Origin: Sphaerochaetaceae bacterium
GTDB taxonomy: Bacteria > Spirochaetota > Spirochaetia > Sphaerochaetales > Sphaerochaetaceae
Reading direction: 5' to 3'
Length of the DNA stretch: 33,530 bases
Assembly (NCBI GenBank): GCA_016938475.1
Contig: JAFGUP010000132.1
Coordinates: 1-33,530 of the forward strand
The notes beneath the pieces were generated by a model. The model did no database searches, was not told where the DNA came from, and saw only the letters and a list, made by a program, of their open reading frames with translations. Shown here piece by piece: positions 1 to 33,530 of the stretch. Positions within the stretch are counted from its first letter, which is position 1. Every line of letters starts with the position of its first letter. Both the position numbers and the translations under genes were made by a program.

Positions 1-85
1 AAACTGGAAAAGGCAGCCCGAAAGAGCTCGGAATGCCCTCGGACGATACCTATAACAAGGAGGAAAAAATCATTTTCGGGCTACA

Positions 86-112
86 GAAAAACCGGAGGTT
101 TTCTCCTCCGGT
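86..112 (-). terminator. Rho-independent terminator of the TAXI TRAP operon
   Basis: An 8-bp perfect stem (ACCGGAGG / CCTCCGGT, 91-98 with 105-112) has a 6-base loop. Read on the minus strand it is followed at once by TTTTTC (86-90). It lies just after the stop of the fused permease, so it ends the minus-strand TAXI operon. There is no T run on the plus side, so it is a one-way terminator. Confidence 0.8.
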
Positions 113-122
113 ATGATACTGG

Positions 123-2027
123 TCATGCAAGACTTTCAGACGGGATCCGTTTCCGTCTCCTGGTGAACATGATGAAGAGAACCAAACCGGCAGAGCCGAG
201 GATCAGAATCTGCATGATCATGGTATTCAGGTAAACAGGCATGCATGAGAGTACAATCAGTGCAACGGAAATAAGACCTGTAATACTCCGCTCCACCAGA
301 TTTAGTGTACGGTGCAGATATCCTCTGAATGCCGATGCCAGGGTGATGACAGAATACACAACAACGACTATGAGTGTAGTGATGTCCAGGAGTGAGCCTC
401 TGAGCAGAAGTGCAGGATTAAATACGAATATGAAGGGGATAATGAATCCGACGATAGCCATTCTCATTGCCTCAAACCCTGTCTTGAGCGGATCAGAACC
501 CGCGATGGCGGCACCGCAGTAACTTGCGATACTGACCGGAGGTGTGATCTCTGCGAGAATGGCGAAGTAGAACACGAACAGATGTGCTGTGAGCACCTCG
601 ATCCCCATCGCCTGAAGAGCAGGACCACCGATGGTGACCGCAACGATATATGCCGGAGTACAGGGCATTCCCATTCCCATCAGAATGGAGGTAAACATGA
701 TGAGGAGCAGTGCGGGAAGCAGAATTCCTCCCGACCACGACTGGATCACAGACGCGATGCCGAGAGCGAGGCCGGTGTTCGTCACGATCGAGATGACCAT
801 TCCTGCACCTGCACATGAGACTGCAAGCATTATCAGGTTCTTTCCGGAAAGCTCGAAGGTCGACCACAACTTCTTTGGCGTCATCATAGTCTGCTTATTG
901 AAGAAGGTCAGAAGAAAGGTGACGATGATACCCCACACTGCCGCGACGAACGGCGAAAACCCAACAACAAGAAGGACAACAAGGACGACAAGCGGAAGCA
1001 GCTGATACGAATCTCTCAGAATCTGTTTCCTGCTGATCACCTCACTCTCATCCATACCTCTCAGATTTTCTTTCTTTGCAACGAAATGGACTCTGAGCAG
1101 GATACTGAGATAGTAGAAGATTGCTCCAAGAACAGCGGCCTTGATGATGTGCACATAGGCGACTCCTGTTATCTCAGACATTACAAAAGCTCCTGCACCC
1201 ATGATAGGAGGCATCAGCAGTCCTCCTGTGGATGCTGCAGATTCAACCGCACCTGCAAACTGGCTACGGTACCCGAGACGTTTCATCAGGGGTATGGTGA
1301 AAACTCCGGTTGCATATACGTTTGCTGCTGCAACGCCGCTGATAGAGCCGAACAGTCCACTCGAGATGACGGCAATCTTTGCAGGACCACCGGCACTCTT
1401 TCCAGCAAGTGATACGGCAAGGTTCGTGAAGTACTCTCCGGTTTTCGTGTTCTGCATGAAAGCACCGAAGATCACAAAAATAGCAACAAAGGTTGCAGTA
1501 ACTCCAACGATGGAACCGTAGATTCCGGTACTGGTGACCAGATAGTTGATCTCAGCGATCCTGCTGAGATCCATTGGCTTCGAGTAAAATACTCCAGGCA
1601 TATAGGGGGCGACGAAGAGATAGACAAAAAACATTCCAATCAGGATAGCCATGGCAGGCACGACAGTTCTTCGTACAGCCTCAATAACCAGAATAATGTT
1701 GATCCAACCGAGAATCGTCTGCATAGGAGAAACGGGATCGAAGAGCTCGAACCGCAGATTCAACACATCGTTCATAACCATCAGATACACTGGTGGGATG
1801 ACAGCAAGAACTGCACAGATCACATCAAGCACTGAAGGACGATCCTTCGGGGAATTCTTTGATGCCGGGTAGAGAAGATAAGCCATCGGCAGCAGGACAA
1901 GAAGGTGAATCCCTCTCTGTATTCTCGGCTGATAGACTCCAAACACAGCAGTGTAGAAATGAAACAGCGCTACCGCGACAAGTGCTATTCCCACTACCCA
2001 CTTCACCCAACCTTTAAGTTCTCGCAT
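123..2027 (-). CDS. TRAP transporter fused permease, TAXI type (DctQ-DctM fusion)
   Basis: A 634-residue, almost entirely hydrophobic protein. This is the normal length for the 4TM+12TM fused permeases (TRAP_fused family) that work with TAXI-type binding proteins; they import organic anions with a sodium gradient. Diagnostic stretches are the glycine/proline-rich DctM helix-hairpin segments, such as GVAAANVYATGVFTIPLMKR near residue 240 and the GMGMPCTPAYI segment near residue 450. The start ATG has GGAG 9 bases upstream. The binding-protein gene (2123-3169) lies immediately upstream on the same strand, 95 bases away, and the intervening RNA folds into a strong stem-loop. The operon ends at the terminator at 86-112. 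Family assignment is firm; the substrate cannot be read from the sequence (TAXI systems are known or suspected for glutamate, alpha-ketoglutarate and other organic acids). Confidence 0.93.
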   Translation of the reverse strand: MRELKGWVKWVVGIALVAVALFHFYTAVFGVYQPRIQRGIHLLVLLPMAYLLYPASKNSPKDRPSVLDVICAVLAVIPPVYLMVMNDVLNLRFELFDPVSPMQTILGWINIILVIEAVRRTVVPAMAILIGMFFVYLFVAPYMPGVFYSKPMDLSRIAEINYLVTSTGIYGSIVGVTATFVAIFVIFGAFMQNTKTGEYFTNLAVSLAGKSAGGPAKIAVISSGLFGSISGVAAANVYATGVFTIPLMKRLGYRSQFAGAVESAASTGGLLMPPIMGAGAFVMSEITGVAYVHIIKAAVLGAIFYYLSILLRVHFVAKKENLRGMDESEVISRKQILRDSYQLLPLVVLVVLLVVGFSPFVAAVWGIIVTFLLTFFNKQTMMTPKKLWSTFELSGKNLIMLAVSCAGAGMVISIVTNTGLALGIASVIQSWSGGILLPALLLIMFTSILMGMGMPCTPAYIVAVTIGGPALQAMGIEVLTAHLFVFYFAILAEITPPVSIASYCGAAIAGSDPLKTGFEAMRMAIVGFIIPFIFVFNPALLLRGSLLDITTLIVVVVYSVITLASAFRGYLHRTLNLVERSITGLISVALIVLSCMPVYLNTMIMQILILGSAGLVLFIMFTRRRKRIPSESLA

Positions 2028-2060
2028 ATACTTTCACTCCATTGTTGATTAAAATCGACA

Positions 2061-2097
2061 GGGAGCGCAGGTGTTCTTATGAACGTGCCGCACTCCC
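2061..2097 (-). promoter_or_regulatory. Intercistronic stem-loop between TAXI binding protein and permease
   Basis: GGGAGCGC (2061-2068) pairs with GCACTCCC (2090-2097) with one G-T pair, and an inner GTTC-TTAT-GAAC hairpin sits at 2073-2084. It begins about 25 bases after the stop of the binding-protein gene and ends about 30 bases before the permease start. No U run follows on the minus strand, so it is more likely an mRNA-stabilising or processing element than a full terminator. Inference: it keeps binding-protein mRNA in excess over permease mRNA. Confidence 0.55.
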
Positions 2098-2122
2098 CGG
2101 ATGGTACTGTCAGCCAAAGTCT

Positions 2123-3169
2123 CTACTGTATCAGACCGGCTTCTCTATAGTATCTTTCTGCACCCGGATGGAGAGGTACCATTGTGTTGGGAGCATTTTC
2201 CTTGCTGAAATACTTTTTGAAAGAGGGATTCAGCGACTGAACTTCATCAATGTTTTCCATGAGAGTTTTAACGAAGTTATAGGCAACCAGATCCGGCAAA
2301 CCGGCTGTAGCTGTCACCTCTGTCGAGTGCCCTATCGCCTGGATATCGTTCGCTATACCGCTGTAGGTTCCGCCGGGAATTCTGTTGAGACCTGAATCGA
2401 ATGAGACGGTTCCATAGGTCGAATCAGAGAACTTCACAAGCTCATCAGAGGCCTTGAGAAGCACTGAATCTCGTGATATTGCCATTTCAGTTATTGCAGA
2501 ACCAGGTAGACCGAGACAGGCAATTACGTAATCTACGTGACGGTCCTTATAGAGATTCACCATATCGCCGTAGGCAGCATAGATCACTCTTCCTCCATTC
2601 TTTTCGATCTGTTCATAGCTGATCCCGTAGTAATTCTCGAAAAGCAGTGTAGTGAGGGTCCTTTCACTCGTTCCAGGCATCGGGCCGGCAAGATTGACTT
2701 TCTCACCAGCCTTAATCTTGGCAACGAGTTCATCAATCGTTGTGATACCGGTGTTCTTTGCTGCAAGGAAGTGATAGAAGTCTACCGAGAAGTTACCTGC
2801 CAACCCTCTGAAATTTGTGTATGCTTTATCAAACAGAGGGGCAGTTCCATTATATGCGGCCTTATCAACGTATCCTACACCCCAGCCGAAATCATCCTGA
2901 CCGGCATCAAGTTTTGGCGGATTAACTGTTCCACCGCCTGGAATAACCTTGATGGTGATCTCAGGCACATTATTCTTCACAATAGCGGCCATTCCTCCAG
3001 CCTGTGTATACCACCCGCCTCCCATTCCACCTGCAGTCCAGGAATAGGTAGCCGGCTGTAACGTATCTGCTGAACCTGTTGCACCTGTTTCTGCCTGAGC
3101 AGCAGCAAACACCAGACTCGAGATGAGCATAAGCACCAGTACGAAGACACCTGTTCTAACCTTTTTCAT
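2123..3169 (-). CDS. TAXI family TRAP transporter solute-binding protein
   Basis: A 348-residue periplasmic binding protein of the TAXI (TRAP-associated extracytoplasmic immunogenic) family. Start chosen at 3169: AGGAGG lies right upstream, and the protein then begins with a clean Sec signal peptide (MKKVRTG, hydrophobic core, FAAAQA cleavage region at about residues 20-28). An in-frame start 27 bases upstream would add a charged stretch before the signal. Family signs are the N-terminal YSWTAGGMGGGWYTQAGGMA segment (the TAXI glycine-rich ligand loop), the PGGGTVNPPKL segment and NLAGPMPGTSERTLT in the middle. The protein should capture the substrate and hand it to the fused permease encoded downstream. 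It is expressed from the promoter at 3243-3270. Ligand unknown. Confidence 0.92.
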   Translation of the reverse strand: MKKVRTGVFVLVLMLISSLVFAAAQAETGATGSADTLQPATYSWTAGGMGGGWYTQAGGMAAIVKNNVPEITIKVIPGGGTVNPPKLDAGQDDFGWGVGYVDKAAYNGTAPLFDKAYTNFRGLAGNFSVDFYHFLAAKNTGITTIDELVAKIKAGEKVNLAGPMPGTSERTLTTLLFENYYGISYEQIEKNGGRVIYAAYGDMVNLYKDRHVDYVIACLGLPGSAITEMAISRDSVLLKASDELVKFSDSTYGTVSFDSGLNRIPGGTYSGIANDIQAIGHSTEVTATAGLPDLVAYNFVKTLMENIDEVQSLNPSFKKYFSKENAPNTMVPLHPGAERYYREAGLIQ

Positions 3170-3242
3170 GATTTCCTCCTCTTTTTGCATGGCCATTCAC
3201 ATTCGGTCATACGCTACTTCTTATAGTGTGAGTAGCAACTAA

Positions 3243-3270
3243 ATCATACCATGATACCCTCAGTTGTCAA
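3243..3270 (-). promoter_or_regulatory. Sigma70-type promoter of the TAXI TRAP operon
   Basis: On the minus strand a perfect -35 TTGACA (3265-3270), a 16-base spacer and TATGAT (3243-3248) are present. The predicted transcription start near 3236 gives a leader of about 67 bases before the start codon at 3169. Confidence 0.7.
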
Positions 3271-3388
3271 CGACAAAATATGAACGAAAATGATTTTTTC
3301 TTGCCAATTTCCTGTATAAAGATAGTAGGTATACTGCCGGTTAGATGATTATTTCATGCATTTTCTATCCCGGAAAGAGCCTCTTATT

Positions 3389-3601
3389 TCAAAAATCAGT
3401 AATAATATACCACAGGACAGGCATCCAGAATAAGAAAAAACGACCATGTACAATGTCACATATAGCAGGGATGTAGGACACATCGGTGCCCAGAGATCCA
3501 ATGCACGAGAGGCAGAAATCCCCGCAGTATGCGGAGGCACGAAAGTGGGTGGGCATGAGGTAGTGTCTGCAGGTGAGAATAGACGTATCAGTATCCGTCA
3601 T
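3389..3601 (-). pseudogene. Possible remnant of a cysteine-rich membrane protein (DUF2085-like)
   Basis: The minus-strand frame is open from about 3703 to 3389. From the ATG at 3601 it reads 70 residues with a CRHYLMPTHF segment, then FCLSCIGSLG, then a hydrophobic C-terminal helix. This vaguely recalls the C-H-x-x-P-x-R-S-F ... CxRCxGxxxG layout of DUF2085 membrane proteins, but key residues are changed, the protein is about half the usual length and there is no Shine-Dalgarno site. Other frames are also open locally, so it may be no gene at all. The rest of 3197-3765 holds the TAXI promoter (3243-3270) and the glycosyltransferase terminator, and I see nothing else in it. Confidence 0.15.
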
Positions 3602-3741
3602 CAGGCGTTCAGCCGACAGATGTTTGCGACCTGAGCGATTGCAGCTGCACGGTTCCTGTCCACACGCAGCACAGAGCTCTATTCGATGATGGGTATAATC
3701 GATTCACAAGAGAACGGTGTACTCGAGTCATTCTCCCTATG

Positions 3742-3781
3742 AAAAAAGAACTGAAACACCACGGTCTACGCAGACCAGTTC
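3742..3781 (-). terminator. Terminator-like hairpin at the 3' end of the glycosyltransferase gene
   Basis: On the minus strand GAACTG (3776-3781) pairs with CAGTTC (3748-3753), enclosing an inner GGTCT-GCGT-AGACC hairpin, and six Ts follow (3742-3747). It overlaps the last codons of the glycosyltransferase gene, whose stop is at 3766-3768. Confidence 0.5.
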
Positions 3782-4932
3782 GTGCTCATGTTCTTCCTGC
3801 TCCACTGTGTTATGTACAGGGCTTCAACCCTTTTCGCGAACGTCTCCTGTGTGTAAGGAATGCTCGATTCACGTGCATTACAGGACATATCTACCTGCAG
3901 TGCAGCATCATGAGCAAGGAGCTTTACGTAGGAGAAAAACTCCTCTCTGCTGGTATACTGCCAGCCGTTCACACCGTCCTGAACCAGACCATCAATACAG
4001 CTGTCTGCTCTGCCGAGAACCGGCAGGGCAGAAGCGAGTGCCTCGACATAGGTAAGCCCCTGGGTCTCGCTCCTTGAGGCACTGCAGAACAGATTACCGA
4101 GTTGATAGAAAAGGGGAATGACTTCATAATCCTGCGCTCCTGCAAATATGACTCTATCCTGAAGGCCTCGAGAAGCAACAAGTGATTCGAGCGTCCCCTG
4201 CTCAGGCCCATCACCAACAATGAGCAGTTTTATATGATTTTCGTCCTCAGGGAAGAAGTGGATCAGTTCGTCTATTGACTTCTCAGTCGCAAGGCGTCCA
4301 AGATACAGCATGACAAAATCACCATCTTCGATACCGTAGCGTGACTTGAGAGCATTGACCGCCTGCGGGTTCCTCTCGCTGAAACGGGCGACATTGATAC
4401 CTGTCGGAATCACTTCTATAGGCACCTGAACCCCGTAGGTTTTCAGCAGTGTCCGAATCTTCTCGGTCGGAGCGATCACCGCATCGGTGTGAGACAGCAC
4501 ATACCGGCTGAACCGTTGAGCCAGTGCCCGCCCTCCCCTGCGGGAGGGGAAGAAGTAAGACGTGTAATCTTCATACAGGGTGTGGTAGGTATGGATGAAA
4601 GGTGCGCCAACCGTATTCGCAATGCGTCTGGCCAGGCTGAAGGTACTGAACTCACTCTGTGAATGGACGACATCCGGGTTCCACCGTATCAGGTCATTCA
4701 ATGAATTCTTGCCCATAGTGTCCCGGAAACGGAGACCGGGATACATCGGTCCCAGAGAGACCGACCTGAGATGCCACACGCCATCCTCGTAATAGGTATG
4801 GTGATGATCGCTGAGTGTCAGGATTCTCACTTCGTGACCGAGGGCAGTCAGCCCCTCACGAAGGTGCAGCAGAGATGTGACTACACCGTTTTTTGCTGGA
4901 AGATATGAATCTGCGGTCAAAAGAATTCTCAT
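3766..4932 (-). CDS. Family-4 (GT-B) glycosyltransferase, probably glycolipid-forming
   Basis: A 388-residue GT4 retaining glycosyltransferase with a GT-B fold. The N-terminal domain begins MRILLTADSYLPAKNGVVTS, the glycine-containing loop of lipid and cell-envelope GT4 enzymes. The C-terminal nucleotide-sugar domain has PTGIN (176-180), YLGRLATEKS (210-219), IVGDGPE (238-244) and the EX7E catalytic motif E289...E297 in SETQGLTYVEA. No membrane segment or signal peptide is visible, so it should be cytosolic or peripheral at the inner membrane face. Its overall shape resembles the diacylglycerol glucosyltransferases of Firmicutes and spirochaetes, so a membrane glycolipid role is likely, but acceptor and sugar are not determined. 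It is a single gene with its own promoter (4957-4985) and a terminator-like hairpin at its end. Confidence 0.88.
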   Translation of the reverse strand: MRILLTADSYLPAKNGVVTSLLHLREGLTALGHEVRILTLSDHHHTYYEDGVWHLRSVSLGPMYPGLRFRDTMGKNSLNDLIRWNPDVVHSQSEFSTFSLARRIANTVGAPFIHTYHTLYEDYTSYFFPSRRGGRALAQRFSRYVLSHTDAVIAPTEKIRTLLKTYGVQVPIEVIPTGINVARFSERNPQAVNALKSRYGIEDGDFVMLYLGRLATEKSIDELIHFFPEDENHIKLLIVGDGPEQGTLESLVASRGLQDRVIFAGAQDYEVIPLFYQLGNLFCSASRSETQGLTYVEALASALPVLGRADSCIDGLVQDGVNGWQYTSREEFFSYVKLLAHDAALQVDMSCNARESSIPYTQETFAKRVEALYITQWSRKNMSTNWSA

Positions 4933-4956
4933 GGTTTATCCCTATGCTACATATTC

Positions 4957-4985
4957 ATTATATCTGTTCATGCATATAGTATGAA
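4957..4985 (-). promoter_or_regulatory. Promoter of the glycosyltransferase gene
   Basis: The minus strand carries TTCATA (4980-4985), a 17-base spacer and a consensus TATAAT (4957-4962). The predicted start near 4950 leaves a leader of about 18 bases with a weak AGGGAT ribosome site before the ATG at 4932. Confidence 0.55.
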
Positions 4986-5064
4986 CAAAGTATGAAAAAA
5001 AAGCAAATACTTATGTCAGACTTCGAGTTGTTTGCTAATTCGAGTAGAATCGACGGTGCACGCA

Positions 5065-7353
5065 TCAACGATTCTTCTTCCTATCCCGATCCCGATCCTT
5101 TTTTCTCCTTTCACTTTCCGCCAGAAGGTCTGCGAAGGTGGCTCCTGTACTCATAGGAGCTTCTCTGGGAGCTTCTTTGGGGTTCTTCTCTCGCTTTCCA
5201 CTCTTCCTCCTGGAATCATCGACCTTCTGAGGCCCCTTCCGGGGTCTCTCATCGTTTGCAATCCTCGTTCTCATCTTGCTCTCACGAACAACTTCTACGG
5301 TGACGGGAGCTGCAGGTGGTGCATCGCTGGTCTTGACAACAACTTTACTATCTCTTCCTCCGGCACCAGTCTTTACACGTTTCACCCTCACCTGCCGGGC
5401 AGCCTTGGGAACAACAAGCATCTCTTCATACGAACAGTTCAGAGCAAGACAGATATTATGAACTCTTCCCTCATTATCACGTGCCTTGATCATGGGTTTC
5501 GAACAATAGGGACAGGTTTTGGCATCAGGGCCTTGAGGAGAAAACCGTTCATTGCTCTGTGCAATCGAGGAAACAAGGGATGCTGTCTCTTTTTTAATGT
5601 CCGATATGAAGGATTCATAGGAGTGGGAACCCTCACTGATGGCGCTGAGACGGGACTCCCACTGTGCAGTGAGAAGAGGAGAGCGGAGCATCTCAGGTAC
5701 AAGCCGAATGAGTTCTCTCCCGTAGCTGGTGGGTACAAGGTATCGTCCTTCGCGTTCAATATAGTGATTCTGAATCAGCTTCTCAATAATGTCCGCTCGA
5801 GTGGCGGGAGTGCCGATACCTCCCTTGAGACTCTTTTTCATAGCAGCTTCATCGACAAACCGACCTGCATGCTCCATTGCTGACAGAAGTGTCGCTTCAC
5901 TGTAGCGCTCAGGTGGTCTGTCACTTACTTTGCGGGTGCGAACCTTGCGTATCGGGAACGAAGCTCCTGTAACGACAGATGTCGGCAGAGCATCATCTTC
6001 GAGCAGACCCTCCTTCTCCCCTTTCTTCAAAGCCTCAGGAGCAAATGCTCTCATGTCACGCCAGCCGTTCTGCTTCTTCGTGATAAAGCGTGTCTTGAGA
6101 GTATAATCGGCGGCTGTAAGCTCGACTGTACTTGAATCGTAGATATAATCGGCGCTGAGAACCTCTAGGAACCTCAAGGCTATCAGTGCCCACAGGTGCT
6201 TCTCTTTCTCGTTCAGATTAGCCAGGATGACCTTCTGCTCAGTGGGAATAATTGCATGATGGTCAGTCACATCGGTCTCAGAGACGAACCGGGAGAGGTC
6301 TCCTGGGAATCCATGATCAAGATACATCATAGACAGCTGACCGAAATCGGTATCCTTGAGCGCTTTGAGTCTGCCTTGCAGGGTCGGCACGATATCCTCA
6401 GTGATATATCGGCTATCAGTTCTCGGATAGGTGACTATCTTGTGGACCTCATATAACCGCTGCAGTATATCAAGGGTCTCCTTCGCACTGTAGGAGAGAA
6501 TGGTATTCGCATCCCGCTGAAGTTCTGTGAGATCATAGGCAAGCGGAGGCTGATCCTTTATCTCCTGCGTCACCACCTCCTTCACGTTAGCATCCATGCC
6601 CTCCAGATTTAAAACGATCTGATCAAGTGTTTCCAGCGAGGGAACTTTCATGACACCCTCTTCATCATAGAGGGAAGCACTGAACAGTCCCAGGTTAGCC
6701 CGTAGTGTCCAGTAGATGGCACCTTCATGGGCTTCCCTCTCATCCTCGCGCTCACACATCAGGGCAAGGGTCGGAGTCTGCACTCGTCCTGCAGAGAGAC
6801 GTGAGTTGAAACGGCAGGTCAGTGCACGAGTGACATTCATTCCGACATACCAGTCTGCCGCACTTCTTGCCTCACCGGCTTTATAGAGCCCGTCAAAGAG
6901 CTCTGCAGGTTTCAGAGAAGAAAACCCGTCCTCGATTGCCTGCTGGGTCTGACTGCTGATCCACAGCCGTTTTGCATCCCCTTCCCATCCTGCCTTTTTC
7001 ATGATCCACCGGGCTACGAGCTCACCTTCCCTACCTGCATCTGTTGCGATAATAAGGGAATCCACATCATCACGGTGCATCAAAGAACTGACCACCTCGT
7101 ACTGATCCTGTGTCCCTTTCATAACCTCAAGTGTCAGCTCCTGAGGGAGCATAGGAAGGGAGGAGAGAGTCCATCGTTTAAAGTCGGGAGAGTATGCTGC
7201 GGGTTCGCTGAGTTCTATCAGATGTCCAAGTGCCCAGGTGACGATGTGAGAAGGACCTTCAATGTAGCCCCTGGCCCTTTTGTGGGCACCGATTACCTTT
7301 GCGATCTCTCTCGCAACTGAGGGTTTCTCTGCAAGTACGATAGCCTTATTCAT
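5065..7353 (-). CDS. topB: DNA topoisomerase III (type IA)
   Basis: A 762-residue type IA topoisomerase that passes single strands of DNA and decatenates recombination and replication intermediates. Start chosen at 7353 ([18 protein letters not shown]), where the family normally begins; AAGGA lies about 12 bases upstream. The Toprim domain shows [10 protein letters not shown] (8-17) and DAGREGE (105-111). The catalytic tyrosine is Y309 in [23 protein letters not shown] (511-523) is the conserved late motif. A C-terminal zinc-ribbon-like part has CPYC (614-617) with C635 and C640, followed by about 100 strongly charged residues rich in K, R, D and P, ending in RDRDRKKNR. The tail makes it longer than E. 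coli TopB (about 650). It is transcribed alone, divergent from the ferredoxin gene. Confidence 0.95.
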
Positions 7354-7393
7354 ATGTACACTCGTTCCTTCTGTTTCAGTATTCTCGTGCCCC

Positions 7394-7422
7394 ATAGTAC
7401 CTAAAAGAGAGTTTCTCAACAA
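7394..7422 (-). promoter_or_regulatory. Probable promoter of topB
   Basis: The minus strand has TTGTTG (7417-7422), a 17-base spacer and TACTAT (7394-7399). It lies 40 bases upstream of the chosen topB start and back to back with the ferredoxin promoter. Confidence 0.4.
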
Positions 7423-7447
7423 GAGGTTTGCCTCTTGCGAGTTCCCC

Positions 7448-7476
7448 TTGACGTACCAAGTTGATGAGTATATAGT
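7448..7476 (+). promoter_or_regulatory. Sigma70-type promoter of the ferredoxin gene
   Basis: TTGACG (7448-7453), exactly 17 bases, TATAGT (7471-7476). A start near 7483 gives a 25-base leader that contains AAAGGAG (7494-7500). Confidence 0.75.
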
Positions 7477-7507
7477 CACACATATCCTGTTTGAAAGGAG
7501 TCCTAAT

Positions 7508-7675
7508 ATGGCTTATCAAATCACCGATGCATGTGTTGCTTGCGGCGCATGTCTGCCGGAGTGTCCGGTTGATGCAATCAGCGAAGGCGATATCTACGTC
7601 ATCGACGCTGATGTCTGTATCAGTTGCGGAGCTTGTGTGGATGCATGTCCTACAGGCGCAATCATACCAGATTAA
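7508..7675 (+). CDS. 2x[4Fe-4S] ferredoxin, clostridial type
   Basis: A 55-residue bacterial ferredoxin. Two complete cluster-binding motifs are visible: C9-x2-C12-x2-C15-x3-C19-P and C37-x2-C40-x2-C43-x3-C47-P, with the usual internal two-fold repeat ([13 protein letters not shown] / [13 protein letters not shown]). It is a low-potential electron carrier in the cytosol, typically for pyruvate:ferredoxin oxidoreductase, hydrogenase or Rnf, and it supports an anaerobic lifestyle. The start is fixed by AAAGGAG at 7494-7500 and by the family's usual MAYxITDxCxxCG beginning. The gene is a self-contained transcription unit: promoter at 7448-7476 and terminator at 7695-7722. None of its usual partner enzymes lies in the window. 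Confidence 0.97.
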
Positions 7676-7694
7676 GGGGATCCGCACTACAAAA

Positions 7695-7722
7695 GAGACA
7701 GCTCCTCGGAGCTGTCTTTTTC
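7695..7722 (+). terminator. Rho-independent terminator after the ferredoxin gene
   Basis: GACAGCTCC (7697-7705) pairs with GGAGCTGTC (7708-7716), and a run of six Ts (with the stem's last T) follows at 7717-7722. The A run before the stem makes it partly bidirectional. Confidence 0.88.
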
Positions 7723-7738
7723 TTAAGAGGATACACGT

Positions 7739-8371
7739 ATGACGATACCTGCGACACTCATGATCCCGCTCTCTCTGATAAGCGCGTTCCTACTCTTTCA
7801 TGGGGCATTCTTTTCCTATGCACTTGGTATCTCCCTCTTCTTCTCACTCCTGTGGGTTTTCCACTTGGGCTACTTCGCTATTCAGAGTTCCGCCCCTACC
7901 CTGCCGACATTTCAGGAGATGCTTGAATGGGCCACTCAGATTCCGTTTTACCATACACTCATCATTGTGGGTATAACCTTCCTGATGACCTACCTGATCA
8001 CCCATTTCTGTAGACGATGTGCTCCCTATGTTCTCATCCTCCTTGCACCGACTTCTGTTCCTGTCGGTCTTACTTTTCTTACACATCACGGAATCGGATA
8101 TGCTGCAGCATCAAGTGTGTACATGCTTCTTGTATCCGTGTTACTCATCGCTCACTACCGCTCACATCAAGGTACCGCTATCATTACGTCTTCCGCGGCA
8201 GGGGGTATAGCACTGTCACTCTTATTCTCTTCTTTCTACTATTTCACTACTCCGGTGACTGTCACACTTGCCATAATCCTGATCGGTTCTGGCGTGTTAG
8301 TTCAGAACGGCACACAAAAGAAACAGGATATCGCATCGAAAAGAGAACAGGATAATGAATCACACGATTGA
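7739..8371 (+). CDS. Multi-pass membrane protein of unknown function
   Basis: A 210-residue protein that I do not recognise. It has about six hydrophobic segments (roughly residues 5-25, 28-48, 72-92, 97-117, 122-142, 150-190 as one or two helices) and a charged cytosolic tail (KKQDIASKREQDNESHD). It lacks a signal peptide and obvious catalytic motifs; HFCRRCAP near residue 89 is its only cysteine pair. AAGAGG at 7725-7730 serves as ribosome site. The gene is 79 bases ahead of the chosen xseA start and on the same strand, so the two are probably co-transcribed after the ferredoxin terminator. Confidence 0.7.
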   Translation: MTIPATLMIPLSLISAFLLFHGAFFSYALGISLFFSLLWVFHLGYFAIQSSAPTLPTFQEMLEWATQIPFYHTLIIVGITFLMTYLITHFCRRCAPYVLILLAPTSVPVGLTFLTHHGIGYAAASSVYMLLVSVLLIAHYRSHQGTAIITSSAAGGIALSLLFSSFYYFTTPVTVTLAIILIGSGVLVQNGTQKKQDIASKREQDNESHD

Positions 8372-8450
8372 TTCAGCCGTGGAGAGTTTCAGATGCTGAG
8401 AGGAGAACATGAATTCCTGGTCAGCTGTATCAGACAGAAGGAGATCAGCA

Positions 8451-9668
8451 ATGCCTGAAAGTCAGATATACAGTGTAAGTAGAATCACACAGGTTGTAAA
8501 AGCTCAGCTCGAGATGCAGTTTCCGAACATCCTCGTGACAGGAGAGATCAGCAACTTCCGTCCAGCAGCGAGCGGGCACTACTACTTCGCTATCAAGGAT
8601 GCTTTCAGCAGCCTTTCGGTGGTGATGTTCCGTTCCCGCCAGAAAAATGCTTCGTTCACCCCCGCCGACGGGGATAAGGTGATCGTACGCGGCAGTATCA
8701 GCGTGTATGCTGCACGCGGAACCTACCAGCTTATAGCTGAATCGATACGGTACGCAGGAGAGGGTGATATCCTGGCACTCCTCGAGGAACGAAAGAGGTA
8801 CTATGCTTCGCTCGGGTACTTCGATGAAAGCTGTAAAAAACCTATACCCCCCTTCCCTTCGACCATCGGAGTGGTCACCAGTGATACCGGGGCTGCGATC
8901 CGGGACATCCTCCATGTTATCGAACGGCGCAGCAGAGGCTTACGCATCATCATTTATCCTACCCTTGTTCAGGGGGAGAAAGCGGGAGAGATGATCGCCC
9001 GGCGAATAGCTCAGGCCGCAGGAACACAGGAGCTTGATGTACTGATAGTCACCAGAGGAGGGGGGTCGATGGAAGACCTTCTTCCCTTCAGTGAACCACA
9101 GGTCATCGAAGCGATATATCACTGTCAGATTCCTGTGATCAGTGCGGTAGGACACGAAATTGACCATACGCTCAGTGATTATGTCGCTGACCTGAGGGCA
9201 CCTACCCCATCGGCCGCTGGTGAACTCGTGAGCACTTCTTATGCAACCATCCTAGACCGGCTCAATGCCGCCATGAGAGAGCTTGCACTTACAATGAACC
9301 ATCGAATTCGACAGGCACGGTCAATAACGAATATCAACAGTCCGCAGATGATGCACGAAAGAATCGCCTGGAGACTCAGAGAGTATACACAGCGTAGTGA
9401 TGACCTGTTCAGTACCAGTGAACACCTGATTCGCCTGAACGTAAAACGCACAGAACAGGAGCTGAAAGCTCGATTACAGGAACTTCATGCTCTGAGTCCA
9501 CTGAGCATCCTTCAGAGAGGCTATGCGATTATCACCAAAGAGGAAGGGAACGGCAGACTCGTTGATGCACATCAGGTACACCGTGGTGAACATCTAGAGG
9601 TAAGGCTGCACAGAGGAAGTCTGAAAGTCACAACAGATACGATCATAGAGGAAGGCAGAGAGATATGA
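8451..9668 (+). CDS. xseA: Exodeoxyribonuclease VII large subunit
   Basis: 405 residues from the chosen start, normal for XseA (about 400-450). The enzyme degrades single-stranded DNA in both directions in a complex with several XseB subunits. The N-terminal OB-fold begins YSVSRITQVVKAQLE and has GEISNFRPAASGHYYFAIKD; the catalytic core has TRGGGSMEDLLPFSE, VISAVGHEIDHTLSDYVADLRAPTP and the C-terminal LSPLSILQRGYAI motif. Two in-frame ATGs each have a ribosome site: 8409 (AGAGGAG, close to the ATG) and 8451 (AAGGAG with 8-base spacing). I prefer 8451 because the family usually begins a few residues before YSVS. The stop overlaps the xseB start (ATGA). Confidence 0.95.
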   Translation: MPESQIYSVSRITQVVKAQLEMQFPNILVTGEISNFRPAASGHYYFAIKDAFSSLSVVMFRSRQKNASFTPADGDKVIVRGSISVYAARGTYQLIAESIRYAGEGDILALLEERKRYYASLGYFDESCKKPIPPFPSTIGVVTSDTGAAIRDILHVIERRSRGLRIIIYPTLVQGEKAGEMIARRIAQAAGTQELDVLIVTRGGGSMEDLLPFSEPQVIEAIYHCQIPVISAVGHEIDHTLSDYVADLRAPTPSAAGELVSTSYATILDRLNAAMRELALTMNHRIRQARSITNINSPQMMHERIAWRLREYTQRSDDLFSTSEHLIRLNVKRTEQELKARLQELHALSPLSILQRGYAIITKEEGNGRLVDAHQVHRGEHLEVRLHRGSLKVTTDTIIEEGREI

Positions 9669-9886
9669 ACATTGAAGAAAAACTGGAACGCATGGAATCG
9701 ATCACGCGTGCGCTTAAGGATGAGTCTACACCTCTTGAGGAGGCACTACACCTGTTCGAAGAAGGAGTGGGGATCGGTCGTGAGGTGCAAAAGAGTCTGG
9801 ATGCAGCAGAGATGAAGGTTGAGATGATACTCAATGCACCTGAAGATTCAGAAGAGCTGACCACTGCCCCGTATCAGGGCGAATAA
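9665..9886 (+). CDS. xseB: Exodeoxyribonuclease VII small subunit
   Basis: 73 residues, typical for XseB. The family signature is present: NIEEKLERMESITRALKDE, then STPLEEALHLFEEGVGIGREVQKSLDAAE, forming the two-helix coiled unit that decorates XseA. Its ATG overlaps the xseA stop by four bases (ATGA), giving translational coupling, as expected for subunits made in a fixed ratio. The acidic C-terminus (PEDSEELTTAPYQGE) is normal. Confidence 0.95.
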   Translation: MNIEEKLERMESITRALKDESTPLEEALHLFEEGVGIGREVQKSLDAAEMKVEMILNAPEDSEELTTAPYQGE

Positions 9887-9900
9887 GCGTAGCGTACGAG

Positions 9901-9929
9901 TTGAATCATCCATTTCATACCGATATACT
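9901..9929 (+). promoter_or_regulatory. Promoter of purU
   Basis: TTGAAT (9901-9906), 17 bases, TATACT (9924-9929). The start near 9936 lies about 26 bases before the purU ATG, so purU can be expressed apart from xseAB. Confidence 0.6.
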
Positions 9930-9961
9930 ATCATCCAGTATTCAACCATAGAGAGAGACAT

Positions 9962-10822
9962 ATGAACAAAATCATCTTTCTGATCCAGCGTGAGGACCGA
10001 AAGGGTCTGCTTGCAGAGATCAGCCAGTACTTTTATTCGAGAGGCTTCAACATCCTCCATTGCCAGCAACACAGTGACACAATCGGTAAACGCTACTATA
10101 TGCGGCTGGAACTTGATATCGCAGACCTTCACACAACCCGAAAGGCTCTGCAGGAGGAGTTTGCCGGGTTTGCCCAGACGCTCGATCTCACCTGGGAATG
10201 TCACTTCACCGACTATAAATCACGCATGGCGATACTTGTCAGCAAAACAAGTCACACACTCTTTGATCTACTGAGCAGGCATCACGAGGGAGACCTGTCC
10301 TGTGAGATACCCCTGATCATTTCCAACCACCCCGATCTCGAGCATATTGCCGACCAGTTTAGGATTCCGTACTATTACCTGCCGATAGAAAAGGGGAAAA
10401 AAGAAGTACAGGAGCAGCAGATACGTAAACTTCTTGCACAGCATCATATCGACCTTGTTGTTCTCGCACGCTACATGCAGATTCTCACCCCTGAATTCAC
10501 CCAAGAATGGTACGGAAAGATCATAAATATTCACCATGCCTTTCTTCCTGCCTTTCAAGGAGCGAATCCCTACCGACGTGCCTACGAACGGGGAGTGAAG
10601 ATGATTGGGGCGACTGCTCACTATGCATCAGAAGACCTTGATCAGGGTCCCATCATCGAACAGGACGTGGTCCGGGTCAATCATGAACTCACACCCGACG
10701 CTTTGAGAAAAGTGGGAAAGGATGTGGAACGCAGAGTCCTGACCCGTGCCGTAGAATCACACCTGGAGCACCGTATCATCATCTGGCAGAACAGAACCGT
10801 CGTGTTCAGTGCGGAACACTGA
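9962..10822 (+). CDS. purU: Formyltetrahydrofolate deformylase
   Basis: 286 residues, the usual PurU length. It hydrolyses 10-formyl-THF to formate and THF, balancing one-carbon pools and supplying formate to PurT. An N-terminal ACT domain (residues 1-85, beginning IIFLIQREDRKGLLAEIS) is followed by a formyltransferase fold with VVLARYMQILTPEF (166-179) and the catalytic triad N189, H191 and D227 in NIHHAFLPAFQGANPY and EDLDQGPIIEQD. The start follows a purine-rich GAGAGAG at 9951-9957. Own promoter at 9901-9929; hairpin terminator at 10822-10845. Confidence 0.96.
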   Translation: MNKIIFLIQREDRKGLLAEISQYFYSRGFNILHCQQHSDTIGKRYYMRLELDIADLHTTRKALQEEFAGFAQTLDLTWECHFTDYKSRMAILVSKTSHTLFDLLSRHHEGDLSCEIPLIISNHPDLEHIADQFRIPYYYLPIEKGKKEVQEQQIRKLLAQHHIDLVVLARYMQILTPEFTQEWYGKIINIHHAFLPAFQGANPYRRAYERGVKMIGATAHYASEDLDQGPIIEQDVVRVNHELTPDALRKVGKDVERRVLTRAVESHLEHRIIIWQNRTVVFSAEH

Positions 10823-10845
10823 CGAGGGGATGTGCCCCCTCGTTT
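10822..10845 (+). terminator. Hairpin terminator after purU
   Basis: ACGAGGGG (10822-10829) pairs with CCCCTCGT (10836-10843) over a six-base loop. Only a three-base T run follows, so it is a modest intrinsic terminator. It separates purU from the convergent aminopeptidase gene. Confidence 0.6.
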
Positions 10846-10875
10846 CGGGACATGTACAGAATTGCGGGCTGTTGA

Positions 10876-11976
10876 CTAGTTGAGAGCGGTGAATGCCTCA
10901 TGGACGAATACACCATCCTTGCGGATCAGTTCTCCGTCCATGTAGATCTCACCTCCCCCATACTCCGGACGCTGGATCTGCACAAGGTCCCAATGTATCC
11001 CGCTCCTGTTGCCATTATCACAGGTTGTATAGGCATTACCCGGGGTGAAGTGAATCGAACCAGCAATCTTTTCATCGAACAACGTGTTATCCATAGGTGA
11101 TGTGATACGTGGATTACATCCGAGTGCAAATTCGCCAAAATAGCGTGCCCCCTGATCTGTGTCCAGGATCTCGTTGATTCGTCTGGTATTGTTTGCTGTT
11201 GCCTCAACAATCTTACCATCCCTGATCACAAAACGAACACCGTTGAAAGTGGTGCCTTCGTAGGTACTGAGTGTATTATAGGTGATGACGCCCTGTACCG
11301 AATCCCTGACAGGCGCAGTGTATATCTCACCATCGGGAATATTCCTTCTCCCTGCACACTTAATGGCAGGAAGACCCTCGATTGACATCCTGAGGTCTGT
11401 TCCCTCTGCAAAAACGTGCACATCCTTTGTCCGGTTCATGAATGCAACCGCTGCATCCATTGAAGCAGACATTCCAGGATAGTCGACATCGAGTATCATA
11501 GAGTAGAAATAGTCGGTGAACTGACGCATCGGCAGGCCTGCCTGCGATGCCATCAGGAACGTCGGATACCGAAGAACAACCCACTTGGTGTTCGCCACCC
11601 GTCGATCATGATGCACCGGAGTATTATAGTGGATAAGATAATCACTCATCACAGAGGAGAATCCACTCATCTCCTTGGGATTGATCACACCTCGGATACC
11701 GATGAAAGCATCCATTCTATCCATCCGGTAGGAATCACTGTCGGCACGGGAAGCAAACGATTCGGGATTACCCCCCTCGATAAGAGCTCTTTCTATCGTG
11801 ATACTCGAGTAGTTCACCTCAGGGTATCCACCCTTGCGGTATACTGCTACGATAAGCTCTTCTACCATAGAGGACGGGACATCTACAGCATTGATCAGAC
11901 AACGCTCACCCTTGTGCAGATCCACTGAATAATCTACAAGAAGCTGTGCAAGCTTCCTTTCTCTCTCATCACTCAT
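10876..11976 (-). CDS. M29 family metallo-aminopeptidase (AmpS/PepS-like)
   Basis: A 366-residue cytosolic aminopeptidase of family M29 (thermophilic metalloprotease group), slightly shorter than the usual 370-415. It removes N-terminal residues from peptides using two metal ions. Metal-ligand regions are all present: PDGEIYTAP (E217), FGEFALGCNP (E282), FDEKIAGSIHF (H309) and SGIHWDLV (H328, D330). The N-terminal part has the YSVDLHKGERCLI beginning typical of the family. AGGAG lies eight bases before the ATG and overlaps the stop region of the upstream pseudouridine synthase gene, six bases away, so the two are co-transcribed. Confidence 0.93.
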   Translation of the reverse strand: MSDERERKLAQLLVDYSVDLHKGERCLINAVDVPSSMVEELIVAVYRKGGYPEVNYSSITIERALIEGGNPESFASRADSDSYRMDRMDAFIGIRGVINPKEMSGFSSVMSDYLIHYNTPVHHDRRVANTKWVVLRYPTFLMASQAGLPMRQFTDYFYSMILDVDYPGMSASMDAAVAFMNRTKDVHVFAEGTDLRMSIEGLPAIKCAGRRNIPDGEIYTAPVRDSVQGVITYNTLSTYEGTTFNGVRFVIRDGKIVEATANNTRRINEILDTDQGARYFGEFALGCNPRITSPMDNTLFDEKIAGSIHFTPGNAYTTCDNGNRSGIHWDLVQIQRPEYGGGEIYMDGELIRKDGVFVHEAFTALN

Positions 11977-11982
11977 ATCGTA

Positions 11983-12729
11983 TCACTCCTCATTCGGGTC
12001 TTGTATTTCAAGCGTATAATGGACGTTTCGATTCACGTATCGATCAAAAAAAGTGAGACCACAAGCGTACAGGTGAAGGATATCACTTTCCAGTCCACCG
12101 TACAGCTCATCGCCGATGATCGGGTAGCCGCACCAGGCTAGATGGCTGCGCACCTGATGACGGAACCCGTTCACGATCTTCACATCGCAGTGCACACGAT
12201 TTTCGCCTGCACTGCGGATACAGACATCAGTGCGGTATTCGTTTTTACCTGCCTTAAGAGATGCTGAAGCCGAAGACTGCGAAGTGACAGGACGCACAGC
12301 CTTTCTGCCTCTCCCCCATGCTCTGAAACGGCTTGTGATACAATCCCATTGCTGAAGAACGGGAGGGTGTGAAACAGGTGGATATCCATCTGTTTCACAC
12401 CCTTCAGGTGCAGTGGAACAGACGGCCAGGTACTCCTTCAGAATCCCGCCTCGCTTCTGTATATCCTGAAACACCGCATAGCTCTCTGCTGTCCGTGCGA
12501 ATATGACAAGCCCTCGAGTTGCGGTGTCGAGTCGGTGAAGGGTGAACCCTTCATGAGTATCACCGAGAACCTCGGGATAGTGCGCTCCTACGATATCCAG
12601 AAGCGTAGGAATCTCAGAGCCCTTTTTCAGAGGAACTGTCGGAACCCCATGAGGTTTGTCGACGATAAGATACTGCGGGGTCTCTTCGATGATTAACAGC
12701 CTGCTCATCCTTGTGCATTCACTTTCCAT
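11983..12729 (-). CDS. RluA-family pseudouridine synthase
   Basis: 248 residues. It isomerises uridines in rRNA or tRNA; the target here is not determined. The catalytic motif HRLDTATRGL (65-74, Asp68) and the late GFRHQVRSHLAWCGYPIIGDELYGG block are intact. VDKPHGVPTVP near residue 23 is the standard early motif. No S4 domain is visible at the N-terminus. Start is uncertain: 12729 has AGGGAA directly before it, and 12708 (MSRLLIIEE) has AAGG that is too close. A 38-base near-perfect palindrome (12365-12402) lies inside the coding region, at codons for EGCETDGYPPVSHP. First gene of a two-gene unit with the M29 aminopeptidase. Confidence 0.9.
   Translation of the reverse strand: MESECTRMSRLLIIEETPQYLIVDKPHGVPTVPLKKGSEIPTLLDIVGAHYPEVLGDTHEGFTLHRLDTATRGLVIFARTAESYAVFQDIQKRGGILKEYLAVCSTAPEGCETDGYPPVSHPPVLQQWDCITSRFRAWGRGRKAVRPVTSQSSASASLKAGKNEYRTDVCIRSAGENRVHCDVKIVNGFRHQVRSHLAWCGYPIIGDELYGGLESDILHLYACGLTFFDRYVNRNVHYTLEIQDPNEE
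12365..12402. repeat. 38-base near-perfect palindrome inside the pseudouridine synthase gene
   Basis: GGGTGTGAAACAG (12365-12377) is the exact reverse complement of CTGTTTCACACCC (12390-12402), and the 12 bases between (GTGGATATCCAT) are themselves self-complementary except one G-T pair. So 18 of 19 pairs are Watson-Crick. The element keeps the reading frame open. Confidence 0.9.
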
Positions 12730-12755
12730 TTCCCTTCTACTCTATCAAAATACCT

Positions 12756-12783
12756 TTCATAGTTACAGCCATTTGTGTATACT
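12756..12783 (+). promoter_or_regulatory. Promoter of the CBS-ATPase operon; leaderless layout
   Basis: TTCATA (12756-12761), 16 bases, TATACT (12778-12783). The ATG is at 12792, so transcription is predicted to begin about two bases before it. No Shine-Dalgarno sequence fits between. Confidence 0.5.
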
Positions 12784-12791
12784 TTCACACT

Positions 12792-13769
12792 ATGCAGACG
12801 ATTCCGATAAACACCTATACCTCTCCCACTATCATCCTGGAACTCATCTACCGTCTGAAGGTCAAGGATGTCATGACTCGGAACCTTCACGCAGTAACGC
12901 GTGATGCAACGATGAGGGAAGTACAGCATCTGATGCGAGAAAAATCAATCACAGGAGTCCCTGTACTATCCAGCAAACGGCTGATCGGGATCGTGAGCAT
13001 GGATGATATCATACAGGCTCTTGATCAGGGATATGTAGAAGAAGCAGTAGAATCCCACATGAGCAAGAATCTGATAGTCCTCGAAGAGGATATGCCGGTC
13101 AGCTTCGCCATCAGTTATTTCGACCGGTACCGATACCATCGTCTTCCAGTACTGTCGAAAAACAAAGAGCTTGTCGGCATTGTGACGACCCGGGATATCA
13201 CAACACGTCTTCTGTGGGAAATCAACCGGGAAGTCGAGAACATGGAGAGGATGAATCAGGAGACGCTGATCATAGACGGCCTTTCTCGGGAAGTCACATC
13301 CTTTTCCATTATGAAACATGATTTTGAAAACGCAGGCTTTGCCTCTACAGAAATCAAGAAACGACTGAAAAAATCGGGCCTTTTCCCAAGAACGATTCGC
13401 AAAGCTGCTATAGCTAGCTACGAACTTGAGATCAATCTTGTCGTACACTCCAACGGAGGTCGGATCACAGCGGAGTATGGACCACAGGAAGTGACCATAA
13501 CCAGTGAAGACAGAGGCCCCGGCATTCCCGATGTCGATAAGGCTCTCGAAAAAGGATACTCGACAGCTAACGAGTGGATTCGCTCCCTTGGTTTCGGAGC
13601 GGGAATGGGGCTGCCTAATGTAAAGAGTGTCAGTGATTCCTTCTCTATCTCCAGCACCTCCCAGGGGACCCTCGTTGTAGCGACAGTGAAATTCAGCGAG
13701 AAGGAAATTGAAATGATGAAATCGTATCAGAAGGAGAACACGGATGGCGAACATAGCGAAGGTAGCTGA
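12792..13769 (+). CDS. CBS-pair protein with anti-sigma-type histidine-kinase-like ATPase domain
   Basis: 325 residues. Two CBS domains (about 24-80 and 86-142: VKDVMTRNLHAV..., SHMSKNLIVLEED...) should bind an adenine nucleotide. A linker follows, then a GHKL ATPase of the RsbW/SpoIIAB (HATPase_c_2) kind at about 200-302, with N-box ELEINLVVHS (N215), G1 box EDRGPGIP (239-246) and G2 box GFGAGMGL (267-274). No phospho-acceptor histidine domain is visible, so it is a nucleotide-sensing regulator or Ser/Thr kinase rather than a classical sensor kinase. It overlaps the DRTGG gene by 26 bases. Homologous sets are, as I recall, often beside [FeFe]-hydrogenase or NADH-dehydrogenase genes in Clostridia and Thermotogae. 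The start has no ribosome site. Confidence 0.85.
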   Translation: MQTIPINTYTSPTIILELIYRLKVKDVMTRNLHAVTRDATMREVQHLMREKSITGVPVLSSKRLIGIVSMDDIIQALDQGYVEEAVESHMSKNLIVLEEDMPVSFAISYFDRYRYHRLPVLSKNKELVGIVTTRDITTRLLWEINREVENMERMNQETLIIDGLSREVTSFSIMKHDFENAGFASTEIKKRLKKSGLFPRTIRKAAIASYELEINLVVHSNGGRITAEYGPQEVTITSEDRGPGIPDVDKALEKGYSTANEWIRSLGFGAGMGLPNVKSVSDSFSISSTSQGTLVVATVKFSEKEIEMMKSYQKENTDGEHSEGS

Positions 13770-14085
13770 GGCCCTCGGATATACAGTGGTAACGATGAAG
13801 GACCCCGAGAGAAACGTTTCAGGGGGATATACAGGAGACCTGCTGAGTGATGTTATGGGTCATGCGGAGGAAGATGAACTGCTCATCACAATACAGGGAC
13901 ATAAGAACACCGCAGCTGTGGCTTCTCTGCTATCATTGACCGCGATCATCCTCTGTAACGGACGGGAGGCTCTGCAGGACATGATAGAAAGTGCTGAGAT
14001 GGAAGGGATCGCGATTCTTCAGACACAGGAGACGCAATATCAGGCATCAATCAGACTTGATGGGGTACTGAAAGCTCTCAGATGA
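13744..14085 (+). CDS. DRTGG domain protein
   Basis: 113 residues, essentially one DRTGG domain (the small domain also found in phosphotransacetylase and next to CBS domains). Recognisable parts are VSGGYTGDLLSDVMGHAEEDELLITIQGH near residues 25-52 and LTAIILCNGREALQDMIESAE at 65-85. No catalytic residues are known for this domain; a ligand-sensing role is inferred. AAGGAG lies about 10 bases before the ATG, within the end of the CBS-ATPase gene, and its own stop overlaps the PHP gene (ATGA), so the three genes are translationally coupled. Confidence 0.85.
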   Translation: MANIAKVAEALGYTVVTMKDPERNVSGGYTGDLLSDVMGHAEEDELLITIQGHKNTAAVASLLSLTAIILCNGREALQDMIESAEMEGIAILQTQETQYQASIRLDGVLKALR

Positions 14086-14789
14086 GATTCTCAATAGACC
14101 TTCACAATCACTCCTGCCTCAGCCCGTGTGCCGATGACGACTTCTACCCATCAATCCTGGCCCTTGAAGCCAAAGACAAAGGGATAGATATCCTCGCTCT
14201 CTGTGACCACAACTCAACGGAAAACATCATCGCTTTTAAAGAAGCCTGCGACCTTGTCGGTATTACCGGTATCTACGGCATGGAGATCACCACGATCGAG
14301 GAGGTCCATCTTCTCAGTCTGTTCGAGACCGTTGAAGCAGCACTCGATTTCTCCGAGATCATTACAGAGAGTCTCTTAAAGATTGAAAACAATGTGAGAC
14401 TCTTCGGCCATCAGCATATCGTGAATGTAAACTGTGACATAACAGGAGAAGTTGATTATCTGCTGTACGGTCCATCAACCTACTCGTTTGAATACCTTAT
14501 CGGGCTGATTCTTTCCTATGATGGACTGGCTATCCCGGCACACATAGACCGCCCGAGCAACAGCGCACTTGCCAATCTGGGTTTTCTCCCGACGGCACCC
14601 TACTCCGCTATTGAAATGATTCACCTTGACAGAACATATCTTGATGGCCCGTACCCTGTCGTACAAGGCTCCGATGCACACACGCTCACCCATGTGGGGA
14701 GAAGAAGGACGTTCATAGAGGGGCTTCGCCCTGATTTTTCCACCCTCCGCTGTGCACTCGAAGCACACAATGTATCGTACCTGACATGA
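14082..14789 (+). CDS. PHP domain metal-dependent phosphoesterase
   Basis: 235 residues. The PHP signature is complete: DLHNHSCLSPCADD (about 5-18) gives the first histidines, ILALCDHNSTEN (37-48) the next Asp-His, MEITTIEEVHLLS the glutamate, AHIDRPSNS the later His, and QGSDAHTLTHVG the final Asp-His. It probably hydrolyses a phosphomonoester or nucleotide with two or three metal ions in the cytosol; the substrate is unknown. Last gene of the operon starting at 12792, with an ATGA overlap to the DRTGG gene. The combination suggests a nucleotide-dependent signalling set: CBS senses, the ATPase acts, PHP removes phosphate. That is inference. Confidence 0.88.
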   Translation: MRFSIDLHNHSCLSPCADDDFYPSILALEAKDKGIDILALCDHNSTENIIAFKEACDLVGITGIYGMEITTIEEVHLLSLFETVEAALDFSEIITESLLKIENNVRLFGHQHIVNVNCDITGEVDYLLYGPSTYSFEYLIGLILSYDGLAIPAHIDRPSNSALANLGFLPTAPYSAIEMIHLDRTYLDGPYPVVQGSDAHTLTHVGRRRTFIEGLRPDFSTLRCALEAHNVSYLT

Positions 14790-14808
14790 TACAGTTCTGC
14801 AAACCAGA

Positions 14809-15045
14809 CTATGCAACTGCCAGAGCACAGACACTGAACAGGAGAAGCATACTAATCAGAATCGCAATGGTCCACAGCACAATCCTTGCTGCTGAACGCC
14901 CTACACTCGGACTCTCGACCACTCGCTTCTCTACAATGGTCTGACCCGACTCTTTATCCGTCCGGGTAATGGTCTCTTCCTTTTTGTTACTTGAAAAAGC
15001 AAGAACCACAATAAACACGATGACAAAAAATATGATGAATCCCAT
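14809..15045 (-). CDS. Small two-helix membrane protein
   Basis: 78 residues from the ATG at 15045, which has GGGGAGG five bases upstream. An N-terminal hydrophobic helix (MGFIIFFVIVFIVVLAF), a charged loop (SNKKEETITRTDKESGQTIVEKR) and a C-terminal helix (IVLWTIAILISMLLLFSVCAL) are the whole protein, with the loop between two membrane spans. I do not recognise a family. It is convergent with the PHP gene (19 bases between) and stands apart from the BI-1 gene. Confidence 0.65.
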   Translation of the reverse strand: MGFIIFFVIVFIVVLAFSSNKKEETITRTDKESGQTIVEKRVVESPSVGRSAARIVLWTIAILISMLLLFSVCALAVA

Positions 15046-15231
15046 GGCTCCTCCCCGTACATTGGTGTTCAGGCATCGCACATACGCTTTATTATACAAG
15101 ACAGTATACTGCAAATACCATAAGAATGAAAGAACAAACTCATCACACCCATCCTGAAGGAATCAACTTTAACTGAAGAACGCATCACCCGAACACGTTC
15201 AACAGAAACAACTCAGCAAAACATACATATT

Positions 15232-15256
15232 CCGGCAACCATGTGCATGGCGCCGG
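15232..15256 (-). other. Stable hairpin in the 3' region of the BI-1 gene
   Basis: CCGGC (15232-15236) pairs with GCCGG (15252-15256), with an inner CCAT-GTGC-ATGG hairpin at 15239-15250. It lies about 30 bases after the stop of the minus-strand BI-1 gene. There is no U run, so it may protect the mRNA 3' end or assist termination. The rest of 15046-15284 shows nothing I can name. Confidence 0.35.
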
Positions 15257-15284
15257 CTTCTATGAGATACGGGAGCGGTGAGAA

Positions 15285-15992
15285 CTAATCTCTGCCCCGA
15301 CCGAATATCCTCAGGAGGAAGAGGAAGATGTTTATGAAATCCAGATAGAGCATGAGAGCACCGATAATGGAGAGCTTCACATAGGTATCCTCGTCCATAT
15401 TCGTGCCCACCTGATCATTCATCCGTTTGATCTTCTGCGTATCCCACGCGGTGAGACCGAGAAAGATGAATACCCCCAGATAGCTCACCAGATAATACAA
15501 GCCGGTACTCCTGAACAGGAGATTCACCAGAGATGCTATAATGATGCCCCACAGGCCCATGATGAGGTAATGACCGATTCCATCCAGGTTCTTCTTTGTC
15601 ACCATGCCGTAAAAGCTCATCGAGCCGAACAGAAGAGCAGTCGTGAAGAAGGCTCTTGAGACTGTTATCGCAGTATACGCGTAGATGATAATCGAAAGGG
15701 TGATACCTGTGAGAATCGAATACCCGGCGAATGAGACAACCGCTGAGGTCGCACTCATCTTGTTCAATCGGGTGCTCAGGTACATGACCAGTGCAAGCTG
15801 TCCTATAATGATGAACAGAAACAGAAAGGAATTCTGGAACAGCATACGCATCAGTGACTCACTCGAAGCAATAGCATATGAAACCACTGCTGTCAGGGTA
15901 AGACCTGCTGTCATCCACAGATACACGTTCCTTAGAAGACTGTTCTCCCGAGCTTTTATGTTCGTAAGAAATGTAGATTGCATGGTAGCCAT
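15285..15992 (-). CDS. Bax inhibitor-1/YccA family membrane protein
   Basis: 235 residues with seven hydrophobic helices, the standard layout of the bacterial BI-1 (TMBIM) family, whose studied members are pH-sensitive calcium-leak channels. Family stretches include LLRNVYLWMTAGLTLTAVVSY near the start, GLTAWDTQKIKRM about 175-187 and LYLDFINIFLFLLRIFGRGRD at the C-terminus (the aspartate and the LF.LLRIFG ending are diagnostic). Start chosen at 15992, where AAAGGAG lies six bases upstream; a longer in-frame reading to 16058 has no ribosome site. Divergent from the lipoprotein gene. Confidence 0.92.
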   Translation of the reverse strand: MATMQSTFLTNIKARENSLLRNVYLWMTAGLTLTAVVSYAIASSESLMRMLFQNSFLFLFIIIGQLALVMYLSTRLNKMSATSAVVSFAGYSILTGITLSIIIYAYTAITVSRAFFTTALLFGSMSFYGMVTKKNLDGIGHYLIMGLWGIIIASLVNLLFRSTGLYYLVSYLGVFIFLGLTAWDTQKIKRMNDQVGTNMDEDTYVKLSIIGALMLYLDFINIFLFLLRIFGRGRD

Positions 15993-16114
15993 ACGCACTC
16001 CTTTACCGATAATCTTTCTTTGTACTACTAATTTCCTACTTTTTCCCTCCATGGTCAAGGATGTGAAAAGGAGTTTTATCAGAGGAAGTGTGTATCAGGT
16101 CCTTCCGTTCAGCA

Positions 16115-16143
16115 TTCACCTCCAGGGTTCTTCATGCTATAGT
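16115..16143 (+). promoter_or_regulatory. Promoter of the lipoprotein gene; leaderless layout
   Basis: TTCACC (16115-16120), 17 bases, TATAGT (16138-16143). The expected transcription start seven bases later coincides with the A of the ATG at 16150, and no Shine-Dalgarno site is present. Confidence 0.5.
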
Positions 16144-16149
16144 GATGCA

Positions 16150-16866
16150 ATGGATCTTCGTCACGGGTTTAGAAACACCCTTCTAGCTGTTCTGATTCTT
16201 CTCGTATTCTCTGCCTGCCAGACGCCTCAGAGCATAGAGGTTCCCACTGAACTGGAACTCGACCTTGCCCGTCAGGGAGTTCGTGAGATTGCCCTTCTCT
16301 CCGCCCGTAATGCCATGTCGAGTCTGCCTCCCCGTATCGAGGGCCTCAGTGAGGAGGAACTGTTCGGCGGTGATCTGCTCACCAGTATCGCCCGGCACCG
16401 TGACAAGGCGGGGATACAGCGAAGGCTGACAGGCCTTGAACAGGCGCTGAAAGACAGCCTGATACGTTTTGTGCGCGAGAACGGAGATTCTGTCGATTCT
16501 CTTATCGTATTAAACGACCTCAGTGATCCGTTCACTCTCATAGAGGGGGACAGTGACGCGGTAACACGCTATATGAGCACCTTCTTCCTTCCTATCGTAT
16601 CGGATTCCGTGACAGATTTCCTTGCCTCCGATGAACAGGTCGCTCAGGCAACCGAGGCATTCTTTTCCATACTCAACAGTATCCTCAAGATAGAAGCCTT
16701 CAGAGAGGGCACCATCGCCCCGCACTCTTTCAAGAAGTTATCCTATACACAGGCGATCAACTCAATCCTCTCACGACTGACACAGGAGATGGGCAAAGAG
16801 GAGGGAATCATCCGATCGCTCGCCATTGACTATGAATCTCCTGCTATCAGGTTATTTGCCCTCTGA
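16150..16866 (+). CDS. Predicted lipoprotein of unknown function
   Basis: 238 residues. A signal peptide with basic N-terminus (MDLRHGFRNTLL), a hydrophobic core and the lipobox LVFSAC (cysteine at about residue 23) marks an exported lipoprotein. The mature part is alpha-helical and acidic, without recognisable domains: stretches such as LDLARQGVREIALLSARNAM and DSLIVLNDLSDPF. The frame stays open far upstream (to 15685), but that part is antisense to the BI-1 gene and has no ribosome site, so the start at 16150 is taken from the lipobox and the promoter. It may be co-transcribed with nothing; rarA has its own promoter. Confidence 0.75.
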   Translation: MDLRHGFRNTLLAVLILLVFSACQTPQSIEVPTELELDLARQGVREIALLSARNAMSSLPPRIEGLSEEELFGGDLLTSIARHRDKAGIQRRLTGLEQALKDSLIRFVRENGDSVDSLIVLNDLSDPFTLIEGDSDAVTRYMSTFFLPIVSDSVTDFLASDEQVAQATEAFFSILNSILKIEAFREGTIAPHSFKKLSYTQAINSILSRLTQEMGKEEGIIRSLAIDYESPAIRLFAL

Positions 16867-16892
16867 ACTGAGTCCTCATGCCCATATTACTG

Positions 16893-16921
16893 TTGTCCAC
16901 ATACTCATAGCCAGCTATAAT
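16893..16921 (+). promoter_or_regulatory. Promoter of the rarA fusion gene; leaderless layout
   Basis: TTGTCC (16893-16898), 17 bases, consensus TATAAT (16916-16921). The ATG is at 16929, so the transcript should start at or one base before the start codon. No ribosome site is possible in between. Confidence 0.65.
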
Positions 16922-16928
16922 CGGCTAT

Positions 16929-19070
16929 ATGGATCTCTTCGATGAACAGACCGGCACTTCCCATCAGCCTCTTGCATTTCGTATGCGTCCAAAAACGCTC
17001 GAAGAGTATATAGGTCAGGAACACATAATCGGCAAGGGACGTCTGCTTCGTCGAGCTATTCAGATGGATCAGCTCTCTTCGATCATCCTGTACGGTCCTC
17101 CCGGTACCGGAAAGACCACACTTGCACGAGTCATTGCCAATTCCACCCGAAGTCATTTTTCCACACTGAATGCGGTGCTCTCGGGAGTCAAGGAACTTCG
17201 CTACGAAATCGAACAGGCGGTAAACCGTCTGAAGCATTACGACAAACGTACAATTCTGTTTATCGACGAAGTGCACCGCTGGAATAAGAGTCAGCAGGAT
17301 GCTCTTCTGCCTCATGTCGAGAATGGAACATGCATACTCATAGGAGCAACCACAGAGAATCCGTATTTTGAGGTGAATCCCGCTCTCGTATCAAGAAGCA
17401 GGATATTTCAGCTTCTCAAACTTACCGACGAAGAAATGCTCGAGATAGCCCGACAGGCTCTCACAGATCCTGAACGAGGATACGGCAAACAGAAGATACA
17501 GTTCGAGGGTGGAGCACTCGAACATCTTATCAATGTGGCAAATGGTGACGCACGAAGCCTGCTCAACGCTCTGGAACTGGCCGTTGAAACAGATGAACAC
17601 TCGGATTCGGATACAGGTGCGGCGCGTATCATCACCCGTGCCACGGCAGAGGAAAGCATCCAGCGCAAAGCCGTTCTCTATGACAAGGAAGGAGATTATC
17701 ATTTTGATACAATCAGCGCTTTCATCAAGTCGATCCGCGGCAGTGATCCAGATGCAGCCTTGTACTGGCTTGCAAAGATGGTGCATGCCGGTGAACACCC
17801 ATCATATATATTCAGAAGACTGCTGATCAGTGCCGCAGAGGATATTTCTCTGGCAGATCCTCAGGCTATAGGTGTCATTCTAGATGATGCTCAGGCTTTT
17901 GATCGTATAGGCCTTCCGGAAGGACGTTTTCATCTTGCCCATGCTACCCTCTATGCAGCAACTGCACAGAAAAGCAACTCCACCCTCGGATTCTTCGACG
18001 CTCTAAAGAGCGTCCAGCAGGAGAAAGAAGGACTTGTCCCGAACCATCTGAAAGATACGAGCAGAGATGGAAAGGGATTCGGACATGGTGAAGGCTATCT
18101 GTATCCACACGCGTACACAGACCACTGGGTAGCTCAGCAGTATCTCCCTTCTGCCCTCCAGGGTCAGATATTCTACCATCCGGGAACAAACGGATATGAA
18201 GGGACTCTCAAACAGACTGTCCTTAAAAGACGGGAGGTGCAGAGTGAACTGCAACCCGCTCTCGAACACGATCAGAATCTCACCTATTCTCCCGTCAACA
18301 GGAATGAGATGCGATGGATAGAACGGACGCTCACCAACCAGAATGAATCATTTTCCTTTCTGCGGGACACACTGTTCGCCATGATCCCGCTGAAGCGCAA
18401 CCATACGGTACTCATTACACATCCCTCCAAGGGCTTTCTGGTGTGGGAAGCGATACGCAGATGTCCTGAAGGTTCCACAAGCGTTCTGTGCACCACAGAG
18501 GAGGAAAAACAGTATCTGGATGAGTTTGCTGAACATCTAGACCTGCTCACCAGGCCATCCACCTTCATCATCCCTCCCCATAGGTTCGCCTCAGAGGACC
18601 TGAACGGTATCGAACAGTTTGACCATATTATATCGTACAATCCCCTGTCCTCATCAGACAGATATCAGGTCCATGATATGTTCCAGAAGCTCCGGGAGGG
18701 GGGATCCTTCAGCGCTGTACAGCTGCTACCGCACAGAACATCCAGATTATCTGATTATATCAGGGACACACATCTGAAAGAGATTCTCAGTGAACAGGAG
18801 GAACTCTTCATGCACCAGCGGTTCCCGGAAATCACTCAGGAAAAGATAGTCCGTGCACTTGAACTGGAAGGCTTCAGTGTATCCACACAGAGGCATGAAG
18901 TGCGTACCCGGAAAGTATATAGGAGCAATGAAGTGAGGGAGCTTCTTGCTTTACGCTATCATATGACCGCCGAGATCCTCGATATGCTCTTCACAGCGTT
19001 ATCTGAAACCCTGATCGATAAGGAGGTTGATGCCGCCAGAGATTTTCTGTTCTTCTCTGCACAGAAATAG
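16929..19070 (+). CDS. rarA: RarA/MgsA AAA+ ATPase fused to a C-terminal methyltransferase-like domain
   Basis: 713 residues against about 430-450 for ordinary RarA. The first ~425 residues are a complete RarA: RPKTLEEYIGQEHI, Walker A GPPGTGKTTLAR (about 56-67), Walker B FIDEVHRWNKSQQDALLP (about 112-129), sensor-1 GATTENPYFEVNPALVSR, and the C-terminal tetramer region ending near YLYPHAYTDHWVAQQYLP. It acts on stalled replication forks and single-strand gaps. The remaining ~280 residues look like a Rossmann fold of class I methyltransferases (TVLITHPSKGFLVWEAI near 492; FDHIISYNPLS; FQKLREGGSFSAVQLLPH), but the glycine motif is not the canonical GxGxG, so activity is doubtful. The RarA/unknown-domain fusion is an established architecture (PRK13341, from memory), known from cyanobacteria and others. 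Confidence 0.92.
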   Translation: MDLFDEQTGTSHQPLAFRMRPKTLEEYIGQEHIIGKGRLLRRAIQMDQLSSIILYGPPGTGKTTLARVIANSTRSHFSTLNAVLSGVKELRYEIEQAVNRLKHYDKRTILFIDEVHRWNKSQQDALLPHVENGTCILIGATTENPYFEVNPALVSRSRIFQLLKLTDEEMLEIARQALTDPERGYGKQKIQFEGGALEHLINVANGDARSLLNALELAVETDEHSDSDTGAARIITRATAEESIQRKAVLYDKEGDYHFDTISAFIKSIRGSDPDAALYWLAKMVHAGEHPSYIFRRLLISAAEDISLADPQAIGVILDDAQAFDRIGLPEGRFHLAHATLYAATAQKSNSTLGFFDALKSVQQEKEGLVPNHLKDTSRDGKGFGHGEGYLYPHAYTDHWVAQQYLPSALQGQIFYHPGTNGYEGTLKQTVLKRREVQSELQPALEHDQNLTYSPVNRNEMRWIERTLTNQNESFSFLRDTLFAMIPLKRNHTVLITHPSKGFLVWEAIRRCPEGSTSVLCTTEEEKQYLDEFAEHLDLLTRPSTFIIPPHRFASEDLNGIEQFDHIISYNPLSSSDRYQVHDMFQKLREGGSFSAVQLLPHRTSRLSDYIRDTHLKEILSEQEELFMHQRFPEITQEKIVRALELEGFSVSTQRHEVRTRKVYRSNEVRELLALRYHMTAEILDMLFTALSETLIDKEVDAARDFLFFSAQK

Positions 19071-19080
19071 CCGGGAGCAC

Positions 19081-19111
19081 TTGACAATTTTTCCCATTTC
19101 AGGCATGTTAC
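19081..19111 (+). promoter_or_regulatory. Possible promoter of the tRNA cluster
   Basis: A perfect -35 TTGACA (19081-19086) lies just after the rarA stop, but the -10 is poor (ATGTTA or TGTTAC, spacer 18-19). A 6-bp inverted repeat (ACACAT / ATGTGT, about 19124-19147) sits between it and the first tRNA. Confidence 0.35.
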
Positions 19112-19159
19112 TTCTTGTCGATTACACATGTCCACTACGGTATGTGTGAACATGATCAT

Positions 19160-19232
19160 GGTGGATGTAGTTCAATGGTAGAGCACCAGATTGTGGATCT
19201 GGTTGTTGCGGGTTCGAGCCCCGTCATCCACC
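19160..19232 (+). tRNA. tRNA-His (GTG)
   Basis: Acceptor GTGGATG (19161-19167) pairs with CATCCAC (19225-19231). The extra G-1 at 19160 faces discriminator C at 19232, the histidine identity pair. The anticodon stem CCAGA/TCTGG has loop TTGTGGA, so the anticodon is GTG. T-arm GCGGG-TTCGAGC-CCCGT. The 3' CCA is not encoded. Confidence 0.96.
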
Positions 19233-19256
19233 CTCACCTCAACTGGTGGAATGAAC

Positions 19257-19330
<74 letters not shown>

Positions 19331-19345
19331 TGAGACATTTTGTAT

Positions 19346-19418
19346 GGGCCGTTAGCTCAGCTGGTAGAGCAGCAGACTCTTAATCTGCGGGTCAAAGGTT
19401 CGATCCCTTTACGGCTCA
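19346..19418 (+). tRNA. tRNA-Lys (CTT)
   Basis: Acceptor GGGCCGT (19346-19352) pairs with ACGGCTC (19411-19417), discriminator A. The stem GCAGA/TCTGC carries loop CTCTTAA, so the anticodon is CTT. T-arm AAAGG-TTCGATC-CCTTT. CCA is not encoded. Confidence 0.96.
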
Positions 19419-19427
19419 AAGCCACTT

Positions 19428-19508
19428 GCGAGAGTGGTGGAATTGGCAGACACGCTAGACTTAGGATCTAGTACCTTTGGTGTGAGGGTTCAAGTCCCTC
19501 CTCTCGCA
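19428..19508 (+). tRNA. tRNA-Leu (TAG)
   Basis: An 81-base class II tRNA. Acceptor GCGAGAG (19428-19434) pairs with CTCTCGC (19501-19507), discriminator A. The anticodon stem CTAGA/TCTAG carries loop CTTAGGA, so the anticodon is TAG. The long variable arm TACCTTTGGTGT marks a leucine type. CCA is not encoded. Confidence 0.95.
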
Positions 19509-19520
19509 AAGGACCTAATT

Positions 19521-19592
19521 GCGAAAGTAGCTCAGCGGTAGAGCTCCACCTTGCCAAGGTGGATGTCGCGGGTTCAAATCCCGTCTTTCGCT
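19521..19592 (+). tRNA. tRNA-Gly (GCC)
   Basis: Acceptor GCGAAAG (19521-19527) pairs with CTTTCGC (19585-19591), discriminator T. The stem CCACC/GGTGG carries loop TTGCCAA, so the anticodon is GCC. T-arm GCGGG-TTCAAAT-CCCGT. CCA is not encoded. Last member of the five-tRNA cluster. Confidence 0.96.
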
Positions 19593-19596
19593 AAAA

Positions 19597-19627
19597 AGCA
19601 GAAGAACACAGGTTCTTCTGCTTTTTT
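19597..19627 (+). terminator. Strong terminator of the tRNA cluster
   Basis: AGCAGAAGAAC (19597-19607) pairs perfectly with GTTCTTCTGCT (19612-19622) over a four-base loop, followed by a T run to 19627. It begins five bases after tRNA-Gly. The A run on the left side could also stop minus-strand transcripts from the dehydrogenase locus. Confidence 0.93.
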
Positions 19628-19727
19628 GTATGGTAACATGCGAACACGGCGTCCGCAAAATGGTAGTGTTGCATGGTCTGCACAATCTCCATGGAGACTT
19701 ATACAAGTTGTCTTCAAGCCAGTAAAA

Positions 19728-19805
19728 CCCAGGAGAGACACTGTAGGCATCATCCTGGGACACATAGGAGGGAAGAACCGTATACCGGTTCCTGTATATG
19801 GGAAC
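19728..19805 (-). other. Stem-loop cluster downstream of the dehydrogenase gene
   Basis: Three inverted repeats lie in the 3' region of the minus-strand TRAP locus: CCCAGGA (19728-19734) with TCCTGGG (19753-19759); GAACCG (19775-19780) with CGGTTC (19786-19791); and GTTCC (19788-19792) with GGAAC (19801-19805). The last two share bases and exclude each other. None is followed by a clear U run. Otherwise 19628-19813 appears to be non-coding. Confidence 0.35.
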
Positions 19806-19813
19806 TGATCGAA

Positions 19814-20566
19814 CTAGTCTCTCAGTGTACCACCATTGACATTCATCGTCTCTGCAGTGACGAAGGAAGCTTCCCTGCCTGCAAGGTAGCAGACAGCATA
19901 GGCAACATCCTCAGGAAGTCCAAGACTTTTGGTAATACTGTTGTCAATGAACTTCTGGTTCTCTTTAGGGGAAACAGCCCCTGACATTGCAGTCTGTATC
20001 CTTCCCGGACAGATAGCATTCACCGTGATACCATCAGCGCCAACCTGCTGGGCCAGATTTCTGGTAAAAGCAAGTACAGCGCCCTTGGAAGCTGCGTAGT
20101 GAAGGGCAGCCACCGTACCCCCGTTCTTACCTGCCTCGCTGGAGATATTGATGATCCGTCCGAACGTACGTGCTCTCATACCGGGTATAACTTCTTTGGC
20201 TAGAAGGAAATGGGCTTTCACATTCACATTGAACACGAGATCCCACTCGGCTCCCTCGATCTCTTCAATGGGTCTAAGAGGATGAATCCCTGCATTGTTG
20301 ACCAGGATATCGATATGACCAAGCTCTCTGATCACATCCGCGATGAAGACCTTCACCTTTGTTTCATCGGTGATATCGAGTGCATGTGCAACGATCTTCT
20401 GACCTGTACGTGACTCGATTTCCGTTCGTGTTGCTTCAAGCACGTCAGATTTCACATCGCATAAGGCGACATTGACCCCTCTTTGTGCAAGACCGAGCGC
20501 TATCCCCTTTCCCATCCCCTGGGCGGAGCCTGTGACAATCGCTGTCATCCCATTCAAACTGTTCAT
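19814..20566 (-). CDS. Short-chain dehydrogenase/reductase (SDR), NAD-type
   Basis: 250 residues, classical SDR. The cofactor motif TGSAQGMGKG is at 12-21, Asp37 at the end of the second strand favours NAD(H), NNAG is at 90-93, and the catalytic Ser142/143, Tyr157 and Lys161 are in NISSEAG and YAASKG. The PGRIQTAM and NVNGGTLRD endings are FabG/sugar-alcohol dehydrogenase-like. Start at 20566, six bases after GGAG; an upstream TTG at 20578 is less likely. It is the last gene of the DctPQM locus, 53 bases after dctM, so its likely job is to oxidise or reduce the imported compound (a sugar acid, uronate or hydroxy-acid). The exact substrate is not readable. Confidence 0.9.
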   Translation of the reverse strand: MNSLNGMTAIVTGSAQGMGKGIALGLAQRGVNVALCDVKSDVLEATRTEIESRTGQKIVAHALDITDETKVKVFIADVIRELGHIDILVNNAGIHPLRPIEEIEGAEWDLVFNVNVKAHFLLAKEVIPGMRARTFGRIINISSEAGKNGGTVAALHYAASKGAVLAFTRNLAQQVGADGITVNAICPGRIQTAMSGAVSPKENQKFIDNSITKSLGLPEDVAYAVCYLAGREASFVTAETMNVNGGTLRD

Positions 20567-20619
20567 ATGTAACTCCAATTACCCATTCATGTATATTCTC
20601 TAGAGATTCATTCTCTCAC

Positions 20620-21891
20620 TTATCCGTTGAAGACCAGGTTCGGAAGGAACAGGGCTATCTCAGGAACAAAGGTTATCACTATCAAAGCGGCCAGGATCAC
20701 CAGGACGTACGGAAGGATCGCAATCGAGAGTTTCTCGATACTGACGTTGGAAACACTGGATAGTACGAACAGGACAAGTCCCAGAGGCGGTGTCATGAGA
20801 CCGATCATCAAATTTATTATCATGATGATACCGAAATGGACAGGATCCACACCAAGAGCCACTGCGATGGGAAGGAGTATCGGGACCAGAACCATCTGGG
20901 CCGGAGTGGTCTCCATGAAACACCCGACCACCAGCAGCAGCAGGTTGATCACGAGAAGCCCGACAACTTTATTATCAATGATCGAAAGGAAGGTTGCCGA
21001 AAAGGTCTGAGGAAACTGTGAAACAGTAAGCAGCCAGGCGAACAGCGTCGCTGTTGATATGATGAACAGAATACCGATGGTCGTTTTGAGCGTATTGATG
21101 AGGAAATCGGGAATGTCTTTGATCGTTATGGTCTTGTAGGAGAAGCCGAGGATAAGAGCATACACGACAGCTGCAATGGCAGCTTCGGTGGGGGTGAATA
21201 CTCCAACCATGATACCGCCTATGATGATCACCGGAGTAAGCAGTGCGAAAAATGCCCGTCTGAAGGAGATGAATATCTCCTTCATGGTTGCCTTCACCCG
21301 TTTCGGATAGTGTCGTTTCTTCGACTGTATGAACAGGAGAAGAGAGACCACTCCACCCAGCAATAGACCTGGAATGACTCCTGCTATGAACAACCGACCG
21401 ATGGAGACACCGGAGGCAACCCCGAAGACGACAGCAGGCACGCTCGGAGGGATGATGGGACCGACTATCGAGGATGCGCCGGTTACTGCAAGGGAGAAGT
21501 CCTCGTCATAGCCGGCATCTTTCATGGCTTTGAGTTCTATGGCTCCCAGACCACCCACATCAGCAGCTGCGGAACCGGACATTCCAGAGAAAATAATACT
21601 CGCCATGACGTTCGCGTGACCGAGCCCACCGGTGTAGTGCCCTACAAGGTGATCGGCGAAATCGAAGATCTTCTCCGTCACTCCTGCCTTATTCATGATC
21701 TGCCCGGCAAGTATGAAGAAGGAGATAGCGAGCAGAGGAAACGAGTTGGGACCGGCAGCCATCCGTGCAGCTGCCATTTCAAGCGGCAGACCGTTGATAA
21801 CCATGTAGACGATAGAAGAACTGAAAAGTGCAAGGGAGATGGGAGTCCCGACAACCAGCAGGATAATGAAGAGACCAAAGAGTAATGACAT
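20620..21891 (-). CDS. dctM: TRAP transporter large permease subunit
   Basis: 423 residues with about 11-12 transmembrane helices, the DctM (SiaM large domain) ion-coupled translocation subunit. Family segments are MSGSAAADVGGLGAIELKAM near 90-110, ASSIVGPIIPPSVPAVVFG near 135-155, GVFTPTEAAIAAVVYALILG near 225 and MIGLMTPPLGLVLFVLSS near 355. Start at 21891 with GGAGG eight bases upstream; that ribosome site lies inside the end of dctQ, whose stop is one base away. It works with DctQ and the DctP binding protein encoded upstream on the same strand. Confidence 0.95.
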   Translation of the reverse strand: MSLLFGLFIILLVVGTPISLALFSSSIVYMVINGLPLEMAAARMAAGPNSFPLLAISFFILAGQIMNKAGVTEKIFDFADHLVGHYTGGLGHANVMASIIFSGMSGSAAADVGGLGAIELKAMKDAGYDEDFSLAVTGASSIVGPIIPPSVPAVVFGVASGVSIGRLFIAGVIPGLLLGGVVSLLLFIQSKKRHYPKRVKATMKEIFISFRRAFFALLTPVIIIGGIMVGVFTPTEAAIAAVVYALILGFSYKTITIKDIPDFLINTLKTTIGILFIISTATLFAWLLTVSQFPQTFSATFLSIIDNKVVGLLVINLLLLVVGCFMETTPAQMVLVPILLPIAVALGVDPVHFGIIMIINLMIGLMTPPLGLVLFVLSSVSNVSIEKLSIAILPYVLVILAALIVITFVPEIALFLPNLVFNG

Positions 21892-21892
21892 T

Positions 21893-22408
21893 CTAGTTAC
21901 CTCCACCCTGTGACAGGGTGCCTGAAGCCTTCTGTCTCAGGTTCATGATATTCCTGATGAGATTGTTGACCATGTAGATCAGAGCGCCGATGAAACCCAG
22001 AAGTACCGGTGCATGAACAAGGCCCATATTGATCTCCATCGCAGGGGAAAGAATCGTTGCCTGATTGATGAAGAAGTTCCAAGCACCGGGAAAATAAATG
22101 AGAATACAGAGAATCAGGAACGAATCCACTACGATATCGATTATCTGTTGAACTCGAGCAGACATGCGGTCGTAGACGAATGAAATGTTCAGATGCGCTT
22201 TGTACTTCAATCCGAAGCGAATACCCATCAGAGCAATCCATACGTGAAGGTACCGGGCTAGTTCCTCTCCCCAGATAAGGGGTGCACCAAGTACGTAGCG
22301 GAAGAAGACCTGGGCAAACAGGACTACTCCCATAACACCTAAAATGGTCATCAGAAAGTAATCTGAGAACTTGTCCAGATACTGCAGAATGCGTTGTGTT
22401 CTATTCAT
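21893..22408 (-). CDS. dctQ: TRAP transporter small permease subunit
   Basis: 171 residues with four hydrophobic helices. The DctQ signature is present: VVLFAQVFFRYVLGAPLIWGEELARYLHVWIALMG contains the R-Y-x-x-x-x-P-x-x-W-x-E-E-x-A-R motif. Start at 22408 (MNRTQRILQYLDKFSDY) with AAAGGA upstream; a longer open reading to 22600 runs into dctP and is not plausible. The C-terminus lies one base before dctM. A 28-base palindromic stem-loop separates it from dctP. Confidence 0.93.
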   Translation of the reverse strand: MNRTQRILQYLDKFSDYFLMTILGVMGVVLFAQVFFRYVLGAPLIWGEELARYLHVWIALMGIRFGLKYKAHLNISFVYDRMSARVQQIIDIVVDSFLILCILIYFPGAWNFFINQATILSPAMEINMGLVHAPVLLGFIGALIYMVNNLIRNIMNLRQKASGTLSQGGGN

Positions 22409-22456
22409 GTTTTCATGTCCTTTGTCATGTGCAGAGGATTCAGTTGACGTGCACAG

Positions 22457-22484
22457 AGGTTGGGCAGAGTCCTCTGCCCAACCT
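22457..22484 (-). promoter_or_regulatory. Intercistronic stem-loop between dctP and dctQ
   Basis: AGGTTGGGCAGAG (22457-22469) is the exact reverse complement of CTCTGCCCAACCT (22472-22484), with TC between: 13 bp, very stable. It begins 18 bases after the dctP stop. No U run follows in the minus direction, so it is likely an mRNA 3'-end stabiliser or partial attenuator that keeps DctP above DctQM. Confidence 0.75.
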
Positions 22485-22502
22485 GCCTTATCGCTGTGAG
22501 TA

Positions 22503-23504
22503 TTAGTTGATAGCTCTGATTGCCTCGAGGAGACCTTCACCCCATTTTGCAGCATACTCATCATACAGAGGCTGTGCATTTTCAACAAACTTCGATACAT
22601 CGGTCTCGATGATCTTCATTCCCATATCTTCAAGAGAACCGAGGAGATCATCTTCAACAGCGAAAGCCTGCTCGATCCACCACTGGGAGATCTCTGCGCC
22701 TACTTCGTAGATGGCATCCTGAAGGTCCTGAGGAAGCTTTCCGAGAGACTTTGCACTGCCGAATACATGGTTACCTTGGATGATATGTCCTGTACGTGTC
22801 AGGTATTTCTGGACTTCATTGAACTTCATCGAAACGATTGCTGCTGCAGGATTTTCCTGACCGTCAGCCGCTCCTTGCTGGAGAGCAAGATAGGTCTCTG
22901 CGAATGCGATCGGAGTGGGTGTTGCACCGAGAGCCTTCACGGCACCGACGTACATAGGCTGGTCAGGACAACGTATCTTGAGACCTGCAAGATCTTCAGG
23001 CCCCTGAACGATGGTGTCGGTTGTAGTCAGGTGGCGTGTGCCATAGTATCCTGGAACGACCATTGATAGACCGACATCTTCCATGTCTGCCATGAGGTTC
23101 TTGAACAGGTCAGAGGTGTACACTTGTGCAAGGTGTTCTCTGCTTCTGAACACATACGGAGCGTCAAAGATAAGACCGGGGGCGAATCTAGGTGCAACCG
23201 GACCGAATCCTTCGATACCGAAATCGATGGTACCCATGGCCAACCCGTCAATGATCTCGTTACCGGACCCGAGCTGTGAGGCGGGATAAACGTCTACTTT
23301 CACCCGTCCATCGGTTCTTTCGGCTACCATTTCGGCAAACTTCAGGGCGACCCTGTGGTTCAGGTGATCGGTATTGAGTACATGACCGAGTTTAAGGGTG
23401 TAGGTCTTCTCTGCAGAAGCCTCACTGTCACCCTGTGCGAATAGGAACGGGGTACTGACAAGTACCATGAGAAGCGCGATCGTTAGTGTTTTCTTAACGC
23501 TCAT
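22503..23504 (-). CDS. dctP: TRAP transporter substrate-binding protein (DctP family)
   Basis: 333 residues with a Sec signal peptide (MSVKKTLTIALLMV..., cleavage likely near FLFAQ-G, residue 24). The DctP fold is clear: YTLKLGHVLNTDHLNH, VYPASQLGSGNEIIDGL, FDAPYVFR (113-120), and the ligand region GLKIRCPDQPM with the RxP arginine R178 that binds substrate carboxylate, then ETYLALQQGAADGQENP with N218. R157 (GTRHLT) is also conserved. The substrate is thus an organic acid. GGAGG lies about ten bases before the ATG. Promoter at 23595-23623. It is followed by the stem-loop, dctQ, dctM and the dehydrogenase gene. Confidence 0.95.
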   Translation of the reverse strand: MSVKKTLTIALLMVLVSTPFLFAQGDSEASAEKTYTLKLGHVLNTDHLNHRVALKFAEMVAERTDGRVKVDVYPASQLGSGNEIIDGLAMGTIDFGIEGFGPVAPRFAPGLIFDAPYVFRSREHLAQVYTSDLFKNLMADMEDVGLSMVVPGYYGTRHLTTTDTIVQGPEDLAGLKIRCPDQPMYVGAVKALGATPTPIAFAETYLALQQGAADGQENPAAAIVSMKFNEVQKYLTRTGHIIQGNHVFGSAKSLGKLPQDLQDAIYEVGAEISQWWIEQAFAVEDDLLGSLEDMGMKIIETDVSKFVENAQPLYDEYAAKWGEGLLEAIRAIN

Positions 23505-23594
23505 ACTGTTTCATCCTCCAATTTGATGTTGATGTTGGTAGAACTGTACCAGTGCCTTTGAGCGCTGTAAATTGCTAATATTTATGAACAAAAT

Positions 23595-23623
23595 ATAACA
23601 ATTCTCTATTCAAAAATTGTTAA
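23595..23623 (-). promoter_or_regulatory. Probable promoter of the dctPQM operon
   Basis: The minus strand has TTAACA (23618-23623), 17 bases, TGTTAT (23595-23600), in an AT-rich 162-base gap. The expected start near 23588 leaves a leader of about 85 bases, where an operator for the AraC regulator could sit. The -10 is imperfect, as expected for an activator-dependent promoter. Confidence 0.4.
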
Positions 23624-23666
23624 TTTCATCATATTTCATAATTTTATAGTATTGTTTTATAACATT

Positions 23667-24692
23667 TTATAAATCTTTATCAAAGCCCATCTGTTCAATG
23701 TATTCTACAACCCTAGCGTCATACTGCTCATTGACAGGCGCGGGCATCCATGTTGAATCCATGGTCGTGAGGAATGACGATTCCAAAGCGAGAAGCGCTT
23801 CATTTGCATAGTGAAGGGTCTCATTGACCGCCTTCTGTATCAGATTCTGTTCCTGCACACTCAAGGTATCCCAGAAACTCTTGTGAGTAAGGAACAGAAT
23901 CGGAACAGATAGATACCGTGGGTATTCGATAGTCTGTATCGCCCCGCCCACCTCATGTTCGATGAATTGAGTGGTGCTTATCTCCCCGAATGGAATCTGA
24001 GCCTTGCGAAGTAAACCGGTGAGATCCGCCGCCTCAAGATACGTGGGTGTGTACCCCTGCGATTGGAAGAATTCATGACGAAGTGGAGATTCCTGTATAG
24101 AAGAGAGCCCTACCGTCCACTCTTCAGACAGGGCAGGATCTCCTGTTCGAACGATGTGCCTGTATCCATCGAAACCCCAGCCAAGAAGCATGAGGCCATC
24201 ACGCTCAAGATCTTTCTCGATACGGGTCCTTGTACGTTCTCTGTCCAGGAAAGAACTGACTTCGGTGTAGGAAGAAAACATGTAGGGAACTGAGAAGATA
24301 CCCATCGAATCGTACCGTGATAGGTACACGGCGGGGAGCACGACAAGTTCCAGTGCTGTGTTCATCAGACCGAGGAGCTGACTTTCGCTTCCACCAAGCT
24401 GGTTATCTGGATACAGTTCCACCTGAAAGGCGAATCCAGACACGCGCTTCAGTTCGGGAACGAGGACTTCATTCAGTGCTGCATGGATAGGATGGGATTT
24501 AGGGTGCGGGTGAGAGATCTTCACGACCTTGATATCTTCAATCGCCCTGTCAAGTTCGACATGCACTCTGGGTGTGTAGTGTGAAGTCTGAAACAAGGTA
24601 TTCTCGAAAATCAGAGATACAGAGGCAAACAGGAGGATGATGAACAGAAGGATAATGAGTGAGACAGCCAGGAGTACACTTTTTTCTTTCAT
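23667..24692 (-). CDS. Membrane-anchored DctP-like protein, probable sensory partner
   Basis: 341 residues. It starts with an uncleaved-looking hydrophobic anchor (residues 5-29, no AxA or lipobox), then a DctP-type fold: VELYPDNQLGGSESQLLGLM (91-110), FSVPYMFSSYTEVSSFL (133-149) and GWGFDGYRHIV (171-181). Aligned with the transport DctP, R178 of GYRH is kept, but the RxP arginine is replaced: the matching site reads S198-I-Q, before P203. The gene overlaps the AraC-sensor gene by four bases (ATGA). I infer a periplasmic co-receptor or decoy working with that regulator rather than a transport SBP. Alternative: a second, divergent transport SBP of the same permease. Confidence 0.8.
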   Translation of the reverse strand: MKEKSVLLAVSLIILLFIILLFASVSLIFENTLFQTSHYTPRVHVELDRAIEDIKVVKISHPHPKSHPIHAALNEVLVPELKRVSGFAFQVELYPDNQLGGSESQLLGLMNTALELVVLPAVYLSRYDSMGIFSVPYMFSSYTEVSSFLDRERTRTRIEKDLERDGLMLLGWGFDGYRHIVRTGDPALSEEWTVGLSSIQESPLRHEFFQSQGYTPTYLEAADLTGLLRKAQIPFGEISTTQFIEHEVGGAIQTIEYPRYLSVPILFLTHKSFWDTLSVQEQNLIQKAVNETLHYANEALLALESSFLTTMDSTWMPAPVNEQYDARVVEYIEQMGFDKDL

Positions 24693-26914
24693 GATGATCT
24701 CTGGATCCTCCTGTAGGACATCCGATACTTTCCCGGAGTCGTCTTCTGATATTTCTGGAACACGCGCAGGAATGATTGAGTTGAGGAAAAACCTACCCTG
24801 TCACCGATCTCCTCTACAGTGAACGAAGTTCCTTCGAGCAATTCGATTGAGCGCTCCACCCGTCCGCGATTCAGATATTCCAGATAATTATACCCGCAAT
24901 ACTCTTTGAAGATCTTGCTCACGTAGGAGGCACTCAAACCTACTTCTTCACCTATATCGGTGAGCGAAATATTCTTGTTCTCGAGATTCCCGTCTATGTA
25001 GGAAAGTATCTTCTTCGCGACCTCATCGATCCTGTTTGAATCATTGGAAGCAAGAGCGGCAACCACATCCTCTGCAAGATGTAACAGCCACTTCGTAGCA
25101 TCGTCTACGGTTTCCTGTTCTTCGATTCCGCCGATCATGTCGTTTCTCTGTAAAAAAGTCGAACCGTCATCGGTACTCTGAGTGATAAGAGATGCCATAT
25201 CGTGTGCAAGGGAGATATACAGGTCTCGTGCAAGGAGAGGGTTTTCGATCTCTTCAGGCACCGTATCACGTAGTGTGAGAATGAACTCCTTCGCGTGCGA
25301 GAGGTCGGCCAGTTTCAGATAATAGAGAATCCTTTTGTTCACATCAACGACACTATCTGGAAGATTGTGTTCAACGGGAAACGGACGATCATGAATAAAG
25401 ATCTTTCCCGGACCCTGGAGAAATTTATAGTGAAGGAGTGATCGTGCATGGGCGAACGATTCGGTCACAGCCTCAATACCTACAGATACACTCCCCACCG
25501 CACAGGTCAGTGAATGAGACCTATCTTCAGGTGCACCCTTGAGAACAGAAGTGAAACGGGAGACAAGAGGTGCATACTCTTCCCTGGAGGTGAAGAACAC
25601 CACAAAGGCGATACGGTGCTCTGATATCTCGCTTTTCATATGCTCATAGAATGGGTCCTGCAGAGTAATCTCGAGCCGTTCGCTTATCGCATGTTTCAGA
25701 TTCTGTAAACAGTCTTCTCCGTGCTCTTCTTTTATCAGGTAGTAATTATCCACTTCAAGAATGATTCCCGCACAGAGTTGTGTCGACACATCGAGTCCGA
25801 TCTTCTTGAGATCTTGTATAAGTTTCCTTCTCCGCTCAACAGTCCCCTGGAGTATCGTCTGGATGATTTTCTCTTCAATAAGCGGCTTCACCTCATCGAA
25901 CTTCCCCTCGATTTCCCGAAGGTCCTGCACAGGCATGTACAGTTTTCTGGAAAGATTCATGTCTGCGATGATGATGAAGACGATTGCGATGATCACGAAC
26001 ACCATGAGAATAAGGAGAAACGGTCGGATAGGACCGAGGATCATAGAAGCCTTTTCCTCGCTGATCACATACCATTTAGTATAATCCCCCTTGGCGTAGG
26101 AAAGGAACAGCCGCTGTCCATTACGGTCGATAAAATGACTGTCTGTCGGACCTTGGAACAATCCTGCAAGACCGCTGGTATTCCAATAATTGGACCCGAT
26201 GCGTTCAGGGTCTGGGTGAGATAAAATGACACCTGCACTATCGATAATGAACTGGGTACTCCCTTCAAAACCATGTCTGAAGATACTTGAATGGAGTTTC
26301 CTCTCGTCCAGATTGACAATCAGAGCTCCCGTGGCATCCCTGGAACGAAGAGGGATACCTGACATCAGAGAGATTGCAGGGTCGGCTGCACTCATTCTGT
26401 CACGTGCAATGACCACGGGAAAACCGACCTGCAACCTGGTGAACTGGTCGACCCAGCTCACATCATCGAACTGGTGCAGGGGGTGCAGACCGCTTTTGCT
26501 GCTGAGGATGGATCCGTAGGCTCTTGAATAGAGATATATTGACTCGATATTGCTGTTGGAGGAGACATAGTTATCCAACTCTCTGATGATCCGGGTGTTC
26601 TGCGAATAACTGTCTGTATCGGGGGAGACCGTGAACTGGATCACATCGCTGTTATTTCCGAGCGATTTCACTACACTGTCCAGAGTCAGCATCTTCTCGT
26701 CTATAGCTACCGCTATGTTCTCAAGCTGACTCTCCTTCATCTGTATGTATGAATCACGGAAATGTATTGAAGAATACACATGGACAATAACCGTGATGAA
26801 CAGAAGGGGAACCAGGGTAATAAGTGTGACAGTGAGGAATATCCGCAGGTACTTGATAGTTTCCTTATGAAAACCAGATCTGAACAATCCGAGCATCACT
26901 CCTCTCCGATACAT
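24689..26914 (-). CDS. AraC family regulator with membrane Cache-type sensor domain
   Basis: 741 residues from 26914. Layout: TM1 at about 25-48; an extracytoplasmic sensor about 49-297 of Cache type (VSWVDQFTR, GIPLRSRDATGALIVNLDE, FIIDSAGVILSHPDPERIG); TM2 at 298-318; a cytosolic middle region, perhaps a degenerate GGDEF-like/AraC-linker part (CAGIILEVDNYY); and an AraC HTH pair over the last ~100 residues (LTDIGEEVGLSASYVSKIFKEY, VEEIGDRVGFSSTQSFLRVFQKY). It should bind DNA as a one-component transmembrane regulator and control the adjacent dctPQM operon. Start uncertain: 26914 has GGGAG at good spacing, 26896 has AGAGGAG very close. Overlaps the anchored DctP-like gene by ATGA. Confidence 0.88.
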   Translation of the reverse strand: MYRRGVMLGLFRSGFHKETIKYLRIFLTVTLITLVPLLFITVIVHVYSSIHFRDSYIQMKESQLENIAVAIDEKMLTLDSVVKSLGNNSDVIQFTVSPDTDSYSQNTRIIRELDNYVSSNSNIESIYLYSRAYGSILSSKSGLHPLHQFDDVSWVDQFTRLQVGFPVVIARDRMSAADPAISLMSGIPLRSRDATGALIVNLDERKLHSSIFRHGFEGSTQFIIDSAGVILSHPDPERIGSNYWNTSGLAGLFQGPTDSHFIDRNGQRLFLSYAKGDYTKWYVISEEKASMILGPIRPFLLILMVFVIIAIVFIIIADMNLSRKLYMPVQDLREIEGKFDEVKPLIEEKIIQTILQGTVERRRKLIQDLKKIGLDVSTQLCAGIILEVDNYYLIKEEHGEDCLQNLKHAISERLEITLQDPFYEHMKSEISEHRIAFVVFFTSREEYAPLVSRFTSVLKGAPEDRSHSLTCAVGSVSVGIEAVTESFAHARSLLHYKFLQGPGKIFIHDRPFPVEHNLPDSVVDVNKRILYYLKLADLSHAKEFILTLRDTVPEEIENPLLARDLYISLAHDMASLITQSTDDGSTFLQRNDMIGGIEEQETVDDATKWLLHLAEDVVAALASNDSNRIDEVAKKILSYIDGNLENKNISLTDIGEEVGLSASYVSKIFKEYCGYNYLEYLNRGRVERSIELLEGTSFTVEEIGDRVGFSSTQSFLRVFQKYQKTTPGKYRMSYRRIQRSS

Positions 26915-26977
26915 AATACTCCCGCACAACCATCCTTCGAAACGAGAAAGAGGACCTGCAGTAGAGAGTTTTCCTGT

Positions 26978-27006
26978 ATACTATCAGAAATAAGGCAATC
27001 TGGTAA
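26978..27006 (-). promoter_or_regulatory. Promoter of the AraC-sensor gene
   Basis: The minus strand has TTACCA (27001-27006), 17 bases ending in an extended TGA, then TAGTAT (26978-26983). Transcription would start near 26971, about 57 bases before the ATG at 26914. The rest of the 376-base gap to pyrG (26915-27290) holds this promoter, the pyrG promoter and the pyrG leader; no gene is visible. Confidence 0.5.
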
Positions 27007-27125
27007 GTCTTGAATTCAAAGCAAGATAAAGAGTGCCACTCTTCAGAGACGGAAACTGTCCGGTCAAAAGCGCAGCACGCAGGGTGAGACTCCGACCTGG
27101 AAAAAGAATTCCACAGGTTGTGTGA

Positions 27126-28889
<1,764 letters not shown>

Positions 28890-28927
28890 TAAACATCGCT
28901 GAATATTCTCATAATCTTTACCTATAC

Positions 28928-28956
28928 TTTACCGTCATCCGGTGTCATCATATACA
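28928..28956 (+). promoter_or_regulatory. Possible promoter of the NapH-like gene pair
   Basis: TTTACC (28928-28933), 17 bases, TATACA (28951-28956). The start near 28963 gives a 20-base leader with GGAGG. A second -10-like TATACT (28923-28928) lacks a -35. Confidence 0.35.
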
Positions 28957-28982
28957 TACGCTTCACACATCTGGAGGTTCTG

Positions 28983-29822
28983 ATGAAAAGGTTATCAAAG
29001 GTAGGTAAAGTGCGTCTGACAGTTCAGCTGCTTTTCCTCATCATCGTAGTGTATGTGGTGATCGGCCACTCCCTTGAGGAACAGGGAATAGTTCTCCCTT
29101 TACTGCAGGGCGCATCACTTCATGCTATCTGCCCCTTTGGAGGAGTTGTGACCCTGTATGAGTTCTTCACCGAAGGTTCCTTCGTTCAGAAGATTCATGA
29201 GTCGTCTTTATATCTCATGCTGCTTGTCCTCATATCCGCTGTCTTTGCAGGTCCACTGTTCTGCGGCTGGGTATGCCCCTTTGGTACCGTGCAGGAATGG
29301 TTTGCCAGGGTCGGGCGACTTCTGTTTAAAAGGCGATATAATAGAATGGTACCACCCAAGGTAGACCGTGTACTCAGATACCTGCGTTACGGGGTGCTGA
29401 TCTGGGTACTCTGGGCAACAGCGACGAGCGCGAAACTGATCTTCGCAGAGTACGACCCGTACTATGCCCTGTTCAATTTCTGGACAGGAGAAGTTGCCAT
29501 AACCGCGTTTATTGCTTTGGCTGCTGTTGTTGTGCTCTCACTGTTCATCGAACGTCCATTCTGCAAATACGCCTGTCCATACGGTGCTCTCCTCGGTCTT
29601 ACCAACCTTTTCCGCCCCTTCAGTATCAGACGAAACGAAAACACCTGCATCTCATGCAGCAGATGTGATACCGTCTGTCCCATGAACATTACAGTCTCTA
29701 CAGTGAAACGTGTAAGAGACCACCAGTGTATCAGCTGTCTAGAATGTACCAGTGAAGCATCATGTCCTGTCGAAAAGACCCTTCAGTTGAGTACATCATC
29801 AGAAGGAGGATCAGCATCATGA
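28983..29822 (+). CDS. NapH/MauN-like membrane 4Fe-4S protein
   Basis: 279 residues. About four or five transmembrane helices carry two membrane-side cysteine motifs (FCGWVCPFGTVQEW near 95 and FCKYACPYGALLG near 198), followed by a cytosolic 2x[4Fe-4S] ferredoxin end: CISCSRCDTVCP and CISCLECTSEASCP. This is the NapH/NosR-C/YccM layout, known for moving electrons between quinols and soluble carriers. No nitrate, nitrite or N2O reductase gene is nearby, so the pathway is unknown. GGAGG lies six bases before the ATG. It overlaps the next gene by ATGA. Confidence 0.88.
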   Translation: MKRLSKVGKVRLTVQLLFLIIVVYVVIGHSLEEQGIVLPLLQGASLHAICPFGGVVTLYEFFTEGSFVQKIHESSLYLMLLVLISAVFAGPLFCGWVCPFGTVQEWFARVGRLLFKRRYNRMVPPKVDRVLRYLRYGVLIWVLWATATSAKLIFAEYDPYYALFNFWTGEVAITAFIALAAVVVLSLFIERPFCKYACPYGALLGLTNLFRPFSIRRNENTCISCSRCDTVCPMNITVSTVKRVRDHQCISCLECTSEASCPVEKTLQLSTSSEGGSAS

Positions 29823-30568
29823 CAATACATGCACGAACAGCTGCGGTTCTCATGATCGTTACACTTCTCGCAGGGGTCATCATCCTGAGGATCACCGGCC
29901 TGTGGGTTACGGAATCACAGAAAACACCACAGAAGATAGTGGTGGGAGATAACGTTGAATTATCCGATCCGGCCGACATACGCGGATCGTACACCTTTGC
30001 CGACATAGAACAGCATTTCGAAATCCCTGCACTGCTCCTTGCTCAGGCTTTCACCCTCGATGTGCTCGAAAAGGATCCGAATCTCTATACTGCAAAAAAT
30101 GTGGATGAACACTTTGAGGCTACCGAAGGTCTCACGGGGGACATCGGGACCGATGCAGTCAGGACCTTCGTGGCACTGTTCCTGCACATCCCGTATGTCA
30201 GTGAGGAAGACACGATACTTCCTTCTACTGCCGTGGACATCCTTATCAGAGAGGCACAGATCGATGGTGAGGTTGCAGCCAGGCTGCTTGAAACAAGCTA
30301 TCAGGTACCATCTAAGGAAGCTATACCGTCTTCAAGCGCTGCCGCTGAACCCTCTGCGATTACACAGAGCAAGGAAACCTATCTGATTCAGGGGAAGACG
30401 ACCTTCGCGGATCTGATTGATCAGGGTCTCACAGTAGCCCAGATAGAACAGGTACTGAACGTGAGTATTGGCGATGTCGACCAGAAAGTGAAGGAGTTCG
30501 CAGAAGAGAGAAACAATGAGTTCTCTGAGTTTAAAACCCCTCTTCAGAACCTGATTGATACCCTTTAA
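29819..30568 (+). CDS. Membrane-anchored partner of the NapH-like protein with a duplicated motif
   Basis: 249 residues. One N-terminal anchor (about 7-29), then an exported or periplasmic part. A short motif occurs twice: YTFADIEQHFEIPALLLAQAF (58-78) and TTFADLIDQGLTVAQIEQVL (194-213), separated by a serine/alanine/proline linker (172-182). The motif resembles the TLEEIAEKYGIPLEELLEALGL-like repeats seen in some membrane redox proteins, from memory. No cysteines or heme motifs are visible. The start at 29819 has AAGGAGG nine bases upstream and overlaps the NapH-like stop (ATGA), so both are coupled. The function is unknown; it is probably a structural or docking partner in the same redox complex. 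Confidence 0.75.
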   Translation: MTIHARTAAVLMIVTLLAGVIILRITGLWVTESQKTPQKIVVGDNVELSDPADIRGSYTFADIEQHFEIPALLLAQAFTLDVLEKDPNLYTAKNVDEHFEATEGLTGDIGTDAVRTFVALFLHIPYVSEEDTILPSTAVDILIREAQIDGEVAARLLETSYQVPSKEAIPSSSAAAEPSAITQSKETYLIQGKTTFADLIDQGLTVAQIEQVLNVSIGDVDQKVKEFAEERNNEFSEFKTPLQNLIDTL

Positions 30569-30593
30569 GCGCACACCTTTGTCTATCAGGCTT

Positions 30594-31715
30594 CTATCCC
30601 TTTCGGGAAAGCTGTTTCAGGAACTCTACAATATCCTGAGATGAGGGGGGACATCCTGCGACGGAGGTGCTGAAGCGCTGTGTACAGACTCCGATGCCGA
30701 CCATGTTCGACCGGTCGGCAGGAAGTTGCCCCGTACGGAAGAAACGCCCGATAGCATATCGATGAGCTTCGGGTTCTTCTATCTGCCTCAGGGCGCTGAT
30801 CAGAGCGGCATAACAGGAGGAACACGCCTCCTTCTCATCGATCAAGGTTTCCAGCTCGCTGAGCCGCTCATCCTGCCTGTAATTCCCGGCTTCGCCATGA
30901 TCGTTTATTTCCAGGACCGAATCTCTGCTCCCGTCCCATAGCGAACCTACATGCAACTCTTCGCTGCGACCGATGTAAGGTATATCCTCATCGGTATAGC
31001 CAATGACGGAAGCACCATAACTATCGATGAGCACCGAGTCGGTAGCAAAAAGGATACGGTTCATATCGGAAGGGTCCCCACCCTCTTCAAAGGTCGGGTC
31101 AGGGCAGATGGCATCCATCACGATGCAGTCCTGATGAAGCATCTGGTTGAGTCGGGCGATCGGTTCATGAAGACCTCGAGAGTGGAACCTCCGCTTCTCG
31201 GAATCGGGAATCAGTCCCTTGAGATTCTTGAGTGCTCCGGTATAGCGTGTCTGGCAGTGACCTTTCAGCAGGGGAACGTTTATCAGGAAATCGATCGATT
31301 CGGTTATCGAACAGAGTGAGACAGAATAGCCATCGACATCCTGTGTGAACGAGGAATCTTTCTGTGTGTCAAACAGAGGCACTGTGTACTCTTTACTGAG
31401 TTTCTCATACCCGCAGACCCTGAAAGCCTGTGAAGTGCTGTCGCCGACCCATGAGCCTTCAACAATCATAATATTCCTGTAATCGCGTCTGGCAAGGTAG
31501 CGAATGATACCGGCAACTATTTCGGGGTGGGTTGTCCCCCCCTCATAAGCCGGTCGTGCCACCACAAGATTCGGTTTGATTGCGATGAGACTCTCCCTGT
31601 TTGAAGGAAGGATTTCCTCAAGACCGGAGGTCTCAAGCAATTGTTCGGTCAGTTCCTCCAGGGAACGGGAACCATCATGGTATATGGAAATGATCGGTCT
31701 CTCAGGTCTGCTCAT
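30594..31715 (-). CDS. DUF362 domain protein
   Basis: 373 residues, a DUF362 family protein. Recognisable parts are SLIAIKPNLVVARPAYEGGTTHPEIVAGII (about 42-71), IMIVEGSWVGDST (83-95), LINVPLLKGHCQTRYTGALKNLKGLIP (142-168) and ATDSVLIDSYGASVIGY (226-242). Many members carry an iron-sulfur site; here a late CSSC (near 292) and C346/C356 in VGIGVCTQRFSTSVAGCPP may serve, but no complete 4Fe-4S motif is seen. The biochemical role of the family is unsettled. GGAGA precedes the ATG. It is downstream of the HD-GYP gene (97 bases) on the same strand and convergent with the redox pair. Confidence 0.85.
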   Translation of the reverse strand: MSRPERPIISIYHDGSRSLEELTEQLLETSGLEEILPSNRESLIAIKPNLVVARPAYEGGTTHPEIVAGIIRYLARRDYRNIMIVEGSWVGDSTSQAFRVCGYEKLSKEYTVPLFDTQKDSSFTQDVDGYSVSLCSITESIDFLINVPLLKGHCQTRYTGALKNLKGLIPDSEKRRFHSRGLHEPIARLNQMLHQDCIVMDAICPDPTFEEGGDPSDMNRILFATDSVLIDSYGASVIGYTDEDIPYIGRSEELHVGSLWDGSRDSVLEINDHGEAGNYRQDERLSELETLIDEKEACSSCYAALISALRQIEEPEAHRYAIGRFFRTGQLPADRSNMVGIGVCTQRFSTSVAGCPPSSQDIVEFLKQLSRKG

Positions 31716-31812
31716 ATCAGTCTCCTACTGCCGTGTATGCTACCAGAATAATCATCCGCTGAAAAGTCCAGGGGAATATAAAGGCTGTGAGAAACGATAT
31801 TATCGGGAAAGT

Positions 31813-32847
31813 TCACTCAAAGTCGGTGAGTGCATAGATCTCCTTCTCGATAAAAAGATCTACCAGATGACTGTCAAACTGACTACCGCTGAACAGACGA
31901 ATTTCTTCTAGTGCTATTTCAGGGGAGAAGGCTTTCCTATACGCTCTGTTGCTGGTCATGGAATCAAAGGTGTCGGCAAGTGTGACAATCTTGACATCAA
32001 GAGGTATCTCCTTATCTTTCAGGCCATCAGGATACCCCGTTCCGTCCAGCCGTTCATGATGATGGCGGATGATCGGACGGTAGGGCTGAAACAATTCAAT
32101 GTGACTGACAATACGGTCACCGTACAGGGGATGCATCTGAATCGTTTTGTACTCCTCTTTGGTGAGAGGCGTCCTCTTGTTCAGGAGCGCCTCACTGATC
32201 CCGATCTTCCCGATATCATGAAGGAGAGCCCCTCCCTCAAGGACCTCAAGACGGTCGTCAGAGTATCCCAGAGCAACTCCGAGAGCTACCGAAAGCCGGC
32301 TGACCCGCTTGCAGTGTCCTTTGGTATACCTATCCTTCTGTTCTATGGTCTCACTGAAGGCCATGAGTGTTGAGCGGGTGACACTGTCGAGGGTACTCAT
32401 CGAATGACTCAGCTGTTCTTCTATTTCCTCGTGATGGTGCCGGAAGGCAGTCTCTCTCTCTTCTTTCAGCCGTTCCTCTTCACTCATCTCGAGAATCAGA
32501 CGAATGCAGGTAATAAGATTTTCCCGGGTGACCGGTTTTGTCAGGTAGTCCTTTGCACCCATTCTGATTGCCTTCAATCCAGTCTCAAGGTCATTGAATG
32601 CAGTGAGCATGACAACGGGAATCCTCGGGTGTCGCGAGTGAAGAAACTCGAGAAGGGTGAACCCGTCTTCTCCGGGCATCTTGATATCGAGCATGATAAG
32701 ATCGATCTTTCGTCCAAGATTCAATTGTTCATGAAGGGCTTTGCCCCCATCGCAAAGTGTCACTGAATATCCTTCGTTTGAAAGGAGAATATTCAATATC
32801 TTTCTGATACCAGGGTCATCATCAGTGATTAGTATGTGTTTGCTCAT
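31813..32847 (-). CDS. Response regulator with HD-GYP phosphodiesterase domain
   Basis: 344 residues. The receiver domain (1-118) has acidic residues D10-D11, the phospho-acceptor D54 in LIMLDIKMP, T82 and K104. A helical linker (120-150) leads to the HD-GYP domain, with HDIGKIG (H210-D211) and HHHERLDGTGYPDGL (GYP at 271-273). HD-GYP domains hydrolyse cyclic di-GMP to pGpG or GMP, so it likely lowers this second messenger on phosphorylation. No sensor kinase is complete in the window. Its ATG overlaps the upstream ICMT-like gene (ATGA), so both are coupled. Confidence 0.93.
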   Translation of the reverse strand: MSKHILITDDDPGIRKILNILLSNEGYSVTLCDGGKALHEQLNLGRKIDLIMLDIKMPGEDGFTLLEFLHSRHPRIPVVMLTAFNDLETGLKAIRMGAKDYLTKPVTRENLITCIRLILEMSEEERLKEERETAFRHHHEEIEEQLSHSMSTLDSVTRSTLMAFSETIEQKDRYTKGHCKRVSRLSVALGVALGYSDDRLEVLEGGALLHDIGKIGISEALLNKRTPLTKEEYKTIQMHPLYGDRIVSHIELFQPYRPIIRHHHERLDGTGYPDGLKDKEIPLDVKIVTLADTFDSMTSNRAYRKAFSPEIALEEIRLFSGSQFDSHLVDLFIEKEIYALTDFE

Positions 32848-33380
32848 CGTTTACCCCTTTTCCGTCTGAGGGAGAACAGGAAAGGAACATCCCTCTTATA
32901 TGTATCATACCCCTCGAACATACGAGGAAACAATAGTGTATCCTCCATATAAATCAGGATGAAGTTATCAATGGTCAATCCTATGACGAGTGACATTACT
33001 TCCCATCGGAGGAACAGGACTGCTATGACACAGTTTATTCCTGTATACCACAGAAACCCCGGGTGACGCGAGATGCGATATGTCCCACCTTTATACAGTG
33101 TACCTTCGCAGGAAGAGGAGAAGAGTCTCACCTCGAGAAAGACCGAGAAGACAAGGAGACCCGAACAGACAGCCAGGAGTGAATACAGCAGTATCTGTAC
33201 GGGAATACTATGGGGAGATTCATACAGTCCATACAGGAGAACATAGGGAACTCCAGTGAGAAGGAAACCTGTCATAGTCACCCTCTTAAGGAATTCTTTT
33301 CTCCTGATGATAGCTAAATCAAAGAGAATCAACAAAATATACCCTATCGTTCCAATGATAAAAATTTCAAAAATTTCCAT
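32844..33380 (-). CDS. ICMT/PEMT-like membrane methyltransferase family protein
   Basis: 178 residues with four to five hydrophobic helices (about 5-25, 37-55, 62-85, 110-145). The C-terminal half shows the methyltransferase motif: GTYRISRHPGFLWYTG (R-H-P, about 104-119) followed by EDTLLFPRMFEGYDTYKRDVPFLF (about 146-169), the E-x-x-L and Y-x-x-Y-x-x-x-V-P pattern of isoprenylcysteine carboxyl and phospholipid methyltransferases. The acceptor is unknown. No Shine-Dalgarno site precedes the ATG; a TATATT box lies 11 bases upstream, so the leader may be very short. Overlaps the response regulator by four bases. Confidence 0.8.
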   Translation of the reverse strand: MEIFEIFIIGTIGYILLILFDLAIIRRKEFLKRVTMTGFLLTGVPYVLLYGLYESPHSIPVQILLYSLLAVCSGLLVFSVFLEVRLFSSSCEGTLYKGGTYRISRHPGFLWYTGINCVIAVLFLRWEVMSLVIGLTIDNFILIYMEDTLLFPRMFEGYDTYKRDVPFLFSLRRKRGKR

Positions 33381-33437
33381 ACTATTCGACTAATATAGTG
33401 TACAATCAGGATAATTCATAGAAAAAAAGGAATGAAT

Positions 33438-33530
33438 ATGATTATCGACATATCTACTATCATTCCTGCAGTCGCGTTGATCCTGTATGTGTTCTTCTTT
33501 GTTTTCGGCATTCTGCAGTATAAAAGGGAC
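33438..33530 (+). CDS. N-terminal part of a membrane protein, truncated by the window end
   Basis: At least 31 residues: MIIDISTIIPAVALILYVFF followed by a further hydrophobic part and basic QYKRD. This is a single hydrophobic helix, as at the start of multi-helix histidine-kinase or GGDEF input modules; the identity is a guess. AAGG lies eight bases before the ATG at 33438; an ATG six bases upstream (33432) is in frame. Divergent from the ICMT-like/HD-GYP pair, so it may encode the partner sensor. Confidence 0.6.
   Translation, partial: MIIDISTIIPAVALILYVFFFVFGILQYKRD

Follow-up and report, generated by a model that had tools for sequence, protein, structure and literature searches.

Organization of the locus

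The window analyzed here, a stretch of 33,530 nucleotides from a Sphaerochaetaceae bacterium, carries a gene for a membrane AraC-type regulator, a gene for a degenerate solute-binding protein (pDctP), and a TRAP transport operon (dctPQM). The regulator gene (24689–26929, minus strand) was annotated by Pfam and by alignment with its orthologs. The product is a one-component regulator, comprising a transmembrane segment, a dCache domain (residues ~60–290; dCache_1, 60 bits), a second transmembrane segment, a GGDEF-like region, and an AraC-type HTH domain (residues ~650–736; HTH_18, 59 bits). Comparison with the orthologs indicates that its true start is probably the ATG at 26896 and not the listed TTG at 26929. 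The pDctP gene (23667–24692, minus strand) starts with ATG and encodes 341 amino acids. Its start codon sits within the stop of the regulator gene, and the 4-base ATGA overlap described in an earlier note on this DNA was read directly at 24689–24692 (minus strand).

The transport genes lie on the same strand. DctP, the transport solute-binding protein (22503–23504, minus strand), was annotated with a Pfam score of 244.6 bits and possesses R178 of the RxP motif. The small permease DctQ (21893–22600, minus strand; Pfam DctQ, 95.6 bits), the large permease DctM (20620–21906, minus strand; Pfam DctM, 399.7 bits), and a short-chain dehydrogenase (19814–20578, minus strand; Pfam adh_short, 192.7 bits) follow, the last being the final gene of the presumed operon. 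The DctQ reading frame as listed runs about 98 bases into dctP; translation more probably begins at an internal ATG (MNRTQR...) downstream of the first ATG of the frame.

The gene at the 3′ side of dctM varies among related loci. It is the short-chain dehydrogenase (19814–20578) in the window and a zinc alcohol dehydrogenase in the loci L037 (12576–15393, with the following genes) and L019 (13698–14720). In L037 the zinc alcohol dehydrogenase is followed by the N-terminal half of a transketolase and then by its probable partner half. These differing genes after dctM hint that dctPQM takes a sugar-acid or polyol-derived substrate.

A related dCache-AraC sensor adjoins a dctQMP operon at another locus (L020:6720–10556), where pDctP is absent, which indicates that this type of regulator can operate in its absence. 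Just before the L020 sensor lies a gene for a membrane-anchored SBP_bac_1 protein, which overlaps a response-regulator gene; this protein may be another co-sensor of the solute-binding protein (SBP) type.

Predicted fold and membrane anchor of pDctP

Pfam, AlphaFold2, Foldseek, and hydropathy analyses identified pDctP as a membrane-anchored, degenerate protein of the DctP fold. The Pfam family DctP (PF03480) matched it with 81.1 bits against a curated cut-off of 23.4. It is by far the lowest-scoring of the 17 DctP-family proteins in the host genome, the next one reaching 166 bits. The AlphaFold2 model, built on a 38-row alignment, had a pLDDT of 86. It consists of a helix at residues 3–33, predicted to span the membrane, a disordered linker (34–49), and a DctP fold (55–334) in which both lobes are predicted to be intact. 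The top Foldseek matches were SiaP, DctP, and other TRAP binding proteins (E ~1e-20; TM-score normalized by the target, ~0.75). The Pfam score above the cut-off and the fold place pDctP in the DctP family by descent, and the DctP-type fold assigned in the earlier note is thus borne out.

The N-terminal anchor had also been described as lacking a cleavage site, and this stands as a prediction. All four pDctPs found in this study (see below) have a long transmembrane-like helix. Their maximum hydropathy over 19 residues is 2.7–3.2; transport DctPs have a median value of 2.19 and do not exceed 2.77. A lipobox is absent from all four pDctPs. The anchor therefore looks uncleaved in the models and hydropathy profiles; cleavage by signal peptidase is conceivable in principle.

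Distribution of the module

The module of AraC sensor, pDctP, and dctPQM was found in the window and in three more genomes (L018, L019, and L037). The four genomes represent three families of the class, as classified in the genome search: that of the window and two more, to which the three relatives belong. The four loci are a small set, and two of them, L018 and L019, are closely related. Full-length homologs of the AraC sensor were retrieved from two genomes of another family (L018 and L019), and L037, from a third family, was found by a profile search with three pDctPs. The gene order of L037 is that of the window, with overlapping genes. In L018 and L019 pDctP lies directly behind the regulator although dctPQM is divergent. 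The overlap between the regulator and pDctP genes is ATGA in L018 and L019 as well, and longer in L037. Adjacency, overlap, and the predicted anchor were present in 4/4 modules, and the pairing of pDctP with the sensor noted earlier holds at every locus, with pDctP directly behind it each time. pDctP is outside the dctQM operon, being coupled to the AraC sensor and divergent from dctPQM in L018 and L019. This gene coupling gives good support to a functional coupling of pDctP to the regulator.

It could be argued that pDctP acts on the transporter, as a tethered DctP mimic that binds no ligand but docks on DctQM, where it restrains transport or reports on it. pDctP always occurs in a module with one dctPQM subtype: the ortholog of the module's transport DctP (63–64% identity) was present in 4 of 385 genomes of the class, exactly the four that bear the pair. 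However, the coupling is to the regulator and not to the permease: the AraC and pDctP genes overlap even at the loci with a divergent dctPQM. Moreover, the pDctP orthologs, which are 20–29% identical to the window protein, have drifted (22–29% identity in this comparison) far more than DctP, DctQ, and DctM (55–72%). We consider a role on the transporter improbable.

No further pDctP was found in 393 genomes of the phylum, to which the genome survey was confined, or in the families and order of the relatives; in these large-set profile searches the five best candidates per genome were scored, so rare members may be missed. Contig scans queried with pDctP, or with the small pDctP alignment, gave no match, and plasmid records yielded ordinary DctPs only (23–26% identity). 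A check of 26 further loci of the class with AraC or kinase sensors showed no DctP gene downstream of the sensor.

Ligand-binding residues

The expected site of the RxP arginine in pDctP is S197–S198 (24099–24104, minus strand), as located by two alignments. R178 of the transport DctP aligns with S198 or with an adjoining one-residue gap, depending on the alignment, and the window pDctP has no Arg or Lys at this site or within about 5 residues of it. The loss of the arginine at S198, as first noted from the sequence, holds with this latitude. It also extends to all three orthologs: the arginine is missing in 4/4 pDctPs and present in 55/55 transport DctPs examined (16 of them from the genome of the window, and a few near-copies of one another). 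The E-N-P pocket motif of transport DctPs is absent from pDctP as well. The arginine of the GxRH motif, which had been reported as kept, is indeed present in the window protein. In the L037 ortholog a Ser takes its place, so this arginine is not a conserved feature.

The RxP arginine occurs in 96.8% of 6142 Pfam sequences, and high-affinity binding is abolished in SiaP without it (PMC4646407). Judging from these residues, canonical carboxylate binding by pDctP is unlikely.

The pDctPs of L018 and L019 have 272 residues and miss about 70 residues, mostly of the first lobe; the DctP fold was still predicted for these shortened proteins (pLDDT 87). Both lobes are represented in the L037 protein. 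These data bear on whether pDctP is a true co-receptor for a non-carboxylate ligand, or a ligand bound in another mode, which it would present to the regulator as DctB or CuaD do. The intact lobes of the window protein and of L037 are consistent with such a role, and DctB and CuaD are themselves SBP co-sensors. SiaP with R147A still closes on its ligand at high concentration, and R147E takes a non-carboxylate (PMC4646407). On the other hand, the E-N-P motif is lost, the GxRH arginine is replaced in L037, and the proteins of L018 and L019 are under selection despite the missing binding-lobe residues. Ligand binding by pDctP itself thus appears unlikely. The earlier note had proposed a sensory co-receptor that presents a ligand, or the loaded SBP, to the Cache domain of the regulator. 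The gene coupling supports the co-receptor part well, these losses make the presentation of a ligand less likely, and the loaded SBP may be what is presented.

Selection and descent

For L018 versus L019, dN/dS was 0.111/0.558 in pDctP, 0.011/0.346 in the transport DctP, and 0.078/0.576 in the regulator. pDctP is maintained by purifying selection between these two genomes (dN/dS ~0.2), and its amino-acid sites evolve about 10 times faster than those of the transport DctP. These values indicate that pDctP is kept but fast-evolving. Identity between the window and L037 rises from pDctP (29%) through the dCache domain (35%), the HTH domain (58%), and DctP (64%) to DctM (72%).

The very rapid divergence and the large deletion in two members might suggest that pDctP is a decaying, functionless duplicate, behind the regulator by chance. 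This is very improbable: the frame is intact and the genes overlap in four genomes of three families, the dN/dS between L018 and L019 is ~0.20, and the fold is predicted at a pLDDT of 86–87.

Phylogenetic analysis of 63 proteins united the four pDctPs in one clade (100/100 support) separate from the adjacent DctPs; their deeper placement in the DctP tree is unsure owing to long branches. We reject the view that pDctP arose by recent duplication of the neighboring dctP, as the two proteins match each other with an E value of only 2.4e-5 and take separate positions in the tree.

Promoter element upstream of dctP

A two-part element, TTAACAAT-N44-TTTACA (23566–23623, minus strand), is conserved before dctP and was annotated as a putative regulator site plus a −35 element. 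A consensus scan gave a promoter-like pair for dctPQM, TTTACA-17-TACAGT (23543–23571, minus strand); this pair alone scores no better than chance, and its TTTACA half is conserved. TTAACAAT, followed by 44 or 45 bases and TTTACA, is upstream of dctP in 4/4 modules, and the pattern was not found at the other loci compared. No chance match of the pattern is expected in the window. The 3.07 Mb genome of the window has one copy, two of the relatives have one each, and the third has two. The pattern is present both at loci with the regulator genes upstream and codirectional and at those where they are divergent. This independence of the regulator orientation fits a regulator site plus the −35 element of dctPQM, and the regulator may bind at the TTAACAAT element. 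Three matches with differing spacings (G002:C236, C320, and C567) were seen in a genome of the same genus where the module was not found; these look like chance matches.

Proposed mechanism

We propose, as the simplest model, that the AraC regulator and pDctP form a co-component sensor of the TRAP operon, with the degenerate, tethered DctP as its subunit, and give this reading a probability of roughly 0.6. The gene arrangement indicates that pDctP belongs with the regulator, and conservation of the promoter points to dctPQM as the likely target of the regulator. Three parts of the model are inferred: that pDctP touches the dCache domain, what the signal is, and in which direction control runs. 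The N-terminal helix would keep pDctP in the membrane, and canonical carboxylate binding would have been given up. The sensor parts of both proteins are predicted to be on the outer face of the membrane, where pDctP and the dCache domain would most likely form a permanent periplasmic complex. With canonical binding improbable, the likelier source of the signal would be either a dCache ligand or docking of the substrate-loaded transport DctP on the complex. Occupancy of the complex would alter the cytoplasmic AraC HTH domain, which would act at TTAACAAT-N44-TTTACA and switch on dctPQM. We speculate, tentatively, that the second signal is the one used: the non-binding, tethered pDctP would read the loaded transport SBP by SBP-on-SBP docking and relay its state to the AraC regulator in a kinase-free manner. 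This specific route is doubtful.

Comparison with known systems

pDctP shares its fold and sequence family with the TRAP binding proteins SiaP and DctP. It differs from them in having neither the RxP arginine nor the E-N-P motif, in its anchor, which is predicted to be uncleaved, and in its transcription unit, which it shares with the regulator. DctB of B. subtilis is itself a member of the DctP family. An SBP-type "membrane co-receptor", it is needed together with the sensor DctS for induction of the gene for a carboxylate transporter (PMC6978683). The B. subtilis system (DctB with DctS/DctR and DctA) is, with VtrA/VtrC, the nearest precedent for the pDctP pair, both having an SBP-type accessory protein beside a membrane sensor. 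It differs in its histidine kinase partner, its non-TRAP transporter, and the substrate binding attributed to DctB.

SBPs also signal to membrane sensors of transporter genes in CuaD-CuaSR (PMC10384115) and BctC-BctDE (PMC5812351). CuaD, a lipoprotein, binds its ligand with nanomolar affinity, and BctC doubles as the transport SBP; unlike pDctP, both work with histidine kinases. pDctP has the gene plan of the DctB/CuaD co-sensors, adjoining a membrane sensor in 4/4 loci near the dctPQM operon that it would help control. Its partner is a dCache-AraC one-component regulator, unlike the histidine kinases of the DctB/CuaD type.

VtrA/VtrC and ToxR/ToxS each pair a membrane-tethered transcription factor with a periplasmic partner that is also tethered; the two genes adjoin, often overlap, and evolve fast (PMC9214523). 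The same plan of a tethered transcription factor, an adjacent tethered periplasmic partner, and a gene overlap was found for pDctP and its regulator. The components differ, with a VtrA/ToxR/CadC-type HTH and a lipocalin-like partner in those systems and a dCache-AraC protein and a degenerate DctP here, and we do not claim homology.

A literature search for a TRAP/AraC/Cache/SBP sensor found no precedent. The SBP-activated receptors in a published survey comprise chemoreceptors, sensor kinases, diguanylate cyclases/phosphodiesterases, and Ser/Thr kinases, and include no AraC-type one-component regulators (PMC9602780). If the proposed reading is true, AraC-type one-component regulators would join these classes, and pDctP would be a binding protein turned pseudo-receptor, comparable to the pseudokinases. 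On the same reading, the compact set of four loci and the conserved promoter element would allow direct testing of transport-coupled induction, and if SBP-on-SBP docking is also true, the occupancy of transport would be sensed without a kinase.
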